From Thermomicrobium sp. 4228-Ro (GTDB lineage Bacteria > Chloroflexota > Chloroflexia > Thermomicrobiales > Thermomicrobiaceae): DNA of 64,000 bases. A model generated the notes under the pieces. It searched no databases. It was given only the letters and a program-made list of their open reading frames with translations, and was not told the origin of the DNA. Of this stretch, positions 1-64,000 are shown piece by piece. The position numbers and the translations under genes were made by a program. How positions within the stretch are numbered: the first letter of the stretch is position 1; the number at the start of each line of letters is the position of its first letter. The stretch lies in contig NZ_JAPFQM010000006.1 of the NCBI RefSeq assembly GCF_026241205.1, positions 1 through 64,000 on the forward strand, read 5' to 3'.

Positions 1-1
1 G

Positions 2-283
2 GCGATGCACCAGGTGCCCAAGTATCCCGGCTCCGAGCCGGGCGAGCTCTCGCCGCTCGCCACCCAGGTCCAGAACGGGGGTACCATCAGCTTCGCCACG
101 CCCGACCCCGCCGACAAGGTACTCGACTTCTACCGCACGGCGCTCCAACAGCTCGGCTGGACGCTCCAGCCATCGCCCAAGAGTTCGGTGGCGGCCAAGC
201 GCGGCGATGCTGCCCTCACGGTCGTCGTCAAGGGGGGCGAGCAGGGAACCACCGTGCTCCTCATGCTGACCGACGCCGTCTGA
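2..283 (+). CDS. Hypothetical protein, C-terminal part (5' end outside window)
   Basis: The reading frame is open from the first bases of the window, so the gene probably begins upstream. The visible 92 or so residues contain an aromatic-rich stretch (VLDFYRTALQQLGW) of the kind seen in small secreted alpha/beta proteins and lipoproteins, followed by a beta-strand-rich end (LTVVVKGGEQGTTVLLML). No catalytic motif is visible and no function is assigned. It converges on the Uma2-like gene and the two coding ends overlap by 23 nt. Confidence 0.55.
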   Translation, partial: AMHQVPKYPGSEPGELSPLATQVQNGGTISFATPDPADKVLDFYRTALQQLGWTLQPSPKSSVAAKRGDAALTVVVKGGEQGTTVLLMLTDAV

Positions 284-719
284 ACGGCACCCGCTCGTCG
301 CCGCCGAGCCGGACGAGCGGTCGTCCGCCCGGTTGCGCGAAGAGCACCGCCAGGTCGATGCCCCAGTCCGGCCACCAGGGCTCCAGCGGGACCCGGCTCG
401 GTGCGCCGTACCAGAGCGGGGATCCCTCAGCCCGGTGCACGGTCACCGCCCGGGCAGATGGATCGAGCAGCCAGACCCGCTCGACCCCGGTTCCCAGCCA
501 GCGGTCGACCTGCCGCACGTGGTCGCGCGCTCCTGCGGTGACGAGCTGCGCGATCAGGACGGGCAAAGGGCGGCTGTCACCTTCCGGCGCGGCACGAACC
601 TCGAGCCGGTCTCGCCCGACGCGGGTGACCGCGAGCGGACGGGCCGCCAGCGAGAGGAACTGCTCCAGAGCTGCAGCCAGTGCATCGAGCGGCTGCGCTG
701 CAGTCTTCGGTGCGTCCAC
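261..719 (-). CDS. Uma2-like (DUF820) domain protein
   Basis: This 152-residue protein carries the sequence GVERVWLLDP followed by a short strand (ARAVTVHR), which matches the end of the Uma2/DUF820 restriction-endonuclease-like fold, usually written G-V-x-E-x-W-x-x-D-P. The N-terminal half is divergent and the family's catalytic Asp and Glu/Lys residues are not obvious, so nuclease activity is doubtful. The start is a GTG preceded by a strong AAGGAGG site about 5 nt upstream. Uma2 proteins are usually standalone and of unknown cellular role, often in multiple copies per genome. Confidence 0.6.
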   Translation of the reverse strand: MDAPKTAAQPLDALAAALEQFLSLAARPLAVTRVGRDRLEVRAAPEGDSRPLPVLIAQLVTAGARDHVRQVDRWLGTGVERVWLLDPSARAVTVHRAEGSPLWYGAPSRVPLEPWWPDWGIDLAVLFAQPGGRPLVRLGGDERVPFRRRRSA

Positions 720-1081
720 CGCACCTCCTTGTGACGCTGGCGCACTGGAACCACCGCTGCCCCGACCGGTCGCTGCTCCGGCCCCTGCTCCAGCCAGCGG
801 GGTACCGGCGCTCCTGCCGGCTCGATCGCTGCGCTGGCCTGTCCGCCAGACTGGTCAGGCTCCGTTTCGCGTCGAGGCTTCCCGACCCGCCAGCCGACGA
901 GCCTCCGAGCGAGCCGTTCCTCGACGTCCCGGTCGAGTCCATGCGCGGTGCCCGGGTGCCCATATCTCCGCAGGGCGAATGCCAGGAGTACGCGCACGTC
1001 ACCCGTCGTCTCCCACCACCAAGGATCGTCCTGCAGCGGTGTCGGGAGGACGCGCCCGTTCCGGTCTCGCATCGGTCGCAC
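554..1081 (-). CDS. Hypothetical protein, doubtful or frameshifted
   Basis: The first 110 or so residues (positions about 1081 down to 750) have plausible protein-like composition, including a WWWETTGDVRVLLAFALRRYG segment read in two parts (WWWETTGD, VRVLLAFALRR). The remainder runs out of frame over the Uma2-like gene and becomes Arg/Ser-rich. No family is recognised. The ORF may be a real small gene whose true end is obscured by a frameshift just before the downstream GTG, or it may be non-coding. No clear ribosome binding site precedes either possible ATG (1081 or 1072). Confidence 0.25.
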   Translation of the reverse strand: MRPMRDRNGRVLPTPLQDDPWWWETTGDVRVLLAFALRRYGHPGTAHGLDRDVEERLARRLVGWRVGKPRRETEPDQSGGQASAAIEPAGAPVPRWLEQGPEQRPVGAAVVPVRQRHKEVRWTHRRLQRSRSMHWLQLWSSSSRWRPVRSRSPASGETGSRFVPRRKVTAALCPS

Positions 1082-1170
1082 CGGTCACCCCCCACTCGTG
1101 CGCCAGTTCTCCGTCCGGAACCGCTTCGCCGGATCGGACAGTGCCGCTTGCCGGCCCGGTCGTGTACCGC

Positions 1171-1210
1171 TATTCTAACCGGGAAATCGGTCTGCTCGCG
1201 AGGTCGCGAG
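1171..1210 (+). promoter_or_regulatory. Candidate promoter and operator of the csx1-like gene
   Basis: A -10-like TATTCT lies at 1171-1176. It is followed at 1195-1210 by an inverted repeat with 7-nt arms, CTCGCGA and TCGCGAG, around a GG centre. The gene begins at 1269. No good -35 hexamer was found. The inverted repeat could be a repressor site covering the start region. Confidence 0.3.
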
Positions 1211-1268
1211 TCCGTAGGAGCCAGCAGGCTCGCTGGAGCAAACGTGCTTCGGGAGGGAGGAGGCCCTC

Positions 1269-2477
1269 ATGCATCTCGTCACCTTCCTCGGTACCGGCCA
1301 CTACCGGACGGTGACCTACGTCTGGGATGACGGTCGCGAGGTGCGCCGCTCCACCACGCACCTCTTCCCGTTGGCGCTCGCTGCCTGGCTCGATCCCGAG
1401 CGGGTACTCGTGCTCCTCACGGCCGAAGCCGAGCGCGGGCCGCACTGGCAAACGCTCCGCAGCCAGCTGGGCAGTCGGGTCGAACCGGTACCCATCCCGC
1501 CTGGCCGGAGCGAAGCGGAACTGTGGGAAATCTTCGACCGTCTGGCCGGAGCCCTCCCGGAAGGGAGCAGCCTCGTCATCGACGTGACCCACGGCTTCCG
1601 CTCCCTGCCGCTGTTCGCCGCCGTCGCTGCTGTCCTCCTGCGCGACCTCCGTAACGTGACCCTCGAGCGCATCGTCTACGGTGCCTACGAGGCACGCGAC
1701 CCGGAAGAGCACGAGGCACCGGTCTTCGACCTCACGCCGCTCCTCGACCTGGTCGGCTGGCTGAGCGGGATCGAAGCGCTCGAGCGCTCCGGCGACGGCC
1801 GCCTCCTCGCCCAACGCTTGCGCGAGACGCAGGCGTCAGCCTGGCGCCGAGGGCGCCATGAGTTACCGCGTCAGCTCCAAGCCGTCGGCACAGCGCTCGA
1901 GGCCTGGAGCGAGGCGATCCGCCTCAACCGGCCTGTCGAAGCCGCTGGAGCAGCACACCTGCTCGGAGAACGCCTCGGTCGCGCTCGCGAGGAACTGGCT
2001 CGCTGGGCTCCACCGTTCGCCCTCCTCGCCGACCGTCTCGCTGCGGACGTTGCCGCCCTGGCGCACCCCGACCCGGAGACGCTCGATCGCGGCCACCTGC
2101 AGGCCCAGCTGGCGGTCATCCGCTACGCCCTCGAGAAGGGACTGGTGCTCCAAGCGGTCACCATGGCTCGCGAATGGCTCGTCAGCTGGTTCATCTGGTC
2201 GTTCATGCCCGAGATGCGCACACACTGGCGTCAGAGAGCGGCGCGCGAGCAGGCCGAGCGGATCCTGGGCGAACTCGGCTCCGCAGCCAGACAGGGCTCG
2301 CGCCTGGCTGCCCACCACCCCCACTGGGACATCGGCGATCTCTGGAACCAGCTGGGGCAGCTCCGGAACGACCTCGCCCACTGCGGCATGCGTACCGACG
2401 CGGTCGATCGCACGAGTATCCCCACACGCTCGCGGCAGCTGGTCGACAGACTGCAACGCCTGCTCGATTCACACTGA
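1269..2477 (+). CDS. Csx1/Csx2-type CARF-HEPN protein (type III CRISPR ancillary RNase)
   Basis: This 402-residue protein begins with a Rossmann-like CARF domain. The family hallmark THGFRSLP is at residues 107-114 (within VIDVTHGFRSLPLF), and the N-terminal strand and glycine loop VTFLGTGHY is typical of the TM1812 (Csx2) group. The C-terminal helical part carries R366-N-D-L-A-H371, the R-x4-H catalytic motif of HEPN ribonucleases. Family knowledge: CARF domains bind cyclic oligoadenylate made by Cas10 in type III interference and switch on HEPN RNase cleavage. No cas gene and no CRISPR array occurs in the 64 kb, so here it is an orphan. The ATG is preceded by GGAGGAGG. Confidence 0.85.
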   Translation: MHLVTFLGTGHYRTVTYVWDDGREVRRSTTHLFPLALAAWLDPERVLVLLTAEAERGPHWQTLRSQLGSRVEPVPIPPGRSEAELWEIFDRLAGALPEGSSLVIDVTHGFRSLPLFAAVAAVLLRDLRNVTLERIVYGAYEARDPEEHEAPVFDLTPLLDLVGWLSGIEALERSGDGRLLAQRLRETQASAWRRGRHELPRQLQAVGTALEAWSEAIRLNRPVEAAGAAHLLGERLGRAREELARWAPPFALLADRLAADVAALAHPDPETLDRGHLQAQLAVIRYALEKGLVLQAVTMAREWLVSWFIWSFMPEMRTHWRQRAAREQAERILGELGSAARQGSRLAAHHPHWDIGDLWNQLGQLRNDLAHCGMRTDAVDRTSIPTRSRQLVDRLQRLLDSH

Positions 2478-2650
2478 GGAGAACCTCACGCGCCGTCACG
2501 TCGATGTCCACTCCATGCCGGTACCGCCGGGGCACACCTGTTCCCACGCCCACCCGTGGTCACCGGAGGCGAACTGGCACTGGCCACGCATGCCTGTTGG
2601 GGTAGAGTCTCTGTAGTGCAGCGGCCTCACTGTCCGATGCGAGGTGATCA

Positions 2651-3259
2651 GTGCTCCGCCTGGCTGAGTTCGGCTTCGATGCAACGCTCCTGGCCGGTAC
2701 GGCGACAGCCGGCTGGTTCGTCCCTCGGCACGCGTGTCGCTGGCTCGTCGCGGCTACCGTCAGCCTGGTCGCACTCGTGACCGGCGCACTGCTCGAGGTT
2801 CGCCTCTATCCCTGGACGGACGTGCTCGTCTTTGTCTTCGCACTGTCCAGCGGAGGCATGCTCGCCTCGCTCGTTCCAGCACGCCCCATGCCACTGGGAC
2901 TCGTCCTGGCCACCCTGTCGGCCATCGACATCGGGCTCTTTCTGCTGCCCGCTCCGAGTGCAGCGGACAGTCCGGCACACCTGCCCACGGCGTTTTTCTA
3001 CGGCAATGTCGTGCTCCTATTGCCGCACGGGCGGCGCTTCGTGCTCGGCGCGCTCGACCTCCTCCTCGCCGTCGCGCTCGCAGCCCACGCGAAGCGGCGC
3101 GCGCTTCCCGTCCTCGCCGGAACCATCCCCCCGTTGCTCGGTCTCGCGCTCGCCTTCGCCGTCCTCACCCTGCACCCGACCCCGGGCCTGCCCCTGATCC
3201 CGTTCTTCTCCGCCGGTTGGTTGGCAGTGGAGATCGGCTACCGTCTCCTCGCTCGGTAG
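2651..3259 (+). CDS. Hypothetical multi-pass membrane protein
   Basis: This 202-residue protein has about six hydrophobic segments (near residues 10-25, 33-50, 57-75, 82-100, 113-140 and 150-170), separated by short Arg-containing loops. No family motif is recognised. The start is a GTG with GAGGTGATCA immediately upstream as the ribosome binding site. It stands alone between the csx1-like gene and the M48 peptidase ORF, about 170 nt after the former, so shared transcription is possible but not shown. Confidence 0.65.
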   Translation: MLRLAEFGFDATLLAGTATAGWFVPRHACRWLVAATVSLVALVTGALLEVRLYPWTDVLVFVFALSSGGMLASLVPARPMPLGLVLATLSAIDIGLFLLPAPSAADSPAHLPTAFFYGNVVLLLPHGRRFVLGALDLLLAVALAAHAKRRALPVLAGTIPPLLGLALAFAVLTLHPTPGLPLIPFFSAGWLAVEIGYRLLAR

Positions 3260-3459
3260 CCCCACTGGAACCGCTTCCCATGCGCTGAGTTCCGGATCTC
3301 TCGCGGGCTCCCGAGCGTTCCGCAACACGCGCCTCCGGCTTCCCCTCGAGACGAACAGATCGCTGCACCCGCTCGATCCGCGGGAATACCTGTATTCCCA
3401 CCGGTCGTCGAGACTACGAGGGAGGCTGGTCAGTCGTTGGTTGCACGAGGAGAGGGCAG

Positions 3460-6237
3460 ATGGCAGAACACCCGCAGGCTACGGTGGGACAGAACGGCAG
3501 TCGTCTCGGGGTCATCCTCGTCGTCCTGTTGCTCCCCGCCCTGGTCTGGCTGAGCGGCTCCTGCGTGCGGAGCCAGTTGAACGATCGGATCTACGACCTC
3601 GCCGTGAGCGAACTCGGCCCCTCGCGTGCGAACGTGCTCCGAGACCACCTGCGCCTGGAGTTCCTCTGTCAGCGACCCGGGTTCGCCGAGCGAACGGAGT
3701 GCGTCGAGTTCCAAGCGGCCGGTTGGCTCCAGACGGGTGGCATCCTGACCGGCCTCCTCGGCCTCGGTCTGCTCGGTTTCGTCGCCCATCGGGCCAGCCA
3801 GGCGCAGCAGTCGCGCGAGCGCCTCCCAGCGCTGTTCCGGCAGGCCGTGCGAGCGACCGGCATCGGCGCTGCGCTGCTCGGCCTCGCGCTCTCCGCGCTC
3901 GTCGCCGGGAGCATCGCGCTCCTGATGATCGTCTTTCTCGAGTCGATCTGGCCTGGTTTTCTCCTGGTCGTGCTCCTCCTGGGAGCCTACGCGGCGTTGC
4001 GGACAGCGGCGACAGCCCTGGCCTGGGGCAAGCCGCTGGAGCAGCGGGAGATCGCTGTGCCGCTCAGCCGTGCCCGAGCGCCCGCGCTCTGGCGACTCAT
4101 CGACGAGGTCGCGCGCACCGTCGGGACCACGCCCCCGGACAACCTCGTCCTCACCCCCGAGCCCAACTGCTACGCGGTCGAGGTACCAGTCGTCCTGCCG
4201 GACCAGCGAGTCTCGGGTCGCACGCTCTGCCTCTCCCTACCGCTGCTGCACCTCTGGGACGAGCGCGAGCTGCGCGCGGTGGTCGCGCACGAGCTGGCCC
4301 ACTTCCACGGCGAAGACACGCGCTACTCGCGGGAATTCGCGCCCGCGCTCCGCGCCGCGGCCGAGGCGCTCGAAAGACTCCGTGCCACACTCGACCGCGA
4401 CGCCCGCGCTGTCGCCGTCCTCCCCCTCGTGCCGATCTTCGGTTTCACGGTGGAGCGGTTCACGCTCGCGACCGCAGCCCACTCCCGGGAGCGCGAGTTC
4501 GCTGCCGACCGTGCGGCCGCGCGCGTCGCGGGGCCGCTCGCGTTCGCGACTGCGCTGCTCAAGGTCGCGGTCGCAGCTCCGGCGTGGGTGGTCTATCTCC
4601 AGCGAGCGACGGAGAAGGACGGCCAGAGCCCACCCCCGGTCGGCGCAGCGGTCGCCTGGCTGGCCGCGCAGGCGCTGCTCGCGACCGAGCCGCCGGACTG
4701 GCTCACCCGCGAGCGGACCGCGCATCCGGTCGATACCCATCCCCCGTTGCCGGTACGGTTGGAAGCGCTCGGCATCGACCTCGCCGAGGCCTGGAGCGCG
4801 GCGGTACCCCCGGCGGTGCCAGCTGTCGAGCTCCTCGAGCACCCCGAGGCGATCGATCGCGACCTGACCAGCCTGGTCGAAACGGTCTCAGCGCTGCTCC
4901 GCGACGTACGCCAGGCGTCACGACGGTCCGGCACGGGGCGAGCACGCGAAAGTGACAGAAGGACGATACTCGTCTGCTGCACCGATCGCCAGTCGCTCGA
5001 TAGACGCCCGCACCGACTCGGCAGGTTTCCCACACCGCGCCCTCTGGAACTGCCGGGTACGGTCCCGGCAGCCCGCTCGGGGACGCGCTGCACCGTGAGG
5101 GTCGCGCACACGCAGTCTGGAGGCAACCACCATCCGCGCGAGAACTCGAGAACGAGCGCATCGGAGGGACACGCCCTGGCGTTTACCCGAGTCGGTGGCT
5201 CCCTCGCGCCGAGCGATGGGGCCCTGGCTGGCTTCACTGTCCGAGCGTCATGCGGGCATGAGAGAAGGAGGAAGCGTTGCACGATGTCGTCCGCACCGAC
5301 GCGCCCAGGTCTACTCGATGAAATCGCGAGCGCTCTGCCGGTTACCCGTGCGCAGGCACCTGCGCTCTGGCGGATCGTCGAGGAGGTCGCGGACCAGCTG
5401 GGCACCGCGCCCCCCGACAACCTGCTGCTCACGCTCGGTCCGTTGTGTTTCGGGACCGAATCTCCTGTTCGCCTGGCCGACGCGACGGTCACCGGTCGGA
5501 CGCTCGGGCTCTCGCTGGTCCTGCTCTATCTCCTCGACGTGGACGAGTTGCGGGCGGTCATCGCCCACGAACTCGACCACTTTCGCCGCCAGGACACGCG
5601 CCCCAAACGGCTCCAAACGCTTTTCACCGACTTCGCCGCTCGAACGCTACTGGTCGTCGCGACCGTCACCGCGCGCCTCCCCGATCCGATCTGCGCGCTA
5701 CTCCGGCCGCTGGTGCGGTTCGGGCTCGCTCGCTTCGCGTTCTGGCAGCGAGCCAAGATGGTCGAACGAGAACTCCTCGCCGACCGAGCCGCGGCCGACC
5801 TCGCTGGCACAGCCGCTTGGGCCTCTTCGCTGGTCAAGGCAGACCTCGTCACTGCCGTCTGGTCCGTCATCGAAGATGAGCTCCTGCAGGACCGCGCGAA
5901 GGGTGCGGTTCCCCTCGGAGCCGTCGTGGCTCTCACGGTGCGGGAATTCTTCTCCGGAAGCGATCTTCCCGACTGGATCGGACGTTCGGATCAGTCTTCC
6001 GAATGGTGGACGCACCCACACATGGTCGAACGCCTCGCTGCGCGAGGGTGCGATCTCCCAACGGCCTGGGCACTCACCCGATCCACCAAGAAGTCAGCAG
6101 CGAAACAGCTGCTCGAGGACCCGAAAGCGCTGGACATCCAGTTGACCGACCGGCTCGCGCGACGGCGGGCGTCGGCATCGAGCGAGGCGAGCGCACCGCC
6201 TCCATCGACCAGCGACGGTCACGAGACTGCCGGCTGA
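3460..6237 (+). CDS. Double M48-type metallopeptidase ORF (possible fusion of two genes)
   Basis: This 925-codon frame holds two M48-like zinc peptidase domains. The first half has a membrane segment at residues 15-33, another at 93-110 and two more at 133-180, then HELAH at 277-281 and a downstream REREFAADR helix carrying the third zinc ligand. The second half (from about residue 609) has its own HELDH and VERELLADR. The 120 residues between them (genomic about 4918-5283) are Arg/Ser/Thr-rich and look like untranslated spacer, and an internal ATG at 5284 has a good ribosome binding site. Either two tandem duplicated genes lost an intervening stop, or the stop lies in another frame through a frameshift near 4950. 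M48 proteases usually act in membrane protein quality control. Confidence 0.7.
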   Translation: MAEHPQATVGQNGSRLGVILVVLLLPALVWLSGSCVRSQLNDRIYDLAVSELGPSRANVLRDHLRLEFLCQRPGFAERTECVEFQAAGWLQTGGILTGLLGLGLLGFVAHRASQAQQSRERLPALFRQAVRATGIGAALLGLALSALVAGSIALLMIVFLESIWPGFLLVVLLLGAYAALRTAATALAWGKPLEQREIAVPLSRARAPALWRLIDEVARTVGTTPPDNLVLTPEPNCYAVEVPVVLPDQRVSGRTLCLSLPLLHLWDERELRAVVAHELAHFHGEDTRYSREFAPALRAAAEALERLRATLDRDARAVAVLPLVPIFGFTVERFTLATAAHSREREFAADRAAARVAGPLAFATALLKVAVAAPAWVVYLQRATEKDGQSPPPVGAAVAWLAAQALLATEPPDWLTRERTAHPVDTHPPLPVRLEALGIDLAEAWSAAVPPAVPAVELLEHPEAIDRDLTSLVETVSALLRDVRQASRRSGTGRARESDRRTILVCCTDRQSLDRRPHRLGRFPTPRPLELPGTVPAARSGTRCTVRVAHTQSGGNHHPRENSRTSASEGHALAFTRVGGSLAPSDGALAGFTVRASCGHERRRKRCTMSSAPTRPGLLDEIASALPVTRAQAPALWRIVEEVADQLGTAPPDNLLLTLGPLCFGTESPVRLADATVTGRTLGLSLVLLYLLDVDELRAVIAHELDHFRRQDTRPKRLQTLFTDFAARTLLVVATVTARLPDPICALLRPLVRFGLARFAFWQRAKMVERELLADRAAADLAGTAAWASSLVKADLVTAVWSVIEDELLQDRAKGAVPLGAVVALTVREFFSGSDLPDWIGRSDQSSEWWTHPHMVERLAARGCDLPTAWALTRSTKKSAAKQLLEDPKALDIQLTDRLARRRASASSEASAPPPSTSDGHETAG
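5284..6237 (+). CDS. M48-type metallopeptidase, second copy (preferred separate start)
   Basis: Starting at the internal ATG gives a 317-residue protein. GAAGGAGGA ends 11 nt before the ATG, which supports independent initiation. HELDH is at residues 95-99 and VERELLADR follows about 65 residues later, so all three zinc ligands and the catalytic Glu are present. It aligns by eye with the cytoplasmic half of the upstream copy: both share RAQAPALWR/RARAPALWR, TAPPDNL/TTPPDNL and VTGRTLGLSL/VSGRTLCLSL. It lacks the upstream copy's N-terminal membrane segments. The pair is therefore a tandem duplication. The C-terminus is Ser/Ala-rich. Confidence 0.6.
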   Translation: MSSAPTRPGLLDEIASALPVTRAQAPALWRIVEEVADQLGTAPPDNLLLTLGPLCFGTESPVRLADATVTGRTLGLSLVLLYLLDVDELRAVIAHELDHFRRQDTRPKRLQTLFTDFAARTLLVVATVTARLPDPICALLRPLVRFGLARFAFWQRAKMVERELLADRAAADLAGTAAWASSLVKADLVTAVWSVIEDELLQDRAKGAVPLGAVVALTVREFFSGSDLPDWIGRSDQSSEWWTHPHMVERLAARGCDLPTAWALTRSTKKSAAKQLLEDPKALDIQLTDRLARRRASASSEASAPPPSTSDGHETAG

Positions 6238-6642
6238 CGGCACGGACGCTCCCCGACCGGAGCCGCACCGGAAGGCGAGTGCGCTCCGCCCGATCCCAGG
6301 TCATACGTGACGCATTCTGTCGAATGCTCCGGAATCGATCGCGACACCAGAGCGATCCGTCCACCGCTGTCGGCTGTGGCCACCTGGTCTCCACCCGGCA
6401 GCAGGACTCGAGCGCGGAACATGTAGACACCGTCCGAACCAGCTCGATACCTCGGTGAGGGAGGCGGAACGAGTCCTCCCTCGACTCGGATACGGACGAG
6501 ACTGCATTCACCCGCGCCGCTCTCGACGGAGGTAAGACGTTCCCTACCGTCCCCGCACGTCTGGCTCCTCCACCCCGTGCGATCCGTGTACGACCGTCTT
6601 CGCCTCGAGCTCCTCGCCACACCTGCGTGCGAGAGACCGTAC
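6238..6642. other. Intergenic region with no convincing gene
   Basis: Between two convergent genes. On the minus strand, one frame from about 6560 to 6250 reads like protein in places (VRIRVEGGLVPP, GVYMFRARVLLPGG, GGRIALVSRS) but lacks a supported start because the frame runs back into garR antisense. It could be the remnant of a small secreted protein. No tRNA, CRISPR or terminator was seen. Confidence 0.3.
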
Positions 6643-7533
6643 TCAGGCGACCGACTCGGTGTCACCCGCCAGCGCGCGGTAGACCAGCGCGAGTGCCGAG
6701 TGGTCATGCTCGCCGAGCCCCCGCGCCAACATGCTGTCGAAGAGCGCGGCGACCTGCTGCGTGGCGAGCAGTGGTACCGACTGCTCTCGTGCCAAGTTCT
6801 GCGCGATCCGGAGGTCCTTACGGTGCAAACGTGCCCGGAAGCCCGGCGCGAAAGAGCGCTCGAGCATCCGCTGCCCGTGCACCTCGAGGATCCGGCTGTG
6901 GGCGAACCCACCGAGTAACGCCTGTCGCACCCGCGCTGGATCGACCCCCGCTTTCTCGGCGAGCAGGAGCGCTTCGGCGACCGCCTGGATCGTCAACGCG
7001 ACGACGACCTGGTTGCACGCTTTCGTCACCTGACCGGCCCCAGGACCACCGACATGCACGATGTTCTTCCCCATCGCTTGGAAGATCGGCAAGGCCCGCT
7101 GGAACGCCTGCTCCGACCCGCCGACCATGATCGAAAGCGTCCCCTGCTCCGCCCCGATCTGCCCACCGGAAACTGGGGCGTCGAGCGCCTCCACCCCTCG
7201 CTCGGCGAACGCCGCGTGCAGCTTGTGCGCCACCGAGGGGTCGATCGTCGACATATCGATGAAGAGGCTCCCCGGCTGGATCCCCTCGATCACCCCATTC
7301 GGACCGAGCGCGACTTCCTCGACTTCGGGTGAGTCCGGCAGCATCGTGATCACGACCGTGCTCTGCTCGGCAACCTCCCGTGGCGAGTGCGCCCCCTGCG
7401 CACCCTCTTCGACGAACCGCTCGATCTTGCGCTGGTCACGCGTGTAGACGGTCAAAGAGAATCCCGCGCGCAGGAGATTCCGCGCCATCGGCTGCCCCAT
7501 GATCCCGAGCCCGATGAACCCGATCCGTTCCAT
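6643..7533 (-). CDS. 3-hydroxyisobutyrate / tartronate-semialdehyde reductase family dehydrogenase
   Basis: This 296-residue beta-hydroxyacid dehydrogenase opens with the NAD(P)-binding signature IGFIGLGIMGQPMARNL. It has the substrate-site segment DAPVSGGQIGAEQGTL and a GAGQVTKACNQ stretch whose Lys is the general acid in this family. Family members reduce tartronate semialdehyde to glycerate (GarR/GlxR) or oxidise 3-hydroxyisobutyrate (MmsB); the sequence alone does not decide which. The ATG at 7533 starts directly at the dinucleotide-binding strand. The frame is open 28 codons further upstream but that extension does not resemble the family. It is transcribed alone, facing the M48 genes. 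Confidence 0.85.
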   Translation of the reverse strand: MERIGFIGLGIMGQPMARNLLRAGFSLTVYTRDQRKIERFVEEGAQGAHSPREVAEQSTVVITMLPDSPEVEEVALGPNGVIEGIQPGSLFIDMSTIDPSVAHKLHAAFAERGVEALDAPVSGGQIGAEQGTLSIMVGGSEQAFQRALPIFQAMGKNIVHVGGPGAGQVTKACNQVVVALTIQAVAEALLLAEKAGVDPARVRQALLGGFAHSRILEVHGQRMLERSFAPGFRARLHRKDLRIAQNLAREQSVPLLATQQVAALFDSMLARGLGEHDHSALALVYRALAGDTESVA

Positions 7534-7874
7534 GACGACCCACCCTTCACTCTCCGTGCACCGCAGGTTGCGGACTCCGACCCGTACCTTGCTACCGCAC
7601 GCTACGGAAACGCGCAAGCCGTGCCGGCTCTCGCCTACGAACGCGAGTGCGACGCTCGCCTACCTCGTGGAGCGACGGCCCCGGCTCGTCTCATGACGAG
7701 CTGGTCACCCGGAACCAGGCGTTCCGGATCGTCAGGGATGACGAGCCCGCGATGGAGCGAACCACAATGCTCGTCCTGGTTGACTCACGGGGACGTAGCG
7801 GAACGAACGAGTCGAGTACCCATCGTCCGTCGGTGAGCACGGCCAGTCGACTGATCGCGAGGTAACGACGTGGC
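7534..7874. other. Intergenic region with no convincing gene
   Basis: This gap lies between the start of the reductase and the end of the amino acid binding-protein remnant, both on the minus strand. An 88-codon minus-strand frame covers part of it (7691-7957) but overlaps the remnant gene and has Ser/Arg-rich, unconvincing composition. No hairpin terminator or RNA gene was seen. Confidence 0.3.
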
Positions 7875-8609
7875 TCAAGACGGCTGCGCCACCCGGTCGG
7901 GGACATCCGGGAACGAGGCGATGACGCGGTTACCGAACTCGTTCTGCACTCGCTCAACTCGTCGGATGAACACCGTCAGAATCGGTCCCTGGGTTTCCGG
8001 GTCCATCCGGTAGCGGCCGGTCGCGCCTTGGAAGTCGATCGCCCGGAGCGCTTCGAGGAACGCGTCGCGCGAAGAGTCACCCGAGAGGCGCGACAGCGCT
8101 TCCTCCAGCACCCGCGCGAAGATGCACCCGTTGTACGCCGTCACACCGGGCCAGGCATCGTACTGTTGGCGGTAGGCCGAGACGAAGTTCTGTATCTCGA
8201 CCGTCTGCACGAACGGCGAGGAGTGGAACGAGGTGACGATCCCTTCCGCTGCCTCGCCCATCTCCGGGAGAACCGGTTCATCGGTGACCCACCCCGAGCC
8301 GATCAGCGGGATCTGCCCCTCGAACCCGAAGTCTTCCCATTGCGTCACGAAGCGCGACGCGTCGGCTCCCGCGAACCATGCCCAGACGGCATCAGCCGAG
8401 TACCCAGCGAGCTGCTGGAAATAGGGCGCGAAGTCCACCGTGTCCAGCGGCGCGTAGAGTTCCCCGACGATCTCACCACTCAGCTCGCGGAAGCGCTTCA
8501 TGAGCCCGGACGCGTGTTCCCGGCCACCCGCATGATCCGTCGCCAGTACGACGACGCGGCGGTATCCCGATGTCGAATAGGCATAGTCACCCATCGGATA
8601 GTTGAGAGA
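7875..8609 (-). pseudogene. Branched-chain amino acid ABC transporter substrate-binding protein, 5'-truncated
   Basis: About 240 residues match the second half of a Leu/Ile/Val-type periplasmic binding protein: GYRRVVVLATDHAGGREHASGLM, read as two pieces GYRRVVVLATDHAGG and REHASGLMKRF, then ADAVWAWFAGADASRFVTQW and a GVTAYNGCIFARVLEEAL helix. Intact family members are about 380-430 residues with a signal peptide; here homology stops abruptly at about 8600-8609, where the frame meets a TAA at 8610-8612. The ATG at 8594 is probably fortuitous. Immediately beyond lies a similarly beheaded chemotaxis receptor on the other strand. No permease or ATPase gene of the system is nearby. Confidence 0.8.
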
Positions 8610-9313
8610 TTACCGAACAGACCGATCTCCTCGCCCTCGATGCAGCGATCGAAGCCGCGCGGGCCGGTGAAGCAGGCAAGGGGTTCGCCGTCGTCGCTGA
8701 GGAGGTGCGCAAGCTCGCCGAGCGTTCGTCACGCTCGACCGACGAGATCGGCTCGATGATCTCCGATATCCAGCGCACCGTCGAAAAGACCGTCGACGCG
8801 ATGCACGAGAGTGCTGCGGCAGTCGAACGGTTGGCGGAGCATGCCCACAACGTCGCGACGGCGTTCGAGACGATCCAGCACGGCGCGAGCGCCATCGCGA
8901 CCGCGAACCAGCAACTCCTCGAGGCGCTCGCGGCCAGCACAGCACAGAGCGCCAGGCTCCGCGAGGCACTGGAGAGCACGGCCGCCATCGCCGAGCAGCA
9001 TGCTGCCGCTGCGTCCCAACTCGACGTCACAGCCTGTCGCGCACGGGAGTCGGTGCGTCACGTCGCGACCACCGCCCAGCGTCATGCCCTCGCCGCCCAG
9101 TCCGTATCCGATGCAGCCGCAGACATGGCGGCTCGTGTTCGCGAAGTCGCTCACGCTGCGGACCGTCTCGTCGAGTTCGCGAACGAGCTCGCGCACGCGC
9201 TGTCCCGCTTCCGTATCGCCCAATCCGGCATGCTGACCGAACAGGACGAACCGGCCACGCTCCAGCCTCTCGCACTGACCGATCATTCAATCGTGCTCGC
9301 CGGAGATCGCTGA
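8606..9313 (+). pseudogene. Methyl-accepting chemotaxis protein, C-terminal signalling domain remnant
   Basis: The frame begins inside the most conserved hairpin tip of chemotaxis receptors, [22 protein letters not shown], seen as [13 protein letters not shown] then [20 protein letters not shown]. It continues through the C-terminal coiled coil ([14 protein letters not shown]) to a stop at 9313. A TGA lies in frame at 8603-8605, directly before the homology. The sensory, membrane, HAMP and descending coiled-coil parts are missing, so the gene cannot make a working receptor. An ORF start at 8705 would be only internal. It shares its breakpoint with the binding-protein remnant. Confidence 0.85.
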
Positions 9314-9337
9314 AGCCGGAACCCAGCGACCACCAGC

Positions 9338-9372
9338 GTGGGGAGGGAGTCTCCGCGAGATCCCCTCCCCAC
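9338..9372 (+). terminator. Hairpin after the chemotaxis receptor remnant
   Basis: Perfect 10-bp arms GTGGGGAGGG (9338-9347) and CCCTCCCCAC (9363-9372) flank a 15-nt loop, 25 nt after the stop codon. There is no T tract, so it may be a weak intrinsic terminator or a retained relic of the former operon end. Confidence 0.5.
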
Positions 9373-9446
9373 GGCAACGTCCCCGATGGCTACCCGCTCA
9401 CGGTACACTCTCCATCGAGGGAGCGTCCCGCATCCGAGAGGTGGCC

Positions 9447-10235
9447 ATGTCGCGACCGCCCATCAAGGGACTCCTCATCGACGTCGACGGCGTCCTCCAT
9501 ATCGATGGGCAACCGATCCCCGGCGCCGTGCGAGCGCTCGCGGCATTGCGTGCCCGCGGCATTCCCTTCGTCCTGCTCACCAACACGACCATCCGGACTC
9601 GCCGACAGCTCGGGCACCTGCTCCGCGAACTTGGCTTTCCGGTCGCCGACGACGAGATCGTCACTGCCGGTGCAGCGACCGCCACATACTTGCGTAAGCA
9701 CTATCCAGACGAGCCCTGCTTCCTCCTCGTCGAGGGGGACGTCCGCGAGGAATTCGCTGGCATCCCACTCGTCGAGGACGATTCGGCGACGGTCGTCGTC
9801 TTCGGCGGCGCCGGTCCGGCCTACACCTACGACCGCTTGAACCAGGCATTCCGCCTGCTGCTGCGCGGTGCGCATTTCGTCGCCATGCACCGCAACCTCG
9901 TCTGGGAACGCCGCGACGGCTTGGCGCTCGACGCCGGTGCGTTCCTTCTGGGCCTGGAGGCTGCAGTCGGACGGTCACCGCACGTGGTCGGCAAGCCCTC
10001 GCCTGACTTTTTCCGGGCCGGCCTGGCCCGGCTGGGCTTGCCGCCCGAACAGGTCGCCATGATCGGCGACAGCCTGAACGCCGACGTTCTTCCCGCGCAG
10101 GCGCTCGGCATGACGGGTATACTCGTCCGCACCGGCCGGTTCCGCCCGCAGGATCTCGAACGTGGCCAGCCGGACGTCTCGCTCGCCTCCATCGCCGATC
10201 TACCGGGTTGGCTCGAAACCGTCGGCAAACACTGA
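9447..10235 (+). CDS. HAD-IIA family phosphatase (NagD/LHPP-like)
   Basis: This 262-residue haloacid dehalogenase opens with the DxDGV nucleophile motif (LLIDVDGVLHIDGQPIPGA). It has the subfamily IIA motif II (FVLLTNTT), GKPSPDFF with the conserved Lys, and the MIGDSLNADV acidic motif. Subclass IIA members carry a C2-type cap between motifs II and III, consistent with the spacing here. Known substrates range from UMP and 4-nitrophenyl phosphate (NagD) to pyridoxal phosphate and phosphoglycolate. The ATG at 9447 follows GAGAGGTGG; a GTG six nt upstream falls inside that site and is less likely. A TACACT -10-like element is near 9404. Confidence 0.85.
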   Translation: MSRPPIKGLLIDVDGVLHIDGQPIPGAVRALAALRARGIPFVLLTNTTIRTRRQLGHLLRELGFPVADDEIVTAGAATATYLRKHYPDEPCFLLVEGDVREEFAGIPLVEDDSATVVVFGGAGPAYTYDRLNQAFRLLLRGAHFVAMHRNLVWERRDGLALDAGAFLLGLEAAVGRSPHVVGKPSPDFFRAGLARLGLPPEQVAMIGDSLNADVLPAQALGMTGILVRTGRFRPQDLERGQPDVSLASIADLPGWLETVGKH

Positions 10236-10247
10236 GTGGATCAGTGC

Positions 10248-11567
10248 TCAGGAGCCCAGCGTGACGGCGGCCCGGAACTCGAGAATCTGCTCCGCTGCCC
10301 GCAACCCGCTCTCGATCGCACCGTGGACTGTCGAGGGACGCTCGACGCTGGTATGTTCGCCAGCGAAGACCAGTCGCCCACCGACGACCTCGCTGAACCG
10401 CGCCCGTAGACCCGAAGCACCAGGCGGGACGAACGAATAGCCACCGCGGCACCACGGGTCACGCCCCCAGTCAACAACGCGCCCCTGACGGATGCGACCG
10501 ACAAGGTCTTGGCCAAGCACAGCACCGAGGGCTTGGACGACCTCGCGGATCGCGTCCTCCTCGCCCATTGCACTCAGACGCCGCGCATCGCTGCCCCCGA
10601 CCAGCAAGCTGAACACCGGCTCCGGTGCCGCGAAGCCGAGTCCGGGCCGCTCCCAGATCCCGTGCGGCGTCGTCACGAACAAGCAGCCGATCTCGGGTGT
10701 CCACGGATCCTCGGTGAACTCCACCACGATCTTCATCGAGTACCCGGGAGACAGCCGCTGGATCGCCTCCGCCAGCTCCGCTGGAAGACCGGGAACGAAC
10801 TCGACCGCCCCCGACTGGAGCACGCCTAGCGGCAGCGCCACTATAGCCCAGTCGCCACGCCGTGCGCCCTCCGTGGTGACGACACACACGCTATCTTCGC
10901 TCCAGTCGATGCGTTCCACCGCACAACCGAGCCGCACGGACGTCCCCAGCTCCGCCGCCAGGCGTTCGGCCAGTGCCTGCTGCCCTTCCACGATGCGCCA
11001 GTTGCGCCAACCGTCTCCCTCGTACGTCGCCTCGACATCGCCATACACGCCGATCTCCTCGAGATCGGCCGACCAGCCGATCGAGGCGAGCGTTCGCCAC
11101 AGCTCCCATAGCTGAGGAGTCAGATCGATGCCTTCCTCCTGGGGCCACCAGCGCAATGCCGTCGCCAGATCCGTATCCGGCTTTCCGGCTGCGAACCAGG
11201 CCTCGGATGCCCGCGCGAGCGGTGCGAAAATCCCCTCCCCGAGCGGGCGCGAGAGGTCTTCCGAGGGGAACACGCGGCCTTTCATCCCGACGTAACGACG
11301 GTCCTGGCTCGGATCGTCGAGCGCTCGTAAGCCGTAACGCTCCAGGAAACGCCAGGTGATCACCCGGTCACCGTGAATGAACTCCGCTCCGAGTTCCACC
11401 GGGAACGGACCGTACTCGGAGGCTGTCCACAAGCGACCGCCGACCCGATCGCGCGCCTCCAGCACTTCGACCTCGACCCCAGCCTGCTGGAGGCGCCAGG
11501 CCGCGACCAGCCCAGCGATCCCTCCCCCGATAACGAGTGCACGTTCGCGGTGCTCGTACTCGCCCAC
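10248..11567 (-). CDS. Flavin-containing amine oxidase (NAD(P)/FAD-dependent oxidoreductase)
   Basis: This roughly 439-residue protein begins with the FAD-binding fingerprint LVIGGGIAGLVAAWRLQQAG followed by VEVLEARDRVGGR. It ends with the second flavin motif GRLVFAGEHTSVERPSTVHGAIESG, in pieces FAGEHTS and HGAIESGLRAA. It therefore belongs to the monoamine oxidase/polyamine oxidase/amino acid oxidase superfamily; the substrate cannot be told. The frame is open for 11 more codons upstream, but the GTG at 11565-11567 follows AAGGAGGGAGT and gives a tidy N-terminus. It is the last gene of the minus-strand run that starts with the CuA subunit, 41 nt after ctaG, and may be cotranscribed with it. 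Confidence 0.85.
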   Translation of the reverse strand: MGEYEHRERALVIGGGIAGLVAAWRLQQAGVEVEVLEARDRVGGRLWTASEYGPFPVELGAEFIHGDRVITWRFLERYGLRALDDPSQDRRYVGMKGRVFPSEDLSRPLGEGIFAPLARASEAWFAAGKPDTDLATALRWWPQEEGIDLTPQLWELWRTLASIGWSADLEEIGVYGDVEATYEGDGWRNWRIVEGQQALAERLAAELGTSVRLGCAVERIDWSEDSVCVVTTEGARRGDWAIVALPLGVLQSGAVEFVPGLPAELAEAIQRLSPGYSMKIVVEFTEDPWTPEIGCLFVTTPHGIWERPGLGFAAPEPVFSLLVGGSDARRLSAMGEEDAIREVVQALGAVLGQDLVGRIRQGRVVDWGRDPWCRGGYSFVPPGASGLRARFSEVVGGRLVFAGEHTSVERPSTVHGAIESGLRAAEQILEFRAAVTLGS

Positions 11568-11608
11568 ACTCCCTCCTTCCCGAACCGATGGCGTGGTCAC
11601 GCCATGTC

Positions 11609-12481
11609 TCAGTGTGGTACGAGCACCTCACCCTCGGCAACATGCTGCACGGTCCGCCCCAGCGTGAGCAGGGACAAGAGCAAGACCACGACCGGCCCGC
11701 TGAGCCACATGAGCAGGCCGCCAAATGCCTGGTCGGCCAGCAACCGGTCAGCCGGTAGTGCTCGCTCCACCAGATAGCGGTGGTACAAGACCCCCGGCCA
11801 GAAGGTGACCAGGGCCCCCAGAAGTCCCGCCTGAGAACCGTACAGTACCAGGTAGAATACCCGCCCTCCTTCGGTACGGAAACGCCCGCTCACCGGCGGC
11901 ACACCGACGAGCGGCCACCAGTACAGTAGGGCACCGAGGAAGAAGGTGATGTGCTCGATATCGTGCAACCAACGGCGCGTCAGGACCGCGTCGTAGAGCG
12001 GCGGGAAGTGCCAGACCCACAGCGATACGATACCTGCCCCCAAGGCGCTTGCCGGCGACGTCAGGACTCGCAAGAGACGCCCACCCGGCGACGAGCGCCC
12101 CAGTGCTCGCCCCACCGCTTGTCGCAGTCTCCGGGGCAATGCCCAAAGAAGGACCGCGAACGGCCAGCCCAGCAGCAGCACTGGCGCCGCGTACAAGAGA
12201 ACGAGGTGTTGCACCATGTGCCACGAAAAGAACAGGCCTCCGAACTCGTCGAGAGGCGAAAGCAGCGCCAGACCCAGCATCCCGACTCCGACGGTCCAGC
12301 AAGTAATGCGTCGCCAGACCGCTCGCATCGGTCTCCGGTGCTGGAGTCGAATCGAGCCCACCAGGTAACCCACGACGAGCCAACTCAGGCCGATCACGAC
12401 TGGCAACCGCCACGTCCAGTTCCGTGGATCGAACCATTCCGAAAGAGGTAGCCAGACGAGCGGCTCCACCACGGCGCTCAC
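11609..12481 (-). CDS. ctaG: CtaG-type heme-copper oxidase assembly factor
   Basis: This 290-residue integral membrane protein has seven or so hydrophobic helices and the His-rich pattern of the caa3-CtaG family: WHMVQHLVLLYAAP, VWHFPPLYDAVL and HDIEHITFFLGALLYWWPLVG. In Bacillus, CtaG is needed for formation of active caa3 oxidase and is thought to help supply copper. Here it sits in the same run as a CuA subunit II and a heme-copper subunit I, which fits a role in metallating that enzyme. The GTG start overlaps the stop of the FNT gene (GTGA), indicating translational coupling. Confidence 0.88.
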   Translation of the reverse strand: MSAVVEPLVWLPLSEWFDPRNWTWRLPVVIGLSWLVVGYLVGSIRLQHRRPMRAVWRRITCWTVGVGMLGLALLSPLDEFGGLFFSWHMVQHLVLLYAAPVLLLGWPFAVLLWALPRRLRQAVGRALGRSSPGGRLLRVLTSPASALGAGIVSLWVWHFPPLYDAVLTRRWLHDIEHITFFLGALLYWWPLVGVPPVSGRFRTEGGRVFYLVLYGSQAGLLGALVTFWPGVLYHRYLVERALPADRLLADQAFGGLLMWLSGPVVVLLLSLLTLGRTVQHVAEGEVLVPH

Positions 12482-13326
12482 TTCTCACCGTGGATCCACA
12501 CCAAGGGCAGACCGGTCAGTAACGCACCACCAGCGATGTTGCCCAAGGTGGCAGGTATCTGGTTCCAGATCCACCAGTCCCCAACACCGACCGGTGCCCC
12601 GACGAGCATCCCGGCTGGTATCACGAACAGGTTGACGACCGAATGCTCGTACCCCAACCCGAAGAAGGTCATGATCGGGAGCCACATCGCCACGATCTTC
12701 CCGACCGTCGACCGCGAGGCGAAAGCGAGCACTGTCCCGACGGTCACGAGCCAGTTGGCCAGGATGGCCTTCGTCAGGACGGTCAGCCAACCCAGCCAGC
12801 GCGCCTCACGATAGGCCACGGTCTTGGCGAGTGCCCAATTCGACAACTGTTCACCGATCGGGCCCGCTCCGTGAGTCCACCAGCCCGTGAGACTCGCCAC
12901 CGCCAGCGTCGCGAACGCTCCGGCACCGATGGCGTTCCCGAGAAAGACCCACCACCAGTTTCGAGCGACCTCCCGCCCCGTCACCCGGCGCGTGTACCAG
13001 GCGGCTGGCAAGAGAGCGAAGTTGCCCGTGGCCAGCTCCATTCCCAGCAGCACGAGCATGCAGAATCCGGCCGGGAACACCAGCGCTCCGGTCAGGCGCG
13101 GGAGACCCTGGGCCCATGCAGCAGCGGCAAGCAACGTCGCCGCGCCGAGCAGGCCGCCACTGACCGCCCCGCGCACGATCAACTGCAGGACTCCCAACCG
13201 GGCTTTTTTCTCTGCAGTATCGAGCAGTTGCGTCACCAACTCTCCTGGAGCCAGCGCGTCACCCTCGATCGACCGAGCTTCCCGTTTCGGGCGACTCTCG
13301 ATCTCGCGCACCGCGAACCCCCTCAC
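12478..13326 (-). CDS. Formate/nitrite transporter (FNT) family channel
   Basis: This 282-residue protein has a hydrophilic N-terminus and six hydrophobic helices with FNT signatures: GFCMLVLLGMELATGNF near the first half-helix and MTFFGLGYEHSVVNLF with the conserved His of the second half. FNT pentamers conduct formate, nitrite or hydrosulfide. The substrate cannot be read from sequence, but the neighbouring CuA-type reductase with NO-reductase-like active site makes nitrite a reasonable guess. It starts at a GTG 68 nt after subunit I and overlaps ctaG by 4 nt. Confidence 0.88.
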   Translation of the reverse strand: MRGFAVREIESRPKREARSIEGDALAPGELVTQLLDTAEKKARLGVLQLIVRGAVSGGLLGAATLLAAAAWAQGLPRLTGALVFPAGFCMLVLLGMELATGNFALLPAAWYTRRVTGREVARNWWWVFLGNAIGAGAFATLAVASLTGWWTHGAGPIGEQLSNWALAKTVAYREARWLGWLTVLTKAILANWLVTVGTVLAFASRSTVGKIVAMWLPIMTFFGLGYEHSVVNLFVIPAGMLVGAPVGVGDWWIWNQIPATLGNIAGGALLTGLPLVWIHGEK

Positions 13327-13393
13327 GAGGTTACGCCTGACCGCATCTCACGGCCCTGCTCCCGCGGACTCTTCACTCTGACGCCGTTCGCAC

Positions 13394-14878
13394 TCAGTCG
13401 TCCGCGGCCGGCTCGATCGCTGGGAGACGCCAGGCAGCCGGAACGCTCCGCACCACCATGAGGAGGAGCCCCGCGAAGGCAACCACGAGCAGCAGCACGA
13501 ACGGAACAGCGATCTGTGCGAGTCCCTGCCACTCGGCAAGGTGAACAGCATACCGGCGCGGCACGCTCTGGAGACCGGAAAAGAAGAACGCGAGCACGAA
13601 ACCGCCAGCGCCGATAGCGTACAACCACGCCAGGCGGCGTGCCGCCACGCTCCTCGCCCAGCCCTCGACGCCACTCAGCCGGTGGAAGAGATATGCCCAC
13701 GTGAAACCCGCCGCACCGAAGAGGTAGTACGAGTGGAAGTGCGCCGGTACCCACAGCGTATTGTGCATGACGTTGTTGACCGCGATCGTACCATCGATGA
13801 CCGCGGCCACACCGCCGATCGTCCAGCCCCACAACCCAGCGAGAACGAAGATGACCGGCGCTGACCAGCGCACCTGCGACCCATACAGGAGTCCCAGGCT
13901 TCCGATGATCGTCACGAAGAAGGCCGGTACGCCGACCGCGTACGAACCGAACTGCCCCAGGAGGTGCAGCGGCAGCGGCTGAGCGAAGTCCTGGTACAGA
14001 TGATGGAAGTAAGGAAGCAGCACCAGCACGATGACGAGGTTGAAAGCCAGTGCGACCGGAAAACTCATCTTGAACGACCGACCGGTGTAGGCCCCGAGAG
14101 TCGCATACACTAGCGCGACCGCAACGTAGATATTCAGATTCACGAGCGTGTGGCCGAACAGAAAGAGCATGTTCTTGGCGAAGAGCACGTCGAAACCGCT
14201 CACGAGGCCCAACAGCTGCGCGAAGATCGGAACCAGGTACACGACACCGGCCAGCACAGCGATCACGCCGTCCAGAGCGACCACCGTCGCGATGAGTTCG
14301 GGGCCAGTCGGCAGCGGCCGTTCACCGCTGGCCGGCCGTCGGAACAGCACGGGCCAAGCCAGCGCGTTCGCCAGGCTCCCGAAACGCCGACGAGCGCCCA
14401 GCAAGACCGCCAGGCACCACAAGAGGAACGCGACAGCCACGAGCGTGTAACCGAACAAGAAGCCCCAGGTCGCGCTCACTGGCCAGTCTCCGCGCACCGG
14501 TAGCGGATAGGTGGTCGTCCACCCCGCCGCAAATCCTCCGACCAGCGTCGCGAGAACGACGAGACCGGAACCGAGGAAGTAGACGACGTACGCGCTCCAC
14601 AACAACCGTGGGCTCAAACCGATGCGCGGAGCGATCACTGCGGACACCCCACCCAGCGAGGCGAGCAGAACCCCCGCCACCATGCCCGCACCGTGCAGGG
14701 TCATGATCCGATAGAACCAGCGTGGCCCGAGGTCGAGCCAGCCCGCATGCTGGAGCCGCATCGCGAGTCCGAGCAACCCCATCAGGAGGAAGACCGCGAA
14801 GCCAGTCAAGAGATAGACGAGCGCGGCTTGATCGACCGACCGCTGGAGCTGCTCACCGTTCGTCCTCACCGGTGCCAT
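13394..14878 (-). CDS. Heme-copper reductase subunit I with sNOR-like active site (NorY-type, putative NO reductase)
   Basis: This 494-residue, roughly twelve-helix protein has all heme and metal histidines: H62 (low-spin heme), H243, H292-H293 (non-heme metal), H372, H380 (high-spin heme) and H382 (low-spin heme), the last three in HNTLWVPAHFH. O2 reductases of the A and B types read GHPxVY at the metal-site helix, where Tyr is the cross-linked cofactor. Here the motif is G-H243-T-L-V-N247, with no Tyr and an Asn four residues after the His. cNOR and qNOR carry Glu at this position as an FeB ligand. Asn at this place, with a CuA subunit II, matches the sNOR (NorSY) group described in ammonia oxidisers. 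Reduction of NO to N2O is therefore inferred, not proven. The ATG follows GAGGAGGGG inside the end of the upstream gene. Confidence 0.82.
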   Translation of the reverse strand: MAPVRTNGEQLQRSVDQAALVYLLTGFAVFLLMGLLGLAMRLQHAGWLDLGPRWFYRIMTLHGAGMVAGVLLASLGGVSAVIAPRIGLSPRLLWSAYVVYFLGSGLVVLATLVGGFAAGWTTTYPLPVRGDWPVSATWGFLFGYTLVAVAFLLWCLAVLLGARRRFGSLANALAWPVLFRRPASGERPLPTGPELIATVVALDGVIAVLAGVVYLVPIFAQLLGLVSGFDVLFAKNMLFLFGHTLVNLNIYVAVALVYATLGAYTGRSFKMSFPVALAFNLVIVLVLLPYFHHLYQDFAQPLPLHLLGQFGSYAVGVPAFFVTIIGSLGLLYGSQVRWSAPVIFVLAGLWGWTIGGVAAVIDGTIAVNNVMHNTLWVPAHFHSYYLFGAAGFTWAYLFHRLSGVEGWARSVAARRLAWLYAIGAGGFVLAFFFSGLQSVPRRYAVHLAEWQGLAQIAVPFVLLLVVAFAGLLLMVVRSVPAAWRLPAIEPAADD

Positions 14879-14890
14879 GGTAGCCCCTCC

Positions 14891-15412
14891 TCACTCGACG
14901 GTGAACTGCGCCTGCATCAGGTGATGGCCAGTCGCGCAGAACTCGAGACAACGGATCGTGTAGACACCAGGTTCGTCGAACCGGTACAACAACCGGTTCG
15001 TGTACCCGGGCATCGCTTGCACCTGCGTGACGAGCCGCCCGTCCGGACTGAACACGCCGAACCCGTGATTCACGTCCGCGGCGGTCACCCTGAACTCGAC
15101 CACTTGACCGCGCGGGATCCTGGTTTGGCTGAGTTCCCACGCCCACATCCGTCCGGTCACCTCGACATGGACGGTCGGTTCTCCGAGTCGGGCAGCGCGT
15201 GAACTGGCGTACGGCAGAAACGCCAGCGAGACGACGAACGCGATACCGAGGACGACGACCACAGCCGGTGTACCCAGCCGACGGATCCGGCCGATGACAG
15301 GGCTCACGCGCTCGTACGGTGCCGCCGCTCCCGCGCGTGCCGCGACCCACCAGAGTACGGCCGTCCAGAGGACAGTCACGAGCAGAAAAAGCATGGCCGC
15401 TCCCGACTGCAT
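14891..15412 (-). CDS. CuA-containing heme-copper reductase subunit II (NorS/CoxB-like)
   Basis: This is a 173-residue protein with two N-terminal membrane helices (AMLFLLVTVLW and VVVVLGIAFVVSLAF regions) and a periplasmic cupredoxin domain. The complete CuA site is visible: a His in VNHGFGVF, then C-L-E-F-C-A-T-G-H-H-L-M, providing two Cys, a Glu backbone ligand, His and Met. CuA accepts electrons from a soluble cytochrome c or blue copper protein and passes them to subunit I. It is short for a CoxB protein. An ATG at 15412 after AGAGGGGGTG is preferred to a GTG nine codons upstream. It leads the operon, 12 nt before subunit I. Confidence 0.85.
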   Translation of the reverse strand: MQSGAAMLFLLVTVLWTAVLWWVAARAGAAAPYERVSPVIGRIRRLGTPAVVVVLGIAFVVSLAFLPYASSRAARLGEPTVHVEVTGRMWAWELSQTRIPRGQVVEFRVTAADVNHGFGVFSPDGRLVTQVQAMPGYTNRLLYRFDEPGVYTIRCLEFCATGHHLMQAQFTVE

Positions 15413-15465
15413 CGAGCACCCCCTCTCGCCCCTGCGCACTGGAAAGGATGTGTCGGTTCACGACG

Positions 15466-15474
15466 ATTCTAGCA
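15466..15474 (-). promoter_or_regulatory. Extended -10 promoter element of the reductase operon
   Basis: Read on the minus strand, TGCTAGAAT fits the extended -10 pattern TGnTAnAAT. Transcription would begin near 15459, about 47 nt before the subunit II start. No -35 hexamer is evident, as expected for extended -10 promoters. Confidence 0.4.
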
Positions 15475-15875
15475 CGACTTCCAACGCGCTTCCATACCTT
15501 TTCTGTCTACTAAGAGGAGATTCGTAATCGAGCCGTTCGCGTGTCCCTATCAGGCGGGCAACGAGCAGCACGGCGCGGGCCCGGGGCAGACCCGGCTCTC
15601 GCACCCTGACCCCGGATGCAGCCGTCAGGCACGCGACCGTGGGGGCGACAAGCACGTGAACTCACTGGCATGATGCAACAGACCATCCAGCGGGGCTCGC
15701 GTGAGAGGGACGGTCTGGTGTGACACCGGGAAGGGGCTGGCCCGACGATGACGAGCCCCTCTGAGCAGGCGTCACCGACCGTCTCGGCTGGTCGCCCACG
15801 CTTCTCCTGTCGCTCTGTCCGAAAGCCTGGAACGACCCAACGCGAGCTTATCGGGATAGCGCGGCCCAGGCGCGA
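15475..15875. other. Intergenic region with no gene seen
   Basis: This 400-nt gap lies between the reductase operon promoter and the end of the aminotransferase gene, which are on the same strand. Several short frames are open but none has a ribosome binding site or protein-like composition. No clear hairpin terminator for the aminotransferase was found. Confidence 0.3.
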
Positions 15876-17048
15876 TCAAGCCAGATACCGCCGCATCCGT
15901 TCGATCGCCTCCAGGAGGTTCTCGAGCGAGTTCGCGAACGAGAGTCGCAGGTATCCCTGTCCGTACTGGCCGAACGCTGTTCCCGCCAGCACCGCAACGC
16001 CCGCGCGCTCGAGGAGTTCTCGGGCCAGCGTCTCCGCCGCACGCCCCGTTCCCGTGACGTTCGGAAACACGTAGAACGCGCCAGCTGGCTCCAGGCACCG
16101 CACTCCCGGTAAACTGTTGAGCCCCGCGACGACCGCGTCCCGCCGCCGGCGGAACTCGGCGACCATCCGCTCCACCGGTTCTTGCGGCCCACGCAGCGCA
16201 GCCAGGCCAGCACGCTGCGTGAAACCCGGGACACAGGAATGGCAGTTCACCGCCAGACGCACCAGATGCTCGGCTAACCAGCGCGGCGCGACTCCGTAGC
16301 CGAGCCGCCAGCCGGTCATCGCATAGGTCTTGGAGAAGCCGTCCAGGATCACCGTCCGCTCTGCCATCCCAGGGAAGCTGGCGATGCTCCGGACTTCTGC
16401 GTCGTACACGATCCGCCGGTAGATCTCGTCCGAGAGGACGACGAAGCCGTACTCCTGCGCCAGCCGCGCCAGCTCCTCCAGTGCTTCCCGCCCGATGACC
16501 GCACCGGTCGGGTTATGCGGCGAATTGACGATGACTAGTCTCGTCCGCGCCGTGACCAGCCGGCGCAACTCGTCCGGATCGAAAGCGAAACCGAGTTCTT
16601 CCCGCAGCGGCAAGGGCACCGGTGTCGCACCAGCGAAGCGGATCACCGACTCGTAGATCGGGAAGCCCGGATCCGGATAGATGACCTCGCCACCGTCTTC
16701 CGCCAGCGCCAAGATGGTGAAGAACATGATCGGCTTGCCGCCGGGCGTCACCACGACCTGATCGGGGTCGACGGGAATCCCCCGCGTCCGGCTTACCTCC
16801 TCGGCGATCGCCGCCCGGAGTTCCGGCAACCCAGCGGCCGGGGTGTAGTGCGTATCGCCCGAACGCAACGCATCGATCGCTGCCGCGACGATATGCTCGG
16901 GTGTATCGAAATCCGGCTCGCCGATCTCCAGATGGATCACCGACCGGCCTTGCGCTTCGAGCGCCCGCGCGCGAGCCAGCACTTCGAAGGCGCTCTCGGT
17001 TCCCAGCCGGCTCATCCGCTCCGCCAAGAGTGTTCCCCACTCCACCAC
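15876..17048 (-). CDS. Class I/II PLP-dependent aminotransferase (aspartate aminotransferase-like)
   Basis: The protein has the fold-type I aminotransferase landmarks in order: HLEIGEPDFDTP at the N-terminus, HYTPAAGLPELR, VNSPHNPTG with the conserved Asn, LSDEIYRRIVY with the PLP-pairing Asp, and the Schiff-base Lys in GFSKTYAMTGWRLGY (residue 240 from the chosen start). The C-terminal Arg that binds the substrate alpha-carboxylate is in YLRLSFANS. This is the AspC/ArAT subgroup I-gamma type; amino-donor preference cannot be fixed. The start is ambiguous: GTG at 17048 or 17045 follows GGGAAGGGGG, an ATG lies at 17015, and the frame remains open up to 17081. Confidence 0.85.
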   Translation of the reverse strand: MVEWGTLLAERMSRLGTESAFEVLARARALEAQGRSVIHLEIGEPDFDTPEHIVAAAIDALRSGDTHYTPAAGLPELRAAIAEEVSRTRGIPVDPDQVVVTPGGKPIMFFTILALAEDGGEVIYPDPGFPIYESVIRFAGATPVPLPLREELGFAFDPDELRRLVTARTRLVIVNSPHNPTGAVIGREALEELARLAQEYGFVVLSDEIYRRIVYDAEVRSIASFPGMAERTVILDGFSKTYAMTGWRLGYGVAPRWLAEHLVRLAVNCHSCVPGFTQRAGLAALRGPQEPVERMVAEFRRRRDAVVAGLNSLPGVRCLEPAGAFYVFPNVTGTGRAAETLARELLERAGVAVLAGTAFGQYGQGYLRLSFANSLENLLEAIERMRRYLA

Positions 17049-17271
17049 AACCCCCTTCCCGCCGAGCCCCAAGGGCTGCACGTTCGCACCGCCTCGCTCC
17101 TAGCATGCCACTCGCACGGGACGGTGTCTCTGCCTGGTGTCCTCACGGTACCGTGCACTCACCCGAGCGGAGCCGCTTGCCCGGTCGCGTCGGCTCGCGC
17201 ATACTCGAAGCGAGTGGTGAGGGCGCGACTCGTTTCGCGCCGAATCGAGGTGAGCCGAGAGGAGCGTCTAC

Positions 17272-17481
17272 ATGCGCCGTGACCTCGTGTTGGCTCTGAT
17301 CGTCCCGATCCTGTCGGTCGCGATCGCTGTCGCGATCATCGTCGCGATCGGTGAAACGCTGCTCTTCGTTCGCGAGATGACGCACGACCGCTGGCCACCG
17401 GTCTTCGTCGGCACCGCCATCATGATCGCCTTCACGCTCCTGGCCTGGTTTTTGGCCCGTCGCCCCTCGACCGCACGCTGA
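17272..17481 (+). CDS. Small two-helix membrane protein
   Basis: This 69-residue protein has two hydrophobic segments (about residues 6-28 and 44-62) separated by a short loop and ends with a basic tail, ARRPSTAR. GAGAGGAG sits 8 nt before the ATG and a strong terminator hairpin follows, so it appears to be a genuine monocistronic gene. No family is recognised. Confidence 0.65.
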   Translation: MRRDLVLALIVPILSVAIAVAIIVAIGETLLFVREMTHDRWPPVFVGTAIMIAFTLLAWFLARRPSTAR

Positions 17482-17507
17482 GCAGCACTGAGGCAACCCT
17501 GCGTCGA

Positions 17508-17532
17508 CCCCGCTGCTCGATCCGCAGCGGGG
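17508..17532 (+). terminator. Intrinsic terminator after the small membrane protein
   Basis: Perfect 9-bp arms CCCCGCTGC and GCAGCGGGG enclose a 7-nt loop, 26 nt after the stop, followed by a T-containing stretch (TTCCTCGTTTCC). Confidence 0.75.
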
Positions 17533-17679
17533 TTCCTCGTTTCCGAGCGCGCACGACAGCCGCCGCTCGAGCCCGCCTCGCTACCGCGCTACCTGTCGCC
17601 TGTGCCGCCTCGTCACCGCCTCATGGGCACCGTATTCTTAACGGCGATGCCGCACGAGGGACGGGGAGGACAACGGCCG

Positions 17680-20340
17680 ATGACCCATCGGACACGAGCT
17701 GCCCAGCCGTCCGCACGCTCCCTGCGCACGGGCGACTTCGGCGACGACCTCGTTCCCTCGCGGCGGCAGTACCTCCGCCTCAAGGCACAGTACCCGAACG
17801 CGATCCTGCTCTACCGGCTCGGCGACTTCTACGAGGCCTTCGATCGGGATGCTGAGATCGTGGCTCGCGACGCCCGGATCACGCTCACCTCGCGCTCGTT
17901 CGGGCGCAACGGGCGTGTTCCCATGGCCGGTATCCCCCACCACGCGCTCAACGAGTACGTGAGCCGCCTCCTCGCTGCCGGACACACGGTCGCCATCGCC
18001 GAGCAACTGAGCGAACCGGGCAAGGGCCTGGTCGAGCGCGCTGTCACGCGTGTCTTGACCCCCGGAACGGTCGCCGAGGCTGCTCTTCTCCCGGCGAACG
18101 AAAACCGCTATCTCGCGGCGATCGCCCCACTCACGGATCGCATCGGCCTCGCCTGGGTCGACGTCAGCACCGGCGAGTTCGCTGCCCTGGAAATCGACGG
18201 CTCGGAACGCGAAACGGCGCTCGCCGAGGAACTCGCGCGACTGGCCCCCGCCGAGTGTCTCGTTCCCGACGACCAGACGCACCCGCCAGTCAGCGCTGGC
18301 CGGATCACGCGCGTCGAGCGCTGGCACTTCGATCCTGACCGCGCTGCCCAGCGACTCCGAACGCACTTCGGCACCCGAACCCTGGCGCCCTTCGGATGCG
18401 AGCACCAGCCGGCCGCGACGGCAGCCGCCGGTGCCATCCTGGTCTATCTCGAGCGCACGAATCCCGCGCTGCTTCCCCTTCTCACCAGTCTCCGTACCGA
18501 ACTGCCGGGACGCCGGGTCGGCCTGGACGCAGCGACCCGCCGCAATCTGGAACTCACGCGCAGCTTCCGCACCGGCGGCACCCGCGCCTCGCTCATCGGT
18601 GTCCTCGACCTCACGGTCACGCCGATGGGCGCACGAGCGCTTCGCCGCCTCGTCAACGAGCCGCTGCGCGATCTGGCGGAGATCCAGCATCGACAAGAGA
18701 TTGTCGCCGCACTGGTCAGCGCGAGCGAAGTACGACGACGCCTCGAGCAGATCCTGCTCGGTGCCGGCGATCTGGAGCGACTCACCAGCCGGATCGTGCA
18801 GGGCAACGGGAGCGTCCGCGACTTCCTCTCGCTGCGCCAGGCCCTCGCCACTGCCGAAGCCGTCATCGGCACGCTCCAGGCGAGCGACGAACCAGCGCTC
18901 CGTGCCCTCGCCGCCGAGACAGCATGCTGTACCGATCTCGCCGCCATCCTCGAGCGAGCAGTGGTCGAAGATGCCGACGGCGCACGCATTCGCCCTGGAT
19001 TCAGCCCCGAACTCGATACCGCACTCGCGACCGTCCAGCAGGCTAGGCAGTTTCTCGCCACGCTCGAACAACGCGAGCGCGAGCGCACCGGCATCCGCTC
19101 GCTCAAGGTCGGCTATAACAAGGTCTTCGGTTACTACATCGAAGTGACCCGCCCGCACCTGGCCCGTATCCCGTCCGACTACGTCCGAAAGCAAACGATC
19201 GCCACTGGTGAGCGGTTCATCACGCCGGAGCTCAAGGAGGCCGAGGCGCGCTTGCTTACCGCCGAAGCCGAGATCGCCGAGCTCGAACGTGCTGCCCTGG
19301 CTCGCCTGACGCACGAGGTGACCGCCCGCGTCGACGCACTTCTCCGCCTCGCCCACTGGCTCGCCCGACTCGATGCCTTCCGCTCGCTCGCTGAGGCGGC
19401 CGTCCGGTACGGCTGGACCCGGCCGCACCTCGACGAAAGCGACTGCCTCGAGATCGAGGCAGGGCGCCACCCGGTCGTCGAAGCGCTCCTCGACGGCCAA
19501 CCGTTCGTCCCCAACGATTGCCGGCTGGGCGGCGAGCACCCGCGCATCGTCCTGGTGACCGGGCCGAACATGGGCGGCAAGAGTACCTATCTCCGCCAGG
19601 TCGCACTCATCGTCCTGCTCGCCCAGATCGGCTCCTTCGTGCCCGCCCGCGCCGCCCGCATCGGCCTCGTCGACCGCATCTTCTGTCGCGTCGGCGCCCA
19701 TGACGACCTCCCGGGTGGTCAGAGCACGTTCATGGTCGAAATGGTCGAGACGGCGACCATCCTTCGCCAGGCCACGCAGCGGAGCTTGGTGATCCTCGAC
19801 GAAGTCGGACGCGGTACCGCCACCCAAGACGGACTCGCAATCGCCCGCGCCGTCCTCGAGGACCTCCACCACCGCGTCGGCGCGCGCACGCTCTTCGCGA
19901 CGCATTTCCTCGAACTCACCACGCTCGCCGATGAGCTGCCCAGCGTCGCCAATGCCCACGTCGCGGCGATCGAGCATGACGGACACGTCGTCTTTCTCTA
20001 CCGCGTTCTTCCCGGCCCGGCTGACCGTGCTTACGGGATCCACGTGGCCCGGTTAGCTGGCCTACCATCCTGGGTCGCTGACCGTGCGGAGTCCCTCCTC
20101 GGCGAGCCGCCATCCAGACGCTCAGCTCGCCCGCAGTTCAGCGACTGCAGGTTCGCGCGATCGTCAGCTGCCTACCAGCTCGCGCTCCCCGGCTTCCCCG
20201 ATGGGAGCGACGTGGCCCACGCGCTGGCTCGTGACCTGATCGCGCTCGATCTCACGCAAATCTCGCCACGCCAGGCGCTCGACTGGCTCTTCGCGTGGCA
20301 GGCACGGCTCCGTGGAACCGTAACCGAAGGGACAGCATGA
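17680..20340 (+). CDS. mutS: DNA mismatch repair protein MutS
   Basis: This 886-residue protein has the MutS1 domain order: mismatch-binding domain with the wedge motif GDFYEAF, connector, clamp and lever helices, and a C-terminal ABC ATPase with Walker A TGPNMGGKST at residues about 627-636, STFMVEM, LVILDEVGRGT (Walker B) and FATHFLEL. It recognises mismatches and recruits MutL. The ATG at 17680 follows GGGGAGG with 10-nt spacing. An earlier ATG at 17647 and an open frame to 17602 lack a site. A TATTCT -10-like element is near 17633. Its stop overlaps the mutL start by ATGA. Confidence 0.97.
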   Translation: MTHRTRAAQPSARSLRTGDFGDDLVPSRRQYLRLKAQYPNAILLYRLGDFYEAFDRDAEIVARDARITLTSRSFGRNGRVPMAGIPHHALNEYVSRLLAAGHTVAIAEQLSEPGKGLVERAVTRVLTPGTVAEAALLPANENRYLAAIAPLTDRIGLAWVDVSTGEFAALEIDGSERETALAEELARLAPAECLVPDDQTHPPVSAGRITRVERWHFDPDRAAQRLRTHFGTRTLAPFGCEHQPAATAAAGAILVYLERTNPALLPLLTSLRTELPGRRVGLDAATRRNLELTRSFRTGGTRASLIGVLDLTVTPMGARALRRLVNEPLRDLAEIQHRQEIVAALVSASEVRRRLEQILLGAGDLERLTSRIVQGNGSVRDFLSLRQALATAEAVIGTLQASDEPALRALAAETACCTDLAAILERAVVEDADGARIRPGFSPELDTALATVQQARQFLATLEQRERERTGIRSLKVGYNKVFGYYIEVTRPHLARIPSDYVRKQTIATGERFITPELKEAEARLLTAEAEIAELERAALARLTHEVTARVDALLRLAHWLARLDAFRSLAEAAVRYGWTRPHLDESDCLEIEAGRHPVVEALLDGQPFVPNDCRLGGEHPRIVLVTGPNMGGKSTYLRQVALIVLLAQIGSFVPARAARIGLVDRIFCRVGAHDDLPGGQSTFMVEMVETATILRQATQRSLVILDEVGRGTATQDGLAIARAVLEDLHHRVGARTLFATHFLELTTLADELPSVANAHVAAIEHDGHVVFLYRVLPGPADRAYGIHVARLAGLPSWVADRAESLLGEPPSRRSARPQFSDCRFARSSAAYQLALPGFPDGSDVAHALARDLIALDLTQISPRQALDWLFAWQARLRGTVTEGTA

Positions 20341-22064
20341 CCAGGCAATCACCTGCCCGGCGCGCTATTCGCATCCTTCCCCCACAGGTCGCCGCCCGTA
20401 TCGCTGCAGGCGAGGTGATCGAGCGCCCAGCTTCGGTCGTCAAGGAGCTGGTCGAGAATTCCCTGGACGCTGGGGCGACCCGCGTCCGCATCGACATTCG
20501 CCGCGGTGGCCTTCACGAGATCCGCGTGAGCGACGACGGTTGCGGCATTCCACCCGACGAGCTGCCACTCGCTGTCCAGCGACACGCGACGAGCAAGCTC
20601 CTGGAGGACGATCTCGAGCGCATCTGCACGCTCGGTTTCCGGGGCGAAGCGCTCCCCAGCATCGCCGCTGTCGCCGAACTCACCATCGCCAGCGCGACGA
20701 CCGAGAGTCCCGTCGGCCGCCAGCTCGTCCTCTTCGGAAGCCAGCTCCTCGCCGATCAGCCGATCGCACATCCGCCCGGCACCACGGTGACCGTCCGCCG
20801 TCTCTTCGAGAACGTCCCGGCCCGCTTGGCAACGATCCGGAACGAGCGAGCCGAAACAGCCGAAATCGCACGGGTCGTCCAGCGACTCGCGCTCGCAGCT
20901 CCGCACGTCCGCTTCACCCTTACGGTCGACAGTCGGACCGTGCTGGCCACCAGTGGCAGCGGCGATCTGCGCACGACCGTCCTCGAGGTATACGGGACAG
21001 CGCTCGCTGACACCTTGCGCGAACTGGAGCCGTTCGAAGTCGCGGGAGCTCGCTTCTCCGGACTCGTTACCGCACCGGAACTCACCCGCGGGAGCCGCAA
21101 TCACCTGCATGTCATCGTCAACGGGCGCTGGACGCAGCCGCGCACGTTGCTCGCACTCGTCGAAACAGCCTACCGCCCGTACCTCCCACGCGGTCGCCAT
21201 CCGATCTTGATCGTGGTCATCGCAACGGCACCGGAACTGGTCGACGTCAACGTACACCCAGCCAAGCTCGAGGTCAAACTCCGTACTGAACGCGAAGTCG
21301 CCCAGGCACTCGCCCAGCAGCTGAGCGAGCTGCTCGCCCGCACCCCGCGAGCCTTCGCGTTCAAACGCGACGTCCACCAGCTCGACCCCCTACGGCCGCG
21401 TCTCGCAGAACCAGCGACGCCGTACGACGAGACGGAAGAGCGCGAGATCGTGACGCCCGCCTTCCCGCCGCTTCGGCTGATCGGCCAGCTCGCCAACTGC
21501 CTCGTCCTCCTCGAGGGCCCGGACGGTCTCTACCTGATCGACCAGCACCGCGCCCACGAGCGGATCCTGGCTGAGCGCTTGCTCGCTCACGCCCAAGCGC
21601 CGCCCACCGATCCCGTACCGCTCCCCGAACCGATCCTCATCGACGTCCGGCCAGCCCATCTCGAGCGCTTCCAGGACTGGATCGACCGGCTGGCGCCGCT
21701 CGGCTTTCAGTGCGAGCCGTTCGGCCCGCACTCCTTCGTACTGCGTACCGTACCCGAGTTGCCGGGGATCGCCGGAAACACGCACCTGCCAATGCAGCTC
21801 GGCGACCTCGCGGAACTCGCTCCCGCCTTACTCTCCCTCGCTAGTGAGCCCGATGACGATGACAGTGACGATTGGTATCAGCGTTGCCTCGTCCAGCTCG
21901 CCTGCCGGACCGCTGTTCGCCGTGGTAGGCCGCTCACCCGTCCTGCCATGCGCGCGCTCGTCCAAGCACTCGGCGAGACCAGCGCACCAGCCGTCTGCCC
22001 GCACGGCTCGCCGGTGGTCCTGCGCGTCGACCGAGACCTGCTCGCCCGGCAGTTCGACTGGTAA
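20337..22064 (+). CDS. mutL: DNA mismatch repair protein MutL, endonuclease type
   Basis: This 575-residue protein has the GHKL ATPase motifs at the N-terminus (VVKELVENSLDAGAT, SDDGCGIP, GFRGEALPSIAAV). In the C-terminal dimerisation domain it has D-Q-H-R-A-H-E followed by Glu five residues later, the DQHA(x)2E(x)4E nicking-endonuclease motif with Arg in place of Ala, plus ACRTAV and CPHGSP metal-site motifs. It is thus a nicking MutL, as expected in bacteria lacking MutH. The ATG overlaps the mutS stop, so the two are translated as a coupled operon. Confidence 0.95.
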   Translation: MTRQSPARRAIRILPPQVAARIAAGEVIERPASVVKELVENSLDAGATRVRIDIRRGGLHEIRVSDDGCGIPPDELPLAVQRHATSKLLEDDLERICTLGFRGEALPSIAAVAELTIASATTESPVGRQLVLFGSQLLADQPIAHPPGTTVTVRRLFENVPARLATIRNERAETAEIARVVQRLALAAPHVRFTLTVDSRTVLATSGSGDLRTTVLEVYGTALADTLRELEPFEVAGARFSGLVTAPELTRGSRNHLHVIVNGRWTQPRTLLALVETAYRPYLPRGRHPILIVVIATAPELVDVNVHPAKLEVKLRTEREVAQALAQQLSELLARTPRAFAFKRDVHQLDPLRPRLAEPATPYDETEEREIVTPAFPPLRLIGQLANCLVLLEGPDGLYLIDQHRAHERILAERLLAHAQAPPTDPVPLPEPILIDVRPAHLERFQDWIDRLAPLGFQCEPFGPHSFVLRTVPELPGIAGNTHLPMQLGDLAELAPALLSLASEPDDDDSDDWYQRCLVQLACRTAVRRGRPLTRPAMRALVQALGETSAPAVCPHGSPVVLRVDRDLLARQFDW

Positions 22065-22137
22065 CCGGTGCCAGCTCGCTCGTCACACCAGACGAGGCGC
22101 GCACACCCACGTGTGGTGGGCTTCATGCCCCCGAGAC

Positions 22138-23385
22138 TCACGCACCCGCGTCCTCGTAGGCGCGAAAGACCGCGACCGCGTTCTGTCCACCGAAGCCGAA
22201 CGCGTTGGCGATCGCCACCCGCACCGGCATTTCGCGTCGGACGTTGGGAACGTAGTCCAGGTCGCACTCCGGGTCTGGGTTCTCCAGATTGACCGTCGGC
22301 GGGACGACACCGTCCCGGATCGCCAGGGCACAGACCACACCGGAGACCGCGCCAGCCGCCCCGACCAGGTGCCCGATCATGCTCTTCGGCGAGCTGATCG
22401 CGACCCGATAGGCATGCTCGCCGAAGACCGCTTTGATCGCCTTGGTCTCCGTCACGTCGTTGAGCGGCGTCGAGGTCCCGTGCGCGCAGATGTAGTCCAC
22501 GTCCTCGGGCCGCAGCTTGGCGTCTTGCAGCGCCAGCCGCATCGCACGGGCCGCGCCCAGTCCGTCCGGATCCGGCGCGCTCACGTGGTAGGCGTCCCCC
22601 GTCACCGCACCGCCGGCGAGTTCGCAATAAATCCGTGCACCCCGACGGCGCGCATGCTCCTCGGTCTCCAGGACCATCACCGCGCAGCCCTCGCCGAAGA
22701 CGAAGCCGTCGCGATCCTTGTCGAACGGCCGGCTCGCCTTCTGCGGCTCCTCGTTCCGGCGCGAGAGCGCGCCCATGTTCGCGAAGGCCGTCACCGCGAC
22801 CGGCGCGAGGCCGGCTTCCGTTCCACCAGCGATCATGACATCGACCTCGCCCAGCCGCAGGAGGCGCAGCGCGTCGACGAATGCCTGCGTCCCGGCGGCA
22901 CAGGCTGCGACCGAGGCCATGATCGGGCCGGTGATTCCGTAGACGATCGACACCTGACACGCCGCCATGTTCGGAGCGAACATCGGCACGAAGAATGGGC
23001 TCACCCGACTCGGCCCGCGCTGGTAGAACGTGACGACTTCTCGCTCCATCGTCTGGATACCGCCGCCGCCGGTGTTGATCATCACGCCGATCCGCTCGGC
23101 ATTCTCTCGCGTGATTTCCAGCTGTGCATCGCGGATCGCCTCGCGTGCCGCCGCGACCGCGAACTGCGAGAACCGGTCCATGCGCCGGGCCGCCTTGAAG
23201 TCCATGAAGTCGCGCGGATCGAACCCTTTCACCTCGGCAGCGATCTGCACCTCGAGGTTGCTCGGATCGAAGCTCTGGATCCGGTCGATTCCCGACTCGC
23301 CAGCCAGCAAGCGCTGCCAAAACGTCGGCACGTCCAAACCCAGTGGCGTGATCGCCCCGAGTCCGGTTACGACGACGCGGTGCAC
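22138..23385 (-). CDS. fabF: 3-oxoacyl-ACP synthase II
   Basis: This 415-residue condensing enzyme has the Cys-His-His triad: C162 in SVAACAAGTQ, H302 in CAHGTSTPLND and H339 in SMIGHLVGAAG. GFGGQNAV near the C-terminus is the conserved glycine loop. It elongates acyl-ACP with malonyl-ACP in type II fatty acid synthesis. The GTG start follows GAGGGGGTTCAG. It lies 19 nt after fabD, so the two form an operon; acpP and fabG are not adjacent. Confidence 0.95.
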   Translation of the reverse strand: MHRVVVTGLGAITPLGLDVPTFWQRLLAGESGIDRIQSFDPSNLEVQIAAEVKGFDPRDFMDFKAARRMDRFSQFAVAAAREAIRDAQLEITRENAERIGVMINTGGGGIQTMEREVVTFYQRGPSRVSPFFVPMFAPNMAACQVSIVYGITGPIMASVAACAAGTQAFVDALRLLRLGEVDVMIAGGTEAGLAPVAVTAFANMGALSRRNEEPQKASRPFDKDRDGFVFGEGCAVMVLETEEHARRRGARIYCELAGGAVTGDAYHVSAPDPDGLGAARAMRLALQDAKLRPEDVDYICAHGTSTPLNDVTETKAIKAVFGEHAYRVAISSPKSMIGHLVGAAGAVSGVVCALAIRDGVVPPTVNLENPDPECDLDYVPNVRREMPVRVAIANAFGFGGQNAVAVFRAYEDAGA

Positions 23386-23404
23386 CTGAACCCCCTCGTC
23401 CGCA

Positions 23405-24355
23405 CTATGGCTCGAAACCGAGATCTTTCATCGAATACGCCTCGACGTCACGCTGGATCTTCTTCACCAAACCGGTCAAGACCTGTCCAGGGCCGACCTC
23501 CAGGAACGTCGTCACTCCGCGACTCCGCATCTCGCGGACAGTCGCGGTCCACTGCACCGGAAGCGCCACTTGACCCGCCAGCTCCCGGCGAATTTCCTCG
23601 ACGGTCGAGAGAATCCTGCCGGTCACGTTGGCCACGATCGGGATCTCCGGCTCGCGCAACGGGATACGAGCCAAAAGTTCCGCCAGCGCCTGCGCCACCC
23701 GTTCCATCAGCGGCGAGTGCGACGCGACCGTCACGCCGAGTCGCACCACCCGCTTGGCTCCACGCTGCGCGGCCAGCTCCATCGCCCGTTGCAGCGCGCG
23801 TTCTTCACCGGAGATCACGAGCTGGCCGGGCGCATTGTCGTTCGCCACTACCACGAGACCCAGTTCGCTCGCTTCGCGACACACTGCCTCCAGCGCCTCG
23901 CGCTCCAACCCGAGTACCGCCGCCATCCCACCAGGCCGCTCCAGACTCGCCTCGCGCATCAAGCGGCCACGTTCTCGCACCAGCCGCAGGGCATCCTCGA
24001 ACCGCAAAGCGTTCGCTGCGACGAGCGCGGTGAACTCACCCAGACTGTGCCCAGCGAGGACGAGCGGCTGGAGCGATGTACCGAGTTCGTGCAAGCGCTC
24101 CCGGATCGCCTCCAGGTAAGCGAGGCTCACGGTCAGGATCGCGGGCTGGGCGTTCGCCGTATCTGTCAGTTCCTCCACTGGCCCTTCGAAACAGAGACGC
24201 CGGAGCGGCATGCCGAGGATCTCCTCCGCCTGCGCGAACACGCGCCGGGCCGCTTCGGAGAACTGATGCACCCGCTGCCCCATCCCGACATGCTGGCTCC
24301 CCTGACCGGGAAAAAGCAGGGCTAACCGCTTCTGCAGGAGCCCGCTCAGTTCCAT
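23405..24355 (-). CDS. fabD: Malonyl-CoA:ACP transacylase
   Basis: This 316-residue protein has the acyltransferase motifs FPGQGSQHVGMG near the N-terminus, the nucleophile S104 in AGHSLGEFTAL, the malonyl-binding Arg in ERGRLMREA and the catalytic His in VASHSPLM. It moves malonyl groups from CoA to acyl carrier protein, supplying FabF encoded just downstream. The ATG is close to a run of pyrimidine-poor sequence GGTGCGGCG; it is the first gene of the fabD-fabF pair, downstream of a long repeat-bearing gap. Confidence 0.93.
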   Translation of the reverse strand: MELSGLLQKRLALLFPGQGSQHVGMGQRVHQFSEAARRVFAQAEEILGMPLRRLCFEGPVEELTDTANAQPAILTVSLAYLEAIRERLHELGTSLQPLVLAGHSLGEFTALVAANALRFEDALRLVRERGRLMREASLERPGGMAAVLGLEREALEAVCREASELGLVVVANDNAPGQLVISGEERALQRAMELAAQRGAKRVVRLGVTVASHSPLMERVAQALAELLARIPLREPEIPIVANVTGRILSTVEEIRRELAGQVALPVQWTATVREMRSRGVTTFLEVGPGQVLTGLVKKIQRDVEAYSMKDLGFEP

Positions 24356-24569
24356 CGCCGCACCTCGCCCTCACCCACCCGCCCTCGTTCGCTGTCGCCG
24401 TATCGTAACACACACCTGCGAGCCGGGTCGGCTGTCGAACGAGCGTCCCCGAGCGCGACCGAACGAGGCGTGCCTCGCCGCACTCCAGTAGCGATAGGTG
24501 CCCCCACACTAATGGTCTCTTCTGCCGCTGCCCACAGCAACCTCCAGGCCACGCTCGCTCTGCGTAGAA

Positions 24570-25200
24570 GTCAGGCGTGCCTGACCCGTTCGACCTTCGC
24601 GGGCGCGAAATCGTTCCCGTTCCCGCGTCCTCGGTGCGGCCCGCCGCCGATCGCGACGGACCCCGTCCCCCTCTCCCCCACGGTGCGGGAGAGGGGGTGT
24701 CAGCCGGGCGACACGTATCACGTAGGGACACCTACCGATCGGCCACCTGCCGCCATCGATCACCGTCACCCCCTGTAGGGGTCACGCGTGCGTGACCCGT
24801 CCGGCCCGTCAGGGCCGGGAACCGAACCCGATCCCCGCGCCATGCGGCGCGGCCGGGCGACGCACGCGTCGCCCTGAAGAAGACAGCGTGGGATCCTTGG
24901 ACGACGGTCGGCTGCCCATCGCCCACCTGCGCCCCATAGGCCCCGTCGTTCCTGTAGGGGTCGGGCGTGCCCGACCCCGCGGGTCAAGCGTGCCCGATCC
25001 GCCCAGCCCATCAGGACTGGGAACGGGAACACGTACTCGCACCTCCGGTGCGGCTGAGCGCGGCACGCCGCGCCCCCCTGCGGAGAGGGAACGTGGTCGA
25101 TGACGAGCGGTCGCCTGCAAACCGCAGCAGCACGACCAACCGCGCACCGGCGTCCCTGGAGGGGTCACTCGTGCGTGACCCCTCGGGTCAAGCACGTCTG
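24570..25200. repeat. Cluster of four diverged palindromic repeat units
   Basis: Palindromes of the form GGGTCxxGCGTGCxxGACCC occur at 24570-24585 (arms GTCAGGC/GCCTGAC), 24779-24798 (GGGTCACGC/GCGTGACCC), 24958-24977 (GGGTCGGGC/GCCCGACCC) and 25162-25181 (GGGTCACTC/GCGTGACCC, two mismatches). Units are 209, 179 and 204 nt apart. Three are preceded by CTGTAGGG or CTGGAGGG. Each is followed by a GTTCCC- or GGGAAC-containing segment, often with a smaller palindrome such as GGCCCGTCAGGGCC. Weaker second palindromes lie at about 24981-25000 and 25185-25204. Arm changes are mostly paired, so a hairpin seems conserved. The 936-nt gap (24356-25291) contains no convincing gene. Confidence 0.75.
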
Positions 25201-25291
25201 ACCTGCCCGGCCCGCAGGGCCTCGACACCGAATCCGTTCCCGTGCTGACTCACCCATGACGCGGCGCAGTCCAGCCGGAACGGTGGAAAGA

Positions 25292-25606
25292 TCACCCTGT
25301 CGTCGTACGTGTCGATCCCTTCGACTCGCTTAACGCGTTGACCTCGAGAGAGGTGAACGGTGTCGCGAGCGCCTCGTAACTCGACTTGACCAGCCACGCC
25401 ATCGCCATCGTGCGTACCAGACCCTCCCCGGCCACCGTGCCGATGAAGGTGCCAGTGAGGAAGACGAGCGAATCGAACCGTTGCTTGATCGGCGTCGAGC
25501 CGATCGTCCCTATCCACGCGCATCGACCGTGCGTCCCGGCCTGGTAGCGTGACAACACAGCGGAGTTCGCGAATGGCTCGACTCGGTAGGCGAGGAACGA
25601 CGTGAC
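25292..25606 (-). pseudogene. Queuosine-precursor transporter (YhhQ/VUT family), C-terminal remnant
   Basis: About 104 codons read like the second half of a YhhQ (DUF165, COG1738) membrane transporter: SFLAYRVEPFANSAVLSRYQ, WIGTIGSTPIKQRFDSLVFL, FIGTVAGEGLVRTMAM and WLVKSSYEALATPFT. Intact proteins are about 200-240 residues; homology is lost upstream of 25606 and no start codon is supported. The frame continues upstream only as Gly/Arg-rich sequence antisense to ftsH. YhhQ imports preQ0/preQ1 in other bacteria. The remnant borders the palindromic repeat cluster, suggesting a decayed locus. Confidence 0.7.
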
Positions 25607-25686
25607 GGGCAGTCGCAACCTGTAGCCGCGGCGACACGGCCACGGTATTCCAGCTCGAACCGGAAGCGCGCGGGTTCTGTCGCGTC

Positions 25687-27657
25687 TCAGCGTTCGTCGA
25701 CCGTCGCGACCGGCTGCTCCCCCAGCACCTCCCGGATCTTCTCCGGACCCACCGTCTCTTCGGCGATCAAGAGCTCCGCCAGCCGGTCCAGTTCCGCCCG
25801 GTGCTCCCGCAGGATCCGTTCCGCTCGCTCCATCGCCTCGTCCAGGAGCCGCCGAACCGCCTGGTCCGCCCGATCGAGCGTCGTCGTCCCGATGCTGTGG
25901 TCCTGCACGATCTCCCGTCCCAGAAAGACGTGCTGCTCGCCGAGCCCCAGGTACACCGGCCCGAGTTCTTCGCTCATCCCCCACAACCCGACCATGCGCC
26001 GCGCTAGCTGTGTCGCTTCCTTCAAGTCGTTCTGCGCACCGGTCGTCACCTCGTTGAACACCAGCTGCTCGGCCGCGCGGCCGCCCAACAGCACCGCCAG
26101 TCGCCCGAGCAGTTGGTTGCGCGTGTAGTTGAAGCGGTCTTCCTCCGGTGCTTGCACCGTCACGCCCAGCGCGCGACCGCGCGGCACGATGCTGATCTTG
26201 CGCAATGGGTCCGAGCCAGGCGTGAAGTAGGCCACCACCGCATGCCCGGCCTCGTGGTAGGCCACCAGCCGTCGCTCTTCCTCGCTCATCAGGAGCGAGC
26301 GCGTGGTTCCGAGAAGGATCTTGTCCAGCGCCTCCTCGAAGTCCGACCGATCGACCACCTCCTTGCCGCGACGCGCTGCAACCAGCGCCGCCTCGTTCAC
26401 CAGGTTGGCGAGATCAGCCCCCGAGAACCCGGGTGTCGCTGCCGCCAGCGCGTCCAGATCCACATCCGGTGCGATCGGAATACCCCGCGTATGGATTCGC
26501 AGGATCGCTGCGCGCCCTCGCTTGTCCGGCAATCCCACCACCACCTGCCGATCGAACCGACCCGGTCGCAAGAGCGCCGGGTCGAGCACGTCCGGCCGGT
26601 TGGTCGCGGCGATCACGACGACGTCGGTGTGCGCCTCGAACCCGTCCATCTCGACCAGCAATTGGTTCAATGTCTGTTCGCGTTCGTCGTTCCCGACACC
26701 CAGACCCGCGAACCGCTGCCGTCCGACTGCGTCCAGCTCGTCGATGAAGATGATCGACGGAGCCTGGGCCTTGGCACGCTCGAAGAGGTCTCGCACCCGG
26801 CTCGCCCCCACACCGACGAACATCTCGACGAACTCGGAAGCGCTGACACTGAAGAACGGCACCCCCGCCTCACCAGCCACCGCCCGCGCCAGCAGCGTCT
26901 TCCCGGTACCCGGTGGCCCGATGAGCAACACGCCGCGCGGCAACCGCGCACCGATCCGGTGGTACTTGGCGGGATTCTTCAAGAAATCGACGACCTGAGC
27001 GAGTTCCGCCTTCGCTTCCTCCTCACCAGCCACGTCGGCGAACGTCACCTGCGGCCGTTCCACGTCGTACACGCGCGCCCGCGAGCGGCCAAAGCTGAAG
27101 ACGTTCTGCTGCCCACGACTCAAGTTCCGACCGAGCAAGACGAGCAACCCGATCAAGAACACGAACGGTAAGACGCTCAGGAGGAGCGACGGCAACGACG
27201 CGCCGCCCGACGCGCGTGCCGAGAACAGGACGCCGTGTTCCTGCAGCAGCTGGGCGACCTCCGGCTGCGTGTTTTCCGGTATCACTGTCCGGAAACGCGT
27301 CACTTCGCGCACCGCGCTCCCAGCGACCGCTTCCGGTAACGGCTCGTCCGGGAAATAGACCACGCCATTGGCGATCCGCAGCGGCTGGTTGAATTGCCCC
27401 TCGACCGTCTGCCCCGCGATCGTCGCCTGCGAGACGAAACCCCGCTCGACCGCCTGCACGAAACTCGAGTAGGCGACCTCCGGCTGCGGCCCGCTCGAAT
27501 CCGGCCGGAGCAGCGCGTACACGTTGTAGAAGACGATCAACCCGATGATGATCCAGAGGAGACCGAAGCGCGAACCGAGCGGCCCTCGGGGGAACCGTAA
27601 TCCCCGGTTGTGCTGCTGTTCGCGTCGTTCGCGTGCTGTCTGGTTACGTTCGTCCAT
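25687..27657 (-). CDS. ftsH: ATP-dependent zinc metalloprotease FtsH
   Basis: This 656-residue membrane AAA protease has two membrane helices (residues about 30-50 and about 135-155) around an extracytoplasmic loop. The AAA module has Walker A GPPGTGKT near residues 247-254, Walker [13 protein letters not shown] and the second region of homology [20 protein letters not shown]. The M41 peptidase site is HEAGH at residues 468-472. It degrades misfolded membrane proteins and regulatory targets. The ATG at 27657 follows GAGGATTCGGTC; the frame stays open to 27771 but that part resembles leader sequence and contains TAGAAT at 27675-27680. Confidence 0.95.
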
Positions 27658-27759
27658 GACCGAATCCTCGACCCATTCTAGCCAGGCTTCTTCGTCTCGC
27701 CTTGGCCGGTTCTTCCTCATTGTACTTGCGGAACCGACACGGCATCCGAACGACGCACG

Positions 27760-27786
27760 AGGCAGCCGCAAGAATGCCGGCTGCCT
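27760..27786 (-). terminator. Hairpin downstream of the CHRD-cupredoxin gene run
   Basis: Perfect 9-bp arms AGGCAGCCG and CGGCTGCCT surround a 9-nt loop. It lies about 140 nt beyond the stop of the NTF2-like gene and about 100 nt before ftsH. There is no T tract, so termination is plausible rather than certain. Confidence 0.4.
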
Positions 27787-27857
27787 CGCACGTGAGGAGG
27801 AGATGAGACAGGTGTGCGACGGTGGGGCCAGGGCTCGTTCGCGTTACCCCGGCACCA

Positions 27858-27874
27858 TGGAGTATGCCATACTC
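27858..27874. promoter_or_regulatory. Perfect inverted repeat, possible operator
   Basis: GGAGTATG and CATACTCC, separated by one C, form a perfect 8-bp inverted repeat in the gap between the NTF2-like gene and ftsH. Its lower GC content stands out from the surroundings. The tight spacing resembles a dimeric repressor site more than a terminator. The regulator is unknown. Confidence 0.35.
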
Positions 27875-27924
27875 CGCACGACCCGTCCAGCCCCTGACAT
27901 GGCGACTTCGTGAACGCGGAAACG

Positions 27925-28338
27925 TCAGGCGATGCCCCGTTCGCGCAGCAACGCCAGCAGGCCAGCCAGATCGAAGTAACAGGCCTGCCGCACGATGAGC
28001 CCACCGCGCACCGTGAAGAACGCTGCCATCGGCTGGCTCACCCGCTCGCCCTCGTGCGTCGCCGTCGCGACCAGCTCGACCGCCACCTCCTCGCCGTCGG
28101 CAACGAGCCTCCGCACCGCTGCCCAGCTGTCCGGCCAGGCCCGCTCGCTCGCTTCGAGAAACGCCCGCAGCGCCTCCTTGCCGCGCAGCTCGGTGCCAGC
28201 TGGACTCGGACCGGGCGCCCAGAGGACGATATCGTCCGCGCAATACTGCAGCGCTGTCTCCAGGTCTCCCCGGTTCAGCGCCGCCAGTACGGTCCGCACG
28301 ACTTCGGCGGGCTCGCCCACTGCGCTCTCCGCTCTCAT
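27925..28338 (-). CDS. SnoaL/NTF2-like domain protein
   Basis: The protein of about 137 residues has the alpha+beta cone fold pattern of SnoaL-like proteins: an N-terminal helix EVVRTVLAALNRGDLETALQYCADDIVLWAPG, with pieces LAALNRGDLETAL and CADDIVLW diagnostic, then G-KEAL-R-AFLEA, VAVELVATATHEG and IVRQACYFDLAGLLAL. Such proteins include cyclases, isomerases and ligand-binding proteins; no specific activity can be assigned. The gene begins at the stop codon of the zinc-ribbon gene (ATG 28338, or GTG 28344), suggesting cotranscription. Confidence 0.75.
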   Translation of the reverse strand: MRAESAVGEPAEVVRTVLAALNRGDLETALQYCADDIVLWAPGPSPAGTELRGKEALRAFLEASERAWPDSWAAVRRLVADGEEVAVELVATATHEGERVSQPMAAFFTVRGGLIVRQACYFDLAGLLALLRERGIA

Positions 28339-28343
28339 CCGCA

Positions 28344-29027
28344 CTATCCGCCGACCGGCTCGAGCGTTACCCGCAACACACCCGGCTCGAGTGCGACACC
28401 GGTCGCCCGCATCCCGCCAGCTGCCAGACGCTCGTCCAGAGCCGCCTCGAACCGCGCCGTCACATCGCTCGCCCGGAGAGCCAGGCCGAGCGGCCCCTCG
28501 ACCCGCGCATCCGCGAGCACGATGCGACCACCCTCCACTCTCGGATACGCCCGATAGGTGGCGCTGATTCCGTAGACCCGCATATGGACCGCGATGCCGT
28601 CCGCATCGATCTCGGCCCGGGGGTCAGTGGCTGGCCGCAACGCTGCCGCATGTTCCGCTAGCCAGCGGTTCAATTCCGCTTCGGTCACGATCAGCGTCCC
28701 GGCGTCCACACTGTCCCCTGTCGGCGCGACGTCTGCGGCGCCCGCTGTCGCCGTCCCCTGCGGTCCGGAGCCACCCCTTTCGGGCACAGCTGGCCCCGGC
28801 GCCCTCGCTGGCTCCCGCGCCACGAAGGCCGTCACGGCCAGCACCACCAGAATCGCTGCAACGAGCGTCGACGCGCAGCCGAGGAGTCGCGCACCGATGC
28901 TGTATCGCTGGTATCGACGTACCTGCCGCGCGACCGGCTGCACCGTCGCCTGCCGTCGGAACGGCCTCCCACAGGCGACACACGCTCCACCCGGCGGCTG
29001 CTCGGTCCCACAGGTCGGACAGTACAT
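28344..29027 (-). CDS. Zinc-ribbon membrane-anchored hypothetical protein
   Basis: This 227-residue protein starts with a CPTCGTEQPPGGACVACG zinc ribbon (two CxxC pairs). A single membrane helix follows at about residues 50-70 (LVAAILVVLAVTAFVA), then an Ala/Pro/Gly-rich linker, then an extracytoplasmic domain of about 115 residues. The last part (TEAELNRWLAEHAAAL, GIAVHMRVYG, LRVTLEPVGG) is reminiscent of LmeA/DUF2993-type lipid-binding-like domains, but this is only a similarity by eye. It precedes the NTF2-like gene in the same run. Confidence 0.65.
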   Translation of the reverse strand: MYCPTCGTEQPPGGACVACGRPFRRQATVQPVARQVRRYQRYSIGARLLGCASTLVAAILVVLAVTAFVAREPARAPGPAVPERGGSGPQGTATAGAADVAPTGDSVDAGTLIVTEAELNRWLAEHAAALRPATDPRAEIDADGIAVHMRVYGISATYRAYPRVEGGRIVLADARVEGPLGLALRASDVTARFEAALDERLAAGGMRATGVALEPGVLRVTLEPVGG

Positions 29028-29083
29028 TCCCTCTACCGCCCTCGCTGCATCCTATCAGCCGCCGGGCAAGCATACCGCAGCGG

Positions 29084-29599
29084 TCACCGCACGATGACCC
29101 GTCCGACCATCTCCGGATGGAGCGTGCACCAGTAGTCGTAGGTTCCCGGCTTTGTCAGAGTGACCGAGTAGCTCGTCCCGCCTTCGAGGAGCCCACTGTC
29201 GAACGATCCGTCCTTCGCGGTCACCGTGTGCGTCGTCGGCGACTCGTTCCGCCAGATCACCGTCGTCCCGACCTCGACAGTTACCTCGGCCGGCTCGAAG
29301 CCGAAGTTCACCACGCGAATCTCGACTGTCGTGCCTGTCGCCGTCTGCTGGGCAACCGGCACGGAAGCAGTCATGTCCGGCGGGCTCGGCATCGCTGCCG
29401 GAGCGGTTGTCACGGCCGACGGACTCGGCGAGACCGCTGGCGAGACGCGTACGGACCCGGTCTCGTATGGTCCCCCATAACCACCGGCTGAGCTCTCGTT
29501 CTCGACCGTTCCGGTACGCGGGCTGCTCCCGCAACTCGCCAGCAACACGACCGTGCAGAGGGCAACAACGAACCAGCACCGTCTCATCGCGCGCCTCAC
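29084..29599 (-). CDS. Cupredoxin-domain lipoprotein
   Basis: This 171-residue protein carries a lipoprotein signal ending in LLASC (lipid-modified C23), a Ser/Pro-rich linker, and a plastocyanin-like domain with a full type 1 copper site: H124 (TTHTV), C158, H161 and M164 in YWCTLHPEM. It probably shuttles electrons at the outer face of the membrane and is a plausible donor to a CuA or terminal reductase, though none is adjacent (the CuA enzyme is 14 kb away). Its GTG start overlaps the stop of the CHRD-like gene (GTGA); an ATG at 29587 is the alternative start. Confidence 0.85.
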   Translation of the reverse strand: MRRAMRRCWFVVALCTVVLLASCGSSPRTGTVENESSAGGYGGPYETGSVRVSPAVSPSPSAVTTAPAAMPSPPDMTASVPVAQQTATGTTVEIRVVNFGFEPAEVTVEVGTTVIWRNESPTTHTVTAKDGSFDSGLLEGGTSYSVTLTKPGTYDYWCTLHPEMVGRVIVR

Positions 29600-30117
29600 C
29601 GCCAGGCTCGACGGAGCCCAGCACCGCCGATGACCAGCAACAGACCGACGATCGCCGTCACCGCGACGGCCCAGAGTGACACCCCTCGCGGACCCGCACC
29701 GGTCGCCGGGGCGAGCTGGGACCGGATCTCACCGCAGGCAACGTAGGTACTGATCTCCTGCTGCGACTTGTGGACATTGATCGCGAACTGGCCAGCGAGA
29801 AGTTGACTCAACGGCACATCGACGACCGTCTCCGAGCGTCCGTTCATGACACTTTGAAGCGGATACTTCGGCTTCGGGTTGAGATTCGCACAGGTCCCTT
29901 CATGAATATGGGACGGTTGCGCAACTCCCGCTGGCGGATTGGAGAGCGTGACTACCACACGCGTCTGGTTTCCCTCCGCAGCGAGGACCGCTGTTCCCGA
30001 CTGTCCCGAGCCGTTTTGCTCGCGGAGCTGGATCGTCACCGATTCTTGCGCCGCCGCCGGCACTGCCAGCGCGACGAACCCGACCACGATGACGAGCACG
30101 CGTACGAACCACCGCAT
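29596..30117 (-). CDS. CHRD-like secreted protein with C-terminal membrane anchor
   Basis: The 173-residue precursor has a signal peptide (MRWFVRVLVIVVGFVALAVPAAAQ, cleavage probably after AAA), a beta-rich domain with the CHRD/superoxide dismutase-like motif SHIHEGTC and INVHKS...YVACGEI, and a C-terminal hydrophobic helix (about residues 147-167) followed by RRAWR. The function of such domains in bacteria is unknown. AAGGAGAAAACC precedes the ATG; the frame is open eight codons further but without a site. It leads the run CHRD, cupredoxin, zinc ribbon, NTF2-like. Confidence 0.75.
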   Translation of the reverse strand: MRWFVRVLVIVVGFVALAVPAAAQESVTIQLREQNGSGQSGTAVLAAEGNQTRVVVTLSNPPAGVAQPSHIHEGTCANLNPKPKYPLQSVMNGRSETVVDVPLSQLLAGQFAINVHKSQQEISTYVACGEIRSQLAPATGAGPRGVSLWAVAVTAIVGLLLVIGGAGLRRAWR

Positions 30118-30261
30118 GGTTTTCTCCTTCCTTCTTGACAACGCCCCTATTCACTTGCATTACGCACGAGCACCACCAGTGGATTGGAGTCCCCGCACCA
30201 GCAGCATGCCGGCAGTCTGGATTCGGCCGCCGGATCGCCAGAAAATCGGCATCGACCCCTG

Positions 30262-30270
30262 TGCTACAAT
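30262..30270 (+). promoter_or_regulatory. Extended -10 promoter element of map
   Basis: TGCTACAAT matches the extended -10 pattern TGnTAnAAT. Transcription would start near 30277, giving a leader of about 34 nt with AGGAGG before the GTG. The region 17 nt upstream is not a -35 consensus. Confidence 0.45.
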
Positions 30271-30310
30271 TCTCAGTCGGTGGCCCGACACGGCCGGCCA
30301 GGAGGCGAGT

Positions 30311-31060
30311 GTGGCGATCGTCCTCAAACGTCCCGAGCAGATCCGTCTCATGCGCGAGGCCGGCAAGATCGTGGCAGAGGTCCTCGCCGTCCTCGCCGAA
30401 ACCGTCCGACCCGGCATCACGACCGCCGAACTCGACCGGATCGCCGACCGGATCATCCGCAAGCACGGGGCCGTACCCTCCTTCAAGGGCTACCGTGGCT
30501 TTCCCGCCTCGATCTGCGTCTCGGTGAACGAGGAGGTCGTGCACGGCATCCCCGGGCCGCGCGTCCTCCAGGAAGGCGACATCGTCGGCATCGACGTCGG
30601 CGCACGCTACCGCGGTTATCACGGTGACGCGACGGTCACCGTCCCGGTCGGCCGTATCTCACCCGAGGCCGAAAAGCTGTTGCGGGTCTGTCGAGAGGCG
30701 CTCGAAATCGGCATCTCCTATGCTCGGGCCGGGAACCGGCTCACCGATATCTCGCACGCTATCCAGCGTCATGTCGAGGCGAACGGTTTCTCGGTCGTCC
30801 GGAACCTCTATGGGCATGGTATCGGCCGCGCCCTGCACGAGGAGCCGATGCTCCCGCACTACGGTCCACCCGGTCAAGGCCCGCTCCTCCGCCCTGGCAT
30901 GGTCATTACCATCGAGCCGATGATCGCCGCCGGAAGACCGGAGACCCGCCTCCTGCCCGATCGCTGGACCGTGGTGACTGCTGATGGCAGTCTCTCCGCC
31001 CAGTTCGAGCACACCGTCGCCATCACCGAGAACGGTCCGGAAATCCTGACCCTGCCCTAA
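30311..31060 (+). CDS. map: Type I methionine aminopeptidase
   Basis: This 249-residue pita-bread fold protein has the dinuclear metal ligands in DVGARYRGYHGDATVTVPVG (two Asp), GHGIGRALHEEP (His), ITIEPM (Glu) and QFEHTVAIT (Glu). It removes the initiator Met from nascent proteins. The GTG at 30311 has AGGAGG at 30300-30305; the much longer open frame upstream is not protein-like. Its TAA overlaps the stop of the convergent EamA gene by 4 nt (CTAA). Confidence 0.95.
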   Translation: MAIVLKRPEQIRLMREAGKIVAEVLAVLAETVRPGITTAELDRIADRIIRKHGAVPSFKGYRGFPASICVSVNEEVVHGIPGPRVLQEGDIVGIDVGARYRGYHGDATVTVPVGRISPEAEKLLRVCREALEIGISYARAGNRLTDISHAIQRHVEANGFSVVRNLYGHGIGRALHEEPMLPHYGPPGQGPLLRPGMVITIEPMIAAGRPETRLLPDRWTVVTADGSLSAQFEHTVAITENGPEILTLP

Positions 31061-31977
31061 TCGTGAGCCGGTGGTGCGGAAGCCGGCCGGCGACGCGCCA
31101 GCAGCGCTGCCCACCCGGCTTGCCCCTGCACCATCGCCATCCCGACCAGAATGACGAGGACACCGGCCAGGAGCCGCCAGCCGACAGGCTCGCCCAGCAC
31201 CAGCCAGCCGAGCGTCACCCCGACCGGCGGCATGAGATAGGTCGCCAGCGAGGCGACGACCGCTCCAGCTGAAGCGATCAGCCGGTAGTAGAGGACGTAG
31301 GCGAAGCCACTACCGAGGATCCCGAGTACCGCCAGCGCGAGCACCGCGCTGCCGCTCGGCTGGAGCGTCGCGCCGCCGACGAGCACGAGACTCGGTGGCA
31401 GGAGCAACACGGCTGCCACCCCGATCTGGCTCGCTGCCAGCGCGAGCGGTGCCCCTCGGAGGAATCGGCGCGCGTAGGCGAACCCCAGCCCGTAGCAGGC
31501 GCTCGAGGCCAGGACGGCCAGCTGCCCCTGGGCCGAGACAGTCCGGAATGCGGTGAGATCGCTGCCGCTGAGGATCGCCACCCCCAGGAACCCGAGCACC
31601 ACACCAGCTGCCTTGCCCCGCGTCAATCGCTCGGCCCGGAAGACGAGCACTGCGAACACCAGCGTGAAGAAGGGCGTGGTCGCGTTGAGGACCGAGGCAA
31701 GTCCGGAATCGATGTGCTGCTCGCTCCAGGCGATGAGGAGGAAGGGCAACACATTCCCGACCACCGCCATGACGGCGAGGTGGGGCCACACCGGCCGCTC
31801 CGGCCACGGCTGGCGCGCTGACCAGCGGACCAGAGCCAGGACCAGGGCGCCCAGGAGCAAGCGAAGCTCGACCAGCGCCAGCGGTGGGAAGCCAGCCACC
31901 GCGAGCTTGATGAAGAGGTACGAGCTTCCCCAGATCGTCCCGAGCAGGACCAGCTGGACCAGCTGCCCGAGCGTCAC
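31057..31977 (-). CDS. EamA/DMT-family transporter
   Basis: About 306 residues form ten hydrophobic helices in two EamA repeats. GTIWGSSYLFIKLAV opens the first, with LVELRLLLGAL and ASVLNATTPFFTLVFAVLVFRAERLTRGKAAGVVLGFLGV characteristic of the family. The second repeat contains SGFAYVLYYRLIASAGAVVAS and PPVGVTLGWLVLGEPVGWRLLAGVLVI. DMT exporters move amino acids or other metabolites; the substrate is unknown. The GTG at 31977 gives the usual N-terminus; the open frame extends to 32061. Confidence 0.85.
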   Translation of the reverse strand: MTLGQLVQLVLLGTIWGSSYLFIKLAVAGFPPLALVELRLLLGALVLALVRWSARQPWPERPVWPHLAVMAVVGNVLPFLLIAWSEQHIDSGLASVLNATTPFFTLVFAVLVFRAERLTRGKAAGVVLGFLGVAILSGSDLTAFRTVSAQGQLAVLASSACYGLGFAYARRFLRGAPLALAASQIGVAAVLLLPPSLVLVGGATLQPSGSAVLALAVLGILGSGFAYVLYYRLIASAGAVVASLATYLMPPVGVTLGWLVLGEPVGWRLLAGVLVILVGMAMVQGQAGWAALLARRRPASAPPAHD

Positions 31978-32149
31978 CACCGCATCCCAACTGCGTGCCG
32001 GAACACTCCGGGCCGGTGAGCGACACCACGCTACGACGGCCCGCGCCGAGTCTACGTCCACTCCTCTGCTTGAGCAATCGACCGGCCGGCTCCGATCCCG
32101 TGCTGCCCTGGTATCGGTTCGTGAGTCGCAGCCAGCTGGCGCGCCAAAA

Positions 32150-32172
32150 GGGCCGGGGTGATGCCCCGGCCC
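32150..32172 (-). terminator. Intrinsic terminator of the LPKTG surface-protein gene
   Basis: Perfect 9-bp arms GGGCCGGGG and CCCCGGCCC with a 5-nt loop lie 28 nt beyond the stop. On the minus strand the stem is followed by TTTTGG. Confidence 0.75.
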
Positions 32173-32199
32173 GGCGTTGTCGTTCGTGGTGGATCGGCG

Positions 32200-33465
32200 T
32201 CAGCTCGTCGCCCGCCGGCGATGCAGCTCGAGTGCGACACCGGCCGCACTCAGCAGGAGTCCCGCGGCACCCAGGAGCCAGAACGGGACTGTCCCGGCCT
32301 GGCTACCGGTCTTCGGCAGTACCTGGCCCGCAACTGCCGGAGTCGGCGGTGTCCGCGTCGGTTGCGCCGTCGCCGGCAGCGCCTCGCTCACCGGCGTCGG
32401 CGAACCGGTCGGCGTCGCCGTCGCGCCCGCTGCCTCGCTCGCTGGAGTCGGCGAGGGTGTCGTGCGCGGTGTCGGAGACGAAGCTGGCGTGCCCTGCGGT
32501 GTCGTCACGCGCGTGGGAGTGGGCGTCGGCGTGCCGGGTCTCGGAGTCACCGTCGGAGTGCGAGTCGCCGTGGGCGTGGCGGTCGGGGTCACCGGTGTGG
32601 CCGTCGGTGTGCGAGTCGGCGTGGGAGTGCCAGTGGCAGTCGGCTCCGGTGTCCCGACCGGCGTCGTCTCTTGCGTCGGCGTCGGTGTCGGGGTCGGCGT
32701 GGCAGTCGGCTCCGGCGTCGGTGTCGGCGTCGCCGTCGGGGTCGGCGTGGGCGGCTCCGGCGTCGGTGTCGGCGTCGCCGTCGGGGTCGGCGTGGGCGGC
32801 TCCGGCGTCGGTGTCGGCGTCGCCGTCGGGGTCGGCGTGGCAGTCGGCTCCGGCGTCCCGACCGGCGTCGTCTCTTGCGTCGGCGTCGGTGTCGGGGTCG
32901 GCGTGGCAGTCGGCTCCGGCGTCGGTGTCGGCGTCGGTGTCGGGGTCGGCGTGGCAGTCGGCTCCGGCGTCGTCGTCACGGTCGCGGTCGCCGTCGGCGT
33001 CCCCTTCACGCACTCAGCGTGACTCAGGTTGAACTCACCCTTCCAGGACGTATAGATCGTCGTCCAGGCGTCGATCATCCTCTCCGGACTCGGGGTGTAC
33101 CAGTAGTAGTGAGCGGTGCCACCAGTAACCCCGTAGAGCGGGACAGTGATCGTACCACTGTTCGCGAACTGCACGGTAATCGATGGTGGCGCGTCAGCGG
33201 AATTGCCGATCTGGGTGATCACGAAGTGCCACTCGATCCAGTCATCATTCTTACAGCTCTTCCGGTAATCCTTTTGCTTCACACGTATCTCTTTCGACCC
33301 GCTGGGTGTCGGTGTCGGCGTGCTATTACCCTTCATGGCCGGGGCCGCTGTGCCCCCGGCTCCGCTCCCGAGCGCCGCCAGCATCAGGCTGGCGAGCACC
33401 AACCCGACCCCGACAAGCACCGTCAGTCGCCCGAGCCACCGTGTCCAGGATTGTTGGCTACCCAT
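32200..33465 (-). CDS. LPKTG-anchored surface protein with Thr/Pro stalk
   Basis: This 421-residue precursor has a signal peptide or anchor (about residues 10-35), then a globular domain of about 110 residues containing two Cys ([17 protein letters not shown] ... HAECVKG) and Trp/Tyr-rich strands. A long low-complexity stalk of Thr-Pro repeats follows with periodic PEPT and [12 protein letters not shown] blocks. The C-terminus has the sortase signal LPKTG (residues 383-387), a hydrophobic helix ([20 protein letters not shown]) and RRRATS. This layout is that of a covalently wall-anchored surface protein. GGAGGAAG precedes the ATG at 33465. No sortase gene is in the window. The globular domain is unrecognised. 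Confidence 0.85.
32638..32960. repeat. Tandem and dispersed repeats encoding the Thr/Pro stalk
   Basis: A 45-nt unit (containing GGCGTCGGTGTCGGCGTCGC and ending GTGGGCGGCTCC) is repeated between about 32710 and 32840. A longer block coding for [14 protein letters not shown] occurs twice, beginning near 32640 and 32843. Repeat number probably varies between strains by slippage or recombination, which would alter stalk length. Confidence 0.75.
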
Positions 33466-33555
33466 CTCTCGCTTCCTCCCCTCTTCGGTCCCCTCGATGT
33501 CGCACCGTCCTGCACACCTCCGTTCCTCCCCTCGCTCTCCGCGCCGAATCCAAAA

Positions 33556-33589
33556 GCGCACCCGGCCGGACTCACCCGGCCGGGTGCGC
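33556..33589 (-). terminator. Strong intrinsic terminator upstream of the surface-protein gene
   Basis: Arms of 14 nt, GCGCACCCGGCCGG (33556-33569) and its complement (33576-33589), enclose a 6-nt loop. On the minus strand the stem is followed by TTTTGGATT. It would stop transcripts coming from the gene pair ending at 33882 and isolate the surface-protein gene, although it lies only about 90 nt before its start codon. Confidence 0.7.
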
Positions 33590-33881
33590 CACTGGCTCCA
33601 CGCCGCCCGCTGGCGCCCATCGCTCCAGGCGGCGCTTCATCGCCTCCGGGGAACCGCTCCCTCGTGAGACGAACGGGTCAGAACCTGATGTCCGCTCGTC
33701 CTAGGAAGAGTGTAACAGGTCACATGACCAAAGGGAAGGGACGAAAGTACTCATTTTCGAGCGGGAAATGAGGAGTTCGTGAACAGGCGATAGCTACACC
33801 GGTCGACGTGCCGTCCTGCCCACTTCCCAGCACTCCGGCCGGAGCCAGATGCACGACCACCAGCCTGACCGTGCGCTCGGT
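33590..33881. other. Gap with stem-loops, no gene
   Basis: The gap 33466-33881 lies between two minus-strand genes. Besides the terminator at 33556-33589 it contains an AT-richer stretch (about 33705-33785). There, TTACACT reads on the minus strand as a -10-like element (33709-33715), GGTCA/TGACC arms surround CA at 33718-33729, and CTCATTT/AAATGAG arms form a stem at 33750-33772. Since the strong terminator is downstream of these, their target is unclear; they may control that terminator. Confidence 0.3.
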
Positions 33882-34295
33882 TCACTGGGCGACCGGTACG
33901 CCGCCGACCCGTGGCGCCCGATCACGCAAGCGCTCGACGAGCTCCTCTACCTGGTCGCGCTGGAAGCTCCCGACGAACTCCCGGTCACGCACGTAGAAGC
34001 GCACGTCGAACGGGATACCGTCTCGTTTCTGGGCCTGACGCCACCACGTCTGCAGGGCTTCGACCCAGCGGAAGCCGGTCGCTTCCACCCGCAGGAGGGC
34101 TACCGCCTCACCGTGGAGATAAGCCAGTGCCTCGCCGAAGTAAACGCGCGCCTCGCCGGTCGACTCGACGACCCGGCGCAGTTCGTCGTACCGCAGCGGC
34201 ACCGACCGGATCGTCACGACCCAGGCTCCCGGCGTCCGGGGCTCGGTCACTTTTTCCTTCGGTTGAAACGGGCGCCCGCGCCACCACTGCACCAT
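33882..34295 (-). CDS. Hypothetical protein
   Basis: This 137-residue cytoplasmic protein is rich in Arg, Val and aromatic residues (VQWWRGRPFQPKEKV, PGAWVVTIRSVPLRYDELRRVV, FDVRFYVRDREFVGSFQRDQVEELVERL). It reads as a compact alpha/beta domain without recognisable motifs. GAGAGGGGGCCGTG precedes the ATG. It starts 20 nt after the end of the GT-C membrane protein, so the two are probably cotranscribed. A longer frame upstream overlaps that gene and is spurious. Confidence 0.7.
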   Translation of the reverse strand: MVQWWRGRPFQPKEKVTEPRTPGAWVVTIRSVPLRYDELRRVVESTGEARVYFGEALAYLHGEAVALLRVEATGFRWVEALQTWWRQAQKRDGIPFDVRFYVRDREFVGSFQRDQVEELVERLRDRAPRVGGVPVAQ

Positions 34296-34315
34296 CACGG
34301 CCCCCTCTCCCGGCA

Positions 34316-35788
34316 TCATTCTACCCGGTCGACTCGCACGACTCCTCGCTCCTGACCAGTCCCCGCCTCGGCGGTCTCGACCGACCATGCGACGACCATC
34401 GCCAGTACTCCGAGCAACCCCAGAGCCAAGCCGCTCACTGCCAGCCGGACGCTCGCTGGCGCCTGCGCGAAGGGCTGGAACGGCACCAGCCACTCGGCGA
34501 ACGCCGTCCCCAGCCAGCTGTCCAGCGTCCGGTACAGCTTGTTCACCCCGTCCGGGTGGTGATAGAAGCGCTGCGGATCCAGATAGCCGATCGTCGTCAG
34601 CAGCGCCCCCCAACCCCAGAGCACAGCGACAACGAGCCGCGCCCAGGGTCGCGCCTGGCCGAGCCAGCTCGCCAGCGGTGCCACTGCGAAAGCGGCCACC
34701 GGGACGAGATAGCGGGCCGGTGGTCCCCACTCCCCCCACCAGACGCGATAGGCCGCAACCAGCACCAGGTACGGCAACGCGACAGCCGCCACCAAGCCGG
34801 CCAGGCGTGGTTGGCGCGCCCACCAGAGCGACACCGCCGCCAGCGCCGCCAGGTAGACCGGCGCCGCCACCAAAAGTCCCCACTGGGCGTCCAGCAACAG
34901 TCCACCCGCCCCGTTCAGTGTCCCGACGAGGTCGCTGAACCCCGCATGGTCGCTGGTGTTCTGGTACGGCTGCCCGTATAACCAGAGATCGTAGCCGACG
35001 ATGCCGAGCCCACCCACGAGCGCCGGTCCGACAGCCCACAACGCTCGCGGCCAGTCGGTCACCGGAGCGCGTCCCCAGCGGGCAGCAACGGCGCGGGCGA
35101 GCGCGACGACACCGAGCAGCGCCGCGCTGAAAACGAACCGCTGATGCAACCACGGCAAGAAGCCGATCGCGCTACCGGTCAGCAGCCACTGCCACCACCG
35201 GTTCTCGCGCGCCGCCAGGCGACGCACCGCATAGAGCAGGCAGAACGCGGCCGGTACTTCGGGGAAGATCAGGAGCGCATAGGGGCCGATCGGCATGGTG
35301 AGTCCCGTGCCGAGGGCGAGTGCCGCGGCCAGGCGTGGACCAGCCCCCGTTTCCCGCGCCAGAAGATACAGCTGCCCGACCAGCAGGATCCCGCACAGCC
35401 CGATCGCCGCCATCGCCCCCACCCGGCCAGCGAACAGCAAGGGAACGGCGACGAGGAGTGCCGGCCCCAGTCCATGTTTGCTGTAGAGTCCGGGCCGCGC
35501 GGCGTGCGCGGCGTGCGGCGGCAGATCCCAGGGGAAGCTCGGCCACCCCTGCCAATCGGCTGGCACTGGCTGCGGCGGGTAGAAGCGCAGCCAGACCCGT
35601 TCGGCGTACTGGTTCGTCTCGTCCAGATCACCGTCCTCCAGCAACGAGATCGCGGTCACCACGTAGTACGGCTCGTCACCAGTCAGCGGCTCCAGACGCA
35701 CCAGGTAGCGCCAGCCCACGACTACCCAGGCCAGCGCCGCCAGCGCCAGGACCAGGAGCAGCCACCGACGGTCACCCTCTGCCCGCAT
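34316..35788 (-). CDS. GT-C type glycosyltransferase-like membrane protein
   Basis: This 490-residue protein has about ten to twelve membrane helices. An acidic motif follows the first helix (LTGDEPYYVVTAISLLEDGDLD, in pieces TGDEPYYV and LLEDGDLD), as in polyprenyl-phosphate-sugar-dependent GT-C enzymes where the first loop Asp/Glu is catalytic. Later segments include FPEVPAAFCLLYAV, GFLPWLHQRF and WWGEWGPPARYLVPVAAF. It may glycosylate lipids or surface proteins, perhaps the Thr/Pro-rich neighbours, but this is speculative. ATG preceded by GGGGACG. Confidence 0.75.
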   Translation of the reverse strand: MRAEGDRRWLLLVLALAALAWVVVGWRYLVRLEPLTGDEPYYVVTAISLLEDGDLDETNQYAERVWLRFYPPQPVPADWQGWPSFPWDLPPHAAHAARPGLYSKHGLGPALLVAVPLLFAGRVGAMAAIGLCGILLVGQLYLLARETGAGPRLAAALALGTGLTMPIGPYALLIFPEVPAAFCLLYAVRRLAARENRWWQWLLTGSAIGFLPWLHQRFVFSAALLGVVALARAVAARWGRAPVTDWPRALWAVGPALVGGLGIVGYDLWLYGQPYQNTSDHAGFSDLVGTLNGAGGLLLDAQWGLLVAAPVYLAALAAVSLWWARQPRLAGLVAAVALPYLVLVAAYRVWWGEWGPPARYLVPVAAFAVAPLASWLGQARPWARLVVAVLWGWGALLTTIGYLDPQRFYHHPDGVNKLYRTLDSWLGTAFAEWLVPFQPFAQAPASVRLAVSGLALGLLGVLAMVVAWSVETAEAGTGQERGVVRVDRVE

Positions 35789-35939
35789 GACGCTCGTCCC
35801 CCTCGCGAGTACCCTCCACCGCTGAGCCAGCGTGCGAACCCCGGCAGGCGAGAAATGGCCATGCCCTCTGGCTCACCGCACGAACCAACGCAGCACGTGA
35901 ACCGGAGGACCGTGGACAGCGCCACGCTCCCCGAGTAGA

Positions 35940-35969
35940 ATAGCGTCCGTACGCGCGTACGGACGCTAT
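35940..35969. promoter_or_regulatory. Perfect 30-bp palindrome between divergent genes
   Basis: The half-site ATAGCGTCCGTACGC is followed directly by its exact reverse complement with no spacer. It sits 25 nt before the ATG of the plus-strand surface protein and about 150 nt before the GT-C gene start on the other strand. TAGAAT partly overlaps its left edge (35935-35940). It could be an operator for a dimeric or tetrameric regulator, or a leader hairpin of the plus-strand mRNA. Confidence 0.6.
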
Positions 35970-35994
35970 CGTCCGACGAGGAAAGGATGGTACG

Positions 35995-36645
35995 ATGACC
36001 CGGTACCGCGTGATCGCCGCGCTGCTCCTCGCGGCCCTGGCGCTCCAGCTCGCTGCCGCCCACGTCGCGGGGGATGCCGGTATCACCGAGCGGCTGCCCG
36101 CTACCCGCATCGCCGATCCCACCGCGACACCGACGACGGCCCGGTTCCCACCCCAGCCGAGTCCGACCGGAAAGACCGAAGACGAGGCCCCAGCGTCGGT
36201 GACGAGTCCAGCCGGTGCACAGCTTCCCCAGGGCGACTCCGGAGCCCAATCGCCCGGCGGGAAAACGCCCGCTGACGACGAAGGTTCGGACACCCCCTCC
36301 GACCAGCAGCACGATGCTCCGCCGCCCGCTACCCCAACGCTCCAGCCCTCGCCGACGGCCGATCGCGTCACCGGCCCCAGCGGTGTACCAGCCGAGACTG
36401 ACGCCTCTTCGGCCAGTCCGGCTCCAGCTGGCCAGACGAGCGACGAAGCGGGCAGCTCGACGCGCGAGATCGCGCGAGACCAGGTGACAACCCAGTTCAC
36501 GCAGGTGGCACCACACACCGGAGCGAATCGTCTCGCCACGGCGCTTCCCCTGCTTTCGCTCGGCGTCTTCGGCATGGCGCTGCTCCTGCTCGGTCTCCGG
36601 CTCAGCCAACCTGGACGCCCCACCCAGCGATCCAGCTCCCGCTAA
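35995..36645 (+). CDS. Secreted Ser/Thr/Pro-rich protein with sortase-like tail
   Basis: The 216-residue precursor has a signal peptide (MTRYRVIAALLLAALALQLAAA), about 140 residues of low-complexity Pro/Ser/Thr/Asp-rich sequence, then APHTG (residues 172-176) before a hydrophobic helix (ALPLLSLGVFGMALLLLGL) and a basic end. The tail resembles an LPxTG sorting signal with Ala for Leu, so cell-wall attachment is possible but less certain than for the LPKTG protein 2.5 kb away. GAGGAAAGGATGG precedes the ATG. Its stop overlaps the stop of the convergent HD gene by 4 nt (CTAA). Confidence 0.65.
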   Translation: MTRYRVIAALLLAALALQLAAAHVAGDAGITERLPATRIADPTATPTTARFPPQPSPTGKTEDEAPASVTSPAGAQLPQGDSGAQSPGGKTPADDEGSDTPSDQQHDAPPPATPTLQPSPTADRVTGPSGVPAETDASSASPAPAGQTSDEAGSSTREIARDQVTTQFTQVAPHTGANRLATALPLLSLGVFGMALLLLGLRLSQPGRPTQRSSSR

Positions 36646-37937
36646 CGCAAGAGCGGGAGGAGCAGTCGTGGCCAGTTCTGAGCGACCGTCTCGCGGAGCC
36701 GAGCCGTGGTCACGACCCGGATGAGCCGCCGGTGTTCCTCGAAACGGGCAAAATCGGCGTCGGTGAGTCCGACCACGTCCTGCCAGGGCATGAGCGGCTG
36801 GAACCCGAGCGGCGGGCGCTCGAAGAGTACCCACACGTCGGTACTCCACTTCTCCGGCTTCGGAATCGCCAGCAGCACTTCCCAATCAGCGACCGGCTCG
36901 CCCAGTAGTTCGCCGAGTCGCTGGGCCAGCTGCACTTCCAGCTGCCGCCGGGCCGCCGGCTGCCCGTACAGGCTGCTGAGGTAGCGGTAGAGATCCGGCG
37001 CCCGCGCGCTCACCTCCAGCGCCCGCTTGTGCAGTACCCGGTCGCGCAGCCGCAGTACCAGCTGGCGCGTACTCTCCGGCATCCCGGGCTCGCTCAACCG
37101 AGCGAGGAGCGACGCGTCGTCGTGTCGCGGGAGCTCTTCCGCTGCTAGTGCCCGAGCCAGGAGGGCGTCCTGCACTGCCCGCTGCAGCATCGCCATCGCT
37201 GCCCGGTTCGCGTGGTGCCAGTAGACGTTGTCGAACATCTCCTGCCGCGCGTTGATCAGCGAATGCAACGGGCTGACCCCTTTGCCGGTCACGACGATCC
37301 GCGGCACACCGTGCACTTCGGCGACCCGCAGTGCATCGAGCAGGCGCGGCGTATCGACACCACCGTAGGGCACGTTGCAGTGGCGCGCATCGCGGGGCAG
37401 GTAGTCGAGCTTGTCCACGTCCAGCGCCCCGCTCAGGAGCCCCCGCAGCAGCCGCTCGGCAGGCTCCAGACGCTCGCGGGGTGCGATCAAGTTCGCCACC
37501 CGGGCCGGATCGACACTCCACTCCCGCTCCAGGATATCGGCGAGCTCGCTCCGTTCGATCAGCCGCCGGCCGACCTCCTCGTGCGGGAGGACCGGCGGAC
37601 CCAGTTCCTCGATGGCATGGCTGAACGGATAGTGCCCGACGTCGTGCAGCAGTGCCGCTGCCAGCGCGGTTCGTCTCGCTCGCTCGTCGAGGAGCGGCGC
37701 GCCGTGTCGCCGCAACGTCGCCAGGGCCTGTCGCATGAGGTGCAGGACACCGAGCGAGTGCTCGTAGCGGGTGTGCTTGGCTCCCGGCCACACCTTGCTC
37801 ACGAAACCGAGCTGCTGGATCCGGTCCAGCCGCTGGAACGTCGGGGTGCTGATCAGCGCCACTTCCGCGGCCGTCAGTGGAATCCGGTCGTACAGGCTAT
37901 CGCGCACGACGGTGACGAAGCGCTCGCCGCAGTCCAT
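36642..37937 (-). CDS. HD-domain phosphohydrolase (COG1078, dNTPase/SAMHD1-like)
   Basis: This 431-residue protein has the HD metal site spread over KHTRYEHSLGVLHL (first His), LLHDVGHYPFSH (HD pair plus His) and LDVDKLDYLPRDA (distal Asp). The opening VRDSLYDRIPLTAAEVALISTPTFQRLDRIQQLG is typical of the COG1078 branch related to dGTPase and SAMHD1; YGxI-like and RIxQLG patterns are visible. It likely hydrolyses dNTPs or another phosphoester. The ATG follows GGAGCGGAGG. It is divergent from the proline dehydrogenase gene, 72 nt away. Confidence 0.85.
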   Translation of the reverse strand: MDCGERFVTVVRDSLYDRIPLTAAEVALISTPTFQRLDRIQQLGFVSKVWPGAKHTRYEHSLGVLHLMRQALATLRRHGAPLLDERARRTALAAALLHDVGHYPFSHAIEELGPPVLPHEEVGRRLIERSELADILEREWSVDPARVANLIAPRERLEPAERLLRGLLSGALDVDKLDYLPRDARHCNVPYGGVDTPRLLDALRVAEVHGVPRIVVTGKGVSPLHSLINARQEMFDNVYWHHANRAAMAMLQRAVQDALLARALAAEELPRHDDASLLARLSEPGMPESTRQLVLRLRDRVLHKRALEVSARAPDLYRYLSSLYGQPAARRQLEVQLAQRLGELLGEPVADWEVLLAIPKPEKWSTDVWVLFERPPLGFQPLMPWQDVVGLTDADFARFEEHRRLIRVVTTARLRETVAQNWPRLLLPLLR

Positions 37938-38009
37938 CCTCCGCTCCTCGTCTCGACGACGATGCTACACTGCGCAGCGGGTCGATTGCGGGAAGGGTGG
38001 AGGTCGTCG

Positions 38010-38933
38010 ATGCCGCTGTTCCGTTCGCTCGTCCTCGCCATCGCTCGCCACCCGACGGTCGAGCGTCTGGCCCGCGAGACACCGTTCCTCGTACCGCTCG
38101 TCACCCGTTTCGTCGCTGGCGAGACGATGCAAGAGGCGCTCGCCGTCGCCCGCGCCCTGGCCGACCGCGGGTTCACGACGACGCTCGATCTGCTCGGCGA
38201 GGACGTCCGCACCCCCACCGAAGCCGCTGCTGCGACCGAGGCCTACGCCGAGCTCTTGCAGGCCATCGCTCGCTGCGGCATCGATGCGACGATCTCGGTG
38301 AAACCGACCCACCTCGGGCTCCGGCTCGACCCCGAGCTGGCCCGGCTCAACCTGGAACGGCTCGCGCGCCTCGCTCAGCGACTCGGCGGCCGCGTCGAAG
38401 TCGATATGGAGGATTCGTCAACGACCCGCAAGACGATCGAGTTGTTCGACCGCCTGCACTGCACCTACGGCGACCACCTGCAACTCGCGCTGCAGTCGTA
38501 CCTCTACCGCACCGAGCAGGACATCGAGCGAGCGGTCGAACGCGGCTGGCGGATCCGCCTGGTCAAGGGCGCTTACGCCGAACCACCGACCGTCGCCTAT
38601 CCCAGTAAGGCCGCTGTCGACGCCGCCTACCGCCGGCATATGGAAGCCTTGCTGGAATACGGGCGCTTCGTCGCCATCGCGACGCACGACGACGCGATCA
38701 TCCGCGTCGCCCGGGGGTTCGCTCGCCGCATCGGCGTCGGTCCGGAGAAGTACGAGTTCCAGATGCTCTACGGTGTCCGCCGCGATCTCCAGGACGCACT
38801 GCGGCGCGCCGGCGAGCCGGTCCGTATCTATGTCCCCTTCGGCCGTCACTGGTACCCGTACTTCACGCGCCGCCTCGCCGAGCGACCGGCGAACCTGCTG
38901 TTCCTGCTCCGCCAGCTCCTCCCACGCGGATGA
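38010..38933 (+). CDS. Proline dehydrogenase (monofunctional)
   Basis: This 307-residue TIM-barrel flavoenzyme has PRODH signatures: TLDLLGEDV, ISVKPTHLGLRLD, VDMEDSSTT, LQSYLYRTEQD, RLVKGAYAEP, IATHDD, FQMLYGVRRDL and VYVPFG-like IYVPFGRHWYPYFTRRLAERPAN at the C-terminus. It oxidises proline to pyrroline-5-carboxylate and feeds electrons to quinone. The length matches the short Thermus-type enzymes. GGTGGAGG lies 7 nt before the ATG. The P5C dehydrogenase gene is not adjacent. Confidence 0.93.
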   Translation: MPLFRSLVLAIARHPTVERLARETPFLVPLVTRFVAGETMQEALAVARALADRGFTTTLDLLGEDVRTPTEAAAATEAYAELLQAIARCGIDATISVKPTHLGLRLDPELARLNLERLARLAQRLGGRVEVDMEDSSTTRKTIELFDRLHCTYGDHLQLALQSYLYRTEQDIERAVERGWRIRLVKGAYAEPPTVAYPSKAAVDAAYRRHMEALLEYGRFVAIATHDDAIIRVARGFARRIGVGPEKYEFQMLYGVRRDLQDALRRAGEPVRIYVPFGRHWYPYFTRRLAERPANLLFLLRQLLPRG

Positions 38934-39129
38934 GATGCTTCGAGCGGTAGCAACCGTACCGCGAGAGGAGGCAGCACGTTCCGCATCATGACAGGAGCCT
39001 GGTCACTGCATGCCACGGCTTCCGAGCCGGACGGTCACTGAGCGTCAGGTACGCCCTTTCGCGCGGGAAAGAACTGCACTATCATTGCTATCACTATCAG
39101 AAGGTTTCCAGCACAGGGAGCGAGGCGAG

Positions 39130-40032
39130 TTGGAGTCGAACGCACGTCGAACCGTCATCACACTACTTGGTTGCCTCGGCGGATCGTTCCTGCTCCTCCT
39201 CACCCTCATCGTCGGCGGGACCCTCGGCTATCTCGTCTACCGGAGTCAGCGGGAGGGGGGCTCGACGCCCACGTCGAGTCCAGTCGTCAGCCAGGCTTCA
39301 CCGACGGTGCGCTCTGCCTCCGGTGGCAGGGCGACACCCACCCGCCCTGCCGCACGCCCGACCCCCACACCACGGGCCCCAAGCAGCCCGACTCCACCCC
39401 CCGCGCCGACCCCCACCGCTGCTCCCGCCCCCTCGCCGACTCCCGTACCGCCCACGCCGACGGCCACCCCGCCTCTGCCAGCGCCATCTCCTCCGCCACC
39501 CCCTCCGCCGACCAATCCGCCAGCGCCCGCTGGCCCGCGCATGGTCGAGGGCTGGCAGGAGTACCGCGATCCCGGCTACCTCCGCATCCAGTTGCCGCCC
39601 GGCTGGGTACTCGTCACGACGCCCGACTATCCCGAATACAACCTCCGCAGCTGCCACTGCTACTGGATGCTCATGAGCGAGCTGATGGTCCAGAACAGCC
39701 CGAGCGCCGAGGACGTCGCGGCCTGGTTCGACAGCATGGGCCCTGACGATCTCGCACCGGGCGGAGCGCTCATCGAAATCCTCCGGGCGGACTCCGAGTA
39801 CGCCCCGCCCGTCGACTGGGGGCAGCCCTTCGCTTCGGTCCCGCTCCGCCAGGATCTCGTTGTCGACTACTATCAACTCTCCGACGACCTCCGTGTCGTC
39901 GGTTACCGGTATCGCGACGCGCAGGGACGCCCGTGGTTCATTCTCGTGAAGACCAACGACGTGCTCATGTCGCGCACGAATCCACTACGCATCACGATCG
40001 GCACCGTCCTGGAAACGATCGATAACCGGTGA
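39130..40032 (+). CDS. Membrane-anchored Pro/Thr-rich extracytoplasmic protein
   Basis: The protein of about 300 residues begins with a signal anchor (VITLLGCLGGSFLLLLTLIVGGTLGYLVY). A Pro/Thr/Ala-rich linker of about 85 residues follows, then a 150-residue domain (WQEYRDPGYLRIQLPPGWVLVTTP, SCHCYWMLMSEL, DLVVDYYQLSDDLRVVGYRYRD) resembling the uncharacterised surfactant-binding-like or PsbP-like outer domains. The TTG at 39130 after GGGAGCGAGGCGAG is chosen; the open frame goes back to 39010 with unlikely composition. Three CTATCA repeats lie upstream at 39079-39099. Confidence 0.7.
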   Translation: MESNARRTVITLLGCLGGSFLLLLTLIVGGTLGYLVYRSQREGGSTPTSSPVVSQASPTVRSASGGRATPTRPAARPTPTPRAPSSPTPPPAPTPTAAPAPSPTPVPPTPTATPPLPAPSPPPPPPPTNPPAPAGPRMVEGWQEYRDPGYLRIQLPPGWVLVTTPDYPEYNLRSCHCYWMLMSELMVQNSPSAEDVAAWFDSMGPDDLAPGGALIEILRADSEYAPPVDWGQPFASVPLRQDLVVDYYQLSDDLRVVGYRYRDAQGRPWFILVKTNDVLMSRTNPLRITIGTVLETIDNR

Positions 40033-40190
40033 GACGAGTCTCGCGCTTTCGTCGACACCACCGGCCGAGTGCGATCTCCAGACTCCGGATTCGTCCGATC
40101 GTCCGGCCGACACGAACGGTGTGAGCCGTCGCCCTGTCAACGGTGCCGCTCCGCAACAGGCGAGACGCGGAGAGACCGAGACGGTGCGCG

Positions 40191-40215
40191 CTGCGACCTG
40201 GCATACTTGTCGCAG
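40191..40215. promoter_or_regulatory. Inverted repeat upstream of cbiM
   Basis: CTGCGAC (40191-40197) and GTCGCAG (40209-40215) flank CTGGCATACTT, 42 nt before the cbiM start. GCATACT could be a -10 region within an operator loop. A metal-responsive repressor is a reasonable guess. No cobalamin riboswitch core was recognised in 40033-40256. Confidence 0.35.
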
Positions 40216-40256
40216 TCGACCGGCGGCTTGGCAGCACGGTTACGGGAGTTCTGGTC

Positions 40257-41297
40257 ATGCACATACCGGACGGGTACATCAGTCCAGCAACGGCGTTCGC
40301 CTACTGGGGTGGCGTGCTGCCCTTCTGGTACCTCGCCATCCAGCGACTCCGCTCCGCGCTCGCGGGGCGCACTGCACCGGCGCTCGCGCTCTTCTCCGCA
40401 TTCGCCTTCGTCGTCATGATGTTCAACGTTCCGGTACCCGGTGGGACGACCGCCCACGCCGTCGGCAGTGTCCTCGCTGCGATCGTCCTCGGTCCGTGGG
40501 CCGCCATCGTCGCGACGTCCGTCGCGCTGATCGTCCAAGCGCTCTTCTTCGGTGACGGAGGGATCCTCGCGATCGGAGCGAACTGTTTCATCCTCGGTGT
40601 CGCGATGCCACTGGTCGGTTACGGTGTGTATCGCCTCGTCGCCGGGCGCAGCGCGCCGGAGAGTCGACGGCGCATTTTCGCAGCGGGTCTCGCCGGATAC
40701 ATCGGCATCAACGTCGCCGCGCTTCTCGTCGGGGTCACCCTCGGTATCCAGCCGGTGTTCTGGAGCGAGAACGGACGCGCGCTCTACAATCCGTACGGCT
40801 TGGAAGTGGCCGTTCCGGCAATGTTGATCCCCCACCTCACCATCGCAGGAGCGGCCGAAGCGATCGTCACGGCAGCCGGCCTCGCGTTGGTGCGCCGCCT
40901 CTCGCCGGATCTCCTCGGCGCGCCTACCGCAGCCGCATTGCCGACAGGACGGCAACGCCGTTCTGTCATCTGGCTCATCGCTGCCGTTCTCGTGCTCCTC
41001 ACGCCACTGGGTCTCGTGGCCTCCGGTTCCGCCTGGGGTGAATGGTCAGCCGAGGAACTCCAGCAGCTGGTCGGCTACGTACCGAGCGGGCTCGCTCGCT
41101 GGGAAGGCTGGTGGCGCGCTCCGCTGCCGGACTACAGCGTCCCCTGGCTACCAGCCGAAGCGAGCTTCTTCGAGCAAGTCCTCGCCTATGTTCTCTCAGC
41201 TGTCGTGGGTGTGGGTTTGGTCAGCGCGGCCATCTTCGCCTTGCGACTGCTCCTCCGTTCGCGTACGCCCAGTAACCGCCCACCCGCGCCGGCTTGA
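40257..41297 (+). CDS. cbiM: Cobalt/nickel ECF transporter substrate-binding subunit CbiM (with CbiN/PDGLE-like tail)
   Basis: This 346-residue protein starts with the hallmark MHIPDGYISP, whose N-terminal Met amine and His2 bind the metal. Conserved VPVPGGTTAHAVGS and LFFGDGGILAIGAN follow. After the CbiM/NikM helices comes an extra part with two membrane helices around a periplasmic loop (ending VPWLPAEASFFEQVLAYVLSAVVGVGLV), like the PDGLE/CbiN small subunit fused to CbiM in NikMN proteins. It captures Co2+ or Ni2+ for import with CbiQ and CbiO encoded just downstream. Confidence 0.93.
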   Translation: MHIPDGYISPATAFAYWGGVLPFWYLAIQRLRSALAGRTAPALALFSAFAFVVMMFNVPVPGGTTAHAVGSVLAAIVLGPWAAIVATSVALIVQALFFGDGGILAIGANCFILGVAMPLVGYGVYRLVAGRSAPESRRRIFAAGLAGYIGINVAALLVGVTLGIQPVFWSENGRALYNPYGLEVAVPAMLIPHLTIAGAAEAIVTAAGLALVRRLSPDLLGAPTAAALPTGRQRRSVIWLIAAVLVLLTPLGLVASGSAWGEWSAEELQQLVGYVPSGLARWEGWWRAPLPDYSVPWLPAEASFFEQVLAYVLSAVVGVGLVSAAIFALRLLLRSRTPSNRPPAPA

Positions 41298-41315
41298 AAG
41301 AAAAGGCCGGCAGTG

Positions 41316-42137
41316 ATGGCCCGTCGGAGCTTCGTCGAGAAGACACTGGAAAGTCTGGCCGGGACACTCGAGCGATCGCTCTACGCCGAGGACATCGCGC
41401 GGCGTCCTGGCCTCCTCCAGCGCCTCGACCCGCGCGTCAAGGTCGTGGTGCTCGCATTCGCGTTGCTGGTTGCCGCGAGCCTCCGTACCTGGCCGACCCA
41501 ACTCGTGCTGCTCGCCATCCTGGTCGGGCTCCTCCTCGCCAGTCGACTCTCGCCAGCAACGGTCGCCCGGTTGCTCTTCGGGCTCCCGCTCTTCTCGTTG
41601 CTCGTGAGCGTCCCGGCACTCGTCCTGGTACCTGGCCCGCCGTTGGTATACTTACCGTTCGGTCTTGCCATAACCAGCCACGGTGTCTCGAGCGTCGTGA
41701 CGCTCCTCTTGCGCGTGACCTCCTCCCTGGCTGCCGCACTCGCTCTCGTCCTGACCACGCGCTGGACCGATCTGCTGGCTGCGTTCCGGGCACTGCGGAT
41801 TCCCCTGCTCTTCGTCCTCGTTCTCGCGATGGCCTACCGGTACGTGTTCGTCCTGCTCGAACTGTTACAGGACTTGCTCCTCGCCAGGCGGAGCCGCTCG
41901 CTCGCTGCCAGCCGTGACGGCGAGCAACGGCGTTGGCTGGTCAGTGCGCTCGGCGTACTCTTCCAGCGCAGCCTGCGCACCAGCGAGCAGGTCTACCTGG
42001 CGATGACCGCCCGCGGCTTCCGTGGCGAGCCACGCTCGCTGCGCCCGCGAGCGCTCGCCGATGCCGACTGGCTTGCGCTTTCTTTCGGCAGTGCGGTCTG
42101 CGCTGCCCTCTGGCTGATCGACTTGGCTCGACCATGA
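41316..42137 (+). CDS. cbiQ: ECF transporter transmembrane subunit CbiQ
   Basis: This 273-residue protein has RRPGLLQRLDPRVKV near the N-terminus, the family's usual entry. Five or so membrane helices follow, and MTARGFRGE is the second of the Ala-Arg-Gly coupling helices that contact the ATPase; the first (RRSRSLAA) is less canonical. It links CbiM to the ATPase CbiO. It starts 18 nt after cbiM (ATG 41316, or GTG 41313). A GCCGGC/GCCGGC hairpin spans the junction, and the stop overlaps cbiO by ATGA. Confidence 0.9.
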   Translation: MARRSFVEKTLESLAGTLERSLYAEDIARRPGLLQRLDPRVKVVVLAFALLVAASLRTWPTQLVLLAILVGLLLASRLSPATVARLLFGLPLFSLLVSVPALVLVPGPPLVYLPFGLAITSHGVSSVVTLLLRVTSSLAAALALVLTTRWTDLLAAFRALRIPLLFVLVLAMAYRYVFVLLELLQDLLLARRSRSLAASRDGEQRRWLVSALGVLFQRSLRTSEQVYLAMTARGFRGEPRSLRPRALADADWLALSFGSAVCAALWLIDLARP

Positions 42138-42973
42138 CGGCACCGGCGGTGTTCGAACTCATCGACATCAGCTACGCCTACCACGGTCGCATCGTCGCGC
42201 TGCACGATGTCGACCTCACGATCCAAGCCGGCGAGGCGCTCGTCGTCCTCGGCCCGAACGGCTCGGGCAAGTCGACCCTGCTCAAGGTCCTCGATGGACT
42301 GTACCGGCCATCCAGCGGTCGGCTGCTCGCCTTCGGCCGCGACGTCACGCGGGCCGCTGACGACCCGGAACTCGGCTACTGGCTGCACCGGCGGGTCGGG
42401 CTCGTCTTCCAGGAGCCCGACGTCCAGCTCTTCTCGCCGACCGTCTTCGACGATGTCGCGTTCGGGCCGCTCCAGCTGGGCTGGCCAGCCGAGCGCGTTC
42501 GCGAGGCGGTCCAGCGCGTGCTCGAGGAACTCGACCTCGCCCACCTGGCCGACCGCGCCCCGTTCGAACTCAGTGGCGGCGAGAAGAAGCGCGTCGCACT
42601 GGCAACAGTCCTCGTGATGGAGCCGGAGGTTATCTTGCTCGACGAGCCGACAGCGAATCTCGACCCGCGCAGCCGGGCTCACCTCATCGATCTCCTGGCC
42701 ACGCTCCACCAGCGCGGCCACACGCTCGTCATCGCGACGCACGAGCTCGACCTCGCGGCCCTGCTCGCCACCCGGGTCGTCGTGTTCGGTGAGCGCGAGC
42801 ACCGCCCGGTCGCCGAGGGTACCCCAGATGAGATCCTCACCGACCACGAGCTCCTACTGGCCACGAACCTCGTGCACGACCATCCCCACCGGCACGGTCC
42901 GATCGTGCACTCGCACCCGCACTGGCACGACGCTGAGCACCAGCACGACCACGGCACCGAGCACGAAACGTGA
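42134..42973 (+). CDS. cbiO: Cobalt/nickel ECF transporter ATPase CbiO with His-rich tail
   Basis: This 279-residue ABC ATPase has Walker A GPNGSGKST at residues 40-48, the Q-loop in GLVFQEPDVQLFS, signature ELSGGEKKR, Walker B VILLDEPTANLD and the H-loop IATHELD. After the usual end of the family comes about 30 residues with twelve or so His (HDHPHRHGP, HSHPHWHDAEHQHDH). Such tails bind Ni2+ or Co2+ and suggest storage or sensing at the cytoplasmic exit of the transporter. Translation is coupled to cbiQ. Confidence 0.93.
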   Translation: MTAPAVFELIDISYAYHGRIVALHDVDLTIQAGEALVVLGPNGSGKSTLLKVLDGLYRPSSGRLLAFGRDVTRAADDPELGYWLHRRVGLVFQEPDVQLFSPTVFDDVAFGPLQLGWPAERVREAVQRVLEELDLAHLADRAPFELSGGEKKRVALATVLVMEPEVILLDEPTANLDPRSRAHLIDLLATLHQRGHTLVIATHELDLAALLATRVVVFGEREHRPVAEGTPDEILTDHELLLATNLVHDHPHRHGPIVHSHPHWHDAEHQHDHGTEHET

Positions 42974-42999
42974 GCCGGTCTCCTCTCGGAGACCGGCTC
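42972..42999. terminator. Bidirectional terminator between cbiO and the sigma factor gene
   Basis: A 12-bp perfect stem (GAGCCGGTCTCC and its complement) with a 4-nt TCTC loop starts inside the cbiO stop codon and lies 28 nt beyond the sigma gene's stop on the other strand. No strong T tract follows on either side. Confidence 0.65.
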
Positions 43000-43026
43000 G
43001 TCGTCCGTTATCCCTGTCGAACAGGC

Positions 43027-44040
43027 TCAGGCTGCACTGGCGAGAAGCCGCAAGTCCGAATTGCGCAGCTTGGCCAGCGCTTCCTTTTCGACCTGCCGCA
43101 CGCGCTCCCGGCTGATCTTGAGCGCATCGGCGATCTCAGCCAGCGTCCGCGGCTGCTCGCCGTCCAGCCCGAAGCGCATGATCAGGACCGTCCGCTCGCG
43201 CTCGGTCAGCTGCTCCAGGCTGCGCCGGATCTGCTCGCGGATCGCGTTCGTCAGCGCCTCCTCGACGACATCCTCGCTGCGCGGGTCCGGCAGGAGGTCA
43301 CCGATCGTGCTCTCACCGTCCTCGCCGATCGGCTTGTCGAGCGACGAGGTGCGCGGGATCTGCGTCCGCGCCTGCTCGATCCGCGCGACATCGATCCCCA
43401 GCAGTTCCGCCAGCTCCTCGTTGGTCGCCGGCCGGCCCTTCTGCTGCTCGATCTGCGCCTCAGCGCGCCGGATCTTCGCGATCAGGTCGTGCATGTGCAC
43501 CGGCACCCGGATCGTCCGGCTCAAGTTCGCGACCGCCCGTCCGATCGCCTGCCGGATCCAGAAGGTCGCGTAGGTGCTGAACCGGTAACCGAGTTCGGGA
43601 TCGTACCGCTCGACAGCCGTCATCAACCCGATGTTCCCCTCCTGGATGAGGTCGATCAGCGGCAACTCGCTCGAGCGGTAGCGCTTCGCGATCGAGACGA
43701 CCAGCCGCAGGTTGTGCCGGATCAGCTTCTCGCGCGCCTCCATCCCCTTGCGCACGAGTTCACGCAACTCCGGCGTGTCCTCACCAGCTTCGATCCGCTT
43801 CTTGGCCGCCAAGCCAGCCCGCACCGCTCGCGAGTACTCGATCTCCTCCTGGTGCGTCAGGAGCCGGTGCCCGCCTACCTCGCGGAAGTAGCGGTAGACC
43901 GCATCGTTGGCCGCCTGGTCGATGAGGTCGTCCGACTCCTCGATCTCCTCGTACTCCTCGACCGCATCCAGCCCCTCGGCTGCGACCAGTTCCTCGAGTT
44001 CCAGCAGCTCCTGCAGTTCGCGCTCCGTCATGGGTATCAT
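43027..44040 (-). CDS. sigA: RNA polymerase sigma factor, RpoD/SigA type
   Basis: This 337-residue sigma-70 protein has region 1.2 (DAVYRYFREVGGHRLLTHQEE) and region 2 (RLVVSIAKRYRSSELPLIDLIQEGNIGLMTAVERYDPELGYRFSTYATFWIRQAI, with core-binding and -10 recognition helices). Region 3 (RVPVHMHDLIAKI) and region 4 (LTERERTVLIMRFGLDG with helix-turn-helix TLAEIADALKISRERVRQVEKEAL) follow. It lacks a long region 1.1, so it is either a compact primary factor or a group 2 factor. Two ATGs (44040 and 44031) are possible; GGAGG is 3 or 12 nt upstream respectively. Confidence 0.93.
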   Translation of the reverse strand: MIPMTERELQELLELEELVAAEGLDAVEEYEEIEESDDLIDQAANDAVYRYFREVGGHRLLTHQEEIEYSRAVRAGLAAKKRIEAGEDTPELRELVRKGMEAREKLIRHNLRLVVSIAKRYRSSELPLIDLIQEGNIGLMTAVERYDPELGYRFSTYATFWIRQAIGRAVANLSRTIRVPVHMHDLIAKIRRAEAQIEQQKGRPATNEELAELLGIDVARIEQARTQIPRTSSLDKPIGEDGESTIGDLLPDPRSEDVVEEALTNAIREQIRRSLEQLTERERTVLIMRFGLDGEQPRTLAEIADALKISRERVRQVEKEALAKLRNSDLRLLASAA

Positions 44041-44101
44041 CGCCCTCCGTCGTTCGGACGCGCCGTACGGACACGGTACGGCGTCGTTTCGAAACCTACA
44101 T

Positions 44102-44131
44102 ATATTAGCACATCGATACCTGCTCCGTCAA
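44102..44131 (-). promoter_or_regulatory. Housekeeping-type promoter of the sigma factor gene
   Basis: Read on the minus strand, TTGACG (44126-44131) and TAATAT (44102-44107) are 18 nt apart, with TG one base before the -10. This is the best consensus promoter in the window. It lies immediately beyond the htrA stop at 44134, about 62 nt before the sigma start codon. Confidence 0.7.
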
Positions 44132-44133
44132 GG

Positions 44134-45297
44134 TCAACCCTGCTGCGGCCAGCTGCCCAGCGTCACCCGGATCGTCTGGCGCTGGCCGTTGCGGATCACC
44201 GTCAACTCGACCGTGTCGCCAGGCTGGTGCGTACCGATCCGCGCTGCCAGATCCTCCATACCTTGTACCGGCGTGCCGTCCAGCGCCACGATCACGTCAC
44301 CGAGCGACGCGATGTCGTTCCCGCGGATCTGCGCCGGACGGAGGCCAGCGCGTGCTGCCGGACTGCCGGGCACCACGTTCAGTACGATCACCCCGCGATC
44401 GACGTCGAGCCCGAATCGCTGCGCCGTCGCCGCGTCGAGATCGGTGCCGCTGATGCCCAGCCAGGCAGGTTGCAACTGCGCCCCCTGCTCCAGCTGCGGG
44501 AGCACCCGCTTGACCGTGTTGCTCGGAACGGCGAAACCGATTCCCACGTTGCCTCGGATCGGGCTCTCGATCATCGTCGCGATCCCGATCACTTCCCCGT
44601 CCGCGTTGAACAGCGGCCCACCGCTGTTCCCTGGATTGATCGGCGCGTCCGTCTGGATCAGACCCGTGTGCAGCCGGTCACCCGGTGGGTTCCAGCTCCG
44701 GTTCACCGCACTGACGATCCCCTGCGTCACTGTCCCCGAGAGGCCGAACGGACTCCCGATCGCGATGACCACGTCACCCACTTGCACGGTGTCGGAATCA
44801 CCGAGCGATGCCACCGGAATCCCGTCTGGTAAACGGTCGACCTGCAGGAGCGCCAGGTCGTTGGCTTCGTCGACGCCCAGCACGCGCGCCGTGTGGCGCT
44901 CACCCGTCGCGAACTGCACCTGCACCGTCGAGGCACCCGCGACGACATGGGCTGCGGTGACGATCAACCCGCGCTGGTCGACGACGACCCCCGAGCCTGA
45001 CCCTTGCTCGTCGAAGAAGCCGTTCGACTCGCGCGCGATGACATCCACGACCGCCTTCCCGACAGCCTGGTACACCTGCCCCGCAACCGTCTGCGCCGTT
45101 GTCTCTACCACTGGCTGTCCACGCGTTGCCGCTGCGCCCGCGCGAGTGGCGACCGCCGTCGGTGTGACCGCTCGCTCGCGCACCAGGCTCGCGCCAGCCA
45201 AGCCGCCGACGATCCCCGCAACGACAAAACCGATCACGACCAGTAGGGGCAGCCACGGGCGTCCCCACCCGCGCCCGCTCGAAGTGCTGTTCTCCAT
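44134..45297 (-). CDS. HtrA/DegP-like serine protease with PDZ domain
   Basis: This 387-residue protein has an N-terminal membrane anchor (residues 15-38), then a trypsin-like domain with the triad H117 (TAAHVV), D147 (EANDLALL) and S225 (NPGNSGGP), then one C-terminal PDZ domain (GVIVLNVVPGSPAARAGLRPAQ ... DVIVALDG). It degrades damaged proteins outside the membrane. The ATG at 45297 follows GGAGGGTCGGTAC. An array of 11-bp-spaced repeats lies about 75 nt upstream, and the downstream neighbours on the same strand side are a two-component system, suggesting stress-dependent control. Confidence 0.93.
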   Translation of the reverse strand: MENSTSSGRGWGRPWLPLLVVIGFVVAGIVGGLAGASLVRERAVTPTAVATRAGAAATRGQPVVETTAQTVAGQVYQAVGKAVVDVIARESNGFFDEQGSGSGVVVDQRGLIVTAAHVVAGASTVQVQFATGERHTARVLGVDEANDLALLQVDRLPDGIPVASLGDSDTVQVGDVVIAIGSPFGLSGTVTQGIVSAVNRSWNPPGDRLHTGLIQTDAPINPGNSGGPLFNADGEVIGIATMIESPIRGNVGIGFAVPSNTVKRVLPQLEQGAQLQPAWLGISGTDLDAATAQRFGLDVDRGVIVLNVVPGSPAARAGLRPAQIRGNDIASLGDVIVALDGTPVQGMEDLAARIGTHQPGDTVELTVIRNGQRQTIRVTLGSWPQQG

Positions 45298-45368
45298 GTA
45301 CCGACCCTCCAACCGTTCGCTCGGGTAGTGCGTCGCTACCCGTCTCCTTCCAGGCTAGCGTACCGGGG

Positions 45369-45407
45369 TGAAAATGAGGCAAGACGAAGCTGAGAATTTC
45401 ATGAGAA
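45369..45407 (-). promoter_or_regulatory. Four 11-bp-periodic repeats upstream of htrA
   Basis: On the plus strand the hexamers TGAGAA (45402), TGAGAA (45391), CAAGAC (45380) and TGAAAA (45369) start exactly 11 nt apart. On the htrA coding strand they read TTCTCA, TTCTCA, GTCTTG, TTTTCA. Direct repeats at one helical turn are the usual binding pattern of OmpR/PhoB-type regulators. A similar array lies upstream of yceI. Confidence 0.55.
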
Positions 45408-45421
45408 TGCGGACCCGAGCG

Positions 45422-46873
45422 TTACGGCAGAGTCCGGTGAGCTGCCACGAGCCGGTGTGCGTCCCCTCGCTCGCCGTCACCCACGCTCGTTTCCAGCGGC
45501 AGCAGGACCGTGAAGGTGCTCCCTTCGCCGGGCTTGCTCGCCACGCGGATCTCGCCACGCATCGCCTCGACCAGCGACTTGGCGATCGCCAGACCCAGAC
45601 CTGTCCCATCGCCGCGCCGCGCGGCATCGCCACGGAAGAACCGATCGAAAATGTGCGGCAGGATCGCCGGGTCGATACCGACACCAGTATCGCGCACCAC
45701 GATACCGGCACACCCGTTCTCGACCACTACCTGTGCTTCGACCGTTCCGTCTTCCGGCGTGTACTTGAGCGCGTTGTCGAGCAGGATGAGCAGGACCTGC
45801 CGCAAGAGGTCGCGGTCGGCCAGCACCACCGCGTCGCGCGTTCCCAGCGCTCGGACGATCGGTCGCGGACGCAGCAACTGCGCCTGTCGCACCGCGTCCT
45901 CGAGGAGCGGGCCGAGCTGGACCGGTTCCCAGCGCGGCCGCAAGCCCGCATCGGCACGGGCGAGCGTGAGGAGCTCCCGCACGAGCCGGATCATCCGGTC
46001 GATCTCGACCGTCACGTCCTGCAGGATCGCTCGCTGTTCCTCTGGGGGAAGCGGCGGCTCGCGCTGCAGCAGTTCGACGTTCCCCCGTAGTGTGGTGAGC
46101 GGCGTCCGTAGCTCGTGCGACGCATCCGCCACGAACCGTCGCTGGGCGACGAGCGCGTGCTCGACCTGCTGATAGGCTGCCTGTAACTCGGTCAACATCT
46201 CGTTCAATGTCGTCACCAGTGCTCCGATCTCGTCATTCGGCCCCTCGTACTCGACGCGACGGCTGAAATCCCGTGCCTGGCCGATTTCTCGGGCAGTCTG
46301 CGTGATCCGGTTGATCGGCCGGAGGCTCGCTCCCGCCAACACCCATCCGACGAAGAACGCCGTGATCGTCGAGACGATCGTCCCTACGACGAGGTACTGG
46401 CGGAGTGTCGTCAGTGTTCGGTCGAGGTCAGCCAGCGAGCGTGCGACCTGCAGGATCCCGACCGTCTGCCCGTTCGCGACGACCGTTCGGCTGTAGATCA
46501 ACAGCCGCCCGTTGTCCGTTCGGACGATCTCGAGCCAGCCGTTCGCTTGCCCACTGGTCAGCGCAGCCAGCCCCTTGTCGCTCAAGGGCAACTCGTAACT
46601 CCCGAGATTGATCGAGCGCGAGACGATCTGTCCCGAAAGATCCCGCGTCTGGACGAAGGTCTGCGGGATCGCTACTTTGCCCTGTGGAGTGCGGATGACC
46701 GTCAACCGGAACTCGCCCTGCGTCAGGATCTGCGCCGCTTCCTCCGCCAGTGCTTGCTCCTGCCAGTGCAGCGTGAACCGGCCGACCAGGACGTACAGCA
46801 CCACACTGAAGACGACCAGGGTGCAGGCGAGTATCCCGCTGTACAGCAGCGTCAGGCGCAGCCGGATCGACAT
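45422..46873 (-). CDS. Sensor histidine kinase
   Basis: This 483-residue kinase has a first membrane helix at residues 8-30, an extracytoplasmic sensor region of about 125 residues, a second helix (VVGTIVSTITAFFVGWVLAGASL), and HAMP (RPINRITQTAREIG). The HisKA domain has the phospho-acceptor in FVADASHELRTPL and is followed by a HATPase domain with DNALKYTPEDG (N box), DTGVGID (G1), FDRFFRGD (F) and GTGLGLAI (G2). It pairs with the response regulator directly upstream, whose stop lies 4 nt before this ATG. The input signal is unknown. Confidence 0.93.
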   Translation of the reverse strand: MSIRLRLTLLYSGILACTLVVFSVVLYVLVGRFTLHWQEQALAEEAAQILTQGEFRLTVIRTPQGKVAIPQTFVQTRDLSGQIVSRSINLGSYELPLSDKGLAALTSGQANGWLEIVRTDNGRLLIYSRTVVANGQTVGILQVARSLADLDRTLTTLRQYLVVGTIVSTITAFFVGWVLAGASLRPINRITQTAREIGQARDFSRRVEYEGPNDEIGALVTTLNEMLTELQAAYQQVEHALVAQRRFVADASHELRTPLTTLRGNVELLQREPPLPPEEQRAILQDVTVEIDRMIRLVRELLTLARADAGLRPRWEPVQLGPLLEDAVRQAQLLRPRPIVRALGTRDAVVLADRDLLRQVLLILLDNALKYTPEDGTVEAQVVVENGCAGIVVRDTGVGIDPAILPHIFDRFFRGDAARRGDGTGLGLAIAKSLVEAMRGEIRVASKPGEGSTFTVLLPLETSVGDGERGDAHRLVAAHRTLP

Positions 46874-46876
46874 CGC

Positions 46877-47554
46877 TCACGGCTCCCGCAGCACGTAGCC
46901 GACTCCGCGCACGGTGTGAATGAGCCGCGGCTCGCCACCTGCTTCCAGCTTCTGCCGTAAATAGCCGATGTACACATCGAGGACGCTGTCATAGCCATCG
47001 AAGTCGTGTCCCCACACTGCCAGCAGGATCTGACTCCGCGTCAAGACCCGGCGTGGGTGACGCATGAAGTAGTAGAGCAAGTCGAACTCGCGCGGGCTCA
47101 GCCGGAACTGGCGATCGCCACGCCGCGTCTCCCGTGTCACCGGATCGAGCACCAGATCGGCGAACACCAGCGGTTTTTCGTCGTTCGCAGGCTCGATCCG
47201 CCGCAGCAGCGCCCGGATACGCGCCAGGAGTTCAGCCGGCGCGAACGGCTTCACCAGGTAGTCGTCCGCCCCACTGTCCAATCCGAGTACCCGATCCTCG
47301 ACCGCATCACGGGCAGTCAGCATCAGGATCGGTGTGCCATCGCCAGCTGCCCGCAAGCGCTGCACAACTGCCAGCCCGTCGAGTCCCGGCAAAAGCCAGT
47401 CCAGCACCACGACGTCGGGTCGCCGCTCGGCGACCAACCGTAGCGCTTCGTCACCGGACTGTGCGACACTCACTGTGAACCCCTCGTACGAGAGCGTCCG
47501 CCGCAACATTTCGACCAGTCGCGTATCGTCATCGACGACGAGGACGTGCGCCAT
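46877..47554 (-). CDS. OmpR/PhoB-family response regulator
   Basis: This 225-residue protein has a receiver domain (acidic pair in LVVDDDTRL, phospho-acceptor D52 in [10 protein letters not shown], Thr in MLTARD and Lys in LVKPF) and a C-terminal winged helix ([33 protein letters not shown] ... [11 protein letters not shown]). It should bind direct repeats spaced by 11 bp, and two such arrays are found nearby: upstream of htrA and in its own divergent gap with yceI. The ATG at 47554 is chosen because it begins the receiver's first strand; the frame is open further upstream. Confidence 0.94.
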
Positions 47555-47630
47555 GATGCCCGTTCCCGTTCCAGGCCTCCGCCCGTTTCTCGCCAGGCAT
47601 CCTACCACGTCATTCTGTCCACCCAAGTGA

Positions 47631-47670
47631 CTCTCAGCGAACTCTTACCCACCTCTTGCCCGCTTCTCAG
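47631..47670 (+). promoter_or_regulatory. Four 11-bp-periodic repeats between the response regulator and yceI
   Basis: CTCTCAG (47631), CTCTTAC (47642), CTCTTGC (47653) and TTCTCAG (47664) start exactly 11 nt apart in the divergent gap. The core YTCTYR matches that of the htrA array (TTCTCA, GTCTTG). The site is about 48 nt before the yceI start and about 77 nt before the response regulator start, so it could control both. Confidence 0.55.
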
Positions 47671-47717
47671 TCTGGCCGGTTACGCTCGGTAGCGGGCGAA
47701 CGGGAAGGGGCTCGATC

Positions 47718-48485
47718 ATGGTGGTTCGGCTGGCAACGACCGTGACCCTGTTGCTTCTGACGACGCTCCTGCCGGCGGCGTGCGGAAACACCCCGGACGC
47801 GACACCAACGCCGACGCGCCCTGCTGTGGCACCGACGGCGACAGCGGCAGCGCTCACGTCACCGACAGCAACCGACGTACCGACCGCGACCACCGTTTCG
47901 TCATCCACCGTGACGACCACATCAGCGAGCCAACCAGTTGCCGGAACGGTGACGTTCCGGATCGTGCCAGACCAGAGCGAGGCCCGCTACCGCGCTCGTG
48001 AGCAGCTGCTCGGACGCTCGTTGCCGAACGATGCCGTCGGCCGGACGAATGCCGTCGCGGGACAGGTCGTGTTCGCTGCCGACGGGACGATCGACAGTCA
48101 GCAGTCGCGGGTCACTGTCGACCTCACGACCTTGCAGAGCGACGAGGCGCGGCGCGACAACTACATCAAGCGGAACACGCTCGAGGTCGACCAGTTTCCC
48201 ACCGCAGAGTTCCAGCCGACGGCGGTCAGCGGGCTCCCCTGGCCATTGCCGACCAGCGGGCAACTCCAGTTCCAGCTGGAGGGGAATTTGACCGTGCACG
48301 GTGTGACCAAGCCGGTCACCTGGCACGTCGAGGCAGCGGTGGACGGGAATCGGATCACCGGAACCGCGACGACCCAGGTGACCTTCGAGGACTTCGGCAT
48401 GACACCGCCGCGGGTTCCGGTCGTCTTGAGCCTGGAGGATACCATCACGCTCGAACTCGACTTTACGGTCGAACGGGTGCCATGA
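47718..48485 (+). CDS. YceI-like domain lipoprotein
   Basis: The 255-residue precursor has a lipoprotein signal ending LPAACG (Cys22), a Thr/Pro/Ser-rich linker to about residue 75, then a YceI-type lipocalin-like beta barrel: FRIVPDQSEARYRARE, GQVVFAADGTIDSQQSRVTVDLTTLQSDEARRDNYIKRNTLEVDQFPTAEF (typical core, seen in pieces RDNYIKRNTL and FPTAEFQ), GNLTVHGVTKPVTWHVEA and TFEDFGMTPP. YceI proteins bind isoprenoid lipids. It overlaps the next gene by ATGA and lies downstream of the putative response-regulator sites. Confidence 0.88.
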   Translation: MVVRLATTVTLLLLTTLLPAACGNTPDATPTPTRPAVAPTATAAALTSPTATDVPTATTVSSSTVTTTSASQPVAGTVTFRIVPDQSEARYRAREQLLGRSLPNDAVGRTNAVAGQVVFAADGTIDSQQSRVTVDLTTLQSDEARRDNYIKRNTLEVDQFPTAEFQPTAVSGLPWPLPTSGQLQFQLEGNLTVHGVTKPVTWHVEAAVDGNRITGTATTQVTFEDFGMTPPRVPVVLSLEDTITLELDFTVERVP

Positions 48486-49588
48486 TCCGACGGGCAGGAC
48501 GTATCACCCGGCGCAGCTTCCTGTCCGCAACACTCGGCCTTGCGGCAGCCTGCCGCAGCCGGGCCAGTCCAACGCAAACTCCCAGCCTGCCCTCTCCCAC
48601 CTCCTCTCTCGGGCCGGGGCCGAAGGTGACCACCGTGCCCCGGCCCACTTCTGTTCCTCCGACTCCCTCGCCGACCCCGTTTCCGACCGCGACCGCCACC
48701 CCGACACCTGCGCCGACCCCCACCCCGCATCCCCTCGCGGCATACACGATCGAAGGGCTGCGCGCCCGCCCCTACCCTGGCGGCCAGATCGAGATCGTCC
48801 GTACGGTCGCCGAAACCGATGCGTACACCTACCACCACATCCAGTATCCGAGCGATGGTCTCCGCATCACCGGCGGACTCCACCTCCCGCACGGTGACGG
48901 GCCGTTCCCCGTCGTCGTCCTCTGCCACGGGTATATCCCACCCGATCAGTACTGGACAGGAGCTGACACGATCCAGGCCGCCGACGCACTCGCTCGTCGG
49001 GGCTTTCTCTGCGTCGCACCCGATTTTCGTGGCTGGGGTGGCTCCGATCCTGGCCCCAACTACTTTCGTACGGGCATCGTCATCGATACGCTCAATCTCG
49101 TCAGTTCCCTGCCGTCCCTTCCCCAAGCTGATGCCGCTCGCGTCGGTCTCTGGGGGCACAGCATGGGCGGAGGGCTGGTTGCCAAGGCCATCTGTATCGA
49201 CGATCGCATCCGGGCCGCCGTGTTGTACGCACCGGTCAGTGGCTGGGATCTCGACAATATCCGCAAGTGGGGTGATGGTGCGCGTCCCGACGATCCGCTC
49301 GGCGCGCTCTACACCGAGGCTGCCCAGAACGAACAGTTCCTGCGCGCGACCTCACCACTCTTTCACTTCCATTTCGTTGCCTGTCCGGTGCAGATCCACA
49401 TCGGCACTGCCGATACGGTCACCCCTCCGGAATGGTCGCGCACGATCCGCGACAGCCTGCAGCTCGCCGGCAAGGAAGTCGAGTACTTCGAGTACCCCGG
49501 TGAGGGTCATGCCTTCTCGCCACCAGCCTGGCGCATCTTCATCGAGCGCATCACCGCCTTCTACGACCGTACCCTGCGCGCCTCCTGA
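48482..49588 (+). CDS. Tat-exported alpha/beta hydrolase lipoprotein
   Basis: The 368-residue precursor begins with a twin-arginine signal (ITRRSFLSATLGLAAAC) that also carries a lipobox. A Pro/Thr-rich linker follows (about residues 27-85). The catalytic domain is of the dienelactone hydrolase/prolyl oligopeptidase type: VVVLCHGYIPP, FRGWGGSDPG, the nucleophile elbow GHSMGGG, an acid in IGTADTVTPP and the His in GEGHAF. It probably hydrolyses an ester or peptide substrate outside the membrane. It is translationally coupled to yceI. Confidence 0.85.
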   Translation: MIRRAGRITRRSFLSATLGLAAACRSRASPTQTPSLPSPTSSLGPGPKVTTVPRPTSVPPTPSPTPFPTATATPTPAPTPTPHPLAAYTIEGLRARPYPGGQIEIVRTVAETDAYTYHHIQYPSDGLRITGGLHLPHGDGPFPVVVLCHGYIPPDQYWTGADTIQAADALARRGFLCVAPDFRGWGGSDPGPNYFRTGIVIDTLNLVSSLPSLPQADAARVGLWGHSMGGGLVAKAICIDDRIRAAVLYAPVSGWDLDNIRKWGDGARPDDPLGALYTEAAQNEQFLRATSPLFHFHFVACPVQIHIGTADTVTPPEWSRTIRDSLQLAGKEVEYFEYPGEGHAFSPPAWRIFIERITAFYDRTLRAS

Positions 49589-49635
49589 GCGAGCAGCGCG
49601 CTATACTCCCAGCGTCAGCAGGGGAGTGGTACTGG

Positions 49636-50298
49636 ATGCATCTGAGTCAGCCGTACCGCCGTATATTGCAGTGGAGCGGCCTCGCTCGCCGAGCACGAGA
49701 AACCACGACGGAACTGGAACGAGCGAGTGATGAGCTCCTCGTCCAGCGTGTCGTAGAAGGAGATATCCGCGCCTTCGAACTGCTCTACGATCGCTATGCT
49801 CGGCCGGTCTTCTCCCTCGCCTTCCGGATGCTCGGCGACCCTGGCGAGGCAGAGGAGTTGCTGCAGGAAACGTTCGTGCGGCTCTGGCAGCAAGCCGCTC
49901 GCTACGACGCGCACCGTGGGTCTTTCGGGAGTTGGCTCATGAGCATTGCCCATAATCTGGCTGTCGACGCCCTCCGACAGCGGAGCCGCCGTCCTCAGCG
50001 CGCCGACTTCGTCGATTTGGCTACGTTTCCGTTCCACGACATCGACGAACGTGCGACCGCCCTGGAAGCCGCCGAGGTGAGCGAGCTCCGTGATCGTGTG
50101 CGTCGCGCCCTCGCCCAACTCCCGGAGCCGCAGCGACAAGTAATCGAACTCGCCTATTTCGGCGGACTCACCCACAGCGAGATCGCCACCGTGCTCGGCG
50201 AGCCGATCGGAACGATCAAGACACGGCTCCGGCTCGCGATGCAGAAGCTGCAAGTCTTGCTACGCGATCATCCCAACGGGGCTCTCGGCGATGGTTGA
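49636..50298 (+). CDS. ECF-type RNA polymerase sigma factor
   Basis: This 220-residue sigma factor has region 2 (DIRAFELLYDRYARPVFSLAFRMLGDPGEAEELLQETFVRLW, in pieces FELLYDRYARPVFSLA and AEELLQETFVRLW) and region 4 (LPEPQRQVIELAYFGGLTHSEIATVLGEPIGTIKTRLRLAMQKL). It has no regions 1 or 3. It is followed with an 8-nt overlap by an anti-sigma factor of the RskA type, which should hold it inactive at the membrane. It starts 47 nt after the Tat lipoprotein gene. GGGGAGTGG is the ribosome binding site. Confidence 0.93.
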   Translation: MHLSQPYRRILQWSGLARRARETTTELERASDELLVQRVVEGDIRAFELLYDRYARPVFSLAFRMLGDPGEAEELLQETFVRLWQQAARYDAHRGSFGSWLMSIAHNLAVDALRQRSRRPQRADFVDLATFPFHDIDERATALEAAEVSELRDRVRRALAQLPEPQRQVIELAYFGGLTHSEIATVLGEPIGTIKTRLRLAMQKLQVLLRDHPNGALGDG

Positions 50299-51049
50299 AG
50301 TGGACGCTCCTCGAACTGGCTGTCCAGAAGACCTCATCGGCGCGTACGCGCTCGGTGCGCTCGATCCTGAAGACCTCGAGGTCATCGAGCGTCACTTGGC
50401 CCTATGCGAGCGCTGCCGCCAGGCGATCGCTGACGCTCGCCGCACTGCCCAATTGCTCGCGTTCTCGGCACCGCCGCAACCGGTGCCGGCCCATGCCAGG
50501 CGCCAGCTCCTCGCCCGAATCCGTGCGTACCCTATCACCGCCGGTGTCCGCTTTTGGCTCCGGCGCCCGGCCTGGACACTGGCAGTCGCCGCTAGCCTTC
50601 TCACCCTCCTGTTCGGCTGGCAGGTGATCCAGCAGCGCCAGGAGGCCCATCGGCAAGCCCACCAGGCAGTCGAAGCTGATGCCCAGCGCCGGGCTGTCGT
50701 CCAGCTGATCGCCCAGCGCGACGGCTTGCTGATCCGCCTCCAGGGCACCGGCACCGCACGCGACGCCCACGGAGCCATCATCCTCGATCCGTCGAGCAAT
50801 ACGGCGCTCATCGCGGTCGAAGGACTACCCCGCCCAGCCACCGGCCAGGCCTACGTTGTCTGGCTCGTCCGCGGCGACCAGTTCCACCAGGCGGGCATCC
50901 TCCCGGTCGACGAGCGTGGGCATGCCGAACTCTTCCTCTCGCCGCGCGAGTCGCTGCGCACGTTCGACGCGATGGCGATCACCCTCGAGAACGGCCCGCA
51001 GGTCTCGGCACCGAACGGCCAGCCAGTCGCGCTGGCGACGCTCGACTAG
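50291..51049 (+). CDS. RskA-family anti-sigma factor
   Basis: This 252-residue membrane protein has an N-terminal anti-sigma domain with H35-x3-C39-x2-C42 (HLALCERC, the ZAS zinc motif), a single membrane helix at about residues 94-113 (AWTLAVAASLLTLLFGWQVI), a short coiled coil (QQRQEAHRQAHQAVEADAQRR) and a C-terminal RskA domain outside (VEGLPRPATGQAYVVWLVRGDQFHQAGILPVD ... ITLENGPQVSAPNGQPV). It should bind the ECF sigma factor encoded upstream. Its stop shares CTAG with the convergent aminopeptidase gene. Confidence 0.9.
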   Translation: MVEVDAPRTGCPEDLIGAYALGALDPEDLEVIERHLALCERCRQAIADARRTAQLLAFSAPPQPVPAHARRQLLARIRAYPITAGVRFWLRRPAWTLAVAASLLTLLFGWQVIQQRQEAHRQAHQAVEADAQRRAVVQLIAQRDGLLIRLQGTGTARDAHGAIILDPSSNTALIAVEGLPRPATGQAYVVWLVRGDQFHQAGILPVDERGHAELFLSPRESLRTFDAMAITLENGPQVSAPNGQPVALATLD

Positions 51050-52149
51050 ATCAGAATCTCCCCGTCCTTCATGAACAGCTGGCCGTCGATCCACACCTCG
51101 CTCTGCTGCCGGAGATCGCAGATCATGTCCCAGTGTACTGCCGATCGGTTCTGGCTTCCCGTTTCCGGGTAGCCGGCGCCGATCGCCAGGTGCACTGTTC
51201 CACCGATCTTCTCGTCGAACAGGATGTTGCCGGTGAACCGCGTGATCGCCCGGTTCAACCCAAAAGCGAACTCACCGACGTACCGGGCACCCTCGTCCGT
51301 TTCGAGCATCGCGTGCAAGAATGCTTCGTTCCGTGCTGCCGTCGCCTTGACGACCCGCCCACCTTCGAACCAGAGGCGGATCTCCTCGACCCGGCGTCCT
51401 TGCACCATCGAGGGATAGCTGAAGCGGATCGTCCCTTCGATCGAGTCCTCGACCGGCCCGGTGAAAATTTCGCCGTCCGGGAAATTCCGCCGCCCGTCGG
51501 CATTCACGAAGCGCCGACCGGCGATGGAGAGCCGCAAGTCAGTGTCCGGTGCCCGGATATGCACTTCTCGCTTGTCTGCCAGCCAGGCAATAAGCCGTGC
51601 CTGCTCGCGCGACTGCTCCTGCCACACAGTGACCGGATCGTCGCGATCGAGAAAGCCAGCTTTGAGGACGAATTCCTCGTACTCAGTGAGCGACATCTCG
51701 GCGTCCTGCGCGTACGCCTCTGTCGGATAGAGCGTCACGCACCAATTCAGCTTTCCCTCGGCCGCGCGTTGCAAGTACGTCTGCCGCAGCTCCGTCCGTG
51801 CCCGCTGGGCAAGCTGTTGCCGGGTCGGGTCGATGCCGGTCAGTGCTCGCGTATTGCTCTCGCTCAGGATGCGCAGCAACGCATCGGCCTGCTCCGGGCC
51901 GATTCGCTCGTCGGGTGTGACGAAAGCCAGCTGCCGCTCGTTCGCTGTCTTGTAGAAGATTTCGGCTAATCCCGGGAGCGCTACCTGGACCACCGGATAC
52001 GCCCCCCTCTCCACGACCAGCCGGTACACCTCGCGAATGAGCGGCGCAGCCAGCGGTGTGCCGTTGATGACGACCAGTTGTTCCGGTTGGACCGCCAATG
52101 AATAGTCGACGAGTACTCGTGCCCACTTCGTGATCCGTGGATCGGTCAT
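51046..52149 (-). CDS. M29 family (thermophilic-type) metallo-aminopeptidase
   Basis: This 367-residue protein matches aminopeptidase T/AmpS: DYSLAVQPEQLVVINGTPLAAPLI at the start, HIRAPDTDLRLSIAGRRF, NFPDGEIFTGPVEDSIEG (metal ligand Glu), FEGGRVVKATA, EFAFGLN and the His and Asp ligands in HLAIGAGYPETG and SAVHWDMICD. It removes N-terminal residues from peptides and is common in Thermus and Bacillus relatives. GGAGGCGAGAG immediately precedes the ATG; the longer frame to 52179 is disregarded. Confidence 0.92.
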   Translation of the reverse strand: MTDPRITKWARVLVDYSLAVQPEQLVVINGTPLAAPLIREVYRLVVERGAYPVVQVALPGLAEIFYKTANERQLAFVTPDERIGPEQADALLRILSESNTRALTGIDPTRQQLAQRARTELRQTYLQRAAEGKLNWCVTLYPTEAYAQDAEMSLTEYEEFVLKAGFLDRDDPVTVWQEQSREQARLIAWLADKREVHIRAPDTDLRLSIAGRRFVNADGRRNFPDGEIFTGPVEDSIEGTIRFSYPSMVQGRRVEEIRLWFEGGRVVKATAARNEAFLHAMLETDEGARYVGEFAFGLNRAITRFTGNILFDEKIGGTVHLAIGAGYPETGSQNRSAVHWDMICDLRQQSEVWIDGQLFMKDGEILI

Positions 52150-52321
52150 CTCTCGCCTCCTTCGTGTTCCCCGCCGCATCCTACTACGGAGCCGCGCAGC
52201 AAGGCAGCGACCTGGGACCAGCCTCTGACAGCCGAATCGGTACCTCTTGCTCTATCCGAGGCGGTCGTCTCTTCCGTATTGCGAGGACGGAACGATCCGG
52301 CCTCGAGCTGGGGACTGGCGC

Positions 52322-53959
52322 ATGCTGGCGATCCGATTCCGACGGCGTCCTGATCAGCGAGCTGCGTTGCGCGGGCAGGTGCTCGTCCTGTTGGCACTGC
52401 TCCTCGTCGCATTGCTCGGTTTCAGCGCCCTCGCGGTCGATGTCGCCTTCGCCTACGCGGAGCGACGTCTCCTCCAGAACATGGTCGACGCGGCAGCGCT
52501 GGCTGGTGCGCGCGCTCTCTACGATGGACAGTCAGCGAGCCAGGCCACCGCCGCAGCTCAGGCAGCGTTTCAACAGAACCTCACTGCGAACCACGATCCC
52601 GGTGAAGGACTGACCGTCACGCAGCTCGACGTCCAGATCGACCAGACCAACCGAGTCGTCCGCGTCACCGCAACTGCCGACGTTGAACGCTTCTTCCTCG
52701 GCGCTTTCTACGGCGGACCGTGGCGCACCACCGCGCAAGCCGCTGCCCAGGTCGGCCGACAACCAGCCGATTACGCCTTTCTCGCGTTGGAGCATGACAA
52801 CCCGAGCGCAGTGAACCTCATCGGGAACGTGAACGTGCGTGTCGTCGGAGGGAGCGCCATGTCCAACGGCGGCATGCGCTGCGTCGGCAACGGTACCTTC
52901 CGAGCGGACGGCACGGTCGATGCGGCACTGTCCTTCTCCCAAACGGGCAACTGCCAGTTCCAAGCCGGTCAGGGCGTACGCAGCGGCTTGAGTCCTGTCG
53001 ACGATCCGCTCGCGACAATGCCAGAGCCACCGACCCCAGCGTTTCCGAGCATGCCGGGCGGCAGCGCCGCCCAGTGCACCTCGAACGGCACCAGCTTGAC
53101 TTGCCCACCTGGCGGCTATAGCACCAGCATCAGTTACAGCGGCAACGGATCGCTCGTATTCACTGGCGGATCCTATCAGTTCGACAATGCAGTCTCTTTC
53201 TCAGGAAACGGTACGGTCTCGCTCGGGCCCGGGTTCTACTATTTCCGCCGGGGCTTCACAGTCAGCGGCAACGCCACCATCGCGATGGCGCCAGGCACTT
53301 TTGTTTTCGACGGTTCGAGCTTCTCGATCGGTCGCAATGCGCGCCTTCTCCTCCAGGGACAACCGACTAGCTGTTCTGGCGTCGGTCAGGAGTTCCGGCT
53401 GTTCGTCCGCAACGGCTCCTTCGCTGTCCAGGGTAACTTCGGATTACAGAATGTCCTTCCTTGCGACGTTCTCGTCTACCTCGACAACTCCGACTTCGCC
53501 CTCACTGGAAACACCGACTCCATCTTACCGCCCGGCCTCTATTACTTCGATGGGGGAACATTCCGTTTGCAGGGTAATCAGACTATCACGGGCCAGGATG
53601 TTCTCTTCTACTTCGGCCCTGGTTCTTCCTTCGACGTCGTCGGGAACACCCGCTACGTGCTCAGTGGCGTCACGGACCCGGCGAAACTTCCCTACCCAGG
53701 CATGCATCCGGGTCTCGTTCTCTTCCAGGCGCGCGGCAACACGTCGACACTCCGCATGGTCGGCATAAGTGGCGCGCAGGTCAACGGCATCCTGTATCTG
53801 CCTGACGGTACGCTCGACCTGCGCGGTAATGTCTCGGGGACATGGGCAAGAGGTCAGATCATCGTCTATCGGTTCACCACCAACGGCAACACCGACATTC
53901 GCGTCGAGTACGTCGAGCACGTGACCGTTACCCGCCCAACTGTCTGGCTGGTCCAGTAG
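52322..53959 (+). CDS. TadG-like pseudopilin domain fused to beta-helix-like region
   Basis: This 545-residue protein starts with a Tad/TadG-type N-terminus (GQVLVLLALLLVALLGFSALAVDVAFAYAERRLLQNMVDAAALAGARAL): membrane helix, then DVxxxYxxRRxLQxxxDAAALAGA. After about residue 160 it becomes repetitive beta structure with many G-N steps (ISYSGNGSLVFTGG, VSFSGNGTVSLGPGFYYF, FTVSGNATIAMAPG), suggesting a beta-helix that may be displayed outside. The start ATG at 52322 has only a weak ribosome binding site (GGGGACTGG). It heads four Tad-like genes without any secretion ATPase nearby. Confidence 0.8.
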   Translation: MLAIRFRRRPDQRAALRGQVLVLLALLLVALLGFSALAVDVAFAYAERRLLQNMVDAAALAGARALYDGQSASQATAAAQAAFQQNLTANHDPGEGLTVTQLDVQIDQTNRVVRVTATADVERFFLGAFYGGPWRTTAQAAAQVGRQPADYAFLALEHDNPSAVNLIGNVNVRVVGGSAMSNGGMRCVGNGTFRADGTVDAALSFSQTGNCQFQAGQGVRSGLSPVDDPLATMPEPPTPAFPSMPGGSAAQCTSNGTSLTCPPGGYSTSISYSGNGSLVFTGGSYQFDNAVSFSGNGTVSLGPGFYYFRRGFTVSGNATIAMAPGTFVFDGSSFSIGRNARLLLQGQPTSCSGVGQEFRLFVRNGSFAVQGNFGLQNVLPCDVLVYLDNSDFALTGNTDSILPPGLYYFDGGTFRLQGNQTITGQDVLFYFGPGSSFDVVGNTRYVLSGVTDPAKLPYPGMHPGLVLFQARGNTSTLRMVGISGAQVNGILYLPDGTLDLRGNVSGTWARGQIIVYRFTTNGNTDIRVEYVEHVTVTRPTVWLVQ

Positions 53960-54070
53960 GCCCTCGTGTCTCAACCTCACCGCAACGATTCGGTACGATC
54001 GGCTCTACCGAGTTGCCTCGCTTGTCGCCGATCATCCTGCTGCGCACGGCACGGTCGGAGGCGCACCGCG

Positions 54071-54496
54071 ATGCTCGGCAGAACCGTCCAGCGACGACCG
54101 GGACAATCCTTGGTCGAGTTCACGCTCGGCCTGCTGGTGCTGCTTCTCGTTCTAGCCGCCGTCGTGGACTATGGGCGCCTGCTCTATGCCAGCATCGTGC
54201 TCACCAACGTGGCCCGTGAAGGTGCCCACTATGGCTCCATCGCACCCACCGACGCGAGCGGCATCCGCCAGGCAGCACTCGATGAATACCAGGCAACGGG
54301 CCTCCCACTGTTGTTCGGACAGCAGCCAGTCATCAACTCCAGCATCTCCTACGCGAACGGCAAACCCGTATCGGTACAGGTGACGGCTCGCCTAACGATG
54401 CGGACTCTGCTTCCGGTACCGCTCCCACTCACCGGTGACCGTCTCAACGGGCAGTTAGCGATTCAACGCACGGCCGAGATGCAAGTCCTGCCATGA
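54071..54496 (+). CDS. TadE-like pseudopilin
   Basis: This 141-residue protein begins RRPGQSLVEFTLGLLVLLLVLAAVVDYGRLLYASIVLTNVAREGAHYG. The positively charged start, Glu within GQSLVEF, membrane helix and TN-AREGA-YG pattern are those of TadE-family minor pilins or surface proteins. GGAGGCGCACCGCG precedes the ATG. Its stop overlaps the next gene by ATGA. Confidence 0.85.
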   Translation: MLGRTVQRRPGQSLVEFTLGLLVLLLVLAAVVDYGRLLYASIVLTNVAREGAHYGSIAPTDASGIRQAALDEYQATGLPLLFGQQPVINSSISYANGKPVSVQVTARLTMRTLLPVPLPLTGDRLNGQLAIQRTAEMQVLP

Positions 54497-54906
54497 TCGG
54501 ACGTCGCGCCCGCACTGGTCAAAATCTCGTCGAGTTCGCGCTCGTTGCGCCGTTGCTCTTTCTCTTCGTCTTCGGCGTCGTGGAATTCGGCTGGGCTTTC
54601 TACGTGCACAGCGAACTGACCAACGCTGCCCGCGAAGGCGCGCGCTACGCTGCGGTGCACGGCGATCTCTGCGCCGAGCACCCGCCCTGCCAGCGCGCGA
54701 CCAGCGAGAGTGTCCGGGCGTACATCCTCGACCGTCTTTCAGTCCCCGAGGCCGATCGTATCGCAGTCATGCTCCAGGGCTCGCTCGCGCCTGGCGAGCG
54801 CGTCACGATCCAGGTCAGCTACCCTTTCCGTCCCTTGGTCGGTTTCGTCCTGCCGGTCGGTGGGTTCACCATGCGCACGAGCAGCTCGATGATCGTCCAT
54901 TACTGA
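54493..54906 (+). CDS. TadE-like pseudopilin
   Basis: This 137-residue paralogue of the preceding gene begins TGQNLVEFALVAPLLFLFVFGVVEFGWAFYVHSELTNAAREGARYAAVHG, the same GQxLVEF helix and TNAAREGARY signature. Two Cys (DLCAEHPPCQ) could form a disulfide outside. It is translationally coupled to the first tadE-like gene; only 11 nt separate it from the following tadG-like gene. Confidence 0.85.
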   Translation: MIGRRARTGQNLVEFALVAPLLFLFVFGVVEFGWAFYVHSELTNAAREGARYAAVHGDLCAEHPPCQRATSESVRAYILDRLSVPEADRIAVMLQGSLAPGERVTIQVSYPFRPLVGFVLPVGGFTMRTSSSMIVHY

Positions 54907-54917
54907 GGAGGGCATCG

Positions 54918-56240
54918 ATGCGCCGGACGCTCCCTGCACAGGCACTGCCACTGCTGGCGCTTCTCCTACTCTCGCTGCTCGCTTTCGCCGCACTCGGTAC
55001 CGACGCTGCCTGGCTCTACAGCCAGCGCCGTCTCACCCAGAACGCTGCCGACGCTGCCGCGCTGGCCGGTGCTCGCGAACTGCTCAAGCGGACGGCGAGC
55101 GATACCCAGGTGATCCAGGCAGCCACCAGCTACGCGATGCGCAACGGCTATACCGATCCGGTTCCGGGCGATGCCGTGACCATCCTCCGGCCCGATACCG
55201 TCCGGGTACGCCTCGAGCGAGAAGTCCCGCTCTTCTTCCTGCCTGTCCTCGGCACCGATACACTCCGCTTGGGTGCACGCGCGACAGCCCGCGTCACGCA
55301 AGCTCCGGGTGAGTACGCGCTCCTCGCCCTCGAAGACTTGATCACCGATCCCGGAATCTACGCCAACGGTACCACCGACATCATCGTCCGCGGGCGTGGG
55401 CCAAGCGGTCGCGGCGCGAGCGTCCGTTCCAACGCCGCCATTGACACTCGAGGGACGGTAACCTTCATCGTCGATGGTTGTATCGACGCTGCAGGCACGA
55501 TCAACGAAAATGGAACCTGGCAGTACGACTGCCTCAACGCGGAACTCGGTGACTACGTTCCCGACCCACTCGCTGGCCGCATCAGTCCACCCGCGCTTCG
55601 CGATCTCCACTATGAGTACCGGCCGAGCTGCGACGGGTACACCGGTCCCCTCACCTGCCGCCCCCTCCCTACTTGTCAGGAGACGGTGACGCTCCGACCA
55701 GGGCTCTACCGTGGACTCCAGCTGCCCCGGGATCTGCCTCGACCGAATGGCAGCGGCCCCTGTACACAAGCGCAGACCATAAAGTTCGTCACTGAGCCCG
55801 GTGTCCCGCCGGTCGCCTACCTCGAGAACACGGAACTCGCTCTCGGGAATACGAACTCACGGCTCGAGTCGCACGGCGTCTTGCTCTACGTCACCGGGAG
55901 CCAGGGACTGCTCGACCCGAAGAACGGCGAATTGCATCTCGAAGCACCCAGTTCCGCACCGTACCCCGCAGGGGTCGCTGGGATGGCAGTCTGGCTCGCC
56001 AACTGTTCTACCTTCGACAGCCAGGGCAACGGCGAATTCGACATCGGTGGACTCTTCTACGCCCCCTGCTCCCGAGTGACGATGCACGGCAATCCTCACG
56101 GCACCGCCGTCGACGGCCAGGTCATCGTGAAGGACCTCATCGTGCGCGGCACGTCCGACTTCATCGTGAACTACCGGAAGATCACGGACACGTATCGCAA
56201 CGTCATCGTGCTCGTGCCCAACGCGCCCAATACCGAGTGA
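54918..56240 (+). CDS. TadG-like protein with extended extracytoplasmic region
   Basis: This 440-residue protein starts ALPLLALLLLSLLAFAALGTDAAWLYSQRRLTQNAADAAALAGARELL, again the TadG membrane helix plus the QNAADAAALAGAR signature. The rest is a Cys-containing, beta-rich domain (YALLALEDLITDPGIYANGTTDIIVRG, VRSNAAIDTRGTVTFIVDGCIDAAG ... GNGEFDIGGLFYAPCSRVTMHGNPHG) like that of the 52322 gene, so the two large Tad proteins are paralogous in architecture. GAGGAGGGCATCG precedes the ATG. Confidence 0.82.
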   Translation: MRRTLPAQALPLLALLLLSLLAFAALGTDAAWLYSQRRLTQNAADAAALAGARELLKRTASDTQVIQAATSYAMRNGYTDPVPGDAVTILRPDTVRVRLEREVPLFFLPVLGTDTLRLGARATARVTQAPGEYALLALEDLITDPGIYANGTTDIIVRGRGPSGRGASVRSNAAIDTRGTVTFIVDGCIDAAGTINENGTWQYDCLNAELGDYVPDPLAGRISPPALRDLHYEYRPSCDGYTGPLTCRPLPTCQETVTLRPGLYRGLQLPRDLPRPNGSGPCTQAQTIKFVTEPGVPPVAYLENTELALGNTNSRLESHGVLLYVTGSQGLLDPKNGELHLEAPSSAPYPAGVAGMAVWLANCSTFDSQGNGEFDIGGLFYAPCSRVTMHGNPHGTAVDGQVIVKDLIVRGTSDFIVNYRKITDTYRNVIVLVPNAPNTE

Positions 56241-56408
56241 TCGCCGACCAACACCACACTCGGCAGACCGGCACTCGTGCCTCGCGTACTTTCCTCGATC
56301 GTCACCGACCGGGCGATCGGTTCCCCAGCACCGACAATCCCCTCGGCCACTTCGCCCGACCCAGCGACAGGTGATCGGTCAGCAGTCTCTCCTGACACGC
56401 TGCCTCGA

Positions 56409-56732
56409 TCAGCCCTCATCGTCGCCGTTCGTTTCGGCAGCGCGACCTTCCTTCAGTCGCGCGATGAAGTCGTCGATCGGGATCGCCGGCATGGTCATCA
56501 ACTTGACGGTGCCTCGGGCACCCAGCTCGACCGAAACCCGCGCGACGGTCTCGTTGTCCGGTGCCTCGACGATGTTCACGAAGTCGTACGGGCCGAGTAC
56601 CGCCCATTGATGCAAGACCTTCACGCCGAACCGCTCGATCTCCTTGTTGACCTCCTTGATCCGGTCCGGGTGCTCGTGCAACGTCTCCATCCCGTCGTCG
56701 GTCAGCGAACTCAGCATCACGTAGATCGGCAT
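56409..56732 (-). CDS. GYD domain protein
   Basis: This 107-residue protein fits the GYD (PF08734) family: MPIYVMLSSLTDDGMETL at the start, KVLHQWAVLGPYDFVNIVEAPDNETVARVSVELGARGTVKLMTMPAI with the family's G-x-Y-D motif (GPYDFV). The function is unknown; members are small ferredoxin-like-fold proteins. AAAGGAGG precedes the ATG closely. It ends in an acidic tail and lies 35 nt after the methyltransferase gene on the same strand. Confidence 0.9.
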   Translation of the reverse strand: MPIYVMLSSLTDDGMETLHEHPDRIKEVNKEIERFGVKVLHQWAVLGPYDFVNIVEAPDNETVARVSVELGARGTVKLMTMPAIPIDDFIARLKEGRAAETNGDDEG

Positions 56733-56767
56733 GCCTGCCTCCTTTCATCGCGCCCTATCATCGCGTC

Positions 56768-57319
56768 CTACAGTGTTGCTCGTTCCCCCGGCCACCAGAC
56801 AGCGACGAGACATCCCCCGCAGAACGGGACTTCCACCGCCGCGAACCGGTCGTCGTCCTCGACGACGCGACGGAAGGCATCCGTCTCCGGCCGGCGCAGA
56901 CCCTCGGCCAGCAGCACGCCGCCCCGTCGCAGGCGATGCCGCACCGCCTGCGGGTAGTCGACATAGCCAGCGCGGTCCGCCGCCAGACGGACGAAATCGA
57001 TGGTTCCGGCGACAGTCCGGATCGTCCGGTGTGCGTCGCCCTGCAGCACCTGGACCCGCTCGGCGAGCCCGAGTGCCTTGAGTTGCACGGTCAGTCGCTC
57101 GATCGCTGCCGGCTCGCGTTCCAGCACGATCAGGTGGCCACCAGTCTCAGCGACCGCATCGGCCAACCACAGCGAGACGACACCCGGACCAGCACCCACG
57201 TCGAGCACGAGCTCAGCACGGGCCGCGAGTGCGAGCAGTCGGGCCAGCCGTGCGACGGCGAGCCAGTCTCCGCCAGCTTCGCGCGCGAGCCGCTCCAGCT
57301 CCGACGTCCGTCCGCTCAT
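56768..57319 (-). CDS. SAM-dependent methyltransferase, small class I
   Basis: This roughly 183-residue Rossmann protein has motif I ELVLDVGAGPGVVSLWLA, motif II VLEREPAAIERL with the acidic residue binding the SAM ribose, and VQVLQGDAHRTI. The sequence IDFVRLAADR stands where catechol-type O-methyltransferases have a substrate-metal Asp. It could be an O-methyltransferase or a CbiT-like enzyme; the target is unknown. ATG at 57319 is preferred to a GTG three codons upstream. Confidence 0.78.
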   Translation of the reverse strand: MSGRTSELERLAREAGGDWLAVARLARLLALAARAELVLDVGAGPGVVSLWLADAVAETGGHLIVLEREPAAIERLTVQLKALGLAERVQVLQGDAHRTIRTVAGTIDFVRLAADRAGYVDYPQAVRHRLRRGGVLLAEGLRRPETDAFRRVVEDDDRFAAVEVPFCGGCLVAVWWPGERATL

Positions 57320-57486
57320 CCTGACCACCCGGCTGTCGATCGGAACTCACGCACAGCATACAACAGCTCGGCTTCCGTCGCGAGCTCCCGGCGAGCATCG
57401 GTACAGGACGTCCGGCTATCGACCGTTCCGACCACTGACCCGGTATCCTGGAACGCGGGATACGTCGTGAGAGGAGAGATCCCTGG

Positions 57487-58842
57487 ATGCCCACGCTCAG
57501 CGAACGCTTGGACGAACTTCCACTGACCCGCGAGCACTGGCGGATCGTCTTCCTGAGCGGGCTCGGTTGGATGTTCGACGCCATGGATGTCGGACTCGTC
57601 GCCTTCGTCCTGGTCAGTCTCGGTCGCGACTGGGATCTCAGTCGGACACAGCTCGGTCTCGTCGCGAGCGCGGGATTTCTCGGTATGTTCGTTGGCGCAC
57701 TCGTGGCCGGTCGCCTCGCTGACCGATACGGTCGGCGTACCGTCTTCCTCGCCAACTTGCTTCTCTACAGCGGCGGTACCCTGCTAGGTGCGCTGGCCTG
57801 GAACTATCCAACGCTGCTCGTGTTTCGTTTCCTCACTGGAATCGGCCTCGGCGGAGAGCTTCCGGTTGCCGCCGCCTTGGTAAGCGAGTTCGCACCAGCC
57901 CACTCCCGTGGGCGCCTGCTCGTGATCCTCGAAAGCTTCTGGGCCTACGGATGGATCCTGGCTGCCGTCATCGGACTCCTCGTCGTACCGCAACTCCCCG
58001 ACTGGGGATGGCGCGCGGCATTCGTCATCGGTGCACTCCCAGCCGTGAGTACAGCCTACCTGCGGCGACGGCTCCCGGAATCGCCGCGCTACCTCGACAT
58101 TACCGGCCGGCACGACGAAGCGCTCGCAGTCCTGCGTACCTTCGAGCGCGCGGCTGGCGTCCCGTTCACAGAGGTAACCTTCTCCCCGTCCCCGCAGCGT
58201 CCGTCCCTCTTCGAGCAGTTCCAGGCCATCTGGAGTCGCCGACTCGTCCGACGCACGCTCATGCTCTGGATCCTCTGGTTCGGCATCGTTTTCGCCTACT
58301 ACGGCGTCTTCACCTGGCTTCCCTCGCTCCTGGTCGAGCGCGGTCTCACGGTCGCCCGGAGCTTTTCCTACGTCCTTGTCACCACACTCGCGCAGATTCC
58401 CGGTTACTTCTCGGCTGCCTATCTCGTCGAGCGCCGGGGCCGGAAGCCGACGCTCGCCGTCTACCTCCTGGGCTCGGCCGCGTCAGCCTGGCTTCTCGGC
58501 AATGCGGGCACTGCGCCTATCCTCGTCCTCTGGGGGTGCTCGCTCTCGTTCTTCAACCTCGGCGCCTGGGGTGTCATCTATACCTACACACCAGAGCTGT
58601 ACCCGACCGCGCTCCGCGGCTTCGGTTCCGGAGCAGCGGCGAGTTTCGGTCGCATCGCCGGCATCCTCGCGCCCTACCTCACTCCGTGGCTCCTGACGAC
58701 AGGCGGCCTCTCACAACCAGTCGTGTTCGCGATCTTCATGGCGGTGTTCGTCCTCATCGCCGCCGACGTCCTGCTCCTCGGTGAGGAAACACGCGGGCGC
58801 CCGCTCGAGCATGTGCGACCGGTGACCGCCGAGTCGGATTAA
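57487..58842 (+). CDS. MFS transporter, sugar-porter/metabolite:H+ symporter type
   Basis: This 451-residue protein has twelve membrane helices. Motif A is GRLADRYGRRTVF between helices 2 and 3, with LTGIGLGGELPVAAALVSEFAPAHSRGR after helix 4 and LPESPRYL before the central loop, a pattern shared by sugar and aromatic-acid symporters. The helix-8/9 loop is VERRGRKPTL. The substrate is unknown. GAGAGGAGAG lies upstream of the ATG. It is divergent from the methyltransferase gene, and its stop overlaps the pyrD stop (TTAA). Confidence 0.88.
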   Translation: MPTLSERLDELPLTREHWRIVFLSGLGWMFDAMDVGLVAFVLVSLGRDWDLSRTQLGLVASAGFLGMFVGALVAGRLADRYGRRTVFLANLLLYSGGTLLGALAWNYPTLLVFRFLTGIGLGGELPVAAALVSEFAPAHSRGRLLVILESFWAYGWILAAVIGLLVVPQLPDWGWRAAFVIGALPAVSTAYLRRRLPESPRYLDITGRHDEALAVLRTFERAAGVPFTEVTFSPSPQRPSLFEQFQAIWSRRLVRRTLMLWILWFGIVFAYYGVFTWLPSLLVERGLTVARSFSYVLVTTLAQIPGYFSAAYLVERRGRKPTLAVYLLGSAASAWLLGNAGTAPILVLWGCSLSFFNLGAWGVIYTYTPELYPTALRGFGSGAAASFGRIAGILAPYLTPWLLTTGGLSQPVVFAIFMAVFVLIAADVLLLGEETRGRPLEHVRPVTAESD

Positions 58843-59945
58843 GACCGCGGCAAGCGGCCACGCAGCGCGCCGACCGCATAGAGCCCTCCCTCGTCCAGGG
58901 TGCGGAGCAGCTGCCGGAGTACCGCCGCTGGGAATCTCGGGCCACGGTAGACCAGGCCAGTGTAGAGCTGCACGAGGTGCGCTCCCAGCCGGATCCGCTC
59001 GACGACGTCTTCGGCCGTCATGACGCCACCGACACTGACCAGCACCAGTCGCTCGTCCGCTCGTTCCGCCGCCCGGGCGAGCAAGTCACGGGCCCGCTTC
59101 TGCACTGGCCGGCCACTCAACCCCCCCGGCAGTCCAGCAGCACTGCTCGGACGGAGCGACGGGTCGGTACTCGTATTGCCGACGATGAGACCGCTGGCAC
59201 CGACCGCGATCAGGACATCGACGACCTCGTCCAGCACCATCGGCTCGAGATCGAGCGCCACCTTGACGAAGATCGGCCGTTGCGGTGCACGGTGCAGCCG
59301 GGCGAGCGCGCGATCGACCTCCTTCATGTGCTCGACCAGGTACCCGAGCAGGACCGGGTCCTGCAGGGTCCGCAGCCCTGGTGTGTTCGGCGAGCTGACG
59401 TTGATGACGACATAGTCGGCAACATCCCACAGCGCGAGAAACCCCGCCTCGTAGTCGACCGCCGCACGTTCCAAAGGTGTACCGGCATTCTTCCCGAGGT
59501 TCACGCCGACCGGACCGGGAAACCGCCGACCGACCAGCCGTTCCCGCACCACAGCCGCACCGGCGCTCGGAAAACCGAGCGCGTTGACAAGTGCTTCCTC
59601 GGCGGGAAAACGCCACAGGCGCGGTCGCGGGTTACCGGCTTGCGGGCACGGGGTGACGGTACCGATCTCCACCGAACCGAACCCGAGGGCGAACCAGCCA
59701 CTGACCGCGATTGCATCCTTGTCGACACCGGCAGCCAACCCGATCGGGTTCGGGAAAGTCAGCCCTGCGACCTCGATCGCGAGACGCGCATCCTGCGGAA
59801 CGCTGAGCAGGCTCCGGAGCGCCTGTCCGCTGCCGGGTATCCGGCTCACTAGACCGAGTCCAGTCAGGACCGCATGATGCGCTCGTTCCGCTTGGATCCG
59901 GAACAACAGCGGCCCAATCACTCGCTCGTACCAGTCCAAGCGCAC
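58839..59945 (-). CDS. pyrD: Dihydroorotate dehydrogenase (quinone), class 2
   Basis: This 368-residue enzyme has the N-terminal helical extension of the membrane-associated class 2 enzymes (WYERVIGPLLFRIQAERAHH), NPIGLAAGVDKDA, IGTVTPCPQAGNPRPRLWR, and NVSSPNTPGLR with Ser as the catalytic base (class 1 has Cys). Flavin phosphate-binding glycines are in SVGGVMTAEDV. It oxidises dihydroorotate and reduces quinone in pyrimidine synthesis. Its ATG is 80 nt from the divergent DUF2283-like gene. Confidence 0.95.
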   Translation of the reverse strand: MRLDWYERVIGPLLFRIQAERAHHAVLTGLGLVSRIPGSGQALRSLLSVPQDARLAIEVAGLTFPNPIGLAAGVDKDAIAVSGWFALGFGSVEIGTVTPCPQAGNPRPRLWRFPAEEALVNALGFPSAGAAVVRERLVGRRFPGPVGVNLGKNAGTPLERAAVDYEAGFLALWDVADYVVINVSSPNTPGLRTLQDPVLLGYLVEHMKEVDRALARLHRAPQRPIFVKVALDLEPMVLDEVVDVLIAVGASGLIVGNTSTDPSLRPSSAAGLPGGLSGRPVQKRARDLLARAAERADERLVLVSVGGVMTAEDVVERIRLGAHLVQLYTGLVYRGPRFPAAVLRQLLRTLDEGGLYAVGALRGRLPRS

Positions 59946-60025
59946 GCTCCTCCCCCACGCACGCTGTACTCCCTCCGATGCTACCCTTCCAGTGCGAGAA
60001 TCAGCAGGCGGGACGGCTCATCCTC

Positions 60026-60406
60026 ATGCAGGTGTGTTACGACTCCACGACCGACCAGCTCGAACTCACGCTCGAGATCGCGTCGGACAACACACCGACC
60101 GGACCAACGTTCGACCGTCCGCTGACGACAGCGGTGTCCTGCATCCTCGACGTCGCTGACGAGGGACGATTGCTCGGCATCGAGCTGGCGCTCGAGCAGG
60201 TGTCGGCGCCCCTCCGTGCACTCCTCGCACCGTTGATCGGCGACGATTTCTACGTCGAAGTCGAAAGAACTGCCAGCCCGCGCGTCGTCCGCTCGGTCAC
60301 CGCCCCGGCGACGGTCAGCTGGCAGCCAGCCTCGTCGCATATCATCGTGTCCATTCCCCGCCGTACGTGCGACTATGAACTACTTTTCCCGTCCGGTGCA
60401 ACCTGA
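60026..60406 (+). CDS. DUF2283-like small protein
   Basis: From the ATG at 60026 the protein is 126 residues and begins MQVCYDSTTDQLELTLE, followed by CILDVADEGRLLGIELA. The pattern Y-D-x-x-x-D-x-L-x-L and D-x-x-G-x-L-x-G-I-E is that of DUF2283 (YuzE-like) proteins. The C-terminal half is extra. The function is unknown. An ATG at 59978 in the same frame is possible but adds residues unlike the family. Confidence 0.6.
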   Translation: MQVCYDSTTDQLELTLEIASDNTPTGPTFDRPLTTAVSCILDVADEGRLLGIELALEQVSAPLRALLAPLIGDDFYVEVERTASPRVVRSVTAPATVSWQPASSHIIVSIPRRTCDYELLFPSGAT

Positions 60407-60503
60407 TGGATCGCTCGTCGCTCCGGCGGAGCGACAGGCCGTTCGTGAGCCTGCGTTCTCAACACAGGAAGCGCCCGAAAGCCCTCGCACCCAACCCGGG
60501 AAT

Positions 60504-61238
60504 TCAGGCGAGGTCTTCATCGGCCTCGGTTCCCTGCTGGACGACCCACTCGTAGTCCGGCGATCGCACGCCGACCTCGTCGAGATGCTGGAGTAGGTCA
60601 GCCGGATCTTCGTAGACGCGATAGGCACCGGCCTCCAGGAGCTCTCCAGCTCCGTATCCACCCGACAGGAGCCCCACACTCAGCGCCCGCGCACGGCGTG
60701 CGGCCAGCATGTCCCAGACGCTGTCGCCGACAACGATCGCTTCACCGATGTCGATCCGCAGGAGCTGGGCTGCTGCCAGAAACAGGTCCGGATCCGGCTT
60801 GGCATGCCGCACGTGATCTCGGGTGACCAGCGGGATGCTGTCGGGATCGAGTCCCAGCACCGCGACCGTCTTCCGCGCACTCTCCATCCGGCCACTCGTC
60901 GCGATCGCCCATGGAATGCCCAGACGCGAGAGTTCCCGGAGCAACTCCCGCGCACCCGGCAACGGCCGCACCTGGTCGAGCAGCTGCCCGTACGTCTCCG
61001 CGTGCACCTGCTGGACACGCCGGATGTCTTCCGGCGTCACGGCACGCCCGGTCTCGCGCAGGAGCGCCGACAGGAACAGTCCACCGCTCATACCGATCCG
61101 GCGGTGAATACGCCAGATCGACAGCTCGATGCCGACCGCCTCCAGTGCTGCTCGCCAGGCCAGGACATGCTGGTAGACCGAATCGACCAGTGTCCCGTCC
61201 AGGTCGAAGAGGAACGCCATCCGTCGATCGTCGGCCAC
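60504..61238 (-). CDS. HAD-IA family phosphatase (phosphoglycolate phosphatase/beta-phosphoglucomutase-like)
   Basis: This 244-residue protein has motif I FLFDLDGTLVDSVYQH, cap helices, motif II AIATSG, motif III KPDPDLF and motif IV VVGDSVWDMLAARRA. This is the HAD subfamily IA pattern, covering phosphoglycolate phosphatase, beta-phosphoglucomutase and sugar phosphatases. The substrate is unknown. Its GTG start is 3 nt after the rtcB stop, so it is the third gene of the archease-rtcB operon and uses a ribosome binding site within rtcB (AAGGGC). Confidence 0.88.
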   Translation of the reverse strand: MADDRRMAFLFDLDGTLVDSVYQHVLAWRAALEAVGIELSIWRIHRRIGMSGGLFLSALLRETGRAVTPEDIRRVQQVHAETYGQLLDQVRPLPGARELLRELSRLGIPWAIATSGRMESARKTVAVLGLDPDSIPLVTRDHVRHAKPDPDLFLAAAQLLRIDIGEAIVVGDSVWDMLAARRARALSVGLLSGGYGAGELLEAGAYRVYEDPADLLQHLDEVGVRSPDYEWVVQQGTEADEDLA

Positions 61239-61241
61239 CGC

Positions 61242-62702
61242 CTAGCCCTTCAAACAGACGATCGGGCGCAGCCGCGCTACCCGCGCGACGATACCGGCGT
61301 TGCACATCACCTCGACCACGTGCTCCACGTCCTTGTATGCACCGGGCGCTTCCTCGCTGATCGATGCCTTCCCGTGCGCCCGGACGATGATCCCCTGTTT
61401 CCGGAGCTGCTCGATGATCCGGTCAGCCGGATACTGTCGCTTCGCCTGTCGGCGTGACTTCGCGCGTCCGGCTCCGTGCAACGCCGTTCCGAACGTCTCA
61501 CGCATCCCCTGTTCCGTCCCGACCAGGATGTAACTCGCTGTCCCCATCGTTCCACCGACCAGTACCGGCTGACCGACAGCGCGATAGCGTTCCGGGATCT
61601 CCGGTCGTCCCGGCCCGAACGCGCGCGTCGAGCCCTTCCGGTGCACCAGCAACCGGCGCCGCTCCCCATCGACCTCGTGCACTTCCCACTTCACCGTGTT
61701 GTGAGCGACTTCGTACAGCGTCTCGATCGCGGTGTCCGGCACCCGGAGCGCCTTCCAGAACGCTTCGCGCACGAGATGCGTCAGCACCTGCCGATTCGCG
61801 AACGCGCAATTGGCACCAGCCATCACCGCTCGGAAATACTGCTGACCCTCCGGACTCTCGATCGGTGCGCAGACCAGTTCCCGATCCGGTACTTCGATGC
61901 CGTACTTCTTCGTCGCCTTCTCCAGGAACGGCAGGTAGTCCGTCCCGATCTGGTGTCCCAGTGCCCGGCTGCCGGTATGCAACATGATCACGATCTGCCC
62001 GACCTCGAGGCCGAACGCTTGGGCCGCACGCGCGTTATAGATCTGGTCGACGACCTGCACTTCGACATAGTGGTTGCCGGAACCGAGTGTGCCGACCTGT
62101 GCCATCTGCCGTTGCTTTGCGGTATGGCTGACGACCGACGGGTCGGCATCGCTCAAACAGCCGTGCTCCTCGATGTACTCGAGATCCTCTTCGCGCCCAT
62201 AGCCCAGCCGCACAGCGTAGCGCGCCCCCTCGCGGAGCACCCGGTCGATCTCCTTCGGTGAGAGCTTCAGCTCACCAGTGCTGCCCAAACCTGCCGGCAC
62301 GACCTCGAACAGCGTATCGGCGAGCTTCTCCTCCTTTCCCGCAATATCCCTCCGCGTGAGATGCGTCCGCAGGCAACGCACGCCGCAGTTGATGTCGAAC
62401 CCGACGCCGGCAACGCTGATCACCCCGCCTTCCTTCGGGTCGAACGCGGCCACACCACCGATCGGGAAGCCATACCCCGGGTGAACGTCAGCCATCGCCA
62501 TCGCTGCCTTGACGATTCCCGGAAGGCACGCGACGTTCTCCAGCTGCCGGATCGCGTTCCACTCCTCGGAACTCCGGTTCTCGACGAGTTCCCGGAGTGA
62601 CCGCTCGTCGAGATAGAGCCGAGCGGGCACGCGCATCCGCCCGTGCGGCGGGACCTCGAACAGATAGTCGTGGATCTTCTTGATGTTCAACGCCTTGCTC
62701 AT
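61242..62702 (-). CDS. rtcB: RNA-splicing ligase RtcB
   Basis: This 486-residue protein has the RtcB metal and guanylate site motifs: ADVHPGYGFPIGG, GVGFDINCGVRCLRT, GTLGSGNHYVEVQ (His), LHTGSRALGHQIG, VAHNTVKWE and LVHRKGSTRAFG, with GTALHGAGRAKSRRQAK near the C-terminus holding the His that becomes guanylylated. It joins RNA 2',3'-cyclic phosphate or 3'-phosphate ends to 5'-OH ends. GGGAGGGACGAGG precedes the ATG at 62702; the frame to 62774 overlaps archease. It is encoded with archease, its activator. Confidence 0.95.
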   Translation of the reverse strand: MSKALNIKKIHDYLFEVPPHGRMRVPARLYLDERSLRELVENRSSEEWNAIRQLENVACLPGIVKAAMAMADVHPGYGFPIGGVAAFDPKEGGVISVAGVGFDINCGVRCLRTHLTRRDIAGKEEKLADTLFEVVPAGLGSTGELKLSPKEIDRVLREGARYAVRLGYGREEDLEYIEEHGCLSDADPSVVSHTAKQRQMAQVGTLGSGNHYVEVQVVDQIYNARAAQAFGLEVGQIVIMLHTGSRALGHQIGTDYLPFLEKATKKYGIEVPDRELVCAPIESPEGQQYFRAVMAGANCAFANRQVLTHLVREAFWKALRVPDTAIETLYEVAHNTVKWEVHEVDGERRRLLVHRKGSTRAFGPGRPEIPERYRAVGQPVLVGGTMGTASYILVGTEQGMRETFGTALHGAGRAKSRRQAKRQYPADRIIEQLRKQGIIVRAHGKASISEEAPGAYKDVEHVVEVMCNAGIVARVARLRPIVCLKG

Positions 62703-62743
62703 CCTCGTCCCTCCCTGTCGCCCGATCTGTCGCGACCCACGCG

Positions 62744-63169
62744 TCAGAGGTCGAGCACGCAACGGAGTCGCCAACCTGACTCCGTTTGCTCAGCCAGTAG
62801 TCCGCCGTAGGTCGCTGCTTTCACCTCGATTTCGACTGCGTGTCGGTCCAAGTCGATCGGCTCGCCGTACAGCCGACCTTCCGCGATCCACTGGTCGTCG
62901 ACCCGCTCCAGCCGGGTCAGCTCGAAGTCCCGGAAGAACATCCGATGCACGTCAATAGCCGCCAGCACGGCATTCAGCAAGGCCACGTACAGCGAGCCAG
63001 GATCGTCACCACTCGCTTCGATGGAGACCACCTCGCGCGGTTCCACAGTCTCCGGATCGACCAGAAGCGCAAGGAGGCCTCGTACCCCGTCGCGCAGTGC
63101 CTCCTGCAAGCTCGCTCCTCTTGCCTCCAGACCGATATCCGCCTCATGATCCAGGTATTCCCATGGCAT
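62744..63169 (-). CDS. Archease (RtcB activator)
   Basis: This 141-residue protein begins MPWEYLDHEADIGLEARGASLQEAL, the archease signature with metal-binding His and Asp (DHEADI). It continues with LYVALLNAVLAAIDVHRMFFRDFEL and ends with VKAATYGGLLAEQTESGWRLRCVLDL, where the last strand's Asp is conserved. Archease speeds guanylylation and turnover of RtcB ligase. AAAGGAGACGATTCG precedes the ATG. The gene lies 41 nt before rtcB. Confidence 0.95.
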   Translation of the reverse strand: MPWEYLDHEADIGLEARGASLQEALRDGVRGLLALLVDPETVEPREVVSIEASGDDPGSLYVALLNAVLAAIDVHRMFFRDFELTRLERVDDQWIAEGRLYGEPIDLDRHAVEIEVKAATYGGLLAEQTESGWRLRCVLDL

Positions 63170-63266
63170 CGAATCGTCTCCTTTGGTTGCCCACTCTCAT
63201 CCACCACGGCGCCCCACCTCACCGTGGACATCCGGTCCTGGATCGTCACCAGCCCCAGATACACCC

Positions 63267-63295
63267 AGCGTAGTCACACCACTATTTCCCGTCAA
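63267..63295 (-). promoter_or_regulatory. Promoter of the archease-rtcB-HAD operon
   Basis: On the minus strand TTGACG (63290-63295) and TACGCT (63267-63272) are 17 nt apart, about 98 nt before the archease ATG. The rest of the 320-nt divergent gap (63170-63489) shows no gene; TATACT at 63424-63429 may be the -10 of the plus-strand gene that follows. Confidence 0.5.
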
Positions 63296-63489
63296 GTACA
63301 GGCCCGCTGTGCCATGCAGTACCATACCGGTGCTCCAGGCCAGCCCATCACCGCCGCGACGACACACGCTACCGAGTCGAGCGGCAAGACAGTCTCTTTT
63401 CGGCAGCACGCTATGCTGTGCCCTATACTCGACCGGGAAGGCGAGCGTCCCGGCAAATGGATCGCGAACGACGGCCTCATCGATCCAGG

Positions 63490-64000
63490 ATGGAGTCTAT
63501 CGGGTTACGCATCGATCCGCGTTGGCTTCGCGCTTGCCTACCCCTGTTGCTCGCCGGGAGTGTCGTCGTCGCGAGCCTGCTCCTCAACCGGACCGTCTTC
63601 CAGGGTGTTCCCCACACCGAGGACGAAATCGCATTCCTGTTCCAGGCAGCGACACTGGCACGCGGTCACCTTGTTGCTCCTGCGCCGCCGGTTCCAGACG
63701 CCTTCGCCATCCCGTTCGTCATCGTCCGCGACGGCATGTGGTTCGGCAAGTACCCACCCGGCTACCCGCTCGTGCTCGCCCTCGGTGTACTCGTCGGATA
63801 TCCACCGATCGTCAACGCCTTGAGTGCCGGGTTCTGCGTCCTCCTCGTCGTGGCCTTGGCCCACCGTGTCTACGATTTTCCGTCCGGCCTGCTCGCAGCT
63901 ATCCTGCTCGCCACGTCGCCGTTCTTCCTGCTCCAGGCAGCGTCCTTCATGGCGCACACCGTGTGCCTGTTGCTGACTCTCGTCTTCCTGTATTCCTTCG
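63490..64000 (+). CDS. GT-C type glycosyltransferase-like membrane protein, N-terminal part (runs off window)
   Basis: The open frame continues to the end of the window. The first 170 residues show a first membrane helix (LRACLPLLLAGSVVVASLLL), then GVPHTEDEIAFLFQAATLARGH with the acidic loop motif of GT-C enzymes (as in ArnT/PMT-type transferases), then FGKYPPGYPLVLALGVLVG and further helices. It resembles the GT-C gene at 34316-35788 in layout only. The start has a poor ribosome binding site (CCAGG adjacent to ATG), so the true start could differ slightly. Confidence 0.7.
   Translation, partial: MESIGLRIDPRWLRACLPLLLAGSVVVASLLLNRTVFQGVPHTEDEIAFLFQAATLARGHLVAPAPPVPDAFAIPFVIVRDGMWFGKYPPGYPLVLALGVLVGYPPIVNALSAGFCVLLVVALAHRVYDFPSGLLAAILLATSPFFLLQAASFMAHTVCLLLTLVFLYSF

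Follow-up and report, generated by a model that had tools for sequence, protein, structure and literature searches.

The heme-copper enzyme encoded in the window, by which we mean the whole 64,000-nt stretch of DNA analysed, taken from the 3.07 Mb genome of a Thermomicrobium sp., is a member of the sNOR (NorSY) family and a putative nitric oxide reductase, a function to which we assign a probability of roughly 75%. sNOR is an already proposed family and not a new one: reportedly, Murali et al. 2024 put it forward as a family of NO reductases and assayed only eNOR. PMC11388526 relays this proposal in the same sense. If active as inferred, sNOR would be a source of N2O in many phyla, and standard annotation files it under cytochrome oxidase.

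On the minus strand, the window carries the cluster NorS-NorY-FNT-CtaG: subunit II (NorS-type; 14891-15412), subunit I (NorY-type; 13394-14878, a 494-aa ORF), an FNT-family channel (12478-13326) and the oxidase assembly protein CtaG (Caa3_CtaG; 11609-12481), whose gene and that of FNT share a stop/start overlap. Subunit II most likely starts at the ATG at 15412, as the matching ATG is the annotated start of the T. roseum orthologue; the alternative GTG at 15439 would yield a 182-aa form. A flavin amine oxidase (PF01593; 10248-11600, minus strand) follows the cluster, a neighbour in Thermomicrobium loci only and probably not part of the enzyme. Pfam matched all four cluster proteins (COX1, COX2, FNT and CtaG), with E-values of 1e-61 for FNT (PF01226) and 5e-52 for CtaG (PF09678) bearing out the earlier mention of both in this run, and the two oxidase subunits score far below the family cut-offs of NCBIfam. 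The megaplasmid of T. roseum harbors this cluster as well (88-89% identity); there the annotation reads cbb3-type oxidase, FNT transporter and oxidase assembly protein, an example of the filing described above. Since this thermophile has a named and sequenced relative that is so similar, a protein that is probably heat-stable would be available for activity tests.

The six heme and metal histidines of subunit I that the sequence-only reading had described as retained (H62, H243, H292, H293, H380 and H382) are invariant across 39 aligned relatives, as is N247. At the sequence level, H62 and H382 mark a bis-His low-spin heme and H380 a high-spin heme, with H243, H292 and H293 forming a three-His metal site. 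The replacement of the O2-reductase motif GHPxVY by GHTLVN was likewise confirmed in alignments, with H243, a metal ligand, to N247, in place of the oxidase Tyr, at 14152-14138 on the minus strand. By class, alignment column 247 is Asn in 37/37 sNOR-type rows, Tyr in A and B oxidases, Gly in C oxidases, Glu in cNOR, qNOR and one further group, and Gln in the eNOR-type group. In the window enzyme, Asn thus stands both where cNOR and qNOR carry the FeB-ligating Glu on helix VI, as had been proposed, and where eNOR carries its Gln. At neither of the two known positions of the cofactor Tyr (247 on helix VI and 286 on helix VII) does any aligned family row have a Tyr, so that supply from another helix, a possibility raised at the outset, is not predicted at these places. 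An O2 reductase with a hidden helix VII Tyr, following the C-type pattern, was ruled out, because position 286, the Tyr site of C-type oxidases, is Val, Met or Ile in sNOR-type rows and V286 in the window enzyme.

Three further residues are specific to the clade and absent in other classes: Y251, D362 and Y384. Y251 is invariant and lies one helical turn past N247, extending the motif to H-x3-N-x3-Y. Moreover, Y258 sits at the site of the conserved K-path Tyr of B oxidases and residue 312 is a Ser or Thr, so that a K-type path may be retained in part, although sNOR has no predicted channel in a published table (PMC8756737). Subunit II has the complete CuA site that was claimed for it, with all ligands present in the 182-aa numbering (H125, C164 and C168 in a C-x3-C, H172 and M175), and aligns with the CuA domains of solved structures. 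Its two hydrophobic segments correspond to two N-terminal helices that precede the CuA domain, and the gene lies directly upstream of norY. The AlphaFold model of subunit I (pLDDT 90.7, pTM 0.91) adopts a heme-copper fold with 12 membrane helices and matches oxidases over its full length. There was no cNOR or qNOR structure among the fold matches listed, which speaks neither for nor against any class.

Could the enzyme be an unusual high-affinity O2 reductase instead, in which Y251 or another donor takes over from the cofactor Tyr? Such a role as a possible high-affinity oxidase has been argued for the sNOR of Nitrosomonas, transcripts of which rise under O2 limitation (PMC6967387), and the solved sequences and folds nearest to subunit I are those of oxidases. 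The invariance of Y251 in the 39 relatives and its absence from other classes would fit as well. Helix geometry, however, would place Y251, eight residues away from H243, beyond the reach of a cross-link like that made by a Tyr at i+4, and the genome already encodes A-type and B-type oxidases with a normal Tyr. Furthermore, NosZ is frequent in genomes with sNOR, being present in 27/50 of them versus 18/301 Chloroflexota, which is an uncontrolled comparison across phyla. We consider an oxidase unlikely. NO reduction is the best reading of the enzyme because the residue for O2 cleavage is missing clade-wide, NosZ is common alongside sNOR, and regulators of the NO-sensor type lie near several clusters; no NO-reductase assay of any sNOR was found in the literature searched, and the activity is what we infer from these three lines.

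Phylogeny places subunit I outside the O2 reductases, among which the earlier reading had asked whether it might nest. The H-x3-N motif was found in 82 rows overall. These were picked out by the Asn, so independent support comes from whole sequences, which also recover the clade. Both trees, a quick one of 74 proteins and a careful one of 45, were built without bNOR rows and set the Asn group apart by a branch with 100/100 support, the A, B, C, eNOR-type, cNOR and qNOR rows each being separate. In the careful tree, the A, B and C oxygen reductases and the Asn group each form one side of a branch with 100% bootstrap. NorY of Ruegeria pomeroyi falls inside the H-x3-N clade (100/100), and Silicibacter, now Ruegeria, is a named carrier of sNOR (PMC8756737).

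The sequence-only reading had taken the combination of Asn and CuA as the mark of sNOR. Membership of sNOR stood, but the combination is not sufficient for it, as bNOR (CuANOR) also has the Asn (PMC8756737 Table A4; PMC3475470). Bacillus carries two Asn enzymes: type I, the purified qCuANOR now called bNOR, has 13 helices and a one-helix CuA subunit, whereas the separate type II has 12 helices and a two-helix CuA subunit (PMC3475470). That the window encodes a bNOR such as that of B. azotoformans (BAZO_06394/06399), a biochemically proven NO reductase with the same active-site Asn and CuA (PMC3475470), is highly improbable: its 13-helix subunit I, one-helix subunit II and extra 46-aa subunit (PMC3475470) differ from the 12 and two helices here, which are those of type II, and the window enzyme groups with Ruegeria NorY in a tree without bNOR rows. 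The separation from bNOR is by helix counts against its published description only. Assignment to sNOR follows from the grouping with Ruegeria NorY together with the helix counts, which are 12 for subunit I (13 in bNOR) and two for subunit II (one in bNOR).

The closest known systems are the norSY-senC-orf1 clusters of Nitrosococcus oceani (Noc2971-2969) and Ruegeria pomeroyi (SPO_RS20760-20755), which are alike in the Asn site, the CuA-bearing subunit II and the NorS-NorY order. The NorY of Ruegeria shares the clade of the window NorY at ~38% identity. These clusters carry SCO/SenC and orf1, the usual downstream neighbours of sNOR, whereas both are missing at the window locus, which has CtaG instead, a trait of its subclade, and FNT between NorY and CtaG. 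The type II qCuANOR of Bacillus and Geobacillus (BAZO_04705/04710), likened here by description, shares the Asn site, 12-helix subunit I and two-helix CuA subunit (PMC3475470) but, unlike the window cluster, is linked to SCO and a protein of 4-5 helices. The ba3-type B-family oxidase of T. thermophilus (1ehk) has the same fold (TM 0.80, 22% identity) and CuA, and Y258 of the window enzyme lies at the place of the K-path Tyr of B oxidases; the T. thermophilus enzyme has the cross-linked Tyr, however, and B-family rows form a separate clade. Like the window enzyme, eNOR (H-x3-Q) has a non-oxidase residue at the Tyr position and a CuA subunit, yet that residue is Gln, it groups with B-family rows, and the Thermomicrobium genome has its own eNOR-type copy elsewhere. 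The latter (C6:735530-736912, plus strand; locus L003) shows GHGAQQVN with its own CuA subunit, and occurs in each of the four Thermomicrobium genomes with the highest completeness.

HMM searches of the neighbourhoods of 89 sNOR loci revealed distinct architectures: NorS-NorY-[FNT]-CtaG, NorS-NorY-SCO-orf1-[FNT], NorS-NorY-SCO-[FNT] and NorS-NorY alone. That of the window is the first, with CtaG replacing SCO. On an 85-row tree, linkage to CtaG and to SCO accounts for two changes apiece, and as such each marks lineages. The window enzyme belongs to the CtaG clade (support 100), together with Chloroflexota, Gemmatimonadota, SAR324 and others, and CtaG adjoins NorY nearly throughout its subclade. 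One CtaG-clade sNOR (L047) lies on a contig filed under a Methanomicrobiales archaeon MAG, which may be mis-binned. Rrf2 (NsrR-type) regulators were found within 5 kb in 7/89 sNOR loci, and NsrR has been described two genes from the sNOR of N. oceani (PMC3772326). Neither norQ nor norD was annotated in the sNOR neighbourhoods examined. In a Deltaproteobacterial/Myxococcota MAG (G309:C14; L139 and L148), genes for an eNOR-type enzyme, sNOR and NosZ all lie within 15 kb.

The window FNT channel probably moves nitrite, by analogy with its relatives: among solved structures it best matches LCIA (NAR1-type; 100.6 bits, next match 67), with which bicarbonate transport is also credited. NAR1 and the cyanobacterial NitM, relatives within the same FNT family, carry nitrite (PMC4390861). 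FNT adjoins 12/73 sNOR, a linkage for which the tree requires seven or more changes, whether gains or losses. Wherever it adjoins, the FNT gene lies downstream and in the same orientation, at 11/68 loci with 4.5 kb of downstream sequence versus 0/62 on the upstream side (Fisher P 0.0007, with no correction for kinship). A limited literature search found no report of an FNT-sNOR linkage. We tentatively suggest that a nitrite-type FNT works together with sNOR as a functional module that recurs in several unrelated bacterial phyla: nitrite movement would be tied to the reduction of NO, and the CuB site where this occurs would owe its assembly to CtaG in one subclade and to SCO in others, although we would favor this somewhat less than its opposite.

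The genome offers a context for NO reduction. Beside the A-type and B-type oxidases and the eNOR-type enzyme, it encodes an intact clade II NosZ; NirS was not found. NirK is broken, as ~190 internal residues are missing from its remnant (C1:1296750-1296983, minus strand; L024:1369-2013), in which the N-terminal domain is joined to the last 42 residues. NarG is reduced to a 66-residue piece with an adjoining NarH broken into frames (C1:498000-505000; L208), and is near full length in the congeners G126 and G182. On gene content, the remains of nar and nirK reveal a denitrifying ancestor. With no intact nitrite reductase found in the genome, no internal source of NO is known. The congener G126 has a different inventory: NirK, NarG and NosZ are intact, while NorY survives only as fragments with a stop and frameshifts (L019, G126:C2:106000-123000), NorS is not recognisable, and FNT and the amine oxidase are intact. 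The decay of nar and nirK here and the loss of sNOR in G126 together show that the genus has lost denitrification piecemeal; the strain of the window has retained the steps that handle NO and N2O. Of the same 50 sNOR genomes, only 8 have NirK. Within our Chloroflexota sample, sNOR also occurs in four members outside Thermomicrobium, none of which has NosZ (0/4), so that there sNOR and NosZ are associated only in Thermomicrobium.

One might then regard the cluster as a remnant of denitrification that is decaying and no longer has a function, given the broken nar and nirK and the congener that lost its sNOR. We give this hardly any credence: all four cluster genes are open, and dN/dS between the window and T. 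roseum (0.075 for NorY, 0.127 for NorS) indicates purifying selection, by which loss of function was ruled out. The distinct cluster architectures, the repeatedly changing FNT linkage and the decay of nar and nirK beside intact sNOR and NosZ all go beyond the earlier reading. Moreover, the FNT linkage and the eroded nar and nirK around an intact NO/N2O branch lead to concrete predictions on the origin of NO.

As a nitric oxide reductase, the window enzyme would catalyse 2 NO + 2 electrons + 2 protons -> N2O + water, with electrons presumably passing from a periplasmic carrier to CuA, heme b and the binuclear centre. Lacking a redox Tyr, the site would suit two-electron NO chemistry and not four-electron O2 cleavage, and Y251 and Y258 may carry protons. 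The B-site metal is probably CuB; copper rather than iron is suggested by CtaG or SCO beside the genes and by norQ and norD not being seen there, which are needed for FeB insertion in cNOR (PMC9976466). The NO consumed would be external or abiotic, and the N2O produced could pass to the intact NosZ.

Other heme-copper proteins surfaced in the same searches. Enzymes with HNLME (H-x3-E) in G126 and G182 (L204, L205) and at L161 and L163 form a separate group near sNOR in the tree (90/72); of these, the Thermomicrobium copies, at least, have a CuA subunit. Three proteobacterial genomes (L165, L166 and L167) encode highly divergent heme-copper-like proteins that show GHALQF and lack the HH metal-ligand pair, each ~3.5-5 kb away from a gene of the eNOR type.
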